64,000 nt of DNA, from positions 62,001 through 126,000 of the forward strand of contig BGKB01000512.1 in the NCBI GenBank assembly GCA_003116975.1. The letters run 5' to 3'. The position numbers were made by a program, and so were the translations under genes. The notes beneath the pieces were generated by a model that was given only the letters and a program-made list of their open reading frames with translations, did not search any database and was not told where the DNA came from. Below, piece after piece: positions 1 through 64,000 of this stretch. The stretch is from Aurantiochytrium sp. KH105. Taxonomy: Eukaryota; Sar; Bigyra; Thraustochytrida; Thraustochytriidae. The stretch's first letter is position 1, and each line of letters opens with the position of its first letter.

Positions 1-2959
1 CCTATTTCGCATGGGCGATTTCTACGAATGCTTCTTCGACGACGCCAAAACTGTTTCTGAACTCTTGCAAATCACCTTGGGCAGGCGGTACAATGAGTAC
101 ATGTGCGGCATCCCGCACACTGTTTTAAATCGCTACTTGCAGCAGGTGCTCGACAAAAAGGTACGAGTCGCCGTCTGCGAACAGCACAAGGACATGAAAA
201 AGGACAGCGAAAAGTCAACGGTAATGATTCGAGAAATACGACGCATCCTCACACCAGGGACCGTGACAGATGAGGAGTTTCTCAGTTCAAGCGAACCAAG
301 CTATCTGGTTTCCATCGCCTCCGACGGCAAACGTTCCAAGCCATCCTTTGGTCTTGTTCAAATGGATCTCTCTACGGGCGAAATTGCGCTTGCACCTCTT
401 GGTTCGGAAAAGGAACTCGAGTTCAATCTCTCCCGCTTCTCCGCCAAAGAAGTCATCCTCTCGCGTGAGCTCGCGGGCATTCCCGTGCTTGCTGTAGATG
501 AAGGTATTCGCAATCGATTGCCGACTTCCAGTGACGATAGCTGCGATGCCGATTACATCTTTCATGTGCAACCATACGAGCTCGATGCAATTCGTTGCCC
601 ATCTCTGGGTAACTGCTGCGTGTCTTTTCGGCCCGAGGAAAGCTTTCACGACGACAATCTCGACTCGATCTTAGAGCAGACGGCTGCGCACGATCTCGTA
701 CCGCTCGATCTCATGACTACGGCGGAACGTCGCGCGCTTGCTGGAGCTCTCGAGTATGGCAAATTTGTCCTGCGCGACACGACGCCGCACATCTCCGTGT
801 GTCAGCGCAACGACTTTCTTAGTGCGCGTGCTTCAGCCATGGAGATCGATCCGGCTGCGCTCAAGAGCCTCGAAGTGCTGCAAACAGTGACAGGCAGAAA
901 GCGCGGATCCTTGCTGCACACCGTGGACCGCACGATTACGCCTGGCGGCTCGCGTCTCCTTGCCACAAATCTGCGAGCGCCTTACATCGACGGGGATCAC
1001 ATCCAGGCGCGTCACGACGCCGTAGAGTTCCTGCAGGCCTCAATCGAGGCTCGTCACATTATTTCAGACCACCTCGGTCTCCTCGCAGATTCACACCGGA
1101 GCTTGCAGCGAATCGTCGATTCAACGTGGCTTAAACGGGACCTTGCCGTCCTTGCGATCGCTTTGCATCAAGCGAGCGCTCTTGCCGACGAACTGTGGCC
1201 GTTGCTGAGCGAGCTAGATCCTGCCGAGCCCTTCGCTGACTCTGCCCTGGCGTTGCCGTCGTCGGCCGCCGAACTGCCCACCTCCTCACTGCTCACAAGT
1301 GTCGAGCGAATTCGGACGCTGCGCTCCTCGCACGCCGATCTCTTTGACGCCTTTGACCGCGGCCTCGTAATTGAGCCCATCGAGTTGGCCTTTACCAAGA
1401 GCGACGCACTCGACGAGTTCGCTACCGAAATGGCTGAGGAGCACGAGAATGAGGATGGTTTGCTTCATCTCGTGCCTGGTGATATCCAACGAGGGTATTC
1501 CGAAGAACTCGACATAGCACGCGAGCTTAAGTGGGACAAGCGCGGCATTGTTCAGAAAAAGGAGCAAGAGTTCAAGGAGCGCTTCAAGGTTGAGCAGCTG
1601 AAAATAGGCATGCGTCGCAACGGCATGCTCTACATTGAAGTGCCTGCAAAGGAAGCCAAGCACATGGATAAGCTGCCCGAGCTTCGCAAACTGCAAGAGC
1701 TACGCGGTCGCTCACGGTTCCGCCATCAGGAACTGAACAATCTGGAGGTCGATATGCTTCGTGCAGCAGACAAGGTCGCTGCGCTCGAATCCGCCATCAC
1801 AAAGAAACTGGTTTCGCAGGTGCGCATGAATGCAGTGAGGATTCGTGAGATTGCAGAAGCTCTCGCAGAGATTGACGTGGTCAACAGTTTTGCGGTCTTG
1901 GCCGAAGACATGAACCTGGTGCGACCTATGATCGTGGACGCCCCCGTTGCTCACGTTTCCCAGGGTCGACACCTTGTCGTGGAGAGCCAAAGTCGCGGGT
2001 TTGGAGGCGCCCCACGCTCCTTCGTTCCCAATCCGATCTCACTTGCTGCGCGAAACGAGACGCTGGCGTCTGGCAACCTTGCTGCCGACAGCGCGCGCGC
2101 ACTTTGGCTCATCACGGGCCCCAACATGGGGGGCAAGAGCACCTACCTCCGTCAGAACGCTCACATAATTATCCTCGCTCAGATAGGCGCATTTGTTCCG
2201 GCCAGAGAGGCAACGCTTGGGCTCGTGGACCGCCTCTTTTGTAGAGTTGGCGCATCCGACGAGCTCATTGCTGATCGATCGACCTTCATGGTCGAAATGG
2301 AGGAAACCGCTGCAATTCTTCGTCGAGCAACCGCGCGGTCCTTTGTCATTGTTGATGAGATTGGTCGCGGAACCTCAACGCGTGATGGTTGCGCTATTGC
2401 GCAATCTGTGCTTGAAGCCCTTGTGGACATTGGATGCCGCACGCTCTTCGCCACGCACTTTCATCAGCTTCCCGCGTTGCTCGCGCCCGACGACAGCGCC
2501 ATGGAACTCCTCAAAATGAATTCGGTTCTCAACAAGAAAACCAACGAACTCATCTACATGTACGAGATTGAAACCGGCATCGCTGACAACTCGTATGGTG
2601 TGCACGCGGCTCGCCTCGCGGATGTTCCCGAGACCGTCCTCAAACGCACGGAGGAGCTCCTACTCGAGTTCGACGATCAAACTCGCCTTCAAAGCTCGCG
2701 CAATGGCGCTGCGGTTGACGCTGCGACTGACGCTGTGACGAAGTCTCCGATGACGGGCGCTGAGGAAGCGCCCTCTGGTGGGATCCACATCGACAGCGAA
2801 GAATGGTCGCAGCTCTCGCTCCCACAGCTGTCCTCCAAGCTCGATGCGCTCGACGTTCACGCTCTCAGCAAAGCTGATGCTGATCGCGTCATTGGCGCTG
2901 TGCGAGAATATCTCGGCTCGCTCTTGCGACCGCCGCCTTCGTCATCGTCGTCGTCATAG
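1..2959 (+). CDS. MSH1: MutS-family mismatch repair ATPase, 5' truncated by window edge
   Basis: DNA mismatch recognition ATPase. The frame is open to the window edge and the first codons read LFR before MGDFYE, so the Met at base 11 is internal and the true start lies upstream. Counting from that Met (982 aa), the mismatch-binding F-Y-E triad is at 4-6, followed by connector, lever and clamp regions to about 650. The ATPase carries Walker A GPNMGGKS at 703-710, Walker B IVDEIGRG around 780-787 and the ATH motif near 814. The RMGDFYE form is that of bacterial MutS and mitochondrial MSH1; nuclear MSH6 has GKFYE and MSH2/MSH3 differ. A mitochondrial MSH1-like role is therefore inferred, but the transit peptide region is not in the window. 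No GIY-YIG nuclease of the plant MSH1 kind is present. The C-terminus ends in a serine run. Confidence 0.93.
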   Translation, partial: LFRMGDFYECFFDDAKTVSELLQITLGRRYNEYMCGIPHTVLNRYLQQVLDKKVRVAVCEQHKDMKKDSEKSTVMIREIRRILTPGTVTDEEFLSSSEPSYLVSIASDGKRSKPSFGLVQMDLSTGEIALAPLGSEKELEFNLSRFSAKEVILSRELAGIPVLAVDEGIRNRLPTSSDDSCDADYIFHVQPYELDAIRCPSLGNCCVSFRPEESFHDDNLDSILEQTAAHDLVPLDLMTTAERRALAGALEYGKFVLRDTTPHISVCQRNDFLSARASAMEIDPAALKSLEVLQTVTGRKRGSLLHTVDRTITPGGSRLLATNLRAPYIDGDHIQARHDAVEFLQASIEARHIISDHLGLLADSHRSLQRIVDSTWLKRDLAVLAIALHQASALADELWPLLSELDPAEPFADSALALPSSAAELPTSSLLTSVERIRTLRSSHADLFDAFDRGLVIEPIELAFTKSDALDEFATEMAEEHENEDGLLHLVPGDIQRGYSEELDIARELKWDKRGIVQKKEQEFKERFKVEQLKIGMRRNGMLYIEVPAKEAKHMDKLPELRKLQELRGRSRFRHQELNNLEVDMLRAADKVAALESAITKKLVSQVRMNAVRIREIAEALAEIDVVNSFAVLAEDMNLVRPMIVDAPVAHVSQGRHLVVESQSRGFGGAPRSFVPNPISLAARNETLASGNLAADSARALWLITGPNMGGKSTYLRQNAHIIILAQIGAFVPAREATLGLVDRLFCRVGASDELIADRSTFMVEMEETAAILRRATARSFVIVDEIGRGTSTRDGCAIAQSVLEALVDIGCRTLFATHFHQLPALLAPDDSAMELLKMNSVLNKKTNELIYMYEIETGIADNSYGVHAARLADVPETVLKRTEELLLEFDDQTRLQSSRNGAAVDAATDAVTKSPMTGAEEAPSGGIHIDSEEWSQLSLPQLSSKLDALDVHALSKADADRVIGAVREYLGSLLRPPPSSSSSS

Positions 2960-3581
2960 CGGATTGCGAGTATGTTCGTGTTGAGTGCCTTCGCGATACG
3001 CGGCGGCAGCGGCCTGGCGACGATGCAGTACTTTTAAAAGTTTTGGGCCACTTGTGTTGAGCAGCTGTGCAATGGGGCTTTGCGGCCCTGAGGCAAGTAA
3101 GGCGACAAGGATCTGAATTTGGCGCGCAGGAATGCGTCGATATTTTTGCTAGAACCGAAACAAAAGGAATCGTACGAGGATAGTTCTGTTTGACCGATCT
3201 TTCTCACCTTTTCGAATCAGCGCCTCGTGTGTCTGTCTGTTTGAGCAGATCCGCTCTCTCGCAAGCCCCAAAGCGCTTTCCAATGCCACTGGGACCTAAA
3301 GTCCACATCGAAGAAAAGAATCCATCCTCGCGTGGAATTTGGGTTGCGCAACCGTTGCACTCCAACACTCGAGCACTCCCTGTCAGTCAGAACTCGAACT
3401 CCGCGCGCGCTCGCGCGGCTCTCGCTACGCTGGCCTGAAGGACCGTTCGTGGCAGTCGCATCGCACGCCGTTTGGCCTGGCGCATCGCGCTGCTGCGCAG
3501 TGCTGTGCGTTACAGTGCGTTGCGGTCCAGTGCAAGAAAGACGCAGGGGGAGAGAGGTCAGATTGGCTGTCAGCCCCAAAC
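2960..3581. other. intergenic, MutS 3' end to Dsn1-like 5' leader
   Basis: About 620 bp between two genes on the same strand. The part from 3339 on stays open in the frame of the next gene but begins without ATG and encodes a Cys/Arg-rich string unlike a folded protein, so I treat it as 5' leader. No RNA gene or clear promoter motif was recognised. Confidence 0.5.
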
Positions 3582-4700
3582 ATGCCTGGGACCGTGGTCA
3601 AACTGCCCGGCAACGTCCAGGTGAAGCGGCGCTCAGCGCGTCTGCGAGCTCCTGAAGCAAAGCTGGCCAAAGCAAGCTCCGTAGACACGACAAAGACAAA
3701 GACAAAGCCCAAGACGACCTCTCGTCGCAAAAGTGAACCCGAGGAGTTTAGCTTTAGCGATGTCGAGGCCGACAGCGAAGATGAAGGCAGCAAGACCGCC
3801 TCAAATGATCACCTTCGCAAGAAAAAGACCAGCTCGGAAGGAATTAAAGAGAACAGCGGCGCCGCAGCTGTAAATTCGCGCAAGCGCAAGTCGGCAGCCG
3901 AGGTGTTGCGCCAGACCAAGGCAGCGCGCTCAAGAAAGCAGCCGCAGGAAAAACCTCGCTATCCTAAAGGCATCGCTTTTCCCGTCGATGAGGCCATGCT
4001 CATTTCGGATGGCTCAAAGCTCGGCGAGTGGGTGCATCAGGCTCTCGAGACAATTTTGAACAACGAATTGCAGGCTCTCGAAGATGTGTACACTGGCGAC
4101 TTTTCGAGCGTCCTCGACGATCTGCGGCAATCCAGCGAAAAGGTCTTGCGTAGAGTACACAAAGAGTTTACTGGCAAGAGTGGTGCCGCGCTTGACGACC
4201 AAATGGAACGCCCGCAGCCGAAAGCAAATCCCAAAAATCAGCAACTTCGACAACGTGAGGCGGAATTGAAGGCACTTATTGACGACTACAGGCGCGAGCT
4301 TGAAGAGTGGAAGCGCGTCGAGGAGGCGCGCTGTCAAAAGACACAAAGAAGAGACCGGGCTAAGAAGCAGCAAGCATCTTCAGATAATGAGAACAAACAA
4401 CAGGAAGCCGCTATTGAGAAGGAATCCGCATCCAAGGAAGCCAGCCGCACTGGCGAGGAGACGCAAGCGGCACCGCCATCAGACTTTGACGAGGCCTTTC
4501 ACTCGACGCTTGACAAAACCGTGGCACAGCTCCAGGTCCTCAACGCTAGACTTCGGGGCGTCAAAGCGTTGGCTCTCGCAGGCAGACACACATCGAAAAG
4601 GCTCGCGCATCGTGTTGACAAAGGTGCTTTTGAGGCCTATAAGGGTCGCGACAAGCCGAGCTCTCTCATCAGGGCTCTCGCTTCGGAAAATGAAAGGTAA
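3582..4700 (+). CDS. basic coiled-coil protein, candidate kinetochore protein Dsn1 (Mis12 complex)
   Basis: 372 aa from the first ATG in the frame (MPGTVVKL). The N-terminal 140 residues are Lys/Arg/Ser-rich and disordered, with an acidic EDEG patch near 60-70. From about 125 there is a conserved-looking block: GIAFPVDEA, then helices rich in L and E (about 140-205), a second helix ELKALIDDYRRELEEWKR (about 228-246), and a last helical block after 300. Human DSN1 has the same order: basic N-terminus, helical block beginning with a SISVDLAE-like segment, a heptad segment containing a W, and a C-terminal helical pair. This is architecture and short motif resemblance only, so the assignment is tentative; a generic nuclear basic protein remains possible. 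Confidence 0.45.
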   Translation: MPGTVVKLPGNVQVKRRSARLRAPEAKLAKASSVDTTKTKTKPKTTSRRKSEPEEFSFSDVEADSEDEGSKTASNDHLRKKKTSSEGIKENSGAAAVNSRKRKSAAEVLRQTKAARSRKQPQEKPRYPKGIAFPVDEAMLISDGSKLGEWVHQALETILNNELQALEDVYTGDFSSVLDDLRQSSEKVLRRVHKEFTGKSGAALDDQMERPQPKANPKNQQLRQREAELKALIDDYRRELEEWKRVEEARCQKTQRRDRAKKQQASSDNENKQQEAAIEKESASKEASRTGEETQAAPPSDFDEAFHSTLDKTVAQLQVLNARLRGVKALALAGRHTSKRLAHRVDKGAFEAYKGRDKPSSLIRALASENER

Positions 4701-4725
4701 TTGCGATCTAATATCACGTACGTAC

Positions 4726-4731
4726 AATAAA
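4726..4731 (+). promoter_or_regulatory. candidate polyadenylation signal AATAAA
   Basis: Canonical AATAAA hexamer 25 bases after the stop of the Dsn1-like gene. The position is plausible for a short 3' UTR; a single occurrence is weak evidence. Confidence 0.35.
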
Positions 4732-4861
4732 TCAAGATGCCGTTGCATGCATTCAATTAAATGCATTGGTGCTTGTATCAACCTTGGTGAGGCCTCTCTG
4801 TGTCTCTTCCCGTCTTTCATTGAAAGAAAAAAAAAGTATCGATCAATCCGACGCTTTTTTG

Positions 4862-5040
4862 CAACTTGACAGTTCTATTTTTTTATCCTTTCCTTGTCTG
4901 TCCTTCCTTGACTGACTGTAGAATTTTAAAAACTCTAGCTGACATTTGACAGCAGAAAACCAAAGGTCCAGTCGACTCTTGACAGCAGAGAATGAACAAG
5001 TCAAGTCGACACTTGACAGCAAAAGATATTAAACTCACAA
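4862..5040. repeat. short degenerate tandem repeat in a convergent 3' intergenic region
   Basis: The core TTGACAGCA recurs at 4946, 4979 and 5013 (33-34 base period), flanked by related GTCGAC and CTTGACAG words; a partial ACTTGACAG lies at 4863. It sits between the converging ends of the Dsn1-like and coiled-coil genes (4701-5072); the rest of that gap is AT-richer with poly(A) and poly(T) runs. Confidence 0.6.
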
Positions 5041-5072
5041 AGTACGAGTGACACTCTATTCTTTACGAACCA

Positions 5073-8000
5073 CTAGGCTAAGCTTTGGGCAGCAGAAAGA
5101 AGTGCGTCAAGCTCGGCACGGAAATGCCGGATTTCTGCATTCTTTGTAGCCAGCGCAGCGTCAAAGCGAGATTGCGCCGCGTGAAGATCCATCTCTGCCC
5201 GATGCTTGACATTGTGGACGATGAGTTCAAGCTCCCGCTCCCGCGCTTGAAAACGAGCCTCCATATCATTGAGTCGGCGTGTAAGTGCTTGCTGCTGGAC
5301 CATGGACGGCGTTAGCGGCTCGTCAAGCTGGCGTTTCGCCTCATGTAGACGCGCTTCCAACTCCTCGTTCGCCAAGCGAAGTCTTCGCACCGCATCCTCA
5401 GATCGTTCCAGAGCAGCGGTCCAGCGCGCTGCTACGCGCGCATTCTCCGCTTCGAGGACCTGCACTTTGGCGCGCAACGCAAGACTCTGATCTTGCGGTT
5501 TGGCGTCATCGACCTTGCCTCGTGTCCGAGCCGCTGCAGGCTTGCGCTGCGCAGGTTTTTGTTCATGCAGAAAGGCCACCAGGGCCGAAGTCTCCTCGTC
5601 GACGTCGTTGTCTCCATCGCTGGCAACATCATTAGCATCCTCATCGCTCATGCCCGTGTCGCGAGGAGGCCGAACATCGTTGCCATCATCAAGTTCGGGA
5701 CGTGGGTGGTCTGTCGCAGGGTCTTCGGGACTTTCTTCCTGCTGTGCCCGGGACTGTCCGTGAAAGTGTTCAAGTGTTGCCTTGAGAGAAGCATTTTCCT
5801 CTTGAGCGCTGGACAGACGGGCCTCCAAAGAAGCAAGCGCGCGTCTCGATTTGTCAGTGGACAAAACAGCCTCAAGATCCTCAACGCGGGCCTCGAGAGC
5901 AGTCTTCGCCGCGCGGAGTCTATCGAGATCACGCTGAGCCGAAGCCGTCGCGGGCGGAACAGGTCCCTCGCGACGCGCAGCGCGAAGCGCCGTGCTCGAC
6001 TTTTTCGACAAGTCCTCGATCTTCTTTCGGTAAAATTCACGCACGCGGACAAGCTCTTGCTCGAGCTGTTGAATTCGTGCCTCCCCAGAAAGCGACAGGG
6101 TACCTGATGGGTTATCCTGATGCGCGTCCTGATGGTGCGAGGGCATATGCGAATGCTTGCTTGGGGACGGAGCGCCTGTACTGCTGCTTGAGCTCGGCCT
6201 TCCTTCGCTGCCCCTCTTCTCGTCCAAAAGACGCTCATAGCGCACTTTAACGCGCTCGTGCTCCTGACGCAAGGAGCGCATTCGAGAGGCGTGCATCTTG
6301 GCTTTGCTTTCGAGCTCTTCCTTCAAAGCCGCCACTTGCTCCCGAAGTTCGCGCCGTGTCTCTTTTTCTGCATCGGTTGGGCCTGCGGCCAAAATGAGGT
6401 TTGCAATGCAGTCTGGATTTCTCTTACGGAGGGCCTCCTCGAGTTCGCGGACCTGTTTTTCAAGCGTGCGAATGCGCTTGAGGTCGCTCGGAAGCGATTG
6501 CTTTGGTCGACGTGAAGAGGCCGAAACGGGAACAAGCGCCACCGATGATTTTGAAGACGCATCATTTTCCTTGCCTGTTTCAAGCACGCGGATGCGTTCG
6601 CGCTGCTCCTCGATGACCGCAGCATGTTCTTCGAGAAGCTGTTGGTTCTCCACATACCAAGCGAGTTTTTCTTTGAGAGCTTTGGCCTCACGCAAGTGCT
6701 CGAAACGGGCCTCCGCCAGTTCCTTGCGCAATTCTTGAATCAGTTCCCGTGGGGACTCTTCGTTGCTGGTATGGGGTTCAGAAGAGGCCAAGCTCGCAGT
6801 CTTCTCTTCCGCGCGTCTCCGAGACGCAAGTCTGCGCTTCAGGTCTTCAACCTCCTCCTCCAGAGCTCGGATTTTCTCATCAGCGGCTAGCCTCCTTCTC
6901 AGATCAGCGCCTACGTCATTGTGACCTTGTTCGACGCCCGATTGTGAGTTGAGGTCACGTGTCGCACGCATGTTTGCGCGGTACAAGGACTCCCGCACCT
7001 CTTCTGCGCGAGCTTCCGCTTCGTCGAGCTGTGCCACCAGCTTTTCGTTCTCCTTTTGGTAGCCTATCAGAAGTCGATCTTGCTCGGCCATCTCGCGTTC
7101 GATGCGCATCAGCTCTTCACGCGGGAGAGTATTCTCCGTGCTTTCACGCAGTATTGATCGAAGCGATCCACGCACCGCATTTGTCGATCGAGTGTCTTTG
7201 AGCTCGGCATGAAGCCCGAAAATCTCGGCTTTTTGCGCATCAACCGTCGTCGATAGCTCCCGCTCACGCATCTTCGATTGTGCGAGCGCCCGCTCTGTCT
7301 CGTGGAGCGCCTCTTTGGAGGCGGCGAGTTCCAGGCGTAATTCGTGCACTTGGTGCTGGAGACTTCCATCACGTTGCAAAAGCGAGCCGGTGGCGTTAAA
7401 GTCTGTCGCGTATGATTTTTCCTCGCTGCGGTCATACCTTGAAGCGCGAAAAGGTGGGGGAGCCAAGGGCGGTGGCGGCGGTGGCGATTGTGATCGTCGC
7501 CGTCGTCGCATTTGCCTCATCGAACCGCGAGCACTAATCTTTTCCTCATCTTCCCGCCGAAAAACCCGCGCGCCTCTGTGTGGACGCACATCATAGGTTT
7601 TACTCGACTTTACGTTACGGGATGGAGGCGACGATGGCGGTGGAGGCGGAGTCGGTGATTGTGGCGGCGAAGGAGGCGCAGACGAGTGCTGCGATGCGAT
7701 TGGGTCCCAAAACATTGCCTTAAGCTCATCCGCTCGCGATTTCTTCTGCGTCTCTTCGACTGGCCTGACTCCGGAAGCCGCATCTTGCGCAACAGATGCC
7801 TCGGATTCTCCCGCAAACGAGATTTTCTGATCCTCATCAGATTCCGGCGTACCTTGTTCGTCACCGGAATTGACCTGGCCCTCTTGAATAGCTTGTGACG
7901 GTGAGGGTGATGGCGATTGCGACGGTGAGGGTGGCGTCTCGGGCCTGGCGACGGGCGCATCACCAGAGAATAATACTTCTTCATCGTCTGTTTCCTCTAC

Positions 8001-9842
8001 CTGAGCGAAACCGTCACCCTCGTTTGACCTTTGCACATGGCTAGAGAACGAGGTGGCCTTGATTTGGGGAGCATCACTTCGTGACTCAGCAGCGCCCTCA
8101 TCTCCCGCTTCGAAGACTGCCTTCTCCGTACTCTGTTTGGGCACGTCGTCGATCGTGGCCGTCCCTTCGATGTCTTGCTCATCATTCACATCATTGGCGC
8201 GGTCGCCCTCAAAAACGCTCTGCTCTTGGCGAGGAAAAGAGTCGATCACCTGAATGTCAGACGGATCGACGCCGTCGACATGTTCCCCATCATCAAAAGA
8301 AATATCCACAAGACCGTCCCCTCGGACCTTGGAAACACGGCCCTCATAGTACTGATTCCAGTCAAAGAGTCGAGCGCGAATACGGCTACCGGATTCAAGC
8401 GCTGCTGAGTCGTTCTCGGAAGACTTTTGCTCTTGATGACTTGGGGTCTCATCAGCATCAAAGCGGGGGTTCGGCTCGCTTCGCGGACTCTCAGCATCAA
8501 ATTCCGCGCTCTCATAAGCCTCATCATCGTTGTCGTCGTCGTCGTCGGGGTTGTCATCATCATCTTTAGCGTGTTCCTCAAATGAGCGATATATTTGATC
8601 TGCTGCTGCTTGTGCGTCGTCATTGTGAAGCTCGGCGGTATCTCTGTCTGTGTTCTCAAAGTCATTCTCAAAACCGCTGCTCAATTTCGATGTTGGCTCC
8701 ATTTGCGCATTTCCCATCTCGTCTTCTTCACTTTCTTCATGCGAAGCCTGCATGAGCTGCGAAAGGTCCCCAAAGGAGATTTCCTTGGCAAGATTTTCTG
8801 GCAGGACGCCGGTGTTCATGTGCTCGCTTAGCTTATCGCGAAGTGCTTTCACTGCATCATGGGCCGAAACCTCTTGATTATCATCCGGGGCATCTTCTTT
8901 TTGAGCACTTTCGCCTCGAACACCTTTGTCCGGAGCTCCCTCATCGGCGCTGTCCACGCTATAGTCCTTGTGTTCGATCTCCGATTTGGAACCAAGTTCC
9001 ACATTCGCCACGGCGTCTTTTGCTGAACGGGATAAGTAGCCACCAACCTGAAAGTCTGCCGATGACATTTCGAGCGAGTCAGAGAGCAGATCATCGTCAT
9101 CGCGAACACCTGCTTCAGTATCTTTTTCTTGTCGAGCACGATCCGCTGCAGCAGCAGCTGCTGCGGCCTTCTCTTGTTCCTGTGCTGCCTTCTTTTTAGC
9201 AAGTGCCTCGGCTTCAGCTTCCTTGACCATTCTTTCTCGTGCAAAGTCTTGTTTGACTTCGCCCAGAAGATCTTGCATACGCTCCTCCGTGCTAAGCCTT
9301 CGTTGTCTTTCGCGACGTTCACGGTCTGCGCGTTCGTGCTCCTTATCGCGCTTGAGTTTTTTCTTCTTCTTGGCCTTTTTCTTCTTGTCCGCATCCTTGT
9401 TTGGCTTGCTCAGATCGAGATCAAAGTCGTATGCGGCGTCGCCTTGCGGAGCAATACCCATCCCAAGTGACTTTGCGCGGGCAGCAGTGTAGATGCCGAG
9501 ACTGTCCTCATCCGTGTCGACGGCCCCGATCACCTCGTCGAGGTCGCTCCCGCCCAGGTCGCCGTCATCACCAAGACCGAGATGGTCCATGTAGCCGTCC
9601 CAGCTTCCGAGCGGGGCACCGCCGGGGGAGGCGCTCATCAGGGCGTCCATCCCGGCGTGCGGCGACCCGCTCGACCCGAGGTCGGCGGCATACTCGGGAG
9701 ACCCACCGTGGCCTCCATGGCCGCCATGGGCCCCATGGCCGCCGTGCAGGTGCGCGTCCCCGTACCTCGAGTTTGCGCGGCTGGAGAGGAGACTCGCGGC
9801 CCCGTCCGAGTGCGCGAGGTAGTTCTCGAAGCTCTTCTCCAT
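5073..9842 (-). CDS. giant low-complexity and coiled-coil protein with a Tudor-like domain
   Basis: 1589 aa from ATG 9842 (MEKSFENYLAHS; good context with purine at -3 and G at +4). A longer in-frame extension to ATG 9953 exists but looks non-conserved. Order: a His/Gly-rich patch (about 28-48); a Lys/Arg/Glu-rich helix (about 150-270); acidic disorder; a small beta-barrel-like module at about 483-535 (ARLFDWNQYYEGRVSKV followed by DISFDDGEHVDGV) that reads as Tudor/Agenet-like; two proline-rich segments (about 715-755 and 775-800); then near-continuous coiled coil to the end, broken by an acidic linker near 1390-1440. Function is not recognised. A cytoskeletal, centrosomal or chromatin scaffold is possible; the Tudor-like call rests on pattern only. 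No membrane segment. Confidence 0.85.
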   Translation of the reverse strand: MEKSFENYLAHSDGAASLLSSRANSRYGDAHLHGGHGAHGGHGGHGGSPEYAADLGSSGSPHAGMDALMSASPGGAPLGSWDGYMDHLGLGDDGDLGGSDLDEVIGAVDTDEDSLGIYTAARAKSLGMGIAPQGDAAYDFDLDLSKPNKDADKKKKAKKKKKLKRDKEHERADRERRERQRRLSTEERMQDLLGEVKQDFARERMVKEAEAEALAKKKAAQEQEKAAAAAAAADRARQEKDTEAGVRDDDDLLSDSLEMSSADFQVGGYLSRSAKDAVANVELGSKSEIEHKDYSVDSADEGAPDKGVRGESAQKEDAPDDNQEVSAHDAVKALRDKLSEHMNTGVLPENLAKEISFGDLSQLMQASHEESEEDEMGNAQMEPTSKLSSGFENDFENTDRDTAELHNDDAQAAADQIYRSFEEHAKDDDDNPDDDDDNDDEAYESAEFDAESPRSEPNPRFDADETPSHQEQKSSENDSAALESGSRIRARLFDWNQYYEGRVSKVRGDGLVDISFDDGEHVDGVDPSDIQVIDSFPRQEQSVFEGDRANDVNDEQDIEGTATIDDVPKQSTEKAVFEAGDEGAAESRSDAPQIKATSFSSHVQRSNEGDGFAQVEETDDEEVLFSGDAPVARPETPPSPSQSPSPSPSQAIQEGQVNSGDEQGTPESDEDQKISFAGESEASVAQDAASGVRPVEETQKKSRADELKAMFWDPIASQHSSAPPSPPQSPTPPPPPSSPPSRNVKSSKTYDVRPHRGARVFRREDEEKISARGSMRQMRRRRRSQSPPPPPPLAPPPFRASRYDRSEEKSYATDFNATGSLLQRDGSLQHQVHELRLELAASKEALHETERALAQSKMRERELSTTVDAQKAEIFGLHAELKDTRSTNAVRGSLRSILRESTENTLPREELMRIEREMAEQDRLLIGYQKENEKLVAQLDEAEARAEEVRESLYRANMRATRDLNSQSGVEQGHNDVGADLRRRLAADEKIRALEEEVEDLKRRLASRRRAEEKTASLASSEPHTSNEESPRELIQELRKELAEARFEHLREAKALKEKLAWYVENQQLLEEHAAVIEEQRERIRVLETGKENDASSKSSVALVPVSASSRRPKQSLPSDLKRIRTLEKQVRELEEALRKRNPDCIANLILAAGPTDAEKETRRELREQVAALKEELESKAKMHASRMRSLRQEHERVKVRYERLLDEKRGSEGRPSSSSSTGAPSPSKHSHMPSHHQDAHQDNPSGTLSLSGEARIQQLEQELVRVREFYRKKIEDLSKKSSTALRAARREGPVPPATASAQRDLDRLRAAKTALEARVEDLEAVLSTDKSRRALASLEARLSSAQEENASLKATLEHFHGQSRAQQEESPEDPATDHPRPELDDGNDVRPPRDTGMSDEDANDVASDGDNDVDEETSALVAFLHEQKPAQRKPAAARTRGKVDDAKPQDQSLALRAKVQVLEAENARVAARWTAALERSEDAVRRLRLANEELEARLHEAKRQLDEPLTPSMVQQQALTRRLNDMEARFQARERELELIVHNVKHRAEMDLHAAQSRFDAALATKNAEIRHFRAELDALLSAAQSLA

Positions 9843-10424
9843 CGCGAGCGCGCGCAAACCTCCGTCGTTGGGTTCACGCAACTCTGTCTGCCTTGTGGCA
9901 CGGTCGCAATGGAAAAAACGGGCCGATGGGATAACCGCCACGAAACCGATCATGTGCAACGTTTTTATAACCGAGGCCTTGCCAACGGCTATCTTTCATC
10001 GATTTTCTTGATCGTCATCATCATCGTCATCAATCATCATGAGCCATCGGCAGCGGTAGCGGGAAGCAAGCGTTGAAGCACGCAGGCTGTCTGTCAGGAA
10101 GGCAACAAACGTCGAGACATATCTTGTATTCATGTATGGGAAGGGGGGGGGGGGCACCGCCGACTAACTTTTAAGAAGTGAATGTGCGCCGTGCAAAGCG
10201 TCACGTGAAAGGCAAAGTCAGAGACAGAGACAGAGTCAGAGTCAGAGTGAGTCAGAGTCAGGGTTAGAGCCGAGCCAAGTCAAGGCACCAAGTTGTGAGT
10301 CCGAGTCCGGGTCATGACGTGAAGCCGCAAATCGCACAAGAAGTTGGACCAACGTTCATGCGGCGAGGGGCGCGCTGGTGGGAACACCGCCCAGGCGCGC
10401 ACCACGGCGGAGCGGCTCCGACTC
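9843..10424. promoter_or_regulatory. divergent intergenic region with G12 run and AGAGTC repeats
   Basis: Shared 5' region between the coiled-coil gene (-) and the receptor-like gene (+). It holds a poly-G run at 10143-10154, CATCAT repeats near 10015-10040, and an imperfect AGAGTC/AGAGAC hexamer array at about 10208-10262. No TATA box is convincing. Confidence 0.4.
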
Positions 10425-13400
10425 ATGACACGTGCCGTGTCAAGCAAGGTCGCTCCGCAAGAAATTGCACTCGAGTCGCGCAGCGGCGATAGCGTGCTGC
10501 TTGAGAAACCAAATACAAGTCATGATGAACTCGCTGCCAACGAAACCTCGTTGGCAAACGTTCGCATCCTTGCGAAAGAAGGCAACAGCTCAGATGTGGA
10601 AAACGCACGTTCTTCCGCAGGCTCCGAGGCCATCTCAGAAAATGACGAGCATCAGCGCAAGGTCTCACGCGAACAGGAGCTGAAAAGGCTCATCAGAAAG
10701 AACAGAAGGCGAGCAGTTGCATGCTGTCTCTTTGTACTCGTAGTCATCGGTGCGCTGGCCAGCACGTACGTATTCTTTGCGCGGGATATAAAGAGTGGTG
10801 GACGGCTCGGGGCCTGTAGTCCAGGGTACTATTGTCTCCGTGAGACCTTTCAATTCCCATGTCCCGCCGGAACATATGGCAACGCAAGTGGGCTCACAGA
10901 CAGCACGTGCTCAGGGCTTTGCGAAAAAGGATATTACTGTCCCTCGGCAAGCACGAGTTCGAGAGCCAATATATGTCCTGAAGGTTCCTATTGTCCTGAA
11001 GGAAGCGCAATGCCACTTCTGTGTCCTGCTGGGACCTTTGGCGAGGTTACTGCGCTTTCAATATCCACCTGCTCGGGATCCTGCGCACCGGGTTTCTATT
11101 GCCCTGCTGGCTCCACTTCGGCCACACAAGAAATTTGTCCATTAGGAAGCTACTGTCCAGAAGGCACGCCCGGTCCCAACACATTTCGCTGTCCGCTTGG
11201 AACGTACAATGATGCGGTGGGTCTTACCTCCATCGAAGAATGCCCGGTTTGCGAGGCAAGTCCTGGATTTGTTTGCGCCGTGGGTTCTTCAAGTACGCCA
11301 AGCGAGGATGTCATCCCTTGTCCACTGGGTCATTACTGCACCGGCATTGGGCTTCCGCTGCCCTGTCCATCGGGCACATACGGAGACGAGGAAGGTCTTG
11401 ACTCCCTAGACTGCTCTGGCCTTTGTCCCGAAGGCCAATGGTGCGCAGAAGGAACCGCAGACCCAGCAGCGACGCCTTGTCCTGGTGGTTATTATTGTCC
11501 TCGTGGGACGACGAACTATACGGACAACACTTGCTGGGAAGGCTACGAGTGCGCACCAGGGACCCCACTGCCATATCTTATTTGCCCGCAAGGAGCCTAT
11601 TGCCCGCCCGGGGTGGCCTCGGGTGTCCCGTGCCCGGGAGGGACTTTTGGCAGGTCAGAAGGACTCAAGTATGAGAATTGTTCGGGCGTGTGCCCCGCTT
11701 CATACTTTTGCACACCTGGCACGATATTGTACTATGATTCTCTGTGCCCCTCCGGCTCGTACTGCCCGGAAGGAACAACCTCGGACCGGGAGTTCTTGTG
11801 TCCTGCCGGAAACTTTTCCGCCTATACAGGACTCCAGCGTCTCGAGGACTGCATGTGCGACATAAGCTTGGATCCAGAATGTGAGCTTCGAGGTGTTTGT
11901 GCGGCCGGATACTACTGCCCTGCGGGGTCTGGCTCTGCGGTCCAGAACAAGTGTCCTTTTAATCACTATTGCCCGCAAGGTGCCAGTGAACCTTTGCTGT
12001 GTGAAGCTGAAGGATACTATTGCCTTGAGCGCGCTCATTCACCTTTTGCATACGAAAACGGAGCACGAATGCTGATATTGGAGACCCTTCCCGAAAAGGC
12101 CCGGCGATGGCAAGAAGAAAGCCCAGTCGCCGCTCAACAATACCTTTATATGGGGTACACCCTTGAAGAGGCCTTCATGGAAGAAACGTACAAGACAACT
12201 TACAATGGCCCGCTGTACAGCGAAATTACGTATGCGCCCGTACGCGGTCTGGAGGAAATCAATGTAAACGTGACCACGTATGGTTTCTTTTCTGCGACCG
12301 TGCATATTTGTGATGTGAACAACGGCACTGATGCCCCTGTCACGCTCGAGGAGATTGGTCAAATCTCCATTTCGCCAGCGACATCAGTGAACGATTCGTA
12401 CGTCTCGTCCGCGCGCTTTGGATGGACCATTCCGCGCGATGCACTGGACGGCGATATGGTGATCTGTTTGCGCATGCCACGCGGAAACCTCTCGGAAGCT
12501 CTCGTTGTATCCGACATTTTCCAAGTGACGCCTCCGTACCTCGTTCCGCCGCTCCGGGGCTTTATGACCATCCTCTTATGCTCTCTCTGCACACTCGGAA
12601 TGCTGCTCACGGCACCATGTTTTCTACTTTTCGCGGGGCGGTCTCGAGAGTACGAAGTGCGCGCCCTCATCAAACGGCCCGCGCCACAATTGATCAAGCT
12701 TCTCTCGCGCTTGCAACGTATCATTGAGCCTGCGCAATTCTTGGCGCTCCTCGTATGGAACCCGAGTATCCAGCGCGCTGGAGGCGCAGCTGAAGATATT
12801 GCCTTTTGGTGGACGCATCTCATTGCAGTGCACGTGCTGCCCATCATGGGCTTTCTTACTGCTTCAATTGTCGCCGGATCCGTGCTGGGGTGTGCGCTCT
12901 TGACTGGCGCGGCATTACGAATCTTCCGCTTGGAGCAACGTGGTGCGGAGCTGTCTTGTGCCGCGCGCTTTGTTGCCTTTGAGATTCTATTTGTGCCCAT
13001 TTTCATGACTCTCCTTGCACCTCTCGACTGCGCATATGCAGATGATGACGGTGAGTACTTGGAGTACGAGGACCAGGTCGTGATGCGCAACTTTTTTGCT
13101 GCAGATTTGCAGTGTTGGTACAACCCGATTCACCTCTTGCTTTCTGCCGGCTCTGTTGTAATTGGAGGCACATACTACTATATGAGCCTTGAATATGCCG
13201 CTCGCGATAGCGATGCTGACCTTTTGCACGTTAATACGGTCACGCGGTATCGTGTACTCATGGTGATAGCCAAATATGCTGTGTCAACGTCAAGCGGACT
13301 GGTAGATTCTACGAACGACCTACGAGACTCGATGCCTCTTCTTTTCATATGCAGCATCATATTTTTCAAGCTTTTCTATGAGGTACGCAGAATGCAGCCT

Positions 13401-15944
13401 GCTCTGGGTCGTGCGGCTCTCACAAATGATGTGTTCGCTGGCTCTCATCTTATGTTGGTCTACGCATGTGTCGCTGCGAGCCTAATCTCTCTACAAAATG
13501 CAATGGTGTCGCGGGAGGACCGGCGCACGTGGCCGCTCGTGATAGCGGGCTGCATCCTGCCGGTCCCCTTTCTCATGGGCCTGCGGCTAAATCGCCGTCG
13601 CTCGATGGCGCAGATCGAAGCGTGCAAATTCCAGGCATTGTCCACGTCACCCGCTGCCAGTGTTCGAGAGCGCGTACTCCGGGTCACGCTCGACTTCCTC
13701 GTCAGCGTTTTTTTGCATGAAAGTCCGCGCGCACAGAAAGTGGAGGAGTTCGTGCAACATCTTGGGGCCATTGCGGAGAAGGAGCCACTAGCAGGTGTCG
13801 CGCTTCGAAGGCTGATTACCGCCAATGCAGCATTTGATCTCGAGACGTTTGGCGTAAACAAGTCGGATCTCCTCTTTGCATTGGAGAGCGAACCCACAGG
13901 ACGACTCGCACTTTGCGGGTCCCCTTCAGATATGCTCAGCACAATGGTCGCACCACTCGGTGTTTGGGATCTTTCCGAAACTCCTCTCGAGGATGCAGTC
14001 TTGGCTCGAATCGCAAGCGTCATCCCTACAATGAGCGAGCTGCACACGCTTCGTCTCGGCGAGACAGTTGAAACGTCCAAAGAGACATTTTTGAGCGTAC
14101 TGGATGCGCTGAGCAGGAGCTCTTCCATTATTCATTTTTATATGAGACCCCATTCGGATCTTAATATCATTCAATACGCCAAAGAGATTGGCTTGCTTTT
14201 GCGTAAGCGCATCGCCGCTGCGCGCGAAGATTCGACGCAGGTGCCTCTGACACGTTTTGACTGCGGTGGTCATTTGAGCGTGCACTTTTTCGTCGGTCAG
14301 GATGAGACCTTTCATGACAAGTCTGTGTTGGCACCAGAAGAGCGCACCTTGATCCTTTCCCTGGGCCAAGATCTAACCATACTCAAGGTCAATATCTCAA
14401 AGCGCATGTATCGCGCCGTAGAAGATCCAGAGGGGGGGATAAATGCGTTACTGTACGAGACGTGCAGCTCTCCAGGACTATTCTCGCACCGTCTTCAACT
14501 TCAGCTTCGTCTCACGGAGGAGCACACCACACATGTTGGCCTCGCCCTCAAGCGTATCGGACCTTTTTGTACGTTGACGAGCCTGCACCTGGACAACAAC
14601 CGTATTGCTCACGCAGGAACGTCCGAAATCGACGTCACGAACTTTGAAAGAAACCCAGGCAGCGTGGCTTTGGTTGAAGGGCTACTTCACATTTTGCAAC
14701 ATGTGCAGCGCGTGAGCATTCCCCAGCACGAAGCGGAAAGCGCCGTCCAGGAGGAGGTCATGCGACAGGCTGCGAGGCGGATTGGGTGTGGAATTGCAAC
14801 CAACCCTGTCATTCAGACTCTCAATGTTGGGTTTGGCGATTTGAACATCTTACAACTTCAGCGCGAGATGGAGACAATTCAATTCGTTGAAGAGGCGTCA
14901 TTGTCCGATGCTCAGGCTTGTGCTCTGATGCCAATCATTGCAAGTAACTACAAGGTGAAAAAAGTGGAGATTCACGGTCTACCTCAAGGGCGAACGCTTT
15001 CGGACCACGGGGTGGCCGAAGTATTGACAGGACTTCAAGATTGTGTCGCTTTGCGCAAGCTCAATCTCGGTGACTGGAAATCCGGCAATCACTTTGGCGA
15101 GCTCTCACTCGTGTCGCTCAAGGAAACCGTCATTTTGCGGCGACTCGTTTCGCTGGACCTTCGTCGCTGCAATCTGAAGCCTGATATAGTTGTCGGCCTT
15201 GCAGATATGCTTGAGACAGACCCTGCAATTGCACTCGAGAGCCTCAAGCTCTCCATGAATCCAATTGGCGATGCTGGTCTCGATAGCTTAGCGAAGGCAC
15301 TTACTTCTCCAGAATGTACCCTTGTCAAGCTTTACATTGACCAGTGTGCGTTTAGCAAGGCTGGGTTTGCTCGATTTTGCGTCAAAGGACTTTGCGTCAA
15401 CGAGTCGCTCCGCAAGCTCATCTTGGACGGCAATGAGAATGTAGATCTCGACGCGCTTGCAGAGGCTTTGCGGGACGGACCTCTCGCGACTAAACTGGAG
15501 ACGCTCGCATTGGCACAGTGCGGTCTCATACACGTGGGACCACTGTGGAAGCTTGTGGCGGCCCCAGAATCTTCCGTTGATGACCCACCTGTTTTGACGG
15601 GGCTGCGTCGATTGAACCTTTCGAACAATCCGGGCCTTGTGCTTCCAACGCTGGTCCTTCCTTGCCTCGAGAACATTTCGCTGCAGCGCTGCGACCTCAA
15701 TAACGAGGATGCTGAGCGAATTTGTACTGCAGTCGAGCTTCGTGGGTGCCCACGACTATGCGGCCTGGACCTTTCTCGCAACGAGTTCACGGACGAAGTT
15801 GCCTTTCGCATCGCCAAGGTTTTGGAGAAGAAAGCGGCCAACAGTACGCTTTCGGCAGTTTGTCTGACAGAGAATGCGTTTTCAGAGGAATGTTTGGATA
15901 TTATTCGGCGTCTGTGTCCTGCAAGTGTCGTCTTGGATCTGTGA
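10425..15944 (+). CDS. receptor-like protein: Cys-rich ectodomain, seven TM helices, C-terminal LRRs
   Basis: 1839 aa from the first ATG (MTRAVSSKV). There is no classical signal peptide; a signal-anchor helix lies at about 97-119 after a basic KNRRR stop. Residues about 125-540 are a cysteine-rich array with repeated words GYYCP, CPAGTFG, GSYCPEG and CSGLCP. This is the GCC2/GCC3 or ephrin-receptor-like repeat (PF07699 type), at least eight units. A beta-rich segment follows, then about seven TM helices between 710 and 1060 (for example GFMTILLCSLCTLGMLL and MPLLFICSIIFF). From about 1190 to the end are ribonuclease-inhibitor-type leucine-rich repeats with words such as LRRLNLSNNPGL and LCGLDLSRNEFTDE. 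Predicted topology puts the Cys-rich part outside and the LRRs in the cytoplasm. The ligand and signalling partner are unknown; sensing or adhesion is an inference. Confidence 0.88.
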   Translation: MTRAVSSKVAPQEIALESRSGDSVLLEKPNTSHDELAANETSLANVRILAKEGNSSDVENARSSAGSEAISENDEHQRKVSREQELKRLIRKNRRRAVACCLFVLVVIGALASTYVFFARDIKSGGRLGACSPGYYCLRETFQFPCPAGTYGNASGLTDSTCSGLCEKGYYCPSASTSSRANICPEGSYCPEGSAMPLLCPAGTFGEVTALSISTCSGSCAPGFYCPAGSTSATQEICPLGSYCPEGTPGPNTFRCPLGTYNDAVGLTSIEECPVCEASPGFVCAVGSSSTPSEDVIPCPLGHYCTGIGLPLPCPSGTYGDEEGLDSLDCSGLCPEGQWCAEGTADPAATPCPGGYYCPRGTTNYTDNTCWEGYECAPGTPLPYLICPQGAYCPPGVASGVPCPGGTFGRSEGLKYENCSGVCPASYFCTPGTILYYDSLCPSGSYCPEGTTSDREFLCPAGNFSAYTGLQRLEDCMCDISLDPECELRGVCAAGYYCPAGSGSAVQNKCPFNHYCPQGASEPLLCEAEGYYCLERAHSPFAYENGARMLILETLPEKARRWQEESPVAAQQYLYMGYTLEEAFMEETYKTTYNGPLYSEITYAPVRGLEEINVNVTTYGFFSATVHICDVNNGTDAPVTLEEIGQISISPATSVNDSYVSSARFGWTIPRDALDGDMVICLRMPRGNLSEALVVSDIFQVTPPYLVPPLRGFMTILLCSLCTLGMLLTAPCFLLFAGRSREYEVRALIKRPAPQLIKLLSRLQRIIEPAQFLALLVWNPSIQRAGGAAEDIAFWWTHLIAVHVLPIMGFLTASIVAGSVLGCALLTGAALRIFRLEQRGAELSCAARFVAFEILFVPIFMTLLAPLDCAYADDDGEYLEYEDQVVMRNFFAADLQCWYNPIHLLLSAGSVVIGGTYYYMSLEYAARDSDADLLHVNTVTRYRVLMVIAKYAVSTSSGLVDSTNDLRDSMPLLFICSIIFFKLFYEVRRMQPALGRAALTNDVFAGSHLMLVYACVAASLISLQNAMVSREDRRTWPLVIAGCILPVPFLMGLRLNRRRSMAQIEACKFQALSTSPAASVRERVLRVTLDFLVSVFLHESPRAQKVEEFVQHLGAIAEKEPLAGVALRRLITANAAFDLETFGVNKSDLLFALESEPTGRLALCGSPSDMLSTMVAPLGVWDLSETPLEDAVLARIASVIPTMSELHTLRLGETVETSKETFLSVLDALSRSSSIIHFYMRPHSDLNIIQYAKEIGLLLRKRIAAAREDSTQVPLTRFDCGGHLSVHFFVGQDETFHDKSVLAPEERTLILSLGQDLTILKVNISKRMYRAVEDPEGGINALLYETCSSPGLFSHRLQLQLRLTEEHTTHVGLALKRIGPFCTLTSLHLDNNRIAHAGTSEIDVTNFERNPGSVALVEGLLHILQHVQRVSIPQHEAESAVQEEVMRQAARRIGCGIATNPVIQTLNVGFGDLNILQLQREMETIQFVEEASLSDAQACALMPIIASNYKVKKVEIHGLPQGRTLSDHGVAEVLTGLQDCVALRKLNLGDWKSGNHFGELSLVSLKETVILRRLVSLDLRRCNLKPDIVVGLADMLETDPAIALESLKLSMNPIGDAGLDSLAKALTSPECTLVKLYIDQCAFSKAGFARFCVKGLCVNESLRKLILDGNENVDLDALAEALRDGPLATKLETLALAQCGLIHVGPLWKLVAAPESSVDDPPVLTGLRRLNLSNNPGLVLPTLVLPCLENISLQRCDLNNEDAERICTAVELRGCPRLCGLDLSRNEFTDEVAFRIAKVLEKKAANSTLSAVCLTENAFSEECLDIIRRLCPASVVLDL

Positions 15945-16165
15945 AATGGGAATTGACCAGTTTGGTCGAAACAAAAGTGGAAGAAAAAATGTGTTCAACC
16001 AAATTTATATTTTATTGGTGCTCTTGGAAAGATAGGGATCTACCAAAGTGTTTTGTGCCTATCCTGAGCAAGTTTAGAAAACAGATTAAACGCTCACAGT
16101 TCGGCGATCCTGCCTTGCTGAAACAAAGTAAAAACGAAGTTCAACTTCCCCCACCTTGCATTACT

Positions 16166-17299
16166 TTAAACGTCACCGAGGCCAAGATACTTTTTCGCCT
16201 TGCTGACTCCCTTGTCAGAATGATTTGCTTTGGCGGCAAGTTTGTCAGAAAAGACGAGACCAAAGCCCTGCGTAACTCCATCTGTCTCACCAATGTACAG
16301 GCTCACCTGAGTCGTTGACGATGTGCGAGCGCGCACGTAGCTTGAGCAGAGATACGGAACGAGACAGGCGAACCATGGATTTGAACGACTTGGGTTGTAG
16401 ACTGTTCTCTTACCGTTGATGTTACTGACGACGACCTTGGCATGATCCTTTGTGCACCTTGCCTGTTTGAAATCGCCACTGGCAGCAAGATCACCTACAG
16501 CGTAGACGTTGGACGGCGCACCGTCAACTTGCAGCGTCGGAAGCACCTTGACCTCGCCACTCGATGAAAGCCATTCCTCGGGGAGCATTTGTAGCGTCGA
16601 TGCACTTGCCGCGCAGCCAGCCGTGAAAATGACGAGCGCACCTGGATGTTCCTTTTCGAGATCTTCTCTTGTGCGACGACCACCGCCAAGATGCATTACA
16701 ATGTCCATTTGTTCGAGTTTTTCGTGGACTGCATCCGAGAATTCATCCGCGACAGGAGGGGTTGCGGCGCTGAGGAATGTTTCTTTCGAGTGGTACAGGT
16801 GGACCTCTTTGTCTGGATGCGTGGCTTTGATCTGTGTCGAAGTCTCAACTCCGAGTGCGCCTCCGCCTACGATGACGACGACATTTGCAGCCCGAACTCG
16901 CTCCTGCTCGGCCCTAAGGTACTCGAGCATTTCGGCTTTTGACATGACCTTTTCCGGGAGCTGTCCAAAGCCGTGCGAGAGACCCATGGCAAGAATGAGA
17001 TGATCGTACTCGATCGTCTCGTGCTCGCCATTGGCCAATTCGACCTCGACCTTGTTCTCCGCAGCATTGACATTAAGCGCCGCGCCGTGCACGAGCCGCG
17101 ACGCAGGCCTCTTGACGGCCCGGGTGAGTGGCAAGAGGGCTTCTGTCTCGTACCCGGGCTTGACACACGCGCGCGTGCCGCCGATCTTATGAAAAAACCA
17201 CTCGTTTCTCTCAATGAGGGTCACGTCGATGCCGCTGGCCTCGAGCGCCCTCGTTGCGGCGATCCCCGCATAGCTGCCTCCAATTACTACGACTCGCAT
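16166..17299 (-). CDS. FSP1/AIFM2-like NAD(P)H quinone oxidoreductase, copy without targeting tag
   Basis: 377 aa FAD-dependent pyridine nucleotide-disulfide oxidoreductase of the AIF/FSP1 branch. It starts directly with the FAD dinucleotide fold VVVIGGSYAGI (3-13). It has a second Rossmann motif VVIVGGGALGVETS near 140-153 for NAD(P)H and the FAD-contact motif NVYAVGDLAASGDF near 264-277. Length and order match FSP1-type enzymes, which reduce quinones. There is no redox-active CxxxxC pair, so it is not a glutathione reductase type. The C-terminus is SKAKKYLGLGDV, with no organelle tag. Its nearest relative is the next gene (18115-19311), same strand and highly similar throughout, so this is a tandem duplicate pair. 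Start ATG 17299 is the only one compatible with the fold. Confidence 0.92.
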   Translation of the reverse strand: MRVVVIGGSYAGIAATRALEASGIDVTLIERNEWFFHKIGGTRACVKPGYETEALLPLTRAVKRPASRLVHGAALNVNAAENKVEVELANGEHETIEYDHLILAMGLSHGFGQLPEKVMSKAEMLEYLRAEQERVRAANVVVIVGGGALGVETSTQIKATHPDKEVHLYHSKETFLSAATPPVADEFSDAVHEKLEQMDIVMHLGGGRRTREDLEKEHPGALVIFTAGCAASASTLQMLPEEWLSSSGEVKVLPTLQVDGAPSNVYAVGDLAASGDFKQARCTKDHAKVVVSNINGKRTVYNPSRSNPWFACLVPYLCSSYVRARTSSTTQVSLYIGETDGVTQGFGLVFSDKLAAKANHSDKGVSKAKKYLGLGDV

Positions 17300-18114
17300 C
17301 GTCTTGAGAGTCCTTGCGCTTTTCCGTTTTGCTGCCGACTCATCACTGTCAGGCCTCGCCAGCTAGAGGCTAGCTCCAAGTCAGCCAGCCACCACCCAGG
17401 CAGCCTGTTCGGCAGCTTGTTCTTTTGGGACTTGCCTTCACCGTCACCATCTGCAATCTGCCGGAGGTCTCAGCATGGCCTTCGTCCGCTGCAGGCGTCC
17501 CGCCCGCCGAGGCCAGCCAACCTTCCAAGTCTTTGGGATACCATGGTATACTTCTGCCATCTGCAACTCCTACCCAACCCAACCTGGCAGACTCTGTCAG
17601 GCTGCCCGCGCGCGCTTGGCCGCCACGCAATGGCGCTTCCGAGAAGTGCCCGCGCCAAGGCATTCTTTCCGTACATTCATTGTCTGCATGCGGCCCCAGA
17701 GCGCGTGCACGCGCGTGCGTGCGGGGGTGCGTTATTATGCATATATATACTTGGCAAGCGTGGGAGACGGGAGGGCGGCACTGCTGGCCTTGGCGGCTGG
17801 CTGGTCATGACCACTCACATGGCCTTTAGGACGACGGATGTGAGCGAGACGCAAGCCGGTGTCGAAGGTGTCGCAGTACCGCCCGCCGGCCTCGATTCTG
17901 ACATAGGACGACAAGAAGCCGGAAAAGCAAGTACTATTTACACGAAATGGCGATGTGCACAAGTTGCCTCCGCTCACGAGGGGAGGGGGAGATAAATGTT
18001 TCACAAGGGAACCGCCGGGAAGGGGAGACAACGGTTTTAGATGAGCTTTGTGAAGGGCCTACGAAATTCACGAGCGAGAGAGAGAAAAGAAGAGACAAAG
18101 ATTTTTATGAGATT
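17300..18114. other. intergenic between the two FSP1-like genes
   Basis: 815 bp: 5' region of the downstream copy and 3' region of the upstream copy. It contains a TATA-rich stretch (TATGCATATATATAC near 17737-17751) about 440 bp before the downstream start, and a GAGAGAGA purine run near 18075-18090. No coding potential was recognised. Confidence 0.4.
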
Positions 18115-18126
18115 TTAGAGCTTGGA
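18115..18126 (-). other. PTS1 peroxisomal targeting tripeptide SKL plus stop
   Basis: The last three codons TCC AAG CTC followed by TAA give SKL, the canonical type 1 peroxisome targeting signal, preceded by KKK. Confidence 0.85.
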
Positions 18127-19311
18127 CTTCTTCTTGCCTTCCTTCTTGCCGTCGAGCATGCCAACGAACATTTTGGCCTTGCTCGCACCCTTGTCAGGAT
18201 GGTTCACATTTGGGGTGAACTTGTCATTAAAGAGAATGCCCCAAGCCTGTGTGACGCTGTCGGTTTCGCCAATGTACATGTTGATCATCGTAGGGGAAGA
18301 CGTGCGTGCCCGCACGTACGGGAATTTTGCCAGCGAATAGGGAAGCGACCACCACGGGATTGGTCGGCTGGGGTCGTACTCTGCCTTTTCGCCCATGATG
18401 TTCTTGGCGACGACTTGAACGTGATCCTTTGCCCACTTTGCCTGCTTGAAGTCGCCGGATGCGGCGAGATCGCCGACTGCATACACGTTCGATGGAGCCC
18501 CATCGACTTGCATGGTCGGGAGCACCTTGACCTCACCGGTACCCGGCTGCAGCCACTCGCTAGGGAGCATCGAAAGGGTCGTTTCGCTCGGTTGGCAGCC
18601 AGCCGTGGGAATGATTACCGCGCCCGGATGCTTTTTGGCAATCTCTTCTTCACTCAGACGCCCGCCACCGAGATGGAGCTTGACGCCATACTGGTCCATC
18701 TTCTCGAGAACGGCATTCGAGGTCTCATCGGCGATGGGAGGCTTGGCAGCACTGAGGAACTTATCGCGCGAATGATACAGGTGAACTTCCTTGTCTGGGT
18801 GGGTGGCCTTGATCTGGGTCGACGTCTCCACGCCGAGAGCGCCGCCGCCGACGACGACCACCGCCGCGGCATCGGCCAAACGCTCCTGTTCGGATGTCAT
18901 GTACTTGAGCATGTCGTCCTTGGAGAGAATGCGTTCCGGGAGCTGGCCATAGCCGTGCTTGAGGCCCATGGCGAGAACGAGGTTGTCATAGTCGATCGTT
19001 TCCTGCTCGCCATTGGCCAGCTCGACCTTGACCTTGTTGTCCGCAGGGTCGACCTTGAGCGCTGACCCGTGCACGAGGCGGGATCCCGGTCGTTTGAGGG
19101 CTTGGTTGAGAGGCAGGATGGCCTCGTTCTCGTACCCGGGTTTGACGCACGCGCGCGTGCCTCCAATTTTGTGAAAGAAGTACTCGTTTCTCTCGACGAG
19201 CGTCACGTCCACGCCGAGGGGTTCGAGTGCTCTGCAGGCCATGAGACCTGCGTAGCTGCCGCCGATCACCACGGCGCGCATCTTTGTCGCGGCTGTCTTG
19301 ACTTGATTCAT
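18115..19311 (-). CDS. FSP1/AIFM2-like oxidoreductase with C-terminal peroxisomal SKL
   Basis: 398 aa from ATG 19311 (MNQVKTAATKMRAVVIGG). Same fold order as its tandem neighbour: FAD motif VVIGGSYAGL, NAD(P)H motif VVVVGGGALGVETS, and NVYAVGDLAASGDF near the end. The chain ends KKEGKKKSKL-stop: a perfect PTS1 tripeptide preceded by lysines, so peroxisomal import is strongly suggested. Odd feature: the frame remains open upstream of the ATG, encoding an Ala/Val-rich hydrophobic stretch (about 19392-19330) but with no ATG before an in-frame TAG. Either translation starts at 19311, or an upstream exon or non-AUG start adds a membrane anchor. The reaction is presumably NAD(P)H-dependent quinone reduction; the substrate is not visible from sequence. 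Confidence 0.92.
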   Translation of the reverse strand: MNQVKTAATKMRAVVIGGSYAGLMACRALEPLGVDVTLVERNEYFFHKIGGTRACVKPGYENEAILPLNQALKRPGSRLVHGSALKVDPADNKVKVELANGEQETIDYDNLVLAMGLKHGYGQLPERILSKDDMLKYMTSEQERLADAAAVVVVGGGALGVETSTQIKATHPDKEVHLYHSRDKFLSAAKPPIADETSNAVLEKMDQYGVKLHLGGGRLSEEEIAKKHPGAVIIPTAGCQPSETTLSMLPSEWLQPGTGEVKVLPTMQVDGAPSNVYAVGDLAASGDFKQAKWAKDHVQVVAKNIMGEKAEYDPSRPIPWWSLPYSLAKFPYVRARTSSPTMINMYIGETDSVTQAWGILFNDKFTPNVNHPDKGASKAKMFVGMLDGKKEGKKKSKL

Positions 19312-20725
19312 CTCCGTCTGCTCGGGTGTCTTGCCCCACGACTTTAGCGCGACTGCCAGGACTACGCAGGCTGCGGCAGCAGCAGCACCCAATGCGCCAA
19401 GGGTTCTCGTCGTGCCCTGCGCGGGTTTCGGCTCTGCCGCGGCTCTACTCTACTGTTGTCTGGCCTCTCTTGCTCGGCCTCGCGCTCGTTCGAGGTTTGC
19501 TTGCTGCCGCTTGGCTCGTTCCGGGTTTGCTTGCATCGACCGGCCTCCACCTCCGCGTATGCGCCGAGTTCCCCTCCGCCCGCATCGCTGGTCCAGCCGC
19601 GCTCAGCGTCATCTCCGTCTCCCCTCTCCCCACCGCCGCTTGTTCATGGTCGTAAGCTGAGGTCACTGTCAGTCCGCGGTCGGTCGGAGGTCCCAAGACC
19701 AAGAAGCCGGCAGCGGAGACCTACGAGACAGAAGAAGAAGAAGAAGACCAAGAACGAACGATGCCTGCACCAGCAGCTGCTGCAGCTGCAGCTGCAGCTG
19801 CTTGGGCCTTCTCGCAAACGCGGCTGCGGCGGCGTTCGTTGGATCGTTGCTTCGTTTTCCTTCCTCCTTCCTCCTTCCCTCTCCTCTCCTTTCCTTTCCT
19901 TTCCTTTCCTTTCCTTCTCCGACCAGACCAGCCTCCTCGCTCTGCCGCCGATGACGCCGGCGCAGAAGAGCCTGGCGGCGCGTGACGCTTGCTTTTTGCT
20001 GGGCTTTGCCTTGCCTGCTTCGCGTGGCTCAGCTTTGCTCAGCTTTGCTCGCTCGCCGCGGCTTCCTCCCATCCCGACTCGTCTCATCTCAACTCATCCT
20101 CCCGACTCGTCTCATCTCATCTCAATCTCTCACCTCATCTCAGCTCATCTCAGCTCAGCTCAGCTCATCTCGGCTCTCGACCCGCCCCGCCTCGGCCTCG
20201 GCGCGCGTTTCGCCGCAGGAATCTCCTTCTCGCGCGGTCCTCGGCGACCCTCGGCCAAGGCTGGGTCCACGCCGCGTCCGCCCTCGCGCTGAACTCCCCC
20301 GCAGAGGGACCCGTCTGTGGGGCGGAGGGCCGAGAAACGAAGGGAGCGCCGCGCCGGAGCGTGCAGGGAGGATGCAGGGGGTCGCGAGGAAGCGATGGCG
20401 GCGCAAGCCTGTCCCTTTCCCGTACTTTTCGAGGGGGGGGGGGGAGAGGCATGGCGAAGAGGGAGCGAAAAGCAGCATGAGGCGGGGAGACTGCAGTTCA
20501 AAGGCAGGCAGGCAGGCAGGTACAAGAGCTGGTGTGTTGTGCGTGCATACGATAAGTTTACCCATACATAAACAAAAATAGATAGCTTACAGTCATGAAG
20601 ACAGCGGCGGCACAGGTGCCGTCGAAAGTCAGCACCAAAAAGTGCGCGCTTCGTTAGCGTGCGCAGGCTCCTCCTTCTGTCTCTCGTCTCTCCTCTCCTT
20701 TCCCTCTCCTTTTCATTTTCCCTCA
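19312..20725. other. gene-poor spacer with pentamer microsatellites
   Basis: About 1.4 kb. It holds the open hydrophobic stretch upstream of the SKL enzyme (19330-19392), GAAGAA repeats and AGCTGC palindromic repeats (19728-19802), a CCTTT/TTTCC pyrimidine tract (19850-19918), a CTCAT/CTCAG pentamer array (about 20080-20175), an 11-12 base G run at 20436-20446, and GGCA repeats at 20500-20520. Reading frames here are long only because of GC bias; none resembles a protein. Confidence 0.5.
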
Positions 20726-22210
20726 TCATGAGGCATGCGGGGAGAAGAGCGAGAGCAAGAAGCGCGAGCATCGGTCCATGCGGCGTGGCAAGCTGACTGG
20801 ACCCTCAAAGGATACAAGCAAGTCGTCCGCAAAGCCAAGGGCCACGATGCGAGCCGCGAGGTGCGCGCTGACTCGCGAAGACATGTGGCCGAAAACACTA
20901 CCGAGCGCAGCTGTTTCGTGACGCGCTGGCCTGACGAGATTGCGCAAATAGACTCTCTGTAAGCCACGAGTGAGAGCCATGGCCTCGACGCTGGCCGCGC
21001 GAGCATGTTGAATATCGTCCGTGTCATCCGCAGAGGAGGAAAAAGAGGAAGATGAGAGTGACTGAAAAATACGAGCGGTCGCGACGAGGCGACGCTGGAG
21101 AGCCTTGGAGCGCAAGAGCTCAAGAATGCAGTCGCTGTCCAAAGGGGCGCCGTGCGTGGCAGAAAATATGGACGACGAGGGACACAGCTTGGAACGGCGC
21201 AAAAGCACGCGAACGACGTCGGTCCAACCGTTCACACAGGCCTTGCGGAAGACATCCTCGACGCGCGACGCCGGAATGTCGGTTCGCGGATCCTCGAGAA
21301 GTACTGCCACCACTGCAGCGTGGCCTTGCATGGCAGCGCGCTGACATGCACGACTGTACATGGTGCTCGGGTCTGCGCCGTGCGCCAAAAGCAGCTTGAC
21401 GCACTCGAGATGGCCTTCCTCGGACGCGAGGCGGAGCGCGCCGCCAAGGCTGTATTCGTCAAAGTTGACGTGCGAGGCGAGCAAGAGACGACACACCTCG
21501 GCATGTCCCTGAACCGCGGCAAAGCGCAGTGCTCCGCTCAGGTTCGGATCCGCGCCGAGGTCGAGCAAGAGTCTCACGCACGCAAGATGGCCGAAGCGGG
21601 CGCTCTCACGAAGCGCAGCCTGCTGCATGCACCCGGGGTTGATGGCGCCGGGAAAGGTGTCGAGAAGCATTTGCATGGCATCAACGCGGCCTTGCTTGGC
21701 CGCCTCGCAGAAGATCGTCTCCAGGCCGCGCACCTTGCACAGTTCGGGCAAGCCGGCGTCCTGAAGCTTTCCGAGCGCGGCTTTCGCCCACCACGGCGAG
21801 TCCTGTGTCCGTCTCAGGTTCTGCACGGCCGCCTCGGACTCTTCTTCATCGACCTCGTGGAGTTCCAGCACCTCCTCCTCCGCACCCGCCACGCCGCTGC
21901 CCCCGCCGCCGTCGCCGTCGCCGCGCGCCTCCTGCTGCAGCTGCGTCGTCGGGGTCATCATTCTCGCTGCCCGCGCCGCGCAGTACTCGCCGAGCGCCTT
22001 CGCCAGCCACGACGAGGCGCCCTCCGTCGTCGCCGCCGCCGCCGTCGCCGCCGCCATCGCCGCCGCCTCCGCCCCTCGCGCTCCCGCTCCCGCTCCGCGT
22101 CCCTCCGCGTCGCCGCGCGAAAGTAGACTGCCTTGGCGCGCGACGCCTTCCGCTGTGACGATCTCGGACTCGAACATGGACATGGACGAGCTCCTGAAGC
22201 TCCTTTTCAT
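20726..22210 (-). CDS. ankyrin-repeat protein
   Basis: 494 aa from ATG 22210 (MKRSFRSSSMSM). Residues 40-150 are low complexity, with Ala/Gly-rich and acidic EEEVLELHEVDEEES segments. Residues about 160-370 carry roughly six ankyrin repeats, with words such as ARFGHLACVRLLLDLGADPN, AAVQGHAEVCRLLL and ASEEGHLECVKLLLAHGADP. The C-terminal 120 residues are helical and unassigned. There is no F-box, SOCS or membrane segment, so the partner is unknown; a protein-interaction adaptor is inferred. The 5' leader includes a tandem repeat with two conserved mini-ORFs, and the last upstream frame ends with TGA overlapping this ATG (ATGA). The start choice is therefore moderately uncertain; the frame is also open upstream without ATG in Arg-rich sequence. 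Confidence 0.85.
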   Translation of the reverse strand: MKRSFRSSSMSMFESEIVTAEGVARQGSLLSRGDAEGRGAGAGARGAEAAAMAAATAAAATTEGASSWLAKALGEYCAARAARMMTPTTQLQQEARGDGDGGGGSGVAGAEEEVLELHEVDEEESEAAVQNLRRTQDSPWWAKAALGKLQDAGLPELCKVRGLETIFCEAAKQGRVDAMQMLLDTFPGAINPGCMQQAALRESARFGHLACVRLLLDLGADPNLSGALRFAAVQGHAEVCRLLLASHVNFDEYSLGGALRLASEEGHLECVKLLLAHGADPSTMYSRACQRAAMQGHAAVVAVLLEDPRTDIPASRVEDVFRKACVNGWTDVVRVLLRRSKLCPSSSIFSATHGAPLDSDCILELLRSKALQRRLVATARIFQSLSSSSFSSSADDTDDIQHARAASVEAMALTRGLQRVYLRNLVRPARHETAALGSVFGHMSSRVSAHLAARIVALGFADDLLVSFEGPVSLPRRMDRCSRFLLSLFSPHAS

Positions 22211-22253
22211 CGTCTCTTCCCTCTCTGCCGCTGCCGATCGTGAACATCGACGA

Positions 22254-22378
22254 GGACAACGTGCACCGGCGCTGCAAGATTCTTCAGGTCTCGCTCTCCG
22301 TCCATGCGTCGATGCAGTCGGACGCCGTAGCGTAGTTCTTCTCCTCGAGCATCGCCATGTTTCCCTCCTCCTCCTCCT
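22254..22378 (-). repeat. tandem repeat unit, proximal copy, in ankyrin-gene leader
   Basis: A 125-base segment nearly identical to 22469-22593 (offset exactly 215; about eight substitutions). On the minus strand it contains a 24-codon ORF at 22284-22358 whose peptide (MAMLEEKNYATASDC then IDAWTESET) is conserved with the distal copy. Confidence 0.85.
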
Positions 22379-22468
22379 TTTTGGACGTCTGTCTTCCTTT
22401 TCATCGTCTCCGCCTCCTCCTCCTCCTCGTCGACCTCCTCGTCGATGTTCACGATCCGCAGCGGCAAA

Positions 22469-22593
22469 GGACAACGTGCACCGGCGCCGCAAGATTCTTC
22501 AGGTCTTGCTCTCCGTCCATGCGTCGACGCAGTCGGAGGCCGTAGCGTAGTTCTTCTCCTCGAGCATCGCCCTGTTCCCCTCCTCCGCCTCCT
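22469..22593 (-). repeat. tandem repeat unit, distal copy, in the divergent ankyrin/Elongin A promoter
   Basis: Second copy, 215 bases upstream of the proximal one. Its minus-strand ORF 22499-22567 (22 codons) encodes MLEEKNYATASDC then VDAWTESKT. Differences from the other copy in this frame are one synonymous change, I/V and E/K. The frame stays open further upstream through KEAEEGNRA, giving a TPR-helix-like pattern. Confidence 0.85.
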
Positions 22594-22829
22594 TCTGGCC
22601 AGTCTTCCTCTTTATACTCGACACGCGAGGCTCGGAGCCCGAGCAAAGCGGAGCTCACCTCGCGCGCCGCCGCTCCGCTGCCGCGATCGAGGGCGAGAGA
22701 AGCGCATCGCGGAGGGCGCGAGGCGCTCGTGGACGACTCGCGCGCGGCCGCCGTAGACGCGGCCGAGAAGCGGAGGCCAAAGCGGCGGCAGCGGTCCTGG
22801 CGGTGGCGGTGCTGGTGGTGCAAAAGACC

Positions 22830-23504
22830 ATGTTTGGGGGCGACGACAAGGACGCCAAGAGGGACGACGACCTCCTGGGCGCGGGCCAAGAGGCCCAAGA
22901 CAGCGACGGCGTGCCGACGCTCGTGGAGCTCTGCAAAAGGTGTCTGGTGGCGAGCTTGCGCGACTATGAGAGGAAGCCGCTGCACCTGCCGGACGTGGCG
23001 CTCGAGGAAGTGCTCAAGATTGCGGGCTCGCAGGTTTCGCCAGAGCTCCTGCGCAAGATCGATGAAGACCGCGATGGAGATGCAACTGTGCGCGACATGC
23101 TCGAACCATTCTGGGAGCAGGTCTGCAAACGCAAATTTCGGACCTCCTGGGAGACGGCCTTGGAACGACACAAAACATGGCGTCGTCGTTACCGCCACCT
23201 GGAGAAACAACTCAACAAACGCATGAAGGCCACAGAACGTCTTGCCGAGAAGCGCAAGCGAGAGGACGAAAAGTCTCGCAAGGCTAAACGTGTCAAGCCG
23301 ATGTCCATGAATTCGGGCCTTCGTGTGCCAACGAACCGTCAGCTCCAGGACGGCTTTATGAACCCTGGTGTTTCTCGTCCGCGGAGCACACGCGGGGCAT
23401 CCCGGGCAATTCGTACTTCGCGACCTCCAGAGGATCGCATGGCCAAGGTGATGCGACTCGCTGGCAAGTCTGCAAATTTAACTCGCGCCAAACCGAATCG
23501 CTGA
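22830..23504 (+). CDS. ELOA: Elongin A-like protein with BC box
   Basis: 224 aa from the first ATG (MFGGDDKDAK). Elongin A is the transcription-elongation and Cul5-ligase substrate subunit that binds Elongin B/C. Residues 30-39 read TLVELCKRCL, an exact fit to the BC-box consensus (T/S/P)LxxxCxxx(hydrophobic). The Elongin A core follows: VALEEVLKIAG and SPELLRKIDED match the repeated LxxVL and QLxxIE elements, then FWEQVCKRKF and a W-rich helix ERHKTWRRRYRHLEKQL like the ESWREMYLRLQ segment of animal Elongin A. The tail (150-224) is Lys/Arg-rich. The N-terminal TFIIS-like domain of animal Elongin A is missing, as in fungal Ela1. It shares a 619 bp divergent promoter with the ankyrin gene. Confidence 0.75.
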   Translation: MFGGDDKDAKRDDDLLGAGQEAQDSDGVPTLVELCKRCLVASLRDYERKPLHLPDVALEEVLKIAGSQVSPELLRKIDEDRDGDATVRDMLEPFWEQVCKRKFRTSWETALERHKTWRRRYRHLEKQLNKRMKATERLAEKRKREDEKSRKAKRVKPMSMNSGLRVPTNRQLQDGFMNPGVSRPRSTRGASRAIRTSRPPEDRMAKVMRLAGKSANLTRAKPNR

Positions 23505-24173
23505 ATCCTCGTGGCTTGGCGCTGCGACTTTAGCTTTCGAGATATTCACATCATGGCAAGATGGCATACTTTCTGAGAGCGAGAGATCGTAGTCATGCTT
23601 GCCCCGCTGAAATGAAATTGTACATTGAATATCATACCTCCATCCAGGAAGGAACGATTTTACCGACCCATTCTGTTTCCATTTCTTTCTCGTTCGTTGT
23701 TGCTGGCGTCTCCTCACGAGCACGTTCTTGCCCAAGTCTCTTTTTAGTATGCTGCTTAGCCTGTCAAGGCCTCTCTCGCGTCTTGGCTCCCATTACTCCT
23801 CGATGGAGCCTCCATCCTTTTGCTAGTGGGCGGGCTGGCTGGCCGGCTGGCTGGCTACCTGCGGCACGCGGCCTTTACTAGACCTCGGAGACACTCTGTC
23901 TGAGTCCCGGTCAGCGCCATGATGGGCCCCTATTCTTTTTCTGCTCAACGGCAAAATACAAACAAGGTGACGAGCTGCGCGTCTTAAGGACGTGGCAGCG
24001 GGCCCTGCTGGGCGCGAGCGAACTCATCCGCTCGCAGGTCTCGCTTGCGCAAGAGGAAGAGCGAGCCAGAAGGGGAGAGAGCACAGGGGCCAAACGGCGA
24101 GGGTCGCGCGTATTGTAACGCGCGATACCATCGACCTGCGCAGTGGCGCACCACCAACAACAAGGACAACAAC
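23505..24173. other. intergenic between Elongin A-like and katanin genes
   Basis: About 670 bp, both neighbours on the + strand. GGCTGGCT/GGCCGGCT repeats lie near 23828-23860. The katanin frame is open for 130 bases before its first ATG. Nothing else was recognised. Confidence 0.4.
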
Positions 24174-25895
24174 ATGGCGGACGCTGTCGTGGAGGACTTG
24201 CCCGAGCTCGTGCAGAGAGCGCGCGAGAGCGCTCTCTTGGGAGACTACAGCCGTGGCGAGCAGCTTCTCGACGACGCACATCGAATGGCCAAGGCACAAG
24301 TTGCCTCGTGCAAAAAAATTGCTGCGCAACGCAGGGTTGATTCGGATGGGCTTGACGATGGTGATGATGACCTTTCGGCCAAAGATCGCGAGGCTCGAAG
24401 GGCACTTGCGTCCTGGGAAACCGTCTTGAGCGCCGTGGCACAGGAGAGGTCTGTGGTCGCAGGTCTGCGAGCGACTCTCGAGGGGAAATGCGCCAAAGCC
24501 ACCCCTCTGATTACCCCAGGCTTCGGCCAAGATCGCCGAAAAAATGCTCGAGGTGGTCGAGGCATTCCTAAAGACGAGTGTTTCCCTGGCCGTGGCGGAA
24601 GCGGCGGTAACGGTGGCGGTAACGGTGGTGTTCACGATGATGACGATGACCAAAACTCAAACTCACCGCACGACACTCCGATTTGGCGTCAGGCTGCTCC
24701 GAGCAGCGCTGACCCGCAGCGACGACCTACGTCCGGGAGGACAGCGAGAACACGAGGACCAGGACCGCGCAGGGTACAGCGACAGTCTACAGGATCGAAT
24801 CAGCGCACACCCGGTCCTTCGGCGTCTCGACGGGAAAGCGGAGCAGAGCGCGCCGGAGGCGGAGCGAGCAAGGCGCGACGAAAGCGAAGCGGAGCCAGCA
24901 AATCCACGAGCAACGAACCCACAACGTACGCCGAAGCGATGGAGGGCAGTCCTGATCTTGAGCTTATCAAACAGATTGAATCGACCATGCTTACGCGCAA
25001 TCCGAATGTGCGCTTTGACGAAATTGCGGGTCTTCAAGGAGCTCAGCGTGTGCTTCAAGAGGCTGTACTATATCCTCAAATCATGCCACAATATTACAAG
25101 GGTATTCGCCGACCATGGAAAGGCGTTCTTCTCTTTGGTCCCCCTGGCACAGGCAAGACGATGCTGGCCAAGGCGATCGCATCCGAGTGCGAAACGTGTT
25201 TCTTCAATGTGGCCAGCTCCTCACTCACGTCCAAGTGGCGCGGAGAGAGTGAAAAGATGGTCAGTATCCTCTTTGATATGGCACGCTTCTATGCACCTTC
25301 GACGATCTTTATTGATGAAGTCGATTCCATTGCATCAGCCCGTGGGTCATCGACGGAACACGAGGCGAGTCGCCGCGTCAAATCAGAGCTGCTCACGCAA
25401 ATGGACGGCGTTTCCGATGAGGCGGAAAAAACGGTCATTGTGCTGGCCGCCACGAACCTGCCTTGGGACCTCGACGATGCGATTCGCCGACGGTTGGAGA
25501 AGCGCATCTATATTCCGCTCCCGGACGCAGCTGGTCGTCGCGATCTCTTCAAGCTGGCGACGCGGTCTGTGGAGCTTGAGGATAATGTCGATTTTGACGA
25601 GCTTGCGCGACTCAGTGAGGGCTACAGTGGCGCTGACATCTCCAACGTGTGCACGGAAGCCTCGATGATGCCAGTGCGACGCATCGTTGAGCGCGCAACG
25701 CGTGATGTTCGTGCCGCGGGAGGCGGGCTCCGCCAGGAAATTAAGAAACTCAAGGAAATTGGCGAGTCGGCAACGTCAAGTCCTCCCGTTGCGCAGGCCG
25801 ACTTTGAGGTCGCTCTCAGCAACGTGCAAAGCTCCGTCGGCGACCGCGACCTTTCCAAATATCAGACATGGATGGACACATACGGTGCACTGTAA
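24174..25895 (+). CDS. KATNA1: katanin p60 catalytic subunit (AAA microtubule-severing ATPase)
   Basis: 573 aa from ATG 24174 (MADAVVEDLPELV). The N-terminal three-helix microtubule-interacting domain (about 1-75) includes ARESALLGDYSRGEQLL, matching the AxExALLGNYD pattern of katanin p60. A disordered Ser/Arg/Gly linker runs 80-260. The AAA module begins near 275 (VRFDEIAGL). It has Walker A GPPGTGKT at about 322-329, pore loop KWRGESEK, Walker B IFIDEVDS near 377-384, a second-region ATNLPWDLDDAIRRRLEKR with arginine finger, and the Vps4-type C-terminal helix ending YQTWMDTYGAL. The ending and pore loop separate it from spastin, fidgetin and Vps4. It severs microtubules, in spindle and flagellar turnover. 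Intronless. Confidence 0.95.
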   Translation: MADAVVEDLPELVQRARESALLGDYSRGEQLLDDAHRMAKAQVASCKKIAAQRRVDSDGLDDGDDDLSAKDREARRALASWETVLSAVAQERSVVAGLRATLEGKCAKATPLITPGFGQDRRKNARGGRGIPKDECFPGRGGSGGNGGGNGGVHDDDDDQNSNSPHDTPIWRQAAPSSADPQRRPTSGRTARTRGPGPRRVQRQSTGSNQRTPGPSASRRESGAERAGGGASKARRKRSGASKSTSNEPTTYAEAMEGSPDLELIKQIESTMLTRNPNVRFDEIAGLQGAQRVLQEAVLYPQIMPQYYKGIRRPWKGVLLFGPPGTGKTMLAKAIASECETCFFNVASSSLTSKWRGESEKMVSILFDMARFYAPSTIFIDEVDSIASARGSSTEHEASRRVKSELLTQMDGVSDEAEKTVIVLAATNLPWDLDDAIRRRLEKRIYIPLPDAAGRRDLFKLATRSVELEDNVDFDELARLSEGYSGADISNVCTEASMMPVRRIVERATRDVRAAGGGLRQEIKKLKEIGESATSSPPVAQADFEVALSNVQSSVGDRDLSKYQTWMDTYGAL

Positions 25896-26167
25896 ATTGT
25901 AACAACGACTACGCCTGTCCATGCGGGGCCTTTATCCTCGTGTGATCGATGACGAGATGGAAAAACGTAGAATCAACACATTGGGTTACATCCTGCATTT
26001 CCTTGCGCTGACAGATATCTATTCTTTCTTTTCTTTTTTCCTTCTTTTCTATTTTCCCATTTTGATTTGGACAAGTTTCCGTCGGAAATAGAGTTTGCAG
26101 TTTGCAAGGTCAGTTTGCAAGGCCGTGGAGAAGCTATGAAAAATCGCGATTGCTGCACGCCTCGTCC
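25896..26167. other. convergent 3' spacer, katanin / deaminase
   Basis: A 272 bp convergent gap with a T-rich TTTCTTTTCTTTT tract near 26022-26055 and two AGTTTGCA(A) direct words near 26095-26118. No gene. Confidence 0.4.
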
Positions 26168-26656
26168 TCATTTCGCTTCTTCGAGTCGAGGAGACGCTTT
26201 TTCTTTGACGACTTCCAGTGCCTCGTCCTCGAGCACACCCTGACGAAATTCACTGCAAGTTGTCCACGGTTTGGCGGCCTTGACAACCTCCTCAAAGGAG
26301 ATGCTGATTTGCATTTGGCCCGCCTCGGAAATGAGCCGCTTAATCGTTGCGCCAAAGACAACGCGCGAGACGCGGCTCCACACGATTGCAGTCGCACACA
26401 TCGGGCACGGTTCGCTGCTTGAGTAAAGCGTGCAGCCCTCCAGGTCGGCGGTATCGTCTGGGAGCGCATGCTGAGCTATACGGATGGCGTTCATCTCGGC
26501 GTGACGCGTGCAATCCCGATCTTTGACACCAGTGTTGAACGCCCTTGCCAAGACTTTGCCATTTCCATCCACAATCACGGAGCCATAAGGCCAATCGCCT
26601 TCCTTGGAAAGCTCAATAGCCTCGCGCATAAACTTCTCGTCCAGCTCGTCACCCAT
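26168..26656 (-). CDS. cytidine-deaminase-fold enzyme, guanine deaminase / nucleoside deaminase type
   Basis: 162 aa from ATG 26656 (MGDELDEKF). The catalytic zinc motif RHAEMNAI supplies His and the proton-shuttling Glu, and SSEPCPMCATAI supplies the two Cys ligands. The order and spacing are those of the CMP/dCMP deaminase superfamily. PYGSVIVDGNGKVLARAFN and SRVSRVVFGATI resemble small bacterial guanine deaminases and plant nucleoside deaminases more than TadA, which has a different loop after the PCxxC. The exact substrate (guanine, guanosine or tRNA adenosine) cannot be fixed from sequence. The C-terminus ends in a short basic tail without tag. The region just upstream contains GCGCTGCGCTGC repeats (about 26667-26690). 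Confidence 0.85.
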   Translation of the reverse strand: MGDELDEKFMREAIELSKEGDWPYGSVIVDGNGKVLARAFNTGVKDRDCTRHAEMNAIRIAQHALPDDTADLEGCTLYSSSEPCPMCATAIVWSRVSRVVFGATIKRLISEAGQMQISISFEEVVKAAKPWTTCSEFRQGVLEDEALEVVKEKASPRLEEAK

Positions 26657-27678
26657 CCTGCGCTGCGCTGCGCTGCGCTGCGCTGCGTTCGCGAGTCGCG
26701 TTGTCACGTGTCGCGAGTCGTGTCGCGTGTCGTGGGACCAAAGTATTCTACTACCTCTGACGTCGATGACTCTCGACGTGTCCTAGCCTCTGCTCTTGCT
26801 TGCGACGTGTCCGCGGTAGCGGGTCCACCGCGCCGCAAGATGTCTTCTCAGCCTGGTCTGCTCTGAGTTCGCAGGAGCCCGAAAATGTGGTCAGCGCCTC
26901 ATGCCACCCTGCGCAACTCTTTTTTCTTTGACCTCGGCCTCGAAGAAAGAGTTGCGCAAATTGATGGGTTGTGCAAGCTCCAAATGTTTCGGGGTACCGC
27001 AACAAGGTCGACGGCGAACCAGATATCCGTTCACGGACACAATCCTCAGCTCAGGCTGCGAGTGACTGAGTGAGTGAGTGAGTGAGTGTATGTGTGTGTT
27101 TGTAGCAGGCTGGGGCCGTGCGGCCCTAGCCGGATGCATTGAGGAAGAAAAGCAAGCAGGCAGATTACGCTATGGTATCTATATATCAATCCATCCACCA
27201 GACGGCCGGTCGGTCGCACACGTCGACAGCGCCGCAAGACATTCTTTGCACATAATCGGCAGGCATAGAGCCATCGATCTGACCTCTGCCAGGTCAATTA
27301 TCAAATATCATTCGTTTACACCTCATCATCGCTTTGCATTTTCTTTCGAGCAGCCGGTGGCCGGCCTGTGGTGAAATTGATAGTGATCTTATTTTGCCCC
27401 TGAGGGAGAGAGAGAGAGAAATACGGCTGGCGAGGTGAGCGCACAAATTCTGACGCGACGGAAACCAAGTCCTAAGACGATAGAGAAGCGCCCAAGTCGC
27501 CACACCAAGGCGACTCAGAGCAAGTCAAAACAAAACAAGGCCAGACCTGGCGATCGCACGCACGAGTGGTGTCGCGATAGATGCGCGTGCGCTGTCCGCG
27601 TGCCTCAGCCTACGAGTGCGGCGCGGCTGCAGGCACCAACCCTTCTCGGCTTGCGTGCCGTACGAGCCGACTGAGATA
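26657..27678. promoter_or_regulatory. divergent region, deaminase / LRRC9, with small hairpin and GAGT repeat
   Basis: About 1 kb. It contains CTGCG and TCGCGAGTCGTGTCGCG repeats near the deaminase start, a perfect 13-base inverted repeat TGCGCAACTCTTT (26910-26922 with 26946-26958), a GAGT microsatellite (about 27060-27088) running into GTGTGT, a TATCTATATATC stretch near 27176-27187, and a GAGAGAGAGAG run near 27405-27419. No gene recognised. Confidence 0.45.
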
Positions 27679-30600
27679 ATGCAGAACGTGGAAGACGTCG
27701 AGCACACGGTGGCACAGGTCTGCACATTTAACAACCTTCGCTTGCCTGGCGAGAGTGCCGACGGTGATGGCGGGACGAACGAACATGCTCGCAGGAGGGC
27801 GAGGATGGAGGTGTACGCAGACGTGAAGGAGCTCGAAGTGTTCCAGCTCGCCGATCTCTACACCATGCGTTTCACAGCCCGATTTCCAGACCTTGTAGAG
27901 CTGCGCGTCATGAGTCAGAGTGGAGTGCAAGAGCTACGCGGCATTGGATCCTGCGTCTTACTGGAAAAGCTTTGGGTTACGAACTGCGGACTACGTAGAT
28001 TGGGTACTGAGATTGGAAACTGTGCGCGTCTCATTTCCATCGACGTCTCCAATAACGAGCTCACCCGCATTCGTGAGCTCGAAACCTTGCGCGATCTCCG
28101 CAAACTTTGGGTCAACGAGAATCAACTCACCTCCTTGGAGGACGTGAGCAAGCTCGAGACGCTCGAGGAGCTTTGGGCTGCCCGGAACTTTATTTCGGAA
28201 ATCGGCACGTCCCTCGACAAACTTCATTTGTTACGCGAACTCAATCTGGCCGAGAATGAGCTCCGCACCTTCAAGGAGGTGCTCAATCTTGCGCGTCTTC
28301 CCAAACTCGACCAACTCACCCTCAACGATCCTCACTTTGGCAGCAATCCAGTGTGTCTACTCAGCAACTACCGTACCTACATACTTTGCCACTTGCGATC
28401 TCTGAATAGCTTTGATGGGAGCCGCATCGACGAAGAAATCAAGCTTGTCACAGACGCCACCTTTTACAAAAAGCGCATGTATTACAACATGCGCATCAAA
28501 ACGCTCAAGCGAAACATGACGAATGTTCTGCGAAAGGCCAAGGACATGGCTGGAGCCAGCGAGAGTCGCATCAACATGAGTCTGAGTGTCCTTGTGCGCC
28601 AACGGAAGCAAGTGCAACGCGAGCTCGACGAACTGCGCATTTATGGCGAGCGCCGAGGCGCCTCGCGAGATAGCGTGGATGCCGCAACCGTCAAGCAACT
28701 CGAAAATAAGCAGCTCGCGCTTGACGCCTGCGTTGCAGGTCGGCGCGCGCAAGTTGCTGCCATTGCGGACGCGCAGATCCAGCTTGGCAAAAACGTGCAG
28801 CAGATTGGTGCCAAGGCCATCGAGTACCTGAACCTGGAGCTTGAGAGCGGAGGCAATCTTCGTCTCGTCGAGGGCAAGTCCGGCACTGATTCCTTTGTTG
28901 ACTGGGTTCGCGACTTCTGCCGCGACGCAGTGGACGCGACGGCGTACAAGGCTCTTGGTCTCAAAGGTGTCGAGCCGGAGCAAGTTCTTCGTGTGCATAA
29001 CAAGAGCCTCAAGGTTCTCTTTGAGCAGCGTGTTGCACAAATTACAGAAGGCTCAGGGATCTCAAATGTTCCCATCGAGTACGCGTTCTTTGTTGTTGAT
29101 AAAGACGGCCCTGTCTCCAGCGATGAGATTGCCGCAGGAGGATTTCCGGACCCAGCCACCTTTTTGGCCGGTACTGGACACGCTGCCATTCCTTTGCGTA
29201 ATTTTCTCGACTCAAGAGAGCTGCGAGGAAGACGCACTGGACTCCCGTCGACGAACGAGTTCTCAATCGTGGTCGCGCAAGTTTTTCCGGGCCGGCATGC
29301 CAGCACAGACGAAGCGTGCGCTCTCGTGGCATCCAAGCAAGCCGTGGAAGCCCAGATCCCGCTCCGTAAACGTACCCATGCGCAAATCATTGTGCCCCCG
29401 CACCGCGAAGCGCGCAAGCAGATCTACGAGGAAAGGCTCTGGGGTTCCCAGGATGCTGGAAGTGCCATGTTTCTGCCAGAGAGCGTAGGGGCCAACACGG
29501 TATTGCCCACTCGCTTTCGCGGATTCCATGTCTTGGTCAACGAAGCTCCGTCGACCTCTGGCGACCAAAACGAAGTCGGCGCGCAGTCTTCCAAACGTAC
29601 GCCAGACCAAAGCTTAGCGCACAAACGCAAAGAGTACCTTGTCTTTGACAAACGACTGGTCTTGCCTGAGTTCATTGTGCGCCTTCGTTGCGTGCCAGAG
29701 GAATGCTTGAGTGCTCGTCAGTGTACAATGCCTGGCATCGATTCCGCCTCCACGTGTCGAACACCAGCGACTGTGGAGGCAAGCGAAGTTGATTTGAGCG
29801 GGGACGTGGGTCCACTGCTCGAGCCACTCGTGGAGTTCCTGAATCAATTGCCTCGTTTTGAGACGATGCACGGCACCACCACAAAGCGCTGTGAACAAGT
29901 CATGGCCATGTTGCCTCGCGTACGCGCTCGTGAAACACTTGCGGAAATGTCGGAACTCGTTGTCCTCAACTGGACATGCCAGCCAAGCCTGTCGCAGCTC
30001 ACCTATCTCAATCTGCACGGTAACAATGTGCGGGAGATTCGAGGCTTGGCAACGTGCAAATCGCTCAAGACTCTCATTCTCTCCTTTAACGAGCTTCAAG
30101 AGATCCAAGGTCTCGACACAAATGTAGAGCTCGTTCATTTGGATCTTGGATACAACGCAATACGCTTCATCAGCGGGCTCGATGCTCTCTGCAAGCTACA
30201 GAACTTGGAGCTAAACAACAACCTCATTCATCGCCTCGGGGATATTACTGCCATGCGACCGCGGTTCCCGGCCTTGGACAAGCTGGATCTTAGCAGCAAC
30301 GCAGTTTGCGAGGCACCTCTGTACACGAAACGCTGCCTCGAGACCTTTCCGCTGCTTACCAAGCTGGACGGAAGGGCAGTAACGGATCGGGATCGTCTCC
30401 TCGAGGCGGCACGCATCGTCGTGTTGGACGACGAGACCCTTGCCCAGTTTGCGCGGCGCCTGGCTCCCTCGATTACGGCCAGTTCACTGAAAGAGGTCGA
30501 AAAGATCGAGATTACCAAGGCGCACCTTCCGGACCTCGTTGGTATTGACAAGCTGACGTCTCTCCGAAGCGTCTCCCTTGCGGGCAACGATTTGATATCA

Positions 30601-32577
30601 GTGGAGTGTCTTGCGCATTGCCAGCTGCTCGAAGAGGTGAATCTTGAGGAGAATCGCATTTCCAAGCTGGACGGTTTGCAAGAGTGCAAATTCTTGAAAA
30701 AGCTCGATCTAGGCAAGAACCGCATCTCGCGCATTAGCGGCCTTGAAGGGCTGACGAACTTGGCGCAGCTCAGCCTCGAGGACAACGACATTCGAACTTT
30801 GTCGGGCTTGTCGCGACTCACGGGTCTCATGGAGTTGTACATTGGCAACAATAAGATCGAAGGTCTGCGCGAGCTGCAGCAGCTCCGAGGGTTGCCGCGT
30901 CTGCTCATTCTGGACACATTGGGGAACCCAGTCTCGCGGGAGTCTGCGTACCGCTTGTATGTGGTGTTTTATCTGAAAAAGCTCAAAGTGCTTGATGGCG
31001 TGGGTATTGAGCGCACCGAGGTTGCGGCTGCACGTGAGCGCTTTGCAGGAAGGCTCTCGTTAGAATTTCTTACGGACCAAGTGGGTCATCGGTTTTACGA
31101 ACAAGTACACGAGCTTGATCTTTCGCAGAGCAAGCTACGTGATATCGAAAAGGGCTGTCTCACGGGAGAGCATTTTCCGAATCTTTGCTCTCTTGATCTC
31201 GGCGCAAACACGCTAGTCTCGGTGAACTCGATCCGAGGACTGGGGTCGCTCACCGTGTTGCAGCTGTCGAGAAACCGCCTCACGGGACTTGGCGCCAAGG
31301 TCCTTGCATCCCTTCCCCGGCTACAACATCTCGAGCTCGGTCAGAACCGAATCGAAAGCATCAAAGACCTTCATTTGGGCAGTTGCAAGGAGCTGAGGGT
31401 GTTGCGTCTGGATGGGAACGAAATTTCAATCGTGGACGGCCTCGAGGGTTGTACAGGGCTACGTGAACTGGATCTGAGCAAGAACAAATTTCGTTCGATG
31501 GAGTCTTTTGAACGCGAAGTGCCTGCGTTGGCAAATCTTCGGTGCTTACACATGGAAGACAATGGCTTGCGAAGTTTGGGGGATCTAAAGCAATGTGTCA
31601 AGCTTCATTCGCTGCACCTCAACAGCAATCGTCTGCTTGACCTCGACGAGCTCGACAGACTCATGTGCATTCCCTTTTTGCTCGAGCTCTCGGTAGCAGG
31701 CAATCCTGTGGCGCGCAAGAAAATGTACCGCTCCAGAGTTGTTTTTGGTATGGTGGCACTCAAGTTTCTTGACGGAAAGGAGATCACCAACGAGGAGCGG
31801 CTGCGGACCGATGCACTTCTGAGTCAAGGGGGGCCTGAGTCCTTGGACCCAATTGCTAGCTCATACCAAGATTCCGGCCTCACGCTTCCGGCCAGCTCGA
31901 ATCCTGACTCAAGAGAGCGGGCCAGTGGCTTCAATCTTGGTGCTTTGACCGTGACAGGCAAGGTCCCCGCCAAAGCGCCAGTCTTTGGTGTGTGCGGACG
32001 AGGTGGGTTTGCAAGTGGCAAGGGTGGCCTGAATGGGAGTAGCGGCGGCGGCAGCAGCGCGGAAAGTGAAGCTGGCGTTGCGAAAAGTCCGGCAAGACAC
32101 GGGAGGACCCTGGAGATCGCGGGATCTGGGTCACGGCGCACCTCGTCTTCGCGGATCCGCATTCCTGTTTCGCGCAAGCCGGCGGAAGACCTCAATCTAA
32201 TTGTAAACAACTCGAACCAAACGCAACGGAGAGTTGCTCGAGGACCTGGTCATCCAGAAGACCGTGTGCGTCTTCCCCGCGTGAGCCCTGACGGCCAGTC
32301 TCCAAGTGGCACGCCTGTCGGCAAGGAGACGCAGGCAACGCATCCTCGCGCTTCATCGTCTGGTTCGTCAAACTCGTCCATGTCTTCTTCTTCTTCTTCT
32401 TCTCCGACGAGTACTGCACAGACACCGCAGTCGAGTACGGGACCGGCGGAGGACGCGGGTCTCACCGAGTTTCAAAAGCTATTTGCGAATACCCACAACC
32501 ACAAGGCCATCTGGCAGACGCCGCCGGAGCGTTCGCGCAGTGGAAGACGCTCCTTTGTACAGGCGGTTCGTCGCTGA
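27679..32577 (+). CDS. LRRC9: LRRC9-type leucine-rich repeat protein (axonemal)
   Basis: 1632 aa from ATG 27679 (MQNVEDVEHTV). The frame is open upstream but that part is not conserved. SDS22-type leucine-rich repeats come in blocks at about 70-260, 755-900, 940-1100 and 1137-1367. Between the first two is a long linker. Diagnostic words shared with animal LRRC9 follow the first block: LNDPHFGSNPVCLLSNYRTY, then MYYNMRIKTLKRN, then an acidic and coiled region. The tail (about 1380-1632) is Ser/Gly/Pro-rich and disordered. LRRC9 is a large cilium- or flagellum-associated LRR protein, so this gene supports a flagellated life stage together with katanin nearby. The molecular role is not established from sequence. 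Single exon. Confidence 0.9.
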   Translation: MQNVEDVEHTVAQVCTFNNLRLPGESADGDGGTNEHARRRARMEVYADVKELEVFQLADLYTMRFTARFPDLVELRVMSQSGVQELRGIGSCVLLEKLWVTNCGLRRLGTEIGNCARLISIDVSNNELTRIRELETLRDLRKLWVNENQLTSLEDVSKLETLEELWAARNFISEIGTSLDKLHLLRELNLAENELRTFKEVLNLARLPKLDQLTLNDPHFGSNPVCLLSNYRTYILCHLRSLNSFDGSRIDEEIKLVTDATFYKKRMYYNMRIKTLKRNMTNVLRKAKDMAGASESRINMSLSVLVRQRKQVQRELDELRIYGERRGASRDSVDAATVKQLENKQLALDACVAGRRAQVAAIADAQIQLGKNVQQIGAKAIEYLNLELESGGNLRLVEGKSGTDSFVDWVRDFCRDAVDATAYKALGLKGVEPEQVLRVHNKSLKVLFEQRVAQITEGSGISNVPIEYAFFVVDKDGPVSSDEIAAGGFPDPATFLAGTGHAAIPLRNFLDSRELRGRRTGLPSTNEFSIVVAQVFPGRHASTDEACALVASKQAVEAQIPLRKRTHAQIIVPPHREARKQIYEERLWGSQDAGSAMFLPESVGANTVLPTRFRGFHVLVNEAPSTSGDQNEVGAQSSKRTPDQSLAHKRKEYLVFDKRLVLPEFIVRLRCVPEECLSARQCTMPGIDSASTCRTPATVEASEVDLSGDVGPLLEPLVEFLNQLPRFETMHGTTTKRCEQVMAMLPRVRARETLAEMSELVVLNWTCQPSLSQLTYLNLHGNNVREIRGLATCKSLKTLILSFNELQEIQGLDTNVELVHLDLGYNAIRFISGLDALCKLQNLELNNNLIHRLGDITAMRPRFPALDKLDLSSNAVCEAPLYTKRCLETFPLLTKLDGRAVTDRDRLLEAARIVVLDDETLAQFARRLAPSITASSLKEVEKIEITKAHLPDLVGIDKLTSLRSVSLAGNDLISVECLAHCQLLEEVNLEENRISKLDGLQECKFLKKLDLGKNRISRISGLEGLTNLAQLSLEDNDIRTLSGLSRLTGLMELYIGNNKIEGLRELQQLRGLPRLLILDTLGNPVSRESAYRLYVVFYLKKLKVLDGVGIERTEVAAARERFAGRLSLEFLTDQVGHRFYEQVHELDLSQSKLRDIEKGCLTGEHFPNLCSLDLGANTLVSVNSIRGLGSLTVLQLSRNRLTGLGAKVLASLPRLQHLELGQNRIESIKDLHLGSCKELRVLRLDGNEISIVDGLEGCTGLRELDLSKNKFRSMESFEREVPALANLRCLHMEDNGLRSLGDLKQCVKLHSLHLNSNRLLDLDELDRLMCIPFLLELSVAGNPVARKKMYRSRVVFGMVALKFLDGKEITNEERLRTDALLSQGGPESLDPIASSYQDSGLTLPASSNPDSRERASGFNLGALTVTGKVPAKAPVFGVCGRGGFASGKGGLNGSSGGGSSAESEAGVAKSPARHGRTLEIAGSGSRRTSSSRIRIPVSRKPAEDLNLIVNNSNQTQRRVARGPGHPEDRVRLPRVSPDGQSPSGTPVGKETQATHPRASSSGSSNSSMSSSSSSSPTSTAQTPQSSTGPAEDAGLTEFQKLFANTHNHKAIWQTPPERSRSGRRSFVQAVRR

Positions 32578-32771
32578 CTAACTGGAAGTCCGCAGCGCTT
32601 CAGATCTCTGTGAATTGCATGCTATAAATAGAATTAGAAAAGAAGAGGATTTCTTGATGAACTTGTTTGTCTTCATAAAAAACTTGCTTTCGGGCACGGG
32701 TTCCTTGTGCGGATGAGTTGACTGCCGCACAAGAAGGAGACGCGCTGCGTTGCACTGCACATGACATTGAA

Positions 32772-33668
32772 TTAACTGAAAAACTTGTTCGTGCCCGTGA
32801 TGCGCAAGGCCACCTGCTGGGCCTCTGGAATCTCGACAGTGATAGGATCCTCGAGCGCGGCGCTCTGCGCAACCCATTCGAAAGTCCACCCGAACTCTTC
32901 GGCAGCCTCAAGAAGCGCCTTCCACTCGTGCTCTTCAAAGCCCGGATAGTTGATGAGTTCGTCAAAAACAAGAAGCGTCCCAGGGACAATTCTCGGCGCA
33001 AGCTGGCGCAAGGTATATATTGTAGCCGAGTACAAGTCGGCATCAAGATGAGCCACAGCAACCTTTTGGTCTTCGGCTCCGTCATGTTTTGCCAAAAAGG
33101 GCTCGAGGGAATCCTGAAAGAGACCCTTGACGAGAGTGACGTTGTCGGCAACCTTGGGGAATTTCCCTTTGCAATCAAAGGTACCTTTGTCAAATTTATC
33201 TCGCCAGCTTTCGGGGAGGCCCTCGAATGTGTCGAATCCATAGACGGTGCGCCCGGGCGGCGCGTGGCGCGCCATAAGGTTGATGGTTTTGCCGGAGAAG
33301 ACGCCGAATTCGAGCCACAGGCCCTCCAAGGGCTTGCCGCGCGAGCAGGCCCACTCGAGCGGAATCTTGGCAATACGGTCGCGCGAGGGACGTTTGAGAT
33401 CGAGACGCCACGCTTTGTCTGCGCGCGCCTTGAAGCCGCCCGGCGCGTCGTCGATCTCACCTTCGTCCTCGCTCAGCTCGCCCTCCTCCTTTTCGTCCTC
33501 GTCGTTGTTCGCGCTGGTGGTGCCCGCGGCTACTGCCGCGGCGGCTGCGCCGTCTCCGCTGTGCGAGTCTATGGCCGCACCCTTGGCTTCTTCATCGGCC
33601 TCGCCGCCTCGCGCGCGCTTCGTGGTTTCGCCCTCGCCCTCAACCTCGCTCTCGCCCTCGCGCTTCAT
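32772..33668 (-). CDS. TylF-like class I SAM-dependent methyltransferase
   Basis: 298 aa from ATG 33668. Residues 1-75 are a low-complexity acidic/basic head (EGELSEDEGEIDD). The fold starts near 95. The SAM-binding motif I is LWLEFGVFSGKTINLMA; then YGFDTFEGLPESWRD, the acidic LDADLYSATIYTL, and GTLLVFDELINYPGFEEHE. These match the TylF/macrocin O-methyltransferase and Methyltransf_24 family, in which the two Asp-containing motifs bind metal and SAM. The family modifies sugars or small molecules, and the substrate here is unknown. Stand-alone gene, convergent with LRRC9 (gap 194 bp), not in a biosynthetic cluster. Confidence 0.88.
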   Translation of the reverse strand: MKREGESEVEGEGETTKRARGGEADEEAKGAAIDSHSGDGAAAAAVAAGTTSANNDEDEKEEGELSEDEGEIDDAPGGFKARADKAWRLDLKRPSRDRIAKIPLEWACSRGKPLEGLWLEFGVFSGKTINLMARHAPPGRTVYGFDTFEGLPESWRDKFDKGTFDCKGKFPKVADNVTLVKGLFQDSLEPFLAKHDGAEDQKVAVAHLDADLYSATIYTLRQLAPRIVPGTLLVFDELINYPGFEEHEWKALLEAAEEFGWTFEWVAQSAALEDPITVEIPEAQQVALRITGTNKFFS

Positions 33669-35598
33669 GGTCTTCGCAGAGTGCGATTTGCCGTCGTGGC
33701 GAAAATTGTGCGCAAAGACGACTGCAAGACGTCCGTCGAAGACGTCCTACATCATCAGCGCCAGAACACCGGCTACAGACCGCTTTTGGGCTGCGTTGCC
33801 CCAATAAATGTAGAAAATCGCCAGGCGGACTTGCAGGTGAACATGCTCACCAACCGGGAGCTCGAATCCGCTGCAAAGAGAGCATCATCTGCGGAACACC
33901 ACACGCAGCGCTTATATCGCCGCTAAGCATAACGGCAAATCCGAACGACGAGGAATGACCTTGCATGAAAAACGAAACGAAAAGGTGTCTGCTGAAAAAC
34001 TTGAGATCGAAAATCTTGGCAAGTGACGTGCAATGGTGGATCAAGGCACATCCAAACGTTGAGCTACGCAAGGCACAAAAGCAAAAGAAAAGGCGAGCGC
34101 AGCTTCGACGAGAAGGCTGCAAGTGCGGTCCTTGCGCCTGGAGACTGGCTTTGCTCACTTAAGGAGTATACTGTACCTTGGAACACAAGTGTAAGATATG
34201 TTTAGGGGCAATGCGACCTTTGCTTTCGACGTCGTCCCAGCATAACTAGTTAATGAGCGGCGCTGGTCGTCGGAACAAAGCACTTTTATTCATGAACTGC
34301 TCAAGGAGCGCCACACCAATCCTGCAGTCGAAGCTGCGAAACGAGAACATGAGATTCGCGATACTCTCCCACGGGTACTGCTGCTCTTCAAGTGTCTCCA
34401 AAGAAGGCGCATCTATTGATCGAAGTTGGGAAGTTACCGTGCGCCTTTCTTCAAGATATCCACACGCGAAACCGCGGTGTTCAATTCGCGGAGGCGGCAA
34501 GAGGTCCGTCCCTTGCTGCTGCAAGCTGCTCTTTTGACCAAATGATTTCTTCAGTGTCATCGAGCCCAAGTGAAACGCGACCTTAAGCAACGAGGCCATG
34601 TTACAGTGACTTGCGGTCGAAAGTAGACGCGGTGCAGGCCTCCTCCGTCGCATTTTCTGCCTCAATCCATCCCGATTTCACGATCAGAAAACTGCGGTTT
34701 ACAATTCGTCCGCAGCCACGCCATTGGTAAGCACGCCATCCGGCGCCATCGGCTGGATGGCTAGCTAGCTGGCTGGCTGGTGAGCTGGCAAGCATTTGTT
34801 CCACATGCCTGCAGTTCCTGACATCATCTGTCGTTGTTTACACCCACTCTCGTAGGATGCAGTGGCCGCTGCATCGTGCGTGCGAAAGAATTGGGCCGTC
34901 CGACTGAGAAGGGCGACGCAATGAGTCTTACCAAGGCCTGCAGTCACGGTGACATCACGGATCGATGATGATCTCAAAGCGACCCTAACGGCTCTTCCCG
35001 CCGTTACTGTATGTCGCCACGCTCGTGGTCTCTTCGAGTTTGGGTGCCTCACCGCAGGCGTTTCGCCTCGGACGAGGAGCCGCGTACCTGGCGCTGTCGC
35101 GTGCTTCGTGCCTCTCGCGCGGCCTCTCACCATCTGCATGTCGTCTTACGGCCGCGGATCGCTGTCGCTATCGCTGGGCCGAGCCTCCAACAAGCGGCGC
35201 TGGGGCAGGCGTGGTGGCGAATTGGAGTTGCCGGGGGGTGTCAGTCGCATCAGTCAAGCAGGCCCAGTGATCGGCCACGGCACATTGTACAAACAAAGCC
35301 ATCTGCTGCAGCTGCAGCTGCTGCTACTGAGTGATGGCGGCCGATCGCTCTGCTCTGCTCTGCCGCGGAGAAGCCATCGGTCAACCTTCTCATGAAACCT
35401 GCTTGCTCCAGCTGCACTGCCGACCGCGATGCGGTCAGTCTTGCGTGCGTAAGCGTGGGTGCATGCAGCAGCAGAAAAGGCCCTCCCATTCCGAAACGTC
35501 GCTGGGTCGGGTCGGCTGGGACGGAGACACCTGCTGTGCACGCGCACGCTCGCACGCGGTGCAAGGCTTGCAGCTGCAGCGCGCGCGGTGCAACAAGA

Positions 35599-35600
<2 letters not shown>

Positions 35601-35630
<30 letters not shown>
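35601..35630 (+). repeat. CAG10 microsatellite, intergenic
   Basis: Ten uninterrupted CAG units after CAACAAGAAA, outside any accepted gene. Confidence 0.9.
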
Positions 35631-35631
<1 letters not shown>

Positions 35632-36043
35632 GTAAGCGGTGCAAACGGTCAGCTATCGTCGTCTGTCTGACCCATCGCTCAACCAACCTCCCTTCCCCGC
35701 CACCATCGTTGAGTCAAGGAATTTGGCGGTGGTCCTTGTGCCCGAACGCAGGCCAAGCCGACCTGGAATCAGCGACACTTTGTCCTGCTTCATAAGCAGC
35801 AAAGCAATTTAGGCTGACCCAGGTTCGCTGCGATTTTGCCGTTCCACCCCGCCCTGCCCAAGCTGCGGTCATTCACAGCTCTCTCTGGCCGGGCAGGCGG
35901 GACTGGTCGCGCCCCTCGCGCTTGCTTGTGTTCTTCCTTCCTTTCTTTGCACCCCGGCGCGCCAAGCAAACACACCAACCAGGACCAAACAAACCTCTAA
36001 AAAAAAGTTGGCTGCAAGGTCCGCCTGGCTCGCGTCCAGGCAA

Positions 36044-36070
36044 TTAGCTAGCTAGCTAGCTAGCTAGCTG
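36044..36070. repeat. TAGC tetranucleotide array
   Basis: About six self-complementary TAGC units. The same word recurs near 34760 and at 48108-48130, always in gene-free DNA. Confidence 0.85.
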
Positions 36071-36133
36071 CGCAGGGTCCCCCGAGCCCAGTCTTGGCGT
36101 CGGCCTCGAGTTCCTCTCGCATCATCATCATTT

Positions 36134-36134
<1 letters not shown>

Positions 36135-36167
<33 letters not shown>
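36135..36167 (+). repeat. CAG11 microsatellite in LCCL-gene upstream region
   Basis: Eleven pure CAG units. They are in frame with the downstream gene, but there is no ATG before or just after them, so they are probably untranslated leader or promoter. Confidence 0.9.
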
Positions 36168-36172
<5 letters not shown>

Positions 36173-36668
36173 AGAACAGCAGCGGCGGCGGCGGCGGCGG
36201 TCTCACTTGCTTGCTTGGCCTCGAGCGGAAGAAAGCGGTCGTCGCTCTCCTGATCGCGCTTTAGCGTCGATCGAAGCTCCGCCTCGTTTCGGCCTCGCTT
36301 CCCGCCCCGTTTCCCGCGCGACCTCGGCCGCCAGCCGGCCTCGCTCGGCCTGCTCCGGCCTGGGCTCGCGTCGCCCCGGCGCTCGCCAATCAGCCGCGCG
36401 AGCGCAGCCAGATTGGGAAAGCAAGCAAGCAAGCGAGCAAGCAAGCACGCGCGGCGCGAGCTCGTCGCGGTCGCTAAGCACCGCGTGCGCCGTAAGAGCG
36501 AAGAAGAAGGAGAAGAAGGAAGAGAGCGCGGTGCACGCGCGGGGACTCGCGCCGCGCGTCCCACTTTGGTGTGCGCACCAAAGCCATAGCATACCTACTT
36601 TACCTTGCGCGGTTTGCGCGCGCGGCCGAGCAGAGCGTTGCGGAGCAGAGCGGCAACGGACGGGCGCC

Positions 36669-39107
36669 ATGCGCGCCGACGAGCAAGGACTCACGGCCTT
36701 CCGGCGCGAGTCGGACTCGTCGTCGGGCGCGTCCACGCCGGCGAGCGACAGGGATGGGGATGACCATGAAGAAGGCATGGACGAGGTGCACCGCGCGCAA
36801 GCGGCGGCCGAGGCGGCGTGGAGCTCGCCGGCGAAGCCAGGCCAGGCTGCCAGGGACGGCGAGCAGGGCAGGCACCAGCGGAGGGAGGTCGCAAGCAGTC
36901 TAGAGACCGGCGACCATGTGCTGGAGAGACGCATCTTCATCTTTGGCGAGGAGTTCATGCCGGGATGCGGTTGCGCGCACCCCTGCGATACCTCGCGAGC
37001 TGCGACGCAAAGACATCGTGCGCAGAGTGACCTGGAAAGCCAGGAAGGGGACAGCGAGGTGCACTACTATAGGGAACGAGTCTCTTTCTGCAGGTGCTAC
37101 AAGGACCAGATGCTCTGCATGGACCTCCGTGAGGCGCCTCTGCCGCGCTTGCAGAGCGGCTTCTGGGGAACCTCGCACGTCCTCAAGACATTTCGATGCG
37201 GCAAGCGCGTTCGCGCAAAGTACGGACCTTGGATGCTAGCCATGTACACGTGCATCATTCTTGGCGCATTCTTTGGGCTGGCCTACATTGACTACATGGG
37301 CATGTCCGGCGAGCGCCCTACGCCAGTGAGCTGCTCGGCACAGTACTGGTCAAACGCCTCGGCCCTCGACATGGACTGCGGCCTTGGTGGCATGGACTGC
37401 AGGCCACTCGAAACGGAACTATGGTACACCTTGCGCTGCCCGGACCACTGTCTTAACGACTACAGCTCGCCCGTATATGGGTCTGAGGTTTACACCGCGA
37501 CGAGCCGCGTCTGCGCTGCTGCAATTCATGCCGGTGTCATTGAGGCAAAAGACGGGGGATGCTTTGAGATCAAATTCACCGGAGCACAGACCAACTACAC
37601 GAGCTCCACGCGAAATGGCGTGGTCGCAGAGGCGTACGAAGGATGGTTTCCGCGCAGCTTTGAGCTTCGAGCTGTGGCCAATGGCCAATGCAATGCCATG
37701 CGATCGTATCTTGACGTATACATTTTCCTCGTCATGGTGGTCACCTTTCTCTTTGTGAGGCCTTCGCCGTGGTATCTTTTCCTCGTCATGCTTTGCTCGG
37801 GCTACTTGTACCTAGTGACCGAGTACAGGTACTATTCGAGCTTTGCACAGGTCCTCAATGACCGCTCGACACGCCTTTTGGTCATTGTGCTTTTTGGCAT
37901 GGCATTGTGGCCGCGTATCGCCCGAAACACTTTTCCCGACCCTCGCTCGCACCCCATCGACGGACTTCTCTTTTACTTTTTGCCCTTTTGGTTTGGCATT
38001 CATTTTGACATGTTTGCAAACGTGGGCATTGACACAATACTCACGAGCGGCGGCATTACCTCGGCGGGCGCGATCTTAGGCATTGCGCTCATCGTCGGCA
38101 TTGGCACGCCTCTCGTCGCCGTGCAACTTGGACTCTTTTATCGCGCCAGAATGTTGAAAGAGGTCCTTCTTTATGCTGTTGGAACGGCAGTCATAGTCCT
38201 AATTGTCTCGATTGCCACCTCGTCATACTTGTCTCTGCACCTGCATCACTACATGTTTGGCGGGCTCGGTATGATGCTTTTCCAGGGTCAGCCGCGACTG
38301 CGCTACTCGATCGTCCTTCAAGCTGGCCTGCTCGGTCTCTTGGTAAATGGCATTACCATTTGGGACATTGCGCCTCTTTACGACAATGCCTCAACGTCGA
38401 CCACAAGCAGTACGAGCAAATACATGTACTGGAGCGATATGAACCGTACCGGTTTTGAGCTGAGTCTCGCGTGGGCTCCGCGTGAAACTGTTTTTGGCGA
38501 ATGGAATTGCTCTCAATCGGGTCTCGAGGAGTTTGTCCAAGTCTATAGCGACTATGTGGCTACGAACTCTGGCAGCGATCCCGAAATCGATGGAACGACG
38601 CCCCCAATTGAAGAGTCTGCGTACAATATGAACGAGACGGAAACGACCATGGCTGCCAAGAGTGCCTCTATCCTGTCCTCGGTCTTTCTTGATGAAGGAG
38701 AGGCGTACGATGGGGTCACGGTTGGCGGCAGCGATAGTGATAGAAGCGGGGAGGGAAGGCGGCGCGTAGATGCCGCATCACAGATCATTCCCGCTGATGG
38801 ATCGCCAACTTTCTGGGTTACTGGAAACAATGTCATGCTTACGAGGGACATTTATCCTGCAGATGCGGAAATGTACACGGCAAAAATCAATCTGGGAGTC
38901 CCCGGATCGCCCTTTCTGCTCACGGCAGGAAACTACAATAATTACACGCGATCAATCAAGTTCCGAATGCCCTCAAGCGCAACCTCCGACGACCCGCTCG
39001 TTTTGGGAGCTGGCATGTATGACCTCGCCGCGACAGATTTTACAGATCCTTGTCAGCGCGTCTATGCCTTTTTCCTCATTTCACGCAACCGACTGCCGTC
39101 CTCTTAG
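36669..39107 (+). CDS. LCCL-domain multipass membrane protein
   Basis: 812 aa from the first ATG (MRADEQGLTAF). The N-terminal cytoplasmic part (1-180) is acidic and Ala-rich. TM1 lies at about 185-208. An LCCL domain follows at about 250-335: VYGSEVYTATSRVCAAAIHAGVI is the family signature, followed by GGCFEIKF and an SxRNGV-like turn with paired Cys. Six or so TM helices follow between 345 and 600, including the HLHHYMFGGLGMMLFQGQPR segment typical of fungal LCCL proteins with seven TMs. The C-terminus has several N-glycosylation sequons and an extracellular beta-rich part. Function in any organism is unclear; LCCL is a ligand- or matrix-binding module. Gene start confidence is high because the upstream frame lacks ATG. 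Confidence 0.85.
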   Translation: MRADEQGLTAFRRESDSSSGASTPASDRDGDDHEEGMDEVHRAQAAAEAAWSSPAKPGQAARDGEQGRHQRREVASSLETGDHVLERRIFIFGEEFMPGCGCAHPCDTSRAATQRHRAQSDLESQEGDSEVHYYRERVSFCRCYKDQMLCMDLREAPLPRLQSGFWGTSHVLKTFRCGKRVRAKYGPWMLAMYTCIILGAFFGLAYIDYMGMSGERPTPVSCSAQYWSNASALDMDCGLGGMDCRPLETELWYTLRCPDHCLNDYSSPVYGSEVYTATSRVCAAAIHAGVIEAKDGGCFEIKFTGAQTNYTSSTRNGVVAEAYEGWFPRSFELRAVANGQCNAMRSYLDVYIFLVMVVTFLFVRPSPWYLFLVMLCSGYLYLVTEYRYYSSFAQVLNDRSTRLLVIVLFGMALWPRIARNTFPDPRSHPIDGLLFYFLPFWFGIHFDMFANVGIDTILTSGGITSAGAILGIALIVGIGTPLVAVQLGLFYRARMLKEVLLYAVGTAVIVLIVSIATSSYLSLHLHHYMFGGLGMMLFQGQPRLRYSIVLQAGLLGLLVNGITIWDIAPLYDNASTSTTSSTSKYMYWSDMNRTGFELSLAWAPRETVFGEWNCSQSGLEEFVQVYSDYVATNSGSDPEIDGTTPPIEESAYNMNETETTMAAKSASILSSVFLDEGEAYDGVTVGGSDSDRSGEGRRRVDAASQIIPADGSPTFWVTGNNVMLTRDIYPADAEMYTAKINLGVPGSPFLLTAGNYNNYTRSIKFRMPSSATSDDPLVLGAGMYDLAATDFTDPCQRVYAFFLISRNRLPSS

Positions 39108-39360
39108 AAAAGCAAAAGCTTGAGAACGATTGTCCTCTCTGGGAGGGGGGCGGGGGCATCACTTTGTACCACAAGCCTGTGTATCATACAAAACCTTGCA
39201 TTTCACATGCAAAAGTATCAATTGCATTTTCCTTATTTGATCTTTCTGAATTCCAAAAACGCAGTTCTGACTTCGGCGTTCCTTCTTTTCGGATGAGCGG
39301 TGACGCAGAAGATCAAAGGTTTTTGCTGTTTATTATTTATAAGAAAAAACTACAGCAGTC

Positions 39361-40863
39361 TTACTCGAATCGAATGAGACCATTGTCACGCATCAGTGCA
39401 AAACGATTGCGCCACTTTGGATCCTGCATGTACTCCTGCAGCTTGGTAGGGTCCGCAGCGCACTTTTGCATGACAGCTTGCGTCTCAGGGTCCGAGAGAA
39501 TCTCGCGTAAATCGTCGCGAGCCAGGACCTTTTTCACCTCGCGCTGGACCTTGGCTTCTTCCTGCGTCATGACCGCTGGTGCTGTGGCTTCGACAGCAGC
39601 TTGAACTTGCTGTTTTTCAAGCTCTGTGCCCATCTCAGTAAAGTGTTCACCCAAGGTTTTCATGAACTCTTCGATAAACGCGCGAGCATCAGGTGTCGTA
39701 CCATACTCCTTCATTGCGGCTGTCGGGTTTTCCTGGATGCGTTGGAAAAGGGCCGCGCTCCGTGGATCCGCCATGCCCCGTGCGAGGATTGGGTTGGCAA
39801 GAATTCTTTCTTGAAGCTTTTGGTTGGCCCAGTCGCCCTTTTCCAGCTCTCGCACTACCTTTTGCACCTCTGGAATCTCCCATCTGGCGTCTTCGCTTTT
39901 GGGTTTAGAGTTTGTGCCTTGCTTGTTTTCTTTGCTACTACTGTCGCGCTGTTTGTTTCCGCCAATGACCGGCATCTTGTAGACATCGTAGGCGTCTGGG
40001 TACATTTTTTGGAATTCGCGCTCCAAAGCAGGCTTTTCCTTGGCGCTCACTTTTGACGAACCGCGCTCGAGACATTGTTTGGCGTCTTGGTGACGGCCAA
40101 GCGTGCGAAGAGCGAGTGCGCGACGGACGTGGGCTTTGGCCCATGTGGGTCGAAGCGAAATGGCCTCTGTTGCGTCCGCCTCTGCAGCTTTGGCATCGCC
40201 AAGCTTGAGTGCCACGAGCGCACGGTTGCAAAAGAGCGCAGCCTCGTCTTCATACCAGCCGGGCTCAAACCCAGAGGCCTTGCAGTGCTCGATGGCACGC
40301 GTGTATGTGGTGCGTGCCTCGTCGAGCTTGGACTCCTTAAAGGCTGTGTTGCCCAGGTTTTTGAGTTTGTCAAGCTCTGCAGCACGGTTTTTCTGTCGCC
40401 GAAGGTTGGCTTTCATGGCGTCTGCAAGTCCTGCGCCAAAGCTTTCGTCCATGCGTTTGCGCTCTGCATCTTTTTGCGCCTGGATTTTCGCTTGAGCGGC
40501 CTCGCTAGCTGCTTGCATTTGCTCCATGAGCGTTGGGCCGTCCTCCCCGACTGGCGTTGGCGGCACCTCGGCGTTCTTCATCGGGACGTTATTCTGTGCC
40601 TTTTCATGCTGATTCGACTTTGTCACATCGCAAACCTCCTCTCCGTCCTCGTGCTGTTCCTCGTCCTCGTCCTCCCCGTCCTCGTCTTCCTCGTCGCTGT
40701 CTGCCAGCGGAGGCGGGGCACTCGCTCTGAGTTCTTGCTCGTCGCGCCGCGGGCTCGCGTCACCGGACGTCGTTCGCAGCTCGTCGAGCTGGCTGCCGAG
40801 TCGATCTGCACTCGCCTCGCCGGGCCTGGTCCCGGCCGCGGGGCCTGCTTCCGTCGTCGCCAT
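39361..40863 (-). CDS. STI1: Sti1/Hop-like TPR co-chaperone
   Basis: 500 aa from ATG 40863 (MATTEAGPAAG). The N-terminal 110 residues are acidic and disordered (ADSDEEDEDGEDEDEE). A single three-repeat TPR domain spans about 165-275 (LKNLGNTAFKESKLDEARTTY and later ALRTLGRHQDAKQCLE) and should bind an EEVD tail of Hsp70 or Hsp90. Two STI1/DP domains follow: about 340-395 (ERILANPILARGMADPRSAA) and about 440-500 (LREILSDPETQAVMQKCAAD), ending LMRDNGLIRFE as in Hop DP2. Canonical Sti1 has three TPR domains, so this shorter form may be a diverged or specialised paralogue or an ST13-like protein. Soluble, cytosolic. Confidence 0.82.
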   Translation of the reverse strand: MATTEAGPAAGTRPGEASADRLGSQLDELRTTSGDASPRRDEQELRASAPPPLADSDEEDEDGEDEDEEQHEDGEEVCDVTKSNQHEKAQNNVPMKNAEVPPTPVGEDGPTLMEQMQAASEAAQAKIQAQKDAERKRMDESFGAGLADAMKANLRRQKNRAAELDKLKNLGNTAFKESKLDEARTTYTRAIEHCKASGFEPGWYEDEAALFCNRALVALKLGDAKAAEADATEAISLRPTWAKAHVRRALALRTLGRHQDAKQCLERGSSKVSAKEKPALEREFQKMYPDAYDVYKMPVIGGNKQRDSSSKENKQGTNSKPKSEDARWEIPEVQKVVRELEKGDWANQKLQERILANPILARGMADPRSAALFQRIQENPTAAMKEYGTTPDARAFIEEFMKTLGEHFTEMGTELEKQQVQAAVEATAPAVMTQEEAKVQREVKKVLARDDLREILSDPETQAVMQKCAADPTKLQEYMQDPKWRNRFALMRDNGLIRFE

Positions 40864-41186
40864 GCTGCCGCCGTCGCTGCCACCGTCGCCGCCGTCGTCA
40901 GCGTCGCCAGCCGGCCGGCCGTTGAATTGAATGAAGGTCTGCTGGCCGCCTTCTCTGCCCAGCGGATTTTGAATTTCGTCATCGTGCTCTCTGTTTTCTG
41001 TTTTGAAAACGACGTTTGAAAATTTGGCGTCTGTCTCGCAGAACGTAGAACGTGAACCAGGTCTGCTCGCGCAGGCCGCACGACGGCGTTCGCGAGAGGC
41101 CGCCGCCGGGCAGGCAGCGAGCTGGGCAGCAGCGCCTGGCCCGGCGCCTGCAAAGAGGACGGCGAGAGCTCTCGTCGCGACGCGAG
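40864..41186. promoter_or_regulatory. divergent promoter, Sti1-like / TMEM8-like genes
   Basis: A 323 bp divergent gap with GCCGTCGCTGCC repeats next to the Sti1-like start and GCGAGA/GGCAGG words near the other start. A TTTCTGTTTTGAAAACG block lies near 40995-41010. No TATA box seen. Confidence 0.4.
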
Positions 41187-42929
41187 ATGATGGCGAAGAT
41201 GGTGGTCAAAATGACCGCCGCCCTCGTGGCACTCGTCCTCGTGCTCGCCTGCCGCGCCGCTCGCGCTGAGGCCAGGGCGGGCGGCGGACGCCGCGATGTG
41301 ATGGCGTGCTGCGAACCACTAGGGACTGGCGCAGCGCCTTCATCGTGCGGGGCTGCCGGATATGGCTATAAATGGGTGCAGGAAGACACGAAGCAAAAGG
41401 ACCGCCCGCTGCTGGCGCGCGGCAGCGCCAAGAGAAGAGACGCTGACGTGCAGGCCGGCGGCTTCGCGGCACTTGCCTGTATCATTGCCGTCGTGACTCT
41501 TTTGGGCGAAACACTTATTTTTGCAGATATTCCGGACCAAACCTTGGTTCTCACTCGGATCGCGTCCGTGCTTGCAGTTTTGGGCTGTGCTTCTACGCAA
41601 ATGCGCTGCACCAAGATGTTGGATTTGAGCCCTCTGGGATGGATGCGTGTGGCCAATGTTGCAAGCTTGATGCATTTATGCTCGATGCTGAGCGCCGTAT
41701 GTCTGGGAAGCAGCGCTGAAAGGCGAACAAAAGAAGTCGTAGAGTATTGTTTTGCCGTTATCATTACCTTTGCGCAAGAAAAGCTATTGTGGAGGCCTCT
41801 ACAGAGCACGCTGATTCCACTTTTGGCAATGGGTGCAACCATTTTGCTACGTCGACGATTGCGGCTCGAAATGAGCGTCCTTTTGGTGACTGCAATTGCG
41901 CTCGCGACCTTGTCTCTGTTGATGCCGGCCTTTGACGACATGCAGATGGGTCCCGATGCCGATTCTATGGCGCACACAGCTTCGCCGGATCAGAGACTTT
42001 GGGCTGCTTTGGCCTGGCCGCTCGTGGCACTTCCGGGCGTGGCTAGCATTTGTGCGGCGTGTCGTGGAAATAGACTTGCGAGCATTGCCTTTGGGATCCC
42101 ATGCTTGGCAGCACTGAGTTCTATCCTCATGGCCCCCAAAATATTGCCCTTGTTTGCTCGAGACGCTGCAGGTGCCGGGAATATGGGTCGCTGGTGCTGC
42201 TTGCGTCCATTAGTTGAGGGCGGGAAGTGCAATCATGCAACGCGAGGCATGCGCTGGTTTCACCACTTTGAGCGAGGGACTACGGTGTGGTCGCCCGAGG
42301 TGCGCGCAATGACAATTATAACAGTTTTGACAAACTTGAGCGGAATCCCTGTCGCCCTTTCAACGTGGCGCAACGGGACAGTGAGCGCATCTATCATTGC
42401 AATGGCTACAATCGTGTTTTCTACCCTGTACCATCTTGCAGACACGATCGACAACACTGTCTTGGGCATGACTGAGGGAAACTGGCATCGTCTGGACAAT
42501 ATTTTCGCAATCTTGAGCTTTGTATCGGTGCAGCTGTATGTGCTCGACGCGACGATCGACTCGCAGACGATGCAGCAGGTTCGCACGGGGTTTTTACTAT
42601 TGACCGTTTTGCTACAAGAGATTGGGCCGTGGCGTCTGGAATGCACGTTGATCCCCGTGCTGGCGTCATCTGCTGTGCTTGCGATATACCTTTATAAGAA
42701 TCAGCCCATACGTGCGTCATTAAGCCGTAATCCGGAGGGAGCCTTTAGCCGCGCGTTTGCTCTTCTCGGTCTGGGCGTGATGGGATTTGTCAAGGGCCTC
42801 GATGAAGATACAGACTGGCTGCGTATTGCGCATGGCTGCTGGCACCTTTTCACGGGTTTAAGTTTTTATTACTTTGCCAAGGGTTTGCATCACGTTGTGG
42901 AGGAACATCAAGCCAAGCGACAGTTCTAA
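41187..42929 (+). CDS. TMEM8/CREST-superfamily multipass membrane protein
   Basis: 580 aa from ATG 41187; an ATG directly follows as the second codon. A signal peptide is visible (MVVKMTAALVALVLVLACRAARA). About 12-14 hydrophobic helices follow in two halves. The second half carries the CREST signature: FSTLYHLADTID (Ser and His near 413-418), GNWHRLDNIFAILSF, and HGCWHLFTG (two His near 549-553). These Ser, His and Asp positions build a zinc-dependent lipid hydrolase site in TMEM8/PGAP6, alkaline ceramidases and PAQR relatives. The first half (LMHLCSMLSA and later) looks like a degenerate copy. The substrate is unknown; a membrane-lipid or GPI-modifying activity is only an inference. Confidence 0.65.
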   Translation: MMAKMVVKMTAALVALVLVLACRAARAEARAGGGRRDVMACCEPLGTGAAPSSCGAAGYGYKWVQEDTKQKDRPLLARGSAKRRDADVQAGGFAALACIIAVVTLLGETLIFADIPDQTLVLTRIASVLAVLGCASTQMRCTKMLDLSPLGWMRVANVASLMHLCSMLSAVCLGSSAERRTKEVVEYCFAVIITFAQEKLLWRPLQSTLIPLLAMGATILLRRRLRLEMSVLLVTAIALATLSLLMPAFDDMQMGPDADSMAHTASPDQRLWAALAWPLVALPGVASICAACRGNRLASIAFGIPCLAALSSILMAPKILPLFARDAAGAGNMGRWCCLRPLVEGGKCNHATRGMRWFHHFERGTTVWSPEVRAMTIITVLTNLSGIPVALSTWRNGTVSASIIAMATIVFSTLYHLADTIDNTVLGMTEGNWHRLDNIFAILSFVSVQLYVLDATIDSQTMQQVRTGFLLLTVLLQEIGPWRLECTLIPVLASSAVLAIYLYKNQPIRASLSRNPEGAFSRAFALLGLGVMGFVKGLDEDTDWLRIAHGCWHLFTGLSFYYFAKGLHHVVEEHQAKRQF

Positions 42930-43070
42930 GAATACTGGTTTGTGACACATGTGATTAGGACAAGAAAAGAGAGAGAGCACAGAGTGCGCGCCATGTTGTG
43001 TGGCTGTTGATACGAATGAATGACTAGCTTACTGTTTTTTTGGGCCCAAAAGGCTGGACGTAGACCAAGG
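42930..43070. other. short convergent spacer TMEM8-like / YEATS
   Basis: A 141 bp convergent gap with a GAGAGAGAG run and a poly-T stretch. Nothing else. Confidence 0.4.
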
Positions 43071-43961
43071 CTACTGCGCTGAGCCCGCGTATGCAACACC
43101 TTGCTGACCTGGCGGACGCGCTTGCGCTGTGGATGATGATGATGATGATGAGGAGGAGGAGGAGGAAGACGTCGCAGTAGCAGTGGAGTTTTTCCCTGAG
43201 GCTGCACTTGTCTTTGCCGCCTCGCTCTTGATCTCGCGCAGCTCAGTGACGAGCGCAGACATTTCAGAGAGCTCTTGGCAGGTGCGGTCGATTTCCTGAG
43301 AAACAAACTTTTGCGCCGCCACAAGAGACTTCATACATTCGGTCTCGGATACTGTTGTGAAACAGGGCCGGAGTTGCTCAGGCGAGACGTTTCGCGGCAA
43401 CTTGTTGATGTCATGATCAGAGAGTGTCTTGTAAAATGCCTCGGTTGGCTCATGAAAGATAATTTCCTCGTAGCGCTCCTCAACGACGGGTTTCTTCTTC
43501 AGAGTTGCGACATTTGCCGCCGAGCTTCCGGCGGGATAGAGACGCAAAAAGTGAATCATGTCAAACGAGGTTTCGTCCTCATCCCGAAGCACGACCGTGA
43601 TTTTGGCATCAAATTCGCCCCAGCCGGACTGTGTCACAACGTAGGGCGGCTTATCGCACGTAACCACGGGGACCTGACAACTTGGATGCAGCGTGAAGAT
43701 GACGCGACGGATCATGTACGAAAGATCCTCGTCATCGAGACCGCGAACGTATATGCTCCACTCGTGCGTGGCATCCTCCGTGCTGCGCTTGCCCAAAAAG
43801 AAGGCCACAGACCCGTACACGATGGGCCGTACCACGGTTTTGCCGTGCATGACAGGTCGCGCAGCTGCCGTGGTCGTTGTCGATGGCGCAGAGGCGGGTG
43901 CGGTCTTGCCGGGCGCGGTCCCCGGCGCGGCGCCCGCCCCCCCCGCTCCACCGGCAGTCAT
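43071..43961 (-). CDS. YEATS4: YEATS-domain acyl-lysine reader, Yaf9/GAS41 type
   Basis: 296 aa from the first ATG (MTAGGAGGAG). An Ala/Pro/Thr-rich head (1-35) is followed by the YEATS domain (about 40-170). VVRPIVYGSVAFFL opens the domain, and HEWSIYVRG with DLSYMIRRVIFTLHPSC supplies the acyl-lysine loop His/Ser region. VTQSGWGEFDAKITV supplies the aromatic WGEF loop; all are typical of GAS41/Yaf9. A short coiled coil at about 215-250 (EIDRTCQELSEMSALVTELREI) is where Yaf9 contacts NuA4 and SWR1. The tail has a poly-Ser run coded by TCATCATCA and TCCTCC repeats. Expected role: histone-acyl binding subunit of SWR1/NuA4-type complexes. Earlier in-frame codons lack ATG. Confidence 0.93.
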   Translation of the reverse strand: MTAGGAGGAGAAPGTAPGKTAPASAPSTTTTAAARPVMHGKTVVRPIVYGSVAFFLGKRSTEDATHEWSIYVRGLDDEDLSYMIRRVIFTLHPSCQVPVVTCDKPPYVVTQSGWGEFDAKITVVLRDEDETSFDMIHFLRLYPAGSSAANVATLKKKPVVEERYEEIIFHEPTEAFYKTLSDHDINKLPRNVSPEQLRPCFTTVSETECMKSLVAAQKFVSQEIDRTCQELSEMSALVTELREIKSEAAKTSAASGKNSTATATSSSSSSSSSSSSSTAQARPPGQQGVAYAGSAQ

Positions 43962-44379
43962 ATTCTTGCGCGCTGCGGCCAGCAACTGATTTTTCAATTT
44001 TGGTTATGATTTCGATGGTGTTTTTGTTGGTGTGAGCGATCGATGGCAGCATTTCTTTCGAAGCCAATTTAGCCTGGCTGAGCGCGCACGCTCACCGCGC
44101 CAAAGGCGGACCGTCTGGCCCGAGACTCGGCTCGATAAGCGTTTGATCGCCACATGCCAATTAAATTTGTTATTCTGGCAAGTGTCTCGAAATTCTGTTG
44201 GCCGTCATCTGTGAAACTTGCTCGTGACGTGACCACCGCACGCAGAAACGAAAACCATCGGCAGACTATTCATCGAGAAGGGAATTCGGAGTGGAGCGTG
44301 GAGTGACGGTGATGTTTCGTAGCGCAAAATGGCTCTCTTTTGATAGTTTGTATAAAATCTCACATGCGTTATGTATGTG
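43962..44379. other. intergenic, TIR gene 3' end to YEATS gene 5' end
   Basis: 418 bp, both neighbours on the minus strand. AT-richer than coding sequence. It contains AATTAAATTTG near 44159-44169 and TATAAAATC near 44351-44359. No gene recognised. Confidence 0.4.
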
Positions 44380-46362
44380 CTAGCAAATCAGACATCCACT
44401 TCGATCTTGTGCTGGCTGCCGGATAATGCGTTGGGAAAGACGCGAGGCCGTAGAGGCTGCCGATGATCGCCGTGAAGGGCGCTTGCCTGCCAGAGCACCG
44501 GGGTTGGAGGCCGCAAAAAAGTCCTGGATATCGCGATTGATTTTGCGCACGCACATACCAAAGACGGCATCGTAGATGGGGAGCGCGTTGGACGATTTGA
44601 CGCGGTCCAGGCCGTCAGGAAGGACGCTCATTTCGGCGCCAATGTCAACGTGCTCGCGAAAGACGGGAACAATGAGCATTTTGGGATTGGCGCACGCCAG
44701 GCGAAGCTCTTCAAGGCACCAATCGGTGACACCGTTGGCGTGATTCCTGGCCATGAGCGTTGCAGACGAGAGTTCGGAGGCCGGAGCCACCCCGCCGGAA
44801 GGCGCCGCCGTAAAGAGAGGCATAAGTACGCGGGAGCGCTTGACAGCACGATCAAGTTGGGCTCGAAAGTTGCCCGCACCAAGACCGTGGTCATCGCTGA
44901 CGTCGAGAAAGACAGTATAGCCGAATCGCTCGAGGTGCAAACGCAGACGATCCGCAAAGTCGAGCTGCGCACGGCGATACGAGATAAAAATGTCGTGGTC
45001 ATACTTGTTGGAGTCCGGTAAATGAAGGGCAAAGTCTTGAGGAAGGACGCGATTGGATGTGCCCTCGTCACTAGAAGCCATGTCGGGTGCAGGCGGAGCG
45101 TATTGCATGCCGGGCCGGACCGCTGACAGCGAGGGAGTCTGCAGGCCGCTCATGTAGGTTAAAAATTTGCGGAGATCTTTGACAGAGTAGCTTGTCCCGG
45201 TGGAACCCTTTTCAATACGCGCACCGGTCTGAGCCGCAAAGAAATCGTCTGGAGCGATTTCTGGCTTGGCGCTCTGGCCCTGAACGCCAACGGAGAAGAA
45301 GACGCGAGCTTGGGCGCCAGAGGGCAGCGTCAGGCAGGCTGTGATGATGTGGGAGCGCACAGCATCCTGCATGATGCTGGTTACGGCAAAAGAGACCATC
45401 GACTTTGTTCCTGTCCAAAGCAGGAGATTTTCGGGCTCTGCGCACTGAAAATAGTTTTGGTCAAAGTCGAGGTGAACGGGATAGCTCTGGTTGCGCTTAA
45501 GAAGGACCGGGCCGTGCATACCGACTTGGACGTTGCCGCCTGTGGCCCCGCTGGGGTCCATAGCGTCTGCGAAGGCCATCAATGTGAGAATAAAGGTCTC
45601 TTTGGGGGCAACTGCCTTGGCAGGGCCGTAGGCGTTCAAATAGGCAATATCGAGTTCATCTGCCGAGGAGATGCGAGCAATGGTGTCTGGGACCGTGGGA
45701 GGCGCTTCGCCGCCGCGCAGACGCAGTACGAGAGAAGCGTCGACACTTGATCCATTTTCGGAGACGAGTTGGTCATCAAGCACTTGCTGGCCGGCAATGA
45801 TAAGGCGCTGCTGGTCGGGAGGGATGCCCTCGCGATCAAAAATGCGTTCCTTGGCTTCACCCCAGGTTTCTCCTTGTAAGGTGTCGAGGTAGATAGTTTT
45901 GCCCGTCAGAGTCTTGACGGTCAAGGGGATGGTGGGCTGCGCCATTTTCTTTTTCATGGTTTTCTTGGTGCGTGGTTTTCTCCTTGTTGTAGAGGCTGCT
46001 GCTGCTACTGCTGCTGATGGTGGTGGTAGTTCGTTGTCATCGAACGCGAGAAGGTCTCCTTCAGCCCTTGCGAGCACGTCGTCACCATTCTCGTCGTCTT
46101 CTTCTGCATCCTCTTGGTCGTCGGCAAGGATAAGACGAACTTCAAAGATGAAAGGAAAATCAAAGAGGTCGGCAAGAGTACCCTCGTCATCGGCCGTGAA
46201 CTGCTTGCGCGAGGCAGACTTGCGAGTGCGCGCTTCGAGGGCAAGAATATCAAGGCCAGGTACCTCTTCGTCGACGAGCTCAAGCACGTCGGCTACGGCA
46301 AAAGTGGGATCAACGTCGAGCGCGAGGATGATATCGCCGGGGATGTCGACCAGCAGCAACAT
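44380..46362 (-). CDS. ubiquitin-like / ubiquitin / TIR fusion protein with C-terminal CaaX box
   Basis: 660 aa from the first ATG (MLLLVDIPGD). Residues 1-80 have a ubiquitin-like strand-helix pattern. An acidic then basic linker follows (KPRTKKTMKKKMAQ). Residues 145-218 are a true ubiquitin domain: VKTLTGKTIYL, EGIPPDQQRLIIAG and VLRLRGG, keeping K6, K11, K27, L43/I44 and the C-terminal GG, which is followed by EAPP. Positions of K29, K33, K48 and K63 are not Lys. Residues about 255-365 form an unassigned beta-rich domain. The TIR domain spans 454-600: DHDIFISYRRAQLDFADRL, FGYTVFLD, SRVLMPLFTA, TDWCLEEL (candidate catalytic E552), LIVPVF. The basic Ser-rich tail ends SGCLIC, a CaaX prenylation box. 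Role unknown; NAD-linked or scaffold signalling at a membrane is inferred. Confidence 0.9.
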   Translation of the reverse strand: MLLLVDIPGDIILALDVDPTFAVADVLELVDEEVPGLDILALEARTRKSASRKQFTADDEGTLADLFDFPFIFEVRLILADDQEDAEEDDENGDDVLARAEGDLLAFDDNELPPPSAAVAAAASTTRRKPRTKKTMKKKMAQPTIPLTVKTLTGKTIYLDTLQGETWGEAKERIFDREGIPPDQQRLIIAGQQVLDDQLVSENGSSVDASLVLRLRGGEAPPTVPDTIARISSADELDIAYLNAYGPAKAVAPKETFILTLMAFADAMDPSGATGGNVQVGMHGPVLLKRNQSYPVHLDFDQNYFQCAEPENLLLWTGTKSMVSFAVTSIMQDAVRSHIITACLTLPSGAQARVFFSVGVQGQSAKPEIAPDDFFAAQTGARIEKGSTGTSYSVKDLRKFLTYMSGLQTPSLSAVRPGMQYAPPAPDMASSDEGTSNRVLPQDFALHLPDSNKYDHDIFISYRRAQLDFADRLRLHLERFGYTVFLDVSDDHGLGAGNFRAQLDRAVKRSRVLMPLFTAAPSGGVAPASELSSATLMARNHANGVTDWCLEELRLACANPKMLIVPVFREHVDIGAEMSVLPDGLDRVKSSNALPIYDAVFGMCVRKINRDIQDFFAASNPGALAGKRPSRRSSAASTASRLSQRIIRQPAQDRSGCLIC

Positions 46363-48107
46363 CGTTCGTGCTCGCGTTCCACCGTCCGTCCGGTTCGTCC
46401 GTCCGGGTTGCTCGTCTGCACTCGCCCACGTCACTCGCGTCCGTTCGCGTTTGGTTCTGAAGAGCTTTTGCTACTTTCCGCACACACCCTCCTTTTCCCA
46501 GCACAAGCTGGCTGGCTGCTGCAGCTGGCTGCTCGAATGCGGAGCTGAGCTGGCCGGCGCGTGCCGCAGCGTGTGCACACCTTTTTGCACAACACATTTT
46601 AGTATCCCCGCTCGCCGCACACCCGCAGCATGCGGGGACCCCGAGGCTCTGCTCGCTGCTTCGCGATCGCCATCGCCGTCGCTCGCTCCTTGGTGCAGCT
46701 GCTCCGAAAAAACAATCTCGATCGATGAGCGTTGGTTGAATGCACAATGGTCGGCCTGGCCTGGTCGCGACCAACTGCCACCACGTCCAGTCCAGTTCTG
46801 AGTCGCGGGGACGGCAGGATTCCAGCCACGCAAAAGCCGTGACAAAAGCTACGAGGCCTACTCAAGAGTCTCTCGGGCCACGCATGATCCAGCCAGTCCA
46901 GGCCGCTCTTTTTCCGCCCGCCACCTGCCAGCCGTGGCAGGTGCCACGGGCGGCGAGTACGGCCGCCCGTGGCCAGCCCGGCGAACAAACAGCAGAGCGC
47001 GCACCAGCATCAAGCAAGGCGAGCGAGGTCCGGCCAGCAGTAGCCAGCAAGGCTGATGGCAACTAGTAAGATGTGGAAGCAGACTACGTGCTACTATAAT
47101 ATATGTACCTATACCTACCACGCCTGGCAAGACCAGAGTGCGAGCGTGTCCTGTCCTCGAGGCAGGGCCGGCCGCTCGATCTAGTTTCCGTCAAGGAGGG
47201 ACAACAGAGAGGGCACGCGCCCGCGGACGCACGCCGCCGTGGCCATGCCACTACTGGCGCGGCCTCAAAGCTCGCGATCCCCCCCTCCCCTTCCTCCCCC
47301 GGCGTGGCGCGCAGCTGCCATCGAGGGACGGCGACGGCGACTCGTTGACGCGCCGCGACGCGCCGCGACGTCGTCACGGTAGCAGCTGCAGCGAGCAAGC
47401 TGCACCAGGCTGCGGACGCGTGCCTCTGCCTGGTCGCTGTCGCGAGTTCGAGTTGGTTGGCGGCGTCTGGCAGGCAACCAGCCAGCTGCCACTGCAGGCA
47501 GAGCGCGAGAAAGATAGAAAGTTAGTTGGACCAAGTTGGAGGCAAAGGGAGCCTCGCCTCGCCTCGCCTTGGCAGTTCGCAGCCGTGCCGAGTCCGCGGC
47601 CCTGTCCCCGCCACCACTGACGGCAGTGGCAGTGACAGTGGCAGTGGTGGCACGAGTTTCGAGTGGTGGTCGTCCACCAGCCAGAGTCTGCTTCTCTGGC
47701 TAGTGGGACTGGCAGGCAGGCTGTCCTGATGGCTTCGGACAGCGGCGGCACTTACTGCACGCATGGCTGCTGCTGGTTGTGCTGCTGGCTGGCTGTGCTG
47801 CAGGCTGGCTGCTGCAGCTGCCATGGCTGCTGGCGATGGTTTGGTTCGAGTTGTCCACCATGACGGGCCGCCGAACACGACCGACCTTGCATCGATTTGA
47901 AGCTTTTCAAATCTTCGTTCGCAGCGGCCAGTACAGGCAGCTAGCTCAGTGCGTGTCCGTGATCGCGGCCGCGGCGGTCTGATTGCCTGTGCTCGCTCTG
48001 GCTGCTGCCACTGTTGCCAGCTGCTGCTGTTGGCGACCACCACTGCCAAGTCAGCTGGCTGGCTGTCCGGCTGGCGGGCTGGCTGGCGGGCTGGCTAGCG
48101 GCCATGG

Positions 48108-48130
48108 CTAGCTAGCTAGCTAGCTAGCTC
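48108..48130. repeat. TAGC tetranucleotide array
   Basis: About six copies of self-complementary TAGC, as at 36044-36070. Confidence 0.8.
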
Positions 48131-48966
48131 TAGCTGTCTGTGGCGTTCGCATTTTGGCTTCCTGGCGCGTTGCCATCCCGCTCCACTTGCTTCCTTCGCT
48201 GCTCCCTCTCGCGCTGCTCCGGTCCATCTTGGCAACTGCAAGCAAGCAAGCAAGCAAGCAAGCGAGCGCGCTTCATCGGTCGTCCATCATCATTGTTGTC
48301 GTCGTCGTCATCGTCGCCCTCCTCGCGCTCCGCCTCGATTCAAATCGCAGCTCGCGCTGGCTCGCTCGCTCGCACTGCACTCGCTGCGCATCGCATCGCA
48401 GGCCGCAGGCCGCAGAGCAGCTGCTCGTCACCCTGCGCCGCGCCGCCGCGCTGCGCCTCGCGTTCGGTCTGCGGGTCGTCATCGATGGCGGGCGTCCTGC
48501 TCGCCGTCCGTCATGTGATTCTGTCTCCATGGTCTGTCTGTCTGTCTGTCTGTCTATCTCTCTCTGGCTAGCGCCGCCACCGAAGATTCTGGCGCACTTG
48601 CGGCTCATTCGTTCACAGTGGATCCGCGCTTCGGCCAGTCGATCTCTCGCGCGCTCCAAGTGTGCAAAGACAGCGGCCAAGGGAGGAAGCGCCCTCCCCC
48701 GCGGTTAGGCTGGGTCGCCTCGTTCGGTAGTTAGGCTGCTTCCGGCAGCGGCCGGTAGTTACCTTCCTTCCCTCGCGCCTCCCCGGCCGCCCGCCAGGCC
48801 GGCTCGCTGCGCACGGGACCGCGCTGCTGGCCGCAGCCTAGCGCTCGGGCGGGCGGAAGGAGAGGAGGGAAGGAGGGAGGCCGCGGGGGCGGGTGTGCGC
48901 GGCGGGCCGCGCAAAGAGTGCGGCCACGCCGAGGAAAGTTTGCTTGTCTCTGCGAGCGAGGACACC

Positions 48967-49039
48967 GTGAGCCAAAAGAAAACTTTCTTTTTTCATTTTT
49001 CATTTTTATTTCTATTTCCCATGTTCATTGCTGTTGCAG
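48967..49039 (+). other. candidate spliceosomal intron in untranslated or non-coding transcript
   Basis: It begins GTGAGC and contains a long pyrimidine-rich stretch (TTTCTTTTTTCATTTTTCAT and onward). It ends TTGCTGTTGCAG, 73 bases in all. The composition contrasts sharply with the GC-rich flanks. No adjoining coding exon is recognised; it could lie in the long 5' leader of the MYB gene. Confidence 0.4.
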
Positions 49040-49284
49040 CGCAGCTGTCTGTCTGGCTACGGCTGCGCCCTCGCTGAGCCTGCCTGCCTGCCGGACGGCC
49101 GTGCGCGGGAGGCGGGCGCGGCGCGGCTCGGGCCCGCGCGCCGGGCTGGCCGTCTGGTCTGGCCATGTGTCGTCAGTCAGTCAGTTAGTCTGTCAGTCAG
49201 TCAGGCTGTCAGTCTGTGAGCCTGTCTGTCCGTGTGCGCGCTCGGCTTCCTCCTGCTGGCTGCAGCCTTTTGGACAGACAGACA

Positions 49285-49291
49285 GAGAGAC

Positions 49292-49322
<31 letters not shown>

Positions 49323-49345
49323 AGAAAGAAAGAAAGAAAGAAAGG
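49285..49345 (+). repeat. GAAA tetranucleotide microsatellite
   Basis: Near-continuous GAAA units with one interruption, preceded by a GACA run. Confidence 0.85.
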
Positions 49346-49407
49346 CAGGAAGCAGGGAGGGGACACGCGCGGGTGGTCAGCCTGGGCGCGGGGCGGGGAG
49401 GAGTCGG

Positions 49408-49554
49408 CCGCGCGCACAGTGACTTATGCGCGCATTCCGCACTTGCGGCGCGCGCGCGAACCCGAACAAAGGCGGCGCGCGCGGGCCGCGCGGCGTACAC
49501 TGGCGCAAAGCGCGCCGCAAGTGCGGAATGGCGCATAGGCCACTGTGCGGCCGC
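49408..49554. repeat. large imperfect inverted repeat (hairpin)
   Basis: The left arm about 49408-49453 pairs with the right arm about 49510-49554. The core ATTCCGCACTTGCGGCGCGC is exactly complementary to its partner, and the outer CACAGTG parts also pair, with a few mismatches and a small indel. The loop is about 56 bases and GC-rich. Confidence 0.8.
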
Positions 49555-50267
49555 GGCGGCACAGTGGGAGACAGCCGGACGGCCAGACAGCCAGACAGAC
49601 ACAGGCGCAGAGAGAGAGAGACAGAGAGACAGACTCCTATAGCCAGCCGGCCGGCCCGACCCGCGCGAGCCCGAGCGAGACGGCGGCCGCGGCCGCGCCC
49701 CGCCGCAGGCGGGCGGGAGGGAGCGAGCGAGGACGCGGGCGGACGCGCAGGCGCGCGAGCAGCAGCGCCGCGCGCAGCGAGCGCGCGCGCGCGCGCAGCG
49801 CCGCAGGCCGCGCCCCCGCGGGAAGCGCGGGCGGGATTCGAACGAGCCCCTGCTTAGTTAGCTGCAGCTAGCGGGCGAGCGACGCCGCCCTGCTCCGCTC
49901 TGCTTAGGCCAAGCCCGCTTGCTTGGCTTGCTCCGCTCGCTCTGCTCGGGCAGGCTTGGCGACTTTCGCGCGGGGCTTCTCGCGACGCGACGCGACGCGA
50001 CGCGACGCCTCGGCGCGGACGGACGCGTTGGGATCGTCGTCGATTGATTGAAGGCGAGGAGGAAGCAGGCCCGCTAGAGAGAAAGAAGGAGAGGAAGGAA
50101 GGACGCAGCGAACCAGCTAGCCAGCTTGCCACCTTCGCAGGCAGAAACAGACAGCAAGACAGACAGATCAGATCATACAGAGCCGCGCGGACGGGGAGAC
50201 GAGCAAGCCGGCCTGCTGCTTGGAGCGAGCGGAGCGGCAGCAGCCGCGCAGACGAGACAGGTCGCCA

Positions 50268-50614
50268 ATGGACCTGCCCGGCGTCGACGCCCGGCCCCAG
50301 ATGCTGCCGGAGCTCAACGTGAGCAACATGCACGAGCTGTCGGCGCGCCTCGCAGCAGCGGTTGCCGCCGCCAAGCGCTCCGAGACGGCCTACCCTGCGA
50401 GCGGCACCGCCAACGCCAACAGCAACAGCAGCAACGGCAACGATGATCCCGTTCCCGGCAATCTGTCTCGCGGTGGCGCGAGCCCAGATCCGGACAAGAC
50501 CAACACCAGCAATGAGTTCAACATCGGCATGGACTGGCGGAGAGACATTGCGGCCTCCAGCACCCCGGAAATGCTCCTCAAGTCGCTTCGACAGCGCCTC
50601 GATCAGCAGCAACA

Positions 50615-50645
<31 letters not shown>

Positions 50646-53609
50646 CAACAGCAACGCGCAGGTGGACCGAGAGTGACCAATGCAGGCCTCTTTGAACTGG
50701 CGCAAGCGTCGCAACAAGACCAACAACATCACCCACAGCTCTTGCAGCAACTGCAACTACACCAACAACAGCACCAGCGCCCTCGACTTTCGCTCTCGCT
50801 CGGTCCTGCTCTCGACATGAGCGCGCGCTCTTCGCCGTCGAATTCGAGCACCTCAAGCACTTCGAGCATGAACGACGGAGGCGCATCCCCCAGCGGAGCG
50901 CAGGCTTCTGCACTGCGGCCCGGCAGCCCCATGGACGGCCTCGCCGAAACCGCAGTCGCTCTGGCCGGCTCACAGCAGTCGCCTTCGGATGCCCTCGGAC
51001 GTCTCTCCATGTTTCCCAACTTTGCCCTTCTCGCAGGCGCCTCGACGGCGGCCTCGCTCGCGTCATCGTCCAGCTCCATGATGTCTCCCAACCAGGGAAT
51101 GTCTACGTCCACGCAAGCAGATCGAAACACGAATAATGCTGCATCCGGACCCATGTTTTCTCTGAGCACATACTCGTCTGCCGAAAGCACAACATCCAGT
51201 GTGGCAAGCCACGCGCATCCTCAGCGCCAACCTCTCCAGCACAATGATAGCGCGGGAAGCAGCAACAACAATGCACAAAGCCTGGCCACAGTTGCCGCAG
51301 CGGCTGCTGCCGCCGCTGCCGCAGCCGCAGCTCGCCCGTCTGCCCTCAACGACGCAGACGGTGATGTCGACATGGACGGCAGCGCGTCAATACAGCAAAA
51401 CGACGTGCCATCCTCGGCCATGTCCACAAGCGGAGACGCCAACACGAGTGACGAGCCCGAGGTCGACGCTTCGGTGCTTGTATCCACGCTAAGCCGAAAC
51501 CAAAGCGCTCCCTCGGAATCCTTGCCCGAGCGCTCCTCGTCTGCTTCGCTCGCCACGCTCGAGACCTCGGCAAAACAAGGCGCCACGGGCGAAGTTCCGG
51601 CGGCCCAGCAGCCATCATCAGATATGGCTGTTGACGGGAAGGAACATGGAGCAGCTCAAGAAGGAGGACTCAAGATGCAGCAGCAGCTCAAGGTAGAGCA
51701 ACAAGATGAACAAGTGCCCGTGCCTGCTGTGTCGCACACCGCGGTTCCGCCCCCTGCCCCCCACAGTACCAGCACGAACAGTACGAGCACCAAGTCCTCG
51801 TCGGGCGGCAAGTCTCGGCAGTTCAGTGGCTTGTCCTCGTTTGTCTTGGGTTTAACGCCGGCCTCTCTTGCCAAAACGACCAGCCGCATGCTCGGCGGGG
51901 GGCGCCGCAAGTCGTCAGACCATGGCGCGGCTGCAGCAGCGGCTGCGGCGAATGCAGCACACGAGGCGGCCGCAACTGGATCGCAGGACGGGTCCGGGTC
52001 GTCGCTCACTTCCGCGTCCGGAAACGGACAAGGCGCGGGGACGGCGACCGGCGCGTCGGCGCTCAAAGCATCACGCCGAAGTCGCAGTACTAATGCAAGC
52101 TCACGAAGGTGGACTGAGGAGGAGGACGAGCGTCTTCGGCTCGCGGTGGCCCAATTCGGAGACAAGAGCTGGAAAGAAATCGCGGCTGTCGTTGGCACGC
52201 GCAACAATGTACAATGTCTGCAACGCTGGCGCAAGTCTCTCAAGCCGGGGCTCAAGAAGGGACTCTGGCGGCCCGAAGAGGACGAGCTCCTGCGCCAAAA
52301 GGTCAAGGAAAAGCAAGAGGACCCCTCGCTCAATTGGACATGGGTGTCCAAGTCCATCGAAGGACGCAATGCCAAGCAATGCAGAGAGCGATGGCAAAAC
52401 TTTCTTGACGATACCATCAAGCGCGGCAACTGGACCGAGGAAGAGGATAAAGAGCTCGAACGTCTCCATCGCGAGCTTGGCGGACGCTGGGCTAAAATTG
52501 CGCGCGCCATGCCTGGACGCACAGAAAACAGTGTCAAGGTGCGCTATCAGTCGCTCAAGCGTCTGCGCGAGCGCGAGTCAAATCCAGACGCCGACAATCT
52601 CTCGGTCACCACAAATGAGGACGACAATAGCAGCACCAGATCGCAACGGACGGCTTCCACGACAAAGGCCAAGAAGAAGGGCGCCAAGCGACCGAGCGGT
52701 GTCCCTGCGGACATGGAAGGTATGGTGGGCGCGGCGCGCGCTGATCATTCTCCGGGTTGGAGCTTTGTCTCCAAGTTCAAGAAGCGCAAGTCCGCCTCCT
52801 TGCCCATGGCAGCAATGCAGCAGCAGCAGCAGCAGTCTGCAGCATCTAGCGGTGGCCAGGATCCCGTCTTTGGTCGGTCGACATCGTCTTCAAGTGTGTC
52901 AAGCACCGCGTCATCGTCTACAGGCTCGGTGGCGGCCTCTTCCTCCGACACGCAGAGTCCCACACGCGGCAAGACTTCTTCGCCGGCTTCGTCCGCTGCG
53001 ACCATGCCTTTTCGTGAGCTCAAGAGAAAGATTGCCCGCAAGTCTGCCCCGCCTTCGCTGGTGAATGCCTTTCAGGCGATCACACAGTATCATATCTCCC
53101 CTTTTACTCACCAACGTTCCTTGGGAAATATGGCGCCGGGCTCTTTGTTTCCAGCTTCCTCGCCGTCTTCGTTTTCCTCCGTTTCGCTCGCCTCCTCTAC
53201 GGCAGCTTCGCCCCATCACCCGCAGCATGCTGTGCCGGACCGGTCCATGCGTCCTTCATCGTCGCCTTCTCCTGCTTCCGCGTCTGTGGGCGGCATGGGC
53301 GTGCCCCAATTTGGCTCTCCCAATGCATCGCAGCAGCAGCAGCAGCAACATCATCAACAACAACACCGAGATGCTGCCGTAAGTGCGGCGCTCACGCTCG
53401 CTGCGGCTACTGCCGCGGCGACACCCACATCTCCTCTCGAGACCTCTGGCGCTCGTGACTTTTCGGTGGGTTCTATTTCGACGGAGACGGCAGCTCCGCC
53501 TTCCTCCTCCTCGTCGTCGTCATTGTCATCGCCTGGGCCCTTGCCGAGATCCCATTCGTTCCCGTCTATGCAGACGCTGACGCACTCGCTCGGCTACCTT
53601 GGCCCCCAA

Positions 53610-53686
<77 letters not shown>

Positions 53687-53828
53687 GTCTCAATCGGGCA
53701 TGAGCAGCCCTGGGGCTAGCGCCCCATTTGGGTTTTCTGACGCCATGTCTCACCAGCCGCAGTCGGCTTCCTTTCAGTTCCTGCATCAACAACTCTTGCA
53801 GCAGCAGCAGCAGCAGCAGCAGCGATAG
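50268..53828 (+). CDS. three-repeat (R1R2R3) MYB transcription factor with polyQ tracts
   Basis: 1186 aa from ATG 50268 (MDLPGVDARPQ). The DNA-binding domain is at about 612-768. R1 is RRWTEEEDERLRLAV with KSWKEIAAVVGTRN. R2 is GLWRPEEDELLRQKV with NWTWVSKSIEGRNAKQCRERW. R3 is GNWTEEEDKELERLH with RWAKIARAMPGRTENSVKVRY. The tryptophan spacing is that of animal c-Myb and plant MYB3R proteins, which control G2/M genes. Flanks are low-complexity activator-like regions: a mixed CAG/CAA polyQ near 115-130, Ala and Ser runs, a CAG24 polyQ near 1116-1139 and a final Q run at the C-terminus. A basic KKRKS after the MYB repeats may be a nuclear signal. No intron. Confidence 0.93.
53613..53684 (+). repeat. 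pure CAG24 tract encoding polyglutamine in MYB gene
   Basis: Twenty-four uninterrupted CAG codons. A further CAG tract encodes the last residues before the stop (53799-53823). Confidence 0.95.
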
Positions 53829-54317
53829 CAGTAGCCATAGTAATTTGTTCACGTTTGTTGGTTGTGCAATCTCTCCTTCTTGCTCTTCTGCTCCTTCTAT
53901 TTCTTCTTCTTCTTCTTCTCGTCGCTCTTCGTTCGATCTTGTGGAAACGGGCAACTTGCACACGATCGACAACGTGCACATGATCGACGACATGCGCATA
54001 GACACCTCCTTCCCTCCCTCCCTCCCTCCCTCCCTCCCCCGACCACGCGTACCTCGAACACCTACTTCTACTAGGAACCCTGGCCCCCTCGGTCAGCCCG
54101 GCGTTCCCGACGCGCTGCGCGGGTCGCCGCCCTCGCTGCAGACAGACAGAGAGGCAGGCAGACGGACGGACGCGCTGCGCCGCTGCCCGCGCGGACGGCC
54201 GGGCCGGCGGGCGCGAGACGAGGGCGCGCCGCGCAGACGCGCAGGCGCGAGCCCCGCGGCGCGAGGCACGGGTCCGGCTCGAGGGCAGCTCGATCGAGGA
54301 TAGAGGTAGATAGATCG
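53829..54317. other. intergenic, MYB 3' end to EEP gene
   Basis: 489 bp with TTCTTCTTC (about 53898-53920), CTCCCTCC (54010-54038), and GACA/GGCAGGCA repeats near 54140-54165. No gene. Confidence 0.4.
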
Positions 54318-56093
54318 ATGCAGAGCGCGGTGGCAAGGCTCACGGCCAGACACGCAACGCCAGCGACGGCGGGCCCGGCACGCCTTGCGGCGAGCACGAT
54401 ACCGCTCCGGCAGAGCTCGGGGCGCGCGGGAGCCCAGAGCGCGCGCAGGCTGCGGCACCTGCGAACGATCCTCTTGGCGCCCTTGTCCGCGGTCTGCGTG
54501 CGCGCGGCGTCAACGACGGCGGCGGCGGCGACGGCGACGACGACGACCACCTGCGCTGCGCAAATGGAGCCCATGGAGGCGGCGAGCTGGAACGTGGCCG
54601 CCATCAACAACAACCCGTTCGAGTACTGGATCTCGTACGATGACGACGCGTACAATGGCATGATGGAGGACGTCCAGCGCTTCATTGAGGCCCCTGGCGA
54701 CGACGACGTGCCCGTGTCGGAAGTGATCAACGATGGTATGGTCGGCGAGCTCATGGAGCTCATGAAGGCCTATGGCTGGACTGACCTGGACGCTGTCGAG
54801 GCCAAGTGGAACAATGAATTTCGCGACCGCAAAATCGTGTCGGGCTTTCTCAAGGACAAGGAAATTGGCAACAAGCGCCTGGCATCCATGCTGGATCGCG
54901 TCACCAATACCATCAATTTGGCCGATGGCTCGCAGGCGTACCGTCCAACACCCATCAACTGCTACCAGGACACCTTTTCATCGTTTGCAGACTGGTGGGC
55001 CCACTGGAAGACATTCATGTTCAAGGATAAGCTGCGCGTGCGACTCAAGGGCAAGGAAGTCGAAGTCCTCCCTGCGGACCTCTTGCTCCCCATCAAGCGC
55101 TCCAAGTACCCGGCCATCACACCGGAGGAAGAGGCCATGAGCTTGCCGCTTCAGACGATTTGTGCAGCCGCCTTTGACGGCATTCTCGTGCATATGCTCA
55201 ACAAGGTGGCCGGACAGGAAACGTGGCAAGACCTGCGCAAGCAGCTGAGCAATGCGCTTAATCGGCAAAAGAACGTGCGTACGCTTCAAGTGCTTGACGA
55301 GACATACGGAAGCGCAGATGTCATCTTTCTGCAAGAGGTCGCAGGGGCCTTTATCACGAGTCTTGAGCAGCATCCTTCCCTTTCTCAGCGCTATTCAGTC
55401 CTCGCGCCCGTCACCTCGGGGAAGCGCGATCAGCTTTCGGTGATTTTGGTCAAGAAGGGTGTCTTTGATGCGAGTACGGCCAAGGATGTCACAGATGCCG
55501 TCGCTGCCAAGTTTCCCAGTGATGTGGATGTGCCCGTTGCCGAGGGCGATCTTGCTGCCTTTCTTGTGGCGAGTGGCTCTGGCACAGACACCCGCTCCTT
55601 TTTGCTGGCTTCTTTCCATGGCGACACCAACGGTCTTGCGACGATTCCCGTTGTCAAGGCCGTGACAGACTACGTCAAGGAGGACCTGGAGAGCGGAATT
55701 CCACTTCTCTTTGGTCTCGATGCCAACACGTATGAAGAGGGCAAGCCGGGCAAGACCCAGGACGTCTTAGAATTTGGCAAATTCTTTGTTGAGCAAGGCC
55801 TCACTTCGACGTGGGGAGACGTGCCTCGACCCACGGAATACACTACGTTTAACGCGCGCACGTTCTTGCAGCCACAGCTTAACAAGGCTGTGACCAAGGA
55901 GGAAGTGCGCGCCAAGGGCGATGTCAACCCCAAGGACTTTATCCTCTTTTACAAGGACCAGATGGAGGCTTCTACTCCGACGGTCAAGGACAACACGGGA
56001 GATCGCACCTTTGTAGAGGCTGTTTTCCCCACTCTTACTTTTCCATCGGACCACGCCGTCATCTCGGCCAAGGTCAAACTTTTGGACGCCTAA
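54318..56093 (+). CDS. endonuclease/exonuclease/phosphatase (EEP)-fold protein with large insertion, probable mitochondrial presequence
   Basis: 591 aa from ATG 54318. Residues 1-80 are rich in Arg, Ala, Ser and Thr with no acids (ARLTARHATPATAGPARLAAS), as in a mitochondrial presequence; an alternative start is M83 (MEPMEAASWNV). EEP motifs follow in order: SWNVAAINNNPFEYW (first strand and Asn, near 90), IFLQEV (metal-binding Glu near 340), FGLDANTYE (GDxN-like, near 467), NPKDFILFYKD (near 540) and FPSDHAVISAKV (terminal SDH near 577). About 240 residues are inserted between the first two motifs, holding acidic helices and a Trp-rich segment. The EEP family cleaves phosphodiesters in nucleic acids, inositol phosphates or lipids; the substrate is not decided here. 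Confidence 0.8.
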   Translation: MQSAVARLTARHATPATAGPARLAASTIPLRQSSGRAGAQSARRLRHLRTILLAPLSAVCVRAASTTAAAATATTTTTCAAQMEPMEAASWNVAAINNNPFEYWISYDDDAYNGMMEDVQRFIEAPGDDDVPVSEVINDGMVGELMELMKAYGWTDLDAVEAKWNNEFRDRKIVSGFLKDKEIGNKRLASMLDRVTNTINLADGSQAYRPTPINCYQDTFSSFADWWAHWKTFMFKDKLRVRLKGKEVEVLPADLLLPIKRSKYPAITPEEEAMSLPLQTICAAAFDGILVHMLNKVAGQETWQDLRKQLSNALNRQKNVRTLQVLDETYGSADVIFLQEVAGAFITSLEQHPSLSQRYSVLAPVTSGKRDQLSVILVKKGVFDASTAKDVTDAVAAKFPSDVDVPVAEGDLAAFLVASGSGTDTRSFLLASFHGDTNGLATIPVVKAVTDYVKEDLESGIPLLFGLDANTYEEGKPGKTQDVLEFGKFFVEQGLTSTWGDVPRPTEYTTFNARTFLQPQLNKAVTKEEVRAKGDVNPKDFILFYKDQMEASTPTVKDNTGDRTFVEAVFPTLTFPSDHAVISAKVKLLDA

Positions 56094-57021
56094 ATAACTT
56101 CATACCTTTTTTTTGGTGGGGAAATGGTGAGAATGTCTCGATCATAGCAAGAAGAGCTCATGAATCCAGTCGTATGGTCGACCTAATGTTGACGCTCGAC
56201 ATGTGACCTGTGTTACGTAAAGAGATGAGATGATTGGTGGAATGCTCGATCGCGCTCAGGGAGCTATGAAACCAACAGATCAAACATGATTTGAGGGAGA
56301 CGAGAGGTTCTTCAGAAAAGACGATCATCAAAAAGGCGTTTTGCACATTAATTCGCGGCCTCGTGTTAGCTATGGCGTTTAATCTGTGTTCTCTGTCGGT
56401 TCCACGGTGATTAAAAGAGGAACTCTCGGTTCAATAGCTTGTCTATTTTCAACACGATCGGAGATTTTCGAGGATCTACGTGAGGCGATGTACTTTGGAT
56501 AGGTGATCCCTTGGAATACCTGCTATGATATGGCCCAGCTTTGGGCATTATGGACAGAGGACGAAAGACGCACAAACCAAATGCACAGTTTCCTTCATTT
56601 TTTTATAATGGCGTCCTCCACCGCAAAGTTCGATATAGTGTAGGACAAGTCTTGACAGAAGTAAAAAAAAACGAAAGCAAGAGTACACACTAGCTTCGCA
56701 TGGGTCTTTATGAAGAGATTCTGCAAAGAACGCAGTTCCATTGCGCGGAGAGTGATTTGTTGCTAAAAATGAGCTTTTCTTTGCAGTATAGAATCTGCAA
56801 GAACCCTTTCCCTTTGACAAGGCTTGATTTACGTACGTGTGCCCCTCGTTTGTACGGGCAAGTGAGCTTTGTCTGAAATTCACTTGCAAACGCACGTGCG
56901 CTGCAAGCAAGACTAACCAATAATTGTAATATAAAATCAAGCAAGAGATCGTTTGACTGGACAAATTGTGTTCAAGGCTAGCTAAACATGACAGTTGCAG
57001 AGCATGTTGTGAGCTTTTATA
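56094..57021. other. 928 bp convergent intergenic region, AT-richer
   Basis: Lies between the EEP gene (+) and a dioxygenase (-). It is less GC-rich than the rest of the window. Small ORFs on the minus strand (for example 56548-56964) lack protein-like composition. No RNA gene recognised. Confidence 0.4.
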
Positions 57022-58080
57022 TTAGCGCACGAGCATGAGGGCAACGAAGGCACCAATGAAGGAAGCCTGCACCGAGGAGGCGCTTGAGGGTGCATTGGTA
57101 GGCCACATGGTCGGGCTGCCCGTCCCCGAGGAGGTCGTGGGCTGAGGGGTGGTGTTATCACCCGGGAAGCTGCCATCACCCGGACCACCACTAAAGTTAC
57201 CGCCAGGGCCACCCATGTCTCCGCCAGAGGGACCGCCGCTGCCACCACCAGTGGAGCCGCCGTCGGAAGTCTCGTCGGTCTCGAAGCTCTCAACGCCGAC
57301 CGTGACGGTGCCAAAGACGCCCTCGGTGATGTCCTCGCCTGCGTACAATGCCGTAAGGTTCATGAGGCCATAATCGCCGTCCTGGTTTGAGTAAATGCTA
57401 TCTTCGGCAAGAGTCATGACCGTGGCGGTGTTGTTCTCGTAGTACCAGGTCGAGTGAATTGTTTCGCGTTCCTCGTCCGGGAAAAAGAGCTGGCCAACGT
57501 GCGAAACGGTGCCGCCAGTGTACGACTCTCCGCCATCTGTCTCGGTGATGTTGAAATGCACTCGAACGTGAATGTGAGTGACGCGACCTTCGTACCAGCC
57601 CGGGAAGACGGTGCTGATCTTGACAACACCAGAAGCGTTCGTGTACTGAATACCGCGCAGAAAGGTCGAGTTGTCCGTGGCGGTGCCTGTGTTGGTGCTC
57701 TGCTCGTAAAAGTGCGAGTAGATGCCGTCTGCATCGCAGTGCCAGAATTCCACGGCCGCGCCTTCAATTTCTTCGCACGTGGTGGAATTCACAACGGTAA
57801 GCTCGATCTCAAAGGGAACGCCCAGCTTGTCTTCTGTGATGTTCTCCCGAATGGGCGCCTCGTCCCAGACGTAAGGGCCCTCGGTTGTTTCCGGGTCCAG
57901 AGGGCAGACCTCGTCGAGCGCGCGGCCTTTAGCAAGGCAAGCCTCCGAGAGCCTGCGTCCATGCGCGTTCACGCGCTCAAAGTTTGGGATGGCCGCCGAC
58001 CAGTGACCCTTGGGCGCGTCGTGCGCCTCGGCCGTCACGGCCAAGACGGCGAGCGCCAGTGCTGCTGCGAAGCCCTTCAT
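57022..58080 (-). CDS. secreted, probably GPI-anchored intradiol ring-cleavage dioxygenase, copy 1
   Basis: 352 aa from ATG 58080 with a signal peptide (MKGFAAALALAVLAVTAEA). The core includes ETTEGPYVWDEAPIREN, then HCDADGIYSHF (first Tyr ligand, Y121), then PGWYEGRVTHIHVRVHF (second Tyr Y163, His H169 and H171). These give the Tyr-Tyr-His-His set for non-haem Fe(III) in catechol or protocatechuate 3,4-type dioxygenases. Multiple N-glycosylation sequons lie in the core. A Gly/Ser/Pro-rich tail (about 265-330) ends in a hydrophobic SFIGAFVALMLVR segment, a GPI-attachment pattern. Expected to cleave catechol-like aromatics outside the cell. It is paralogous to the gene at 61237-62178, same strand. 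Confidence 0.9.
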   Translation of the reverse strand: MKGFAAALALAVLAVTAEAHDAPKGHWSAAIPNFERVNAHGRRLSEACLAKGRALDEVCPLDPETTEGPYVWDEAPIRENITEDKLGVPFEIELTVVNSTTCEEIEGAAVEFWHCDADGIYSHFYEQSTNTGTATDNSTFLRGIQYTNASGVVKISTVFPGWYEGRVTHIHVRVHFNITETDGGESYTGGTVSHVGQLFFPDEERETIHSTWYYENNTATVMTLAEDSIYSNQDGDYGLMNLTALYAGEDITEGVFGTVTVGVESFETDETSDGGSTGGGSGGPSGGDMGGPGGNFSGGPGDGSFPGDNTTPQPTTSSGTGSPTMWPTNAPSSASSVQASFIGAFVALMLVR

Positions 58081-59093
58081 CCTTGCTTTTCTCTTGGTCT
58101 TGTATCTCCCTTCTTCCTTGCTTTCTTTCTTGCTTGCTTGCTCGCAGTCGCCTCCGTTTCGGGTTTGCTTGCCCCGCCTCGGCTCGCAATCAGGCCGATA
58201 GGCTGGCAATCAGGCAGCTAGGCTGGCAGGCGCCATCTTGCCAGTGAGCATCTGCCTCGGTCGGTGCTCGAGTCAGCGGCGGCGGTGGTGTGGCCAGCTG
58301 GGTGCTTCTACTGACAAGTAGTAACAAGTGAGCGACGGCAAACGAAAAGAAACGAATTCCCCTCGCGGCTCCCACCTGGCTGACCAGGTGGCTGGCCGGC
58401 TTGGCTGGCTGACTGGCCGCTCCGCTCCGCCGCTCCTACTCTGCTCCGCTCCCAGAAGCCGGACCGCGACGCCGGGTCGGCTGGGTCACGCGCCGCTCCC
58501 ACGACTCAGCGCCGTCGCGTTCTCGCAAGCACGCACGCAGGGCGCGCAAGGCCCGGCGCGAGCAGAAAGGCTCACTCACCCAAGGAGCGCGAGCTCAGGC
58601 GTGCCGAAGAAGGCGGGTCTCGCTGCATCCGTGGACGAAGAGAGGGAGCAGAAAGCGAAGGAGGAGACGCGAGTCTTCCTTCCACTCCCACCCGGCCAGC
58701 CGCCTTTCTCGAGGCTCTCTCTCTCCCTTCGCCTTGGCCTTGGCCTTCGCCGCTCCGCCGCCCGCTCCCCGCCGCCGCCGCCGCCGCCGCCGCCTCCTCG
58801 AGCGCGAAGAAAACGCGGGCGCGACGGCGAGCGAGCGGCAGGACTCCGGAGGGGGCGACCGGGAAATCCCGGTCACGGTCCTCGCTGTTTCGCTTCTATC
58901 TTTACACTCTGCCTGTTACGCGCGGGGTGGGGCGGCAGCGTTCAGAGCTGCGGCCCAGGCCTCCGGCGAGACCTCCGGCGCAGCGCGGCCTCCGGCGCGG
59001 CGCGGCCCGGCCCGGCCCTCCCCGCGCCGGCGCGGCGGCCGCGCCCGGGCACGACGCGCCCAAACCCAAGGCGCGCGCGCGTGCGCTCGCAGA

Positions 59094-59125
<32 letters not shown>

Positions 59126-61236
59126 ATCGCTCGGAGACCCGGCATCGATGATCTATCTATCTGCGCCGCGCGGTCGGAGCAGCGCCCCCCGGCTGCGGGG
59201 GGCGCCGGACCGCTGTGGGGGTGGGTCCCAAGTACCGGGAGCGGGGCCGACCCAGCAGCGCTGCGGCGAGGAGGCGAGAGCGCGCGGGCAAAGCGCCGCA
59301 GCCGGCGGCAGGCCTTGGTGGGAGGAGGAGGAGGAGGGTGGGAAGAAGATGGCCGGTGGAGAGGAGAGACTTTGGCAGGTCTCGAGACCGTGGCGGCGGT
59401 CGAAGACGCGGGTGAGTGAGATTAGTCGATCGATCACCTGGCTGGCGAAAGCAACAAGCTGGCTGAGCGAATTGGCTCGCGAGCCTTTTTCGCCTCGGGG
59501 AGCTGGAGTGAGTAGGTAGAGGATGGACGGAGACGAACTTCCTTCGTGCGTGCGTGGGTGAGTGTCGACTCGACGACCTTTCGCGTGATCTCGCTGCTTT
59601 GAGGTAGGTTTGGATAACAAGGACGAGAACTTGAAAGAATTTGGACGTGAGAGACCTGGCGGACTCGTGATTGTCCGTGCGGCGCGAGAGATGCGGAACG
59701 CAGAGCAGGTAGGATGGGCGGAGGTCGTCACATCCATCATGTCACATCACGTCATCTCGCGAGCCTTGCCTCGCCCCGCCTCACCTCGCCTCATCGCACC
59801 TCACATAATGGACCTGGCCGTTGATCAATCACTTAGCATCATGGCTGCCAGACTCAGAAAACCTGAGATCGCAAGGCGACTGACTGCTCGATCGATACTA
59901 GTCAAGGTCACGCGAGGAGCGAGTGGGGAATGCGAGAACTGCGATTCAGAGCGCAGGTGGCCTGCAAGTGGCGGGTCACCGCCCGCCCCACCCTCCCTCC
60001 CGTCCCTCCTCTTCCCGAGTATCCTGAGGAGTCTACACCATGAGAAATAGACATGCCCGGCCTGCCACCAAACCAATCAGTCGGCGCAGGCGCGAGGGGC
60101 GGAGCTGTAACGTGGAGGCAGGGGGGGCGAAGAAGGCCTCGAGACACATTTCACCTTGTTCCGCCTCGTTATCATCCATTTTCTTGCCGTGCAAGCCTTG
60201 CGCGAAAACTCAAGCCGGTGATGATGATCGCATCGTCCTGCACATTGACTTGACAAGGAAGTAAACTTCACGATGAAGCCGCCGCCTTGCCCCCTTGTCC
60301 CTCTTTTTGAAGCTACCCATCCTCATCACGAGCAAATATGATCACTGCCATGCGTCATCGTCGCTCAAATTTTTCCCAGAAATGGCGCCAAGAACCTTGC
60401 TCGCTTTGCAGACAAAAAACCTTGCTCGTTTTGCAATAAAAAACTGGGATCAGGACCGAGCTCTCTCCATGTCCCTGTGAGCTGGTGGCTGTTGCAAGCC
60501 GAGCCGCCCGGCCGAAGCCAGCAACGGTGCGAGGGAAAAATGGCACTACGTGCGGCTGAATGATAAGGCCACGGTTTCGTGGACCGAGAGGGCCAGATAA
60601 GAGGAGTCAGAGTCAAACAGCCGCGAGAATCCGTAGCTGCCATAGCATCATCGACTGCTTGGAAGAAAGGCGCCACCGTAAGTGCCAAATACGTGACACT
60701 CGCAGTCAGTGCCTCACCTGGAGCTGATCATCTACCTGGGCGTCATCATGGCCGCTGTCACGTCGGAGTTGTTCAACGGCTTCGAAACCGGAGGTCAATG
60801 CTTGAAATGACTCGCGCAGCTGCCACAAGTCGTGCGCATGGCCGCAGATGCCTCGCGGAGCTCAAGGGAAGCAAAGGAGTCACCTGCTTTAAGCCAAGAA
60901 CGAGAGCAACACGAAAGGAGCTAGCACTAATGATGACAGGAGAAGCAAAACATTTTTATATAATCAAACTAGGCGACCCTTGTTTGGACGCGACGGACTT
61001 TGACGGACTTTGACGGATTTAGACGGACTTTGTCAGGCCGGCTTGCTCGCGTGTGTTTAGTCGATGATCCTTGTCAGAACAAGCCAATCTTGATGATGGA
61101 TGGATGGATGGCTGTTGACCTTCCCATGAATGGCTTTCCTTGTTTGGACTGCTAAAAATGAAGTTCGTCAATTTTCGGAATTGACTAAAAGTGGGATGGC
61201 ACAGCCGAGAAAGTCTGCATTGATTGTTGCGCTCAC
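58081..61236. other. 3.2 kb gene-poor region between the two dioxygenases
   Basis: Very GC-rich to about 59600, with CCG repeats (58763-58796), a GCGTC array (about 59097-59129) and GGAGGAGGAGGAGG (59320-59336). It then becomes mixed, with CCTCGCCTCACCTCGCCTCA words (59768-59795), a GACGGACTTT array (60992-61031) and ATGGATGG repeats (61096-61108). Frames are long because of GC bias and none is protein-like. No RNA gene recognised. Confidence 0.5.
60992..61031 (+). repeat. 10-base tandem repeat GACGGACTTT, four units
   Basis: Four consecutive decamers; the third is varied (GACGGATTTA). It lies in gene-free DNA 3' of dioxygenase copy 2. Confidence 0.85.
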
Positions 61237-62178
61237 TCACATGGTGAGCCAAGAGGACACGAGCAGCATAACCGTGGTAATGAGCGCGAAAGCAGAAGTT
61301 GTGAGACGGCTGGACGAAGAGGGACGAGCCGTGGCAGGAGCCGGGGTTGTGGTGATGGCCGTGTCGCTGTCAATGCCAACCGTCACGTAACCCACGACGC
61401 CAGACAGAATACCCTCGCCCTCATTCATTTCCGCAATCGTCATGAGCCCATACGTGCCGCCCTGGTTGCTATAAATGTTGTCCGAAGCAAGCGAGGTCTT
61501 TGAAACCGTATTGTCCGCATAGGCATCATCCGTGGCAAGCTCCTCCACAACATCATCCGCAAAAAAGAGCTGCCCCACGTGCGTCACTGTTCCGCCCGTG
61601 TAGCTCTCGCCATCTTCGGCCGCAACGATGTTAAAGTGTACGCGAATGTGAACGTGCGTCGTGCGGCCTCGATACCATCCAGGGAAGATCGAGTTCATGA
61701 CCGCGGTACCCGTCGAGTTCGTGTACTGAATGCCGCGCAAAAAGGTCGAATCATCCGTCGCGCTTCCTGAATTTGTGCTCTGCGCGATAAAGTGCGAGTA
61801 GATGCCGTCTGCGTCGCAGTGCCAGAATTCGACGGCAGCGTTGGCGACGGTCTCGCACGAAGAAGAGTTGACCACCGTCACCTGCATCTGAAAGGGCACG
61901 CCGTCTCTGTCCTCGGTCATGTCGGCGCGGATGGGCGCCTCGTCCCACACATAGGGGCCTTCGGTCACCTCTGGGTCAAGCGGGCAGACCTCGTCGAGCG
62001 TGCGGCCTTTTGCCAAGCAGGCTTGAGACAGCTTGCGGCCGTGTCGCTCGAGACGCTCAAAGTCGGGCACCTTGGCGGCCCAGTGGCCCTTGGGCACATC
62101 GTGGCCGTGCGTCGGGGTCGTCGCCACTACGGCCACGAGCGCGGCCGCCCATGCCAGTTTCGTGCTGACCGCGATCAT
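61237..62178 (-). CDS. secreted, probably GPI-anchored intradiol ring-cleavage dioxygenase, copy 2
   Basis: 313 aa from ATG 62178 with signal peptide (MIAVSTKLAWAAALVAVVATTPTHG). Close paralogue of the gene at 57022-58080: EVTEGPYVWDEAPIRAD, HCDADGIYSHF and PGWYRGRTTHVHIRVHF keep the Tyr-Tyr-His-His iron set; both copies also share the GHW opening and the ACLAKGR segment. The Gly-rich tail of copy 1 is replaced by a short TTTPAPATARPSSSS linker, ending in a hydrophobic FALITTVMLLVSSWL segment, again GPI-like. Same strand, about 3.2 kb apart, so a dispersed tandem duplicate. An upstream in-frame ATG at 62226 would spoil the signal peptide and is not preferred. Confidence 0.9.
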   Translation of the reverse strand: MIAVSTKLAWAAALVAVVATTPTHGHDVPKGHWAAKVPDFERLERHGRKLSQACLAKGRTLDEVCPLDPEVTEGPYVWDEAPIRADMTEDRDGVPFQMQVTVVNSSSCETVANAAVEFWHCDADGIYSHFIAQSTNSGSATDDSTFLRGIQYTNSTGTAVMNSIFPGWYRGRTTHVHIRVHFNIVAAEDGESYTGGTVTHVGQLFFADDVVEELATDDAYADNTVSKTSLASDNIYSNQGGTYGLMTIAEMNEGEGILSGVVGYVTVGIDSDTAITTTPAPATARPSSSSRLTTSAFALITTVMLLVSSWLTM

Positions 62179-62512
62179 CTTGGGAGAAAGAGACCAACGA
62201 GAGATGCTGAAAGTGGTCCGCTCCACGCGATGCCTGCACGTGCTCGCTGTACGCGCGCTGCGAAGCTGAGCAAGGGGCGGGGAGGACTTCGAGCGCGGAG
62301 GCGGGCAGCCCGAGGCGGGGGGCGAGGGGGATTGAGAACTGCCGGCACGTCGCGTGGCGCCTGAGCGATCGATGGGCTAGGGTTTGAGAGGGTGCAGAGT
62401 ACCACTCCAACCCTGCCTTGAACCCTGGAGAGGAGCACCCCAGCGAGGGATGTAGACACGCGCCAGTGGCCCTGACGGGTGGGTGCATACTGACTTTATT
62501 CTAATGTAATGA
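62179..62512. other. intergenic, 334 bp
   Basis: Region 5' of dioxygenase copy 2 and 3' of the bestrophin-like gene. GC-rich near the dioxygenase, with a TTTATTCTAATGTAATG stretch near 62494-62510. Nothing else. Confidence 0.35.
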
Positions 62513-63984
62513 TCACCTTGGCTTGGCACGAGAGACCTGGAGCTCGGGCGCATGCCGTGCCACGGTTAGGTCTGCGTCTTCATTTTTATGCAAATGCGAA
62601 TGCGTGGCTTCCGCGTGCTGGTAGTGCAGAAAAAGACCTTGGATGCAAGAGGCGAACTCGAGCTCAAGCTTGATGGAGTCAAAGCCACCACCCACAAAGC
62701 AGTCCTCGAGAATACGCTGCGAATTAATGAGGCCGTGCAGGACGGTAAAGACGAAAATGGCCAACAGGGCTGCGTACACATACGTGGTCTCGTAATCCTC
62801 TGTTGTTGTCTGGAGCGAAGCAACCCAGCCAAAGTAAGGCCAGATGATCCATGGCATGAGAAAAATGTACACGCGACCGAAAGATCGAATGCTTTGCGGG
62901 GTGCGGTACGACTTGGACACACGGAGCTCCTCGATGCGCTGCTGATGATACCAGTGGTATTGATGCAAGCGTGAGGCTTCGCCCGAGGGAAATCCCGCAC
63001 GCTTCATGATTTCGGCATGGTGAGAAATTTTGCTAAACACCTTGTTAAAGTTCTTGACAAGGTCGTTCTGCAAGGCGTGTACGCGTTTTGTCTCCTTGCG
63101 GTAATTGGGAAAAACTTGGTGTCGGCCGTGGCCGACTGTCGGCATGGAAAGGTATTTAAAGGCAAGCTGTACGAGCTCAATGTGGTCTTCCAAGACACGC
63201 TTGTTGAAGCCATTGGGAAGACAGCAGCGACCCGTCATGCGCTTTGGGTGCTCCGGATGCGGCCACTCCCACGTGAGTGTGGCGAGGCAACTTTGCATCA
63301 CGAGGGCGCGAAAGTCCGCCAGACGAAGCAGGGCGGACTCGCGCCGTGTGTACGCTAGTGTAATTGCCGATGACAAAGGCTGTGCACAAGCGGGCGAGCG
63401 AGCGAGCGAGTTAGTGATCACGTAAGTCCTTTTCTCTCTTTCTTTTTCTTTCCCCTAATGGCGAGCGAGCTGTTTGTCGAGGTAGACGTCCAGCCTTCCA
63501 TGATCCAAAGAGGAGAAAAGGAAAAACTTACAAAGATGACGGCAAAACCGAGAAAGCTAAAGTCAAGCTTGACTGCAAAAATGTAATCTGTGCCGTCGTC
63601 CATAAAGACGAGCATTCCATAGGTAGCCACAAACGTATTAATGACTACCAAAAGAGTGTCCATCGTACACGAGTGGCGGGCATAAATGGCGAGCGAAGCA
63701 AGCATATCCACCATTGCAAGGCGAAAATTGTCATAGGCTGTTCCACACAGTCCTCGAGACTCTTGGCGCCGCGCCTGCATGTCGGCCTCTTCATTGACAA
63801 GGTACTCTGAACAGGATTCAAGGCTTGGGATCTCCATGGACCGGGAGCTTAGCTCGGCCCATTCAATTTCTGTGGCGCCGTCCACGTTGCGAAGCGAGGG
63901 CATTTGAAAGATGCCACTTCTCGACGAATTCATCTTGCTCTTTCGTCGACGATGCCGCCGCTTGCTCGTGGGACTCGAGCCCAT
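62513..63984 (-). CDS. spliced bestrophin-like multipass membrane protein (start may lie upstream of window)
   Basis: Two exons, 63984-63532 and 63379-62513, joined in phase 0 across a GTAAGT...GCACAG intron, giving 439 aa. The join makes the continuous helix DFSFLGFAVIF-PLSSAITLAY followed by TRRESALLRLADFRA; neither exon alone gives this helix. An Arg-rich head is followed by two TM helices (about 105-128 and 138-160), a long cytosolic helical part, then two TM helices (FGRVYIFLMPWIIWPYFGW and TTYVYAALLAIFVFTVL) and ILEDCFVGGGFDSIKLELE, which resembles the EEPFG-type ending of bestrophin/YneE channels. The family call is moderate; a chloride channel role would follow from it. The ATG at 63984 is preceded by open frame to the window edge, so the N-terminus may be incomplete. 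Confidence 0.65.
63380..63531 (-). other. spliceosomal intron, 152 bp
   Basis: Minus-strand donor GTAAGT and acceptor TGTGCACAG, phase 0. Without removal both flanking frames end in stops or low-complexity sequence. A TCGC microsatellite lies inside. Confidence 0.75.
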
Positions 63985-64000
63985 GTCAATGCTCTCGTGG

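Follow-up and report, generated by a model that had tools for sequence, protein, structure and literature searches.

Ubiquitin precursor fusions such as ubiquitin-L40, ubiquitin-S27a and ubiquitin-NiSOD carry LRLRGG followed by a non-proline residue, ahead of an unrelated partner protein. For cryptophytes and chlorarachniophytes, internal positions of the ubiquitin in such fusions have been reported, ubiquitin-NiSOD being an algal example, and the term TIR is absent from the main text of that report (PMC6332867). Conflict systems are described as having ubiquitin, and likewise ubiquitin ligases, among their effector domains (PMC8195603). TIR domains are found in other surroundings. SARM1 carries ARM repeats and a tandem SAM. 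ROC/COR together with TIR is reported in Aplysia (PMC9334734).

The Aurantiochytrium gene described here resembles each of two of the closest systems in part. With the precursor fusions it shares the LRLRGG sequence before a non-proline residue, but its partner is a TIR domain with a CaaX box, its ubiquitin is diverged and lacks Lys48 and Lys63, and 144 residues precede the ubiquitin. With the NAD+ hydrolases SARM1 and TIR-1 it shares the FISYRR start and the DWxxxE catalytic motif of the TIR domain, while ubiquitin, a beta-rich region and the CaaX box stand in place of the ARM repeats and tandem SAM of SARM1. Membership of the SARM1 family was rejected, as Pfam shows neither ARM nor SAM. The gene lies on the minus strand of the window, by which we mean the whole stretch of 64 000 nucleotides that was analysed, and its features are the following.

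44380-46362, minus strand: the complete frame, 660 codons from ATG to TAG, uninterrupted; second genomic copy, dN/dS 0.15.
46111..46362, minus strand: N-terminal segment (residues 1-84), whose likeness to a UBL is visual only; coding, with 8/11 changes synonymous (p 0.001).
45931..46110, minus strand: residues 85-144, linker, acidic, then Ala/Pro, then basic; holds the nine gap codons between the copies.
45709..45930, minus strand: residues 145-218, diverged ubiquitin ending in LVLRLRGG; Pfam PF00240, E 2.2e-11.
45706..45711, minus strand: Gly218-Glu219, predicted deubiquitinase cut site RLRGG/EAPP, read from the sequence.
45103..45657, minus strand: residues 236-420, beta-rich region of no known family; no Pfam or PDB match.
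44503..44994, minus strand: residues 457-620, SARM1-like TIR domain; Pfam PF13676, E 3.4e-10, and a three-row profile against the PDB.
44707..44709, minus strand: Glu552, putative catalytic glutamate (DWCLEEL); aligns with the Glu of SARM1 DWVHKE.
44395..44502, minus strand: residues 621-656, basic Ser-rich tail, read from the sequence; selection p 0.21.
44383..44394, minus strand: residues 657-660, CaaX box CLIC, the chain ending in RSGCLIC; present in both copies.

The assembly comprises 76 Mb in 367 contigs, and many of the genes that we examined occur as near-identical pairs on separate contigs, which suggests a diploid or duplicated genome. The second copy of the present locus (C98:20502-22490) is likewise on another contig and has the same domain order and 97% amino-acid identity. 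Over the whole frame the copies differ by 39.5 synonymous and 19.5 nonsynonymous changes, which corresponds to a dN/dS of 0.15 and departs from neutrality with p 3e-12. The nine gap codons between them all fall within the linker and leave the reading frame intact. Taken by segments, selection is seen for residues 1-84 (p 0.001), 85-146 (p 0.006), 147-219 (p 0.004), 220-420 (p 0.007) and 457-620 (p 0.003), while the shortness of residues 421-456 (p 0.08) and of the tail, residues 621-660 (p 0.21), precludes a verdict on them. Third-position GC is 0.61 for the whole frame, which lies within the spread of nine other frames in the window (0.56 to 0.73), and lower in the linker (0.47) and the tail (0.45). 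The purifying selection, the frame-keeping gaps and the second copy together show a genuine coding gene rather than a chance frame, and the single intact frame of the first-pass annotation is thereby borne out. As the copies are 97% identical, retention of LRLRGG and CLIC in both is no independent sign of constraint. Pfam-A finds ubiquitin and TIR_2 above their cut-offs in the 660 residues and no further family up to E 1.

Among the neighbours in the window, the next downstream gene (43071-43997, minus strand) is YEATS-domain-like by eye. Two adjacent similar frames of 377 and 425 amino acids with a GxGxxG-type start (16166-19392, minus strand) have by eye the look of two flavin-dependent oxidoreductases in tandem. 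Thraustochytrids carry PfaA-type polyunsaturated-fatty-acid synthases, and elsewhere in this genome the PfaA model reaches 930 bits, under its cut-off of 1010 and split over contigs (18 of 68 candidates scored; matches below the cut-off are also found in 11 of 14 control genomes). Together with the long uninterrupted frames of the window, this makes a thraustochytrid-like stramenopile plausible. The PfaA-like pieces come in pairs (C72:311448-314912, C155:172083-175544, C290:39390-42377 and C61:32-2791). Those on C72 and C61 are at the ends of their contigs, a position that tandem ACP repeats left unassembled could explain.

The N-terminal segment had been taken for a ubiquitin-like domain. When residues 1-84 are compared with ubiquitin, 33 residues align without gaps, and shuffled sequences reach the real score in 119 of 1000 cases by local alignment and in 205 of 1000 in the second alignment mode. 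Residues 340-423, taken from the same protein as a control, score better against ubiquitin, with only 7 of 1000 shuffles doing as well. Residues 1-84 match no Pfam family and no PDB entry. The ubiquitin-like reading of this segment is indistinguishable from chance in the shuffle test and is not supported by it.

The domain at residues 145-218 is ubiquitin by family. The Pfam model PF00240 covers residues 147-215 with 43.8 bits against a cut-off of 25.4 (E 2.2e-11). Compared with the organism's own ubiquitin, 39 of 76 positions are identical and 37 differ or are deleted. Lys6, Lys11 and Lys27 are kept, while K29R, K33R, K48Q and K63V are changed; ubiquitin residues 67-68, His68 among them, are deleted, and the substitutions F4T and, in the core, I61S are present. 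The description of this domain as a bona fide ubiquitin thus stands for the ubiquitin and is overstated in the bona fide, given the identity of 39/76, the four altered lysines and the two deleted residues. The losses are unevenly spread. In the positions that we take to form the Ile44 and Ile36 patches, together with the tail, 14 of 16 residues are identical compared with 25 of 60 in the rest of the domain (Fisher p 0.001), and without the tail the patch still has 8 of 10 identical against the same 25 of 60 (p 0.03).

The final eight residues, LVLRLRGG, match ubiquitin exactly and are followed by a glutamate (LVLRLRGG-EAPP), a non-proline residue. Ubiquitin-type domains occupy 38 places in the genome, of which 14 diverged or fused ones were sampled (two of them, on C10 and C7, are near-identical). 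The 24 left out are the two copies of the present gene, ten near-perfect copies, ten apparent second copies and two with an internal stop (C18 and C73). The near-perfect copies score as standard ubiquitin, and those on C31 and C93 end in LRLRGG. Of the 14 sampled domains, 12 (11 distinct) end without LRGG and are domains of UBL type within other frames. The remaining two end in LRGG and were named by eye as a NEDD8-precursor-like protein with a short tail (C8) and as a fusion of ubiquitin to a basic tail of the S27a type (C37). Judged by sequence, the LRGG ending of the present domain is that of processed precursors and not of integral ubiquitin-like domains.

Between the ubiquitin and the TIR domain, residues 219-456 match no Pfam entry and no PDB entry, so that the beta-rich part keeps its first label of an unknown domain. 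A search of the genome with the beta region alone returns its own two copies only. The nearest paralog, at C35:262941 and C9:102621 (loci L052 1540-3951 and L053 1220-3631), has a related TIR, 38% identical over 162 amino acids, and ahead of it a region weakly similar to the beta region, with 7 of 1000 shuffles reaching the score and WTG and SF motifs in common. In the same comparison with the pre-TIR regions of 30 other TIRs, the best was reached by 5 of 200 shuffles. A genome search with the pre-TIR region of the paralog finds its own pair only, a third match at E 8.5 being taken as chance. Going by these sequences, the two regions may represent a single domain that accompanies this type of TIR. 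The paralog differs from the present gene in having neither ubiquitin nor a CaaX box: Pfam gives TIR_2 alone, at 25 bits just under the cut-off of 28, and the chain ends in ANAQ. A neighbouring minus-strand frame in L053 is itself TIR-like by eye. An AlphaFold2 model of the full-length protein from a four-row alignment has a mean pLDDT of 30.4 and no ten-residue block above 43. In it, residues 2-33 begin as strand-strand-helix and residues 239-360 contain seven strands, and the ubiquitin itself is left unfolded. With this pLDDT and an unfolded ubiquitin, nothing was drawn from it.

The TIR domain itself, proposed in the first-pass annotation, is confirmed. PF13676 (TIR_2) covers residues 458-570 with 40.9 bits over a cut-off of 28 (E 3.4e-10). 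A search of the PDB with the single TIR sequence gives SARM1 for all 17 sequences at E<=1 (best 5e-5), the match being confined to query residues 5-63. With a three-row profile that includes the paralog pair, 19 of 22 sequences at E<=1 are SARM1 or TIR-1, with a best E of 3.7e-9 and an alignment over profile positions 1-161 of 172. In this alignment Glu552 meets the glutamate of SARM1 DWVHKE, which we take to be the catalytic Glu642. Only Asp487 and Glu552 are invariant in 20 TIR rows from the genome, which comprise the present gene, the paralog pair and 17 rows kept from the 30 top-scoring loci after those more than 90% alike were dropped. Between the two copies of the gene the TIR domain has four synonymous changes and no nonsynonymous change. 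The retention of Glu552 and the position of the SARM1 NADases as nearest among solved structures make NADase activity of this sequence likely.

Cys549 stands three residues ahead of Glu552 (DWC549LEE552), a likeness to plant TIRs of the L6/L7 and RPS4 class, in which the cysteine presumably has the same spacing of -3 from the catalytic glutamate. The present protein differs from these in having neither NB-ARC nor LRR by Pfam, and the match of the three-row profile to plant L6 is weak (E 0.77) and stops short of the glutamate. In plant L7, a cysteine next to the glutamate is described as important for 2′,3′-cNMP synthesis (PMC9153377).

TIR domains are abundant in this genome. TIR_2 was found at no fewer than 150 places (150 scored among 258 candidates), and COR-A at 124, 116 of them over the cut-off. 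Seven TIR frames were sampled, some of them cut at the N-terminus: four have COR-A before the TIR, as in Roco-type proteins, two have ankyrin repeats (L013 and L031) and one has no other Pfam domain (L009). Roc itself was matched in L026; L010, L019 and L028 are, with it, further examples of the repertoire. The Roco-TIR family thus looks expanded. L013 (C36:461611-464991) combines ankyrin repeats, a stretch that is SAM-like by eye and a TIR; its order resembles the SAM-TIR order of SARM1, and its SAM is undetected by Pfam. When the lists of ubiquitin and TIR places were compared by eye (150 of the 258 TIR candidates scored), the present gene was the only one with both.

The C-terminus is as the first reading of the sequence described it, a Ser-rich basic stretch that runs into a CaaX box, CLIC in both copies, and the genome has the prenyltransferases for such a box. 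Among 64 distinct ends of mechanically called ORFs of at least 300 codons, taken from the window and the examined loci (many of them TIR loci), a CaaX box is found in the two copies of this gene and in none of the other 62. The Prenyltrans model matches at six places, three apparent pairs, with farnesyltransferase beta and geranylgeranyltransferase-I beta among them. A cysteine as X of the CaaX box would favour farnesyl.

In a literature search over ubiquitin-TIR combinations, TIR with CaaX, and TIRs in thraustochytrids or labyrinthulids, no such protein was found, a null that stems partly from the matching of all terms, and no paper was found with both 'thraustochytrid' and 'TIR domain'. This agrees with the earlier impression that no protein with a ubiquitin-TIR order has been described. 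The parts are of known kinds, and their combination is new as far as the literature search reaches. Patterns made from the TIR alignment gave 55 matches in viral contigs and 23 in prokaryote genomes, none of which was confirmed in either set. Such patterns reach close relatives only and the collections searched were viral and prokaryotic, so that this absence of relatives says little.

Our preferred reading, held tentatively and at somewhat below an even chance, is that the gene encodes a fusion of the ubiquitin-precursor type, from which a deubiquitinase cut after Gly218 would release a membrane-anchored beta-TIR-CaaX effector that cleaves NAD+. Deubiquitinases would split the chain into an N-terminal, ubiquitin-bearing piece (residues 1-218) and the beta-TIR-CaaX piece (residues 219-660), with Glu as the new N-terminal residue of the latter. 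Glu is a destabilising N-terminal residue of the Arg/N-degron pathway. The 219-660 chain would be farnesylated or geranylgeranylated and, together with its basic stretch, seated on the inner face of a membrane. Clustered there, the TIR domain would cleave NAD+ or make a nucleotide signal that leads to cell death or defence signalling, and the fusion would determine the ratio, the timing or the stability of a hazardous NADase.

Whether the ubiquitin is cut off or stays in place is the point on which the readings divide. Cleavage is to be expected from the exact LVLRLRGG before a non-proline residue, an ending that 12 of the 14 sampled non-standard domains lack. As LVLRLRGG-Glu is the ending of deubiquitinase-cut fusions, ubiquitin and TIR may part soon after translation. 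The joining of ubiquitin, TIR and CaaX in one frame, as first annotated, therefore holds, while a lasting ubiquitin-TIR fusion is doubtful, and a cleavable fusion appears more likely than a lasting chimera. Against a precursor, the 144 residues ahead of the ubiquitin are unusual and would be pointless were the ubiquitin merely a leaving group, and with K48Q, K63V and two deleted residues the domain departs from a near-standard ubiquitin capable of K48 or K63 chains. Phe4, Lys48 and His68 of ubiquitin help some deubiquitinases to bind, so that their alteration here may hinder some of these enzymes, and I61S with the two-residue deletion may loosen the fold and render cleavage slow or absent. 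The reading draws, moreover, on one gene in one genome, and third-position GC is lower in its linker and tail than over the whole frame. The alternative is an integral, uncut ubiquitin, a module on which ubiquitin-binding proteins or the proteasome dock and which holds or recruits the membrane-anchored TIR NADase, comparable to the UBLs of Rad23 and ubiquilin. We regard this as possible, with a somewhat lower probability than cleavage. Loss of Lys48 and Lys63 with the Ile44 patch largely kept suits a binding module rather than a chain builder, the domain is internal and follows 144 selected residues, and a Rad23 model is one of two NCBIfam matches and lies over the ubiquitin, at 19.3 bits far under its cut-off of 207.3; what speaks against it is the exact LVLRLRGG with a residue other than proline after it, an ending that 12 of the 14 non-standard domains sampled do not have. 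An ordinary Rad23-type UBL protein is disfavoured by the retained terminal GG, which integral UBLs are expected to lack. The product 1-218 could also itself be a ubiquitin-like modifier that is joined to targets through its free GG end, with the TIR part as passenger. The LVLRLRGG tail including Arg72 and the 8 of 10 non-tail patch positions identical to ubiquitin would suit this, but the core positions have drifted and we know of no modifier of 218 amino acids with an acidic/basic linker, and we consider it very improbable.

Two further readings concern the TIR part and the reading of the locus as one gene. The TIR domain could be a scaffold without enzyme activity that polymerises at the membrane with the TIRs of other proteins and relays a signal as the MyD88 and MAL TIRs do. 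Partners would be plentiful, given the 150 TIR places scored, and NAD+ hydrolysis is described as not universal among TIRs (PMC9153377). The retained Glu552, the SARM1 NADases as nearest solved structures and the absence of any amino-acid-altering change among the four TIR changes between the copies weigh on the other side, and we judge a pure scaffold distinctly unlikely. An origin by misassembly or by the merging of two genes into one reading is unlikely too, indeed barely credible: Met140 immediately precedes the ubiquitin, as would suit two genes, but the frame is found on two contigs, and purifying selection in one and the same frame acts both on residues 1-84 (p 0.001) and on residues 85-146 (p 0.006), with gaps of whole codons only. 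On the strength of this selection on both halves within one frame, the two-gene reading was rejected.

A more specific form of the cleavable fusion is a deubiquitinase-gated NADase, in which the ubiquitin is a removable cap. Deubiquitinase activity would set the amount of free beta-TIR, exposure of the N-terminal Glu as an N-degron would make it short-lived, and the 1-218 piece would keep a free GG. We consider this rather unlikely; if true, NAD+-based cell death or defence would be coupled directly to the deubiquitinase activity of the cell. Immunity and cell death are linked, from bacteria to plants and neurons, by NAD+-destroying TIR enzymes, which cells have to restrain. To produce such an enzyme fused to ubiquitin and ending in a lipid-anchor tail would be a new means of restraint.
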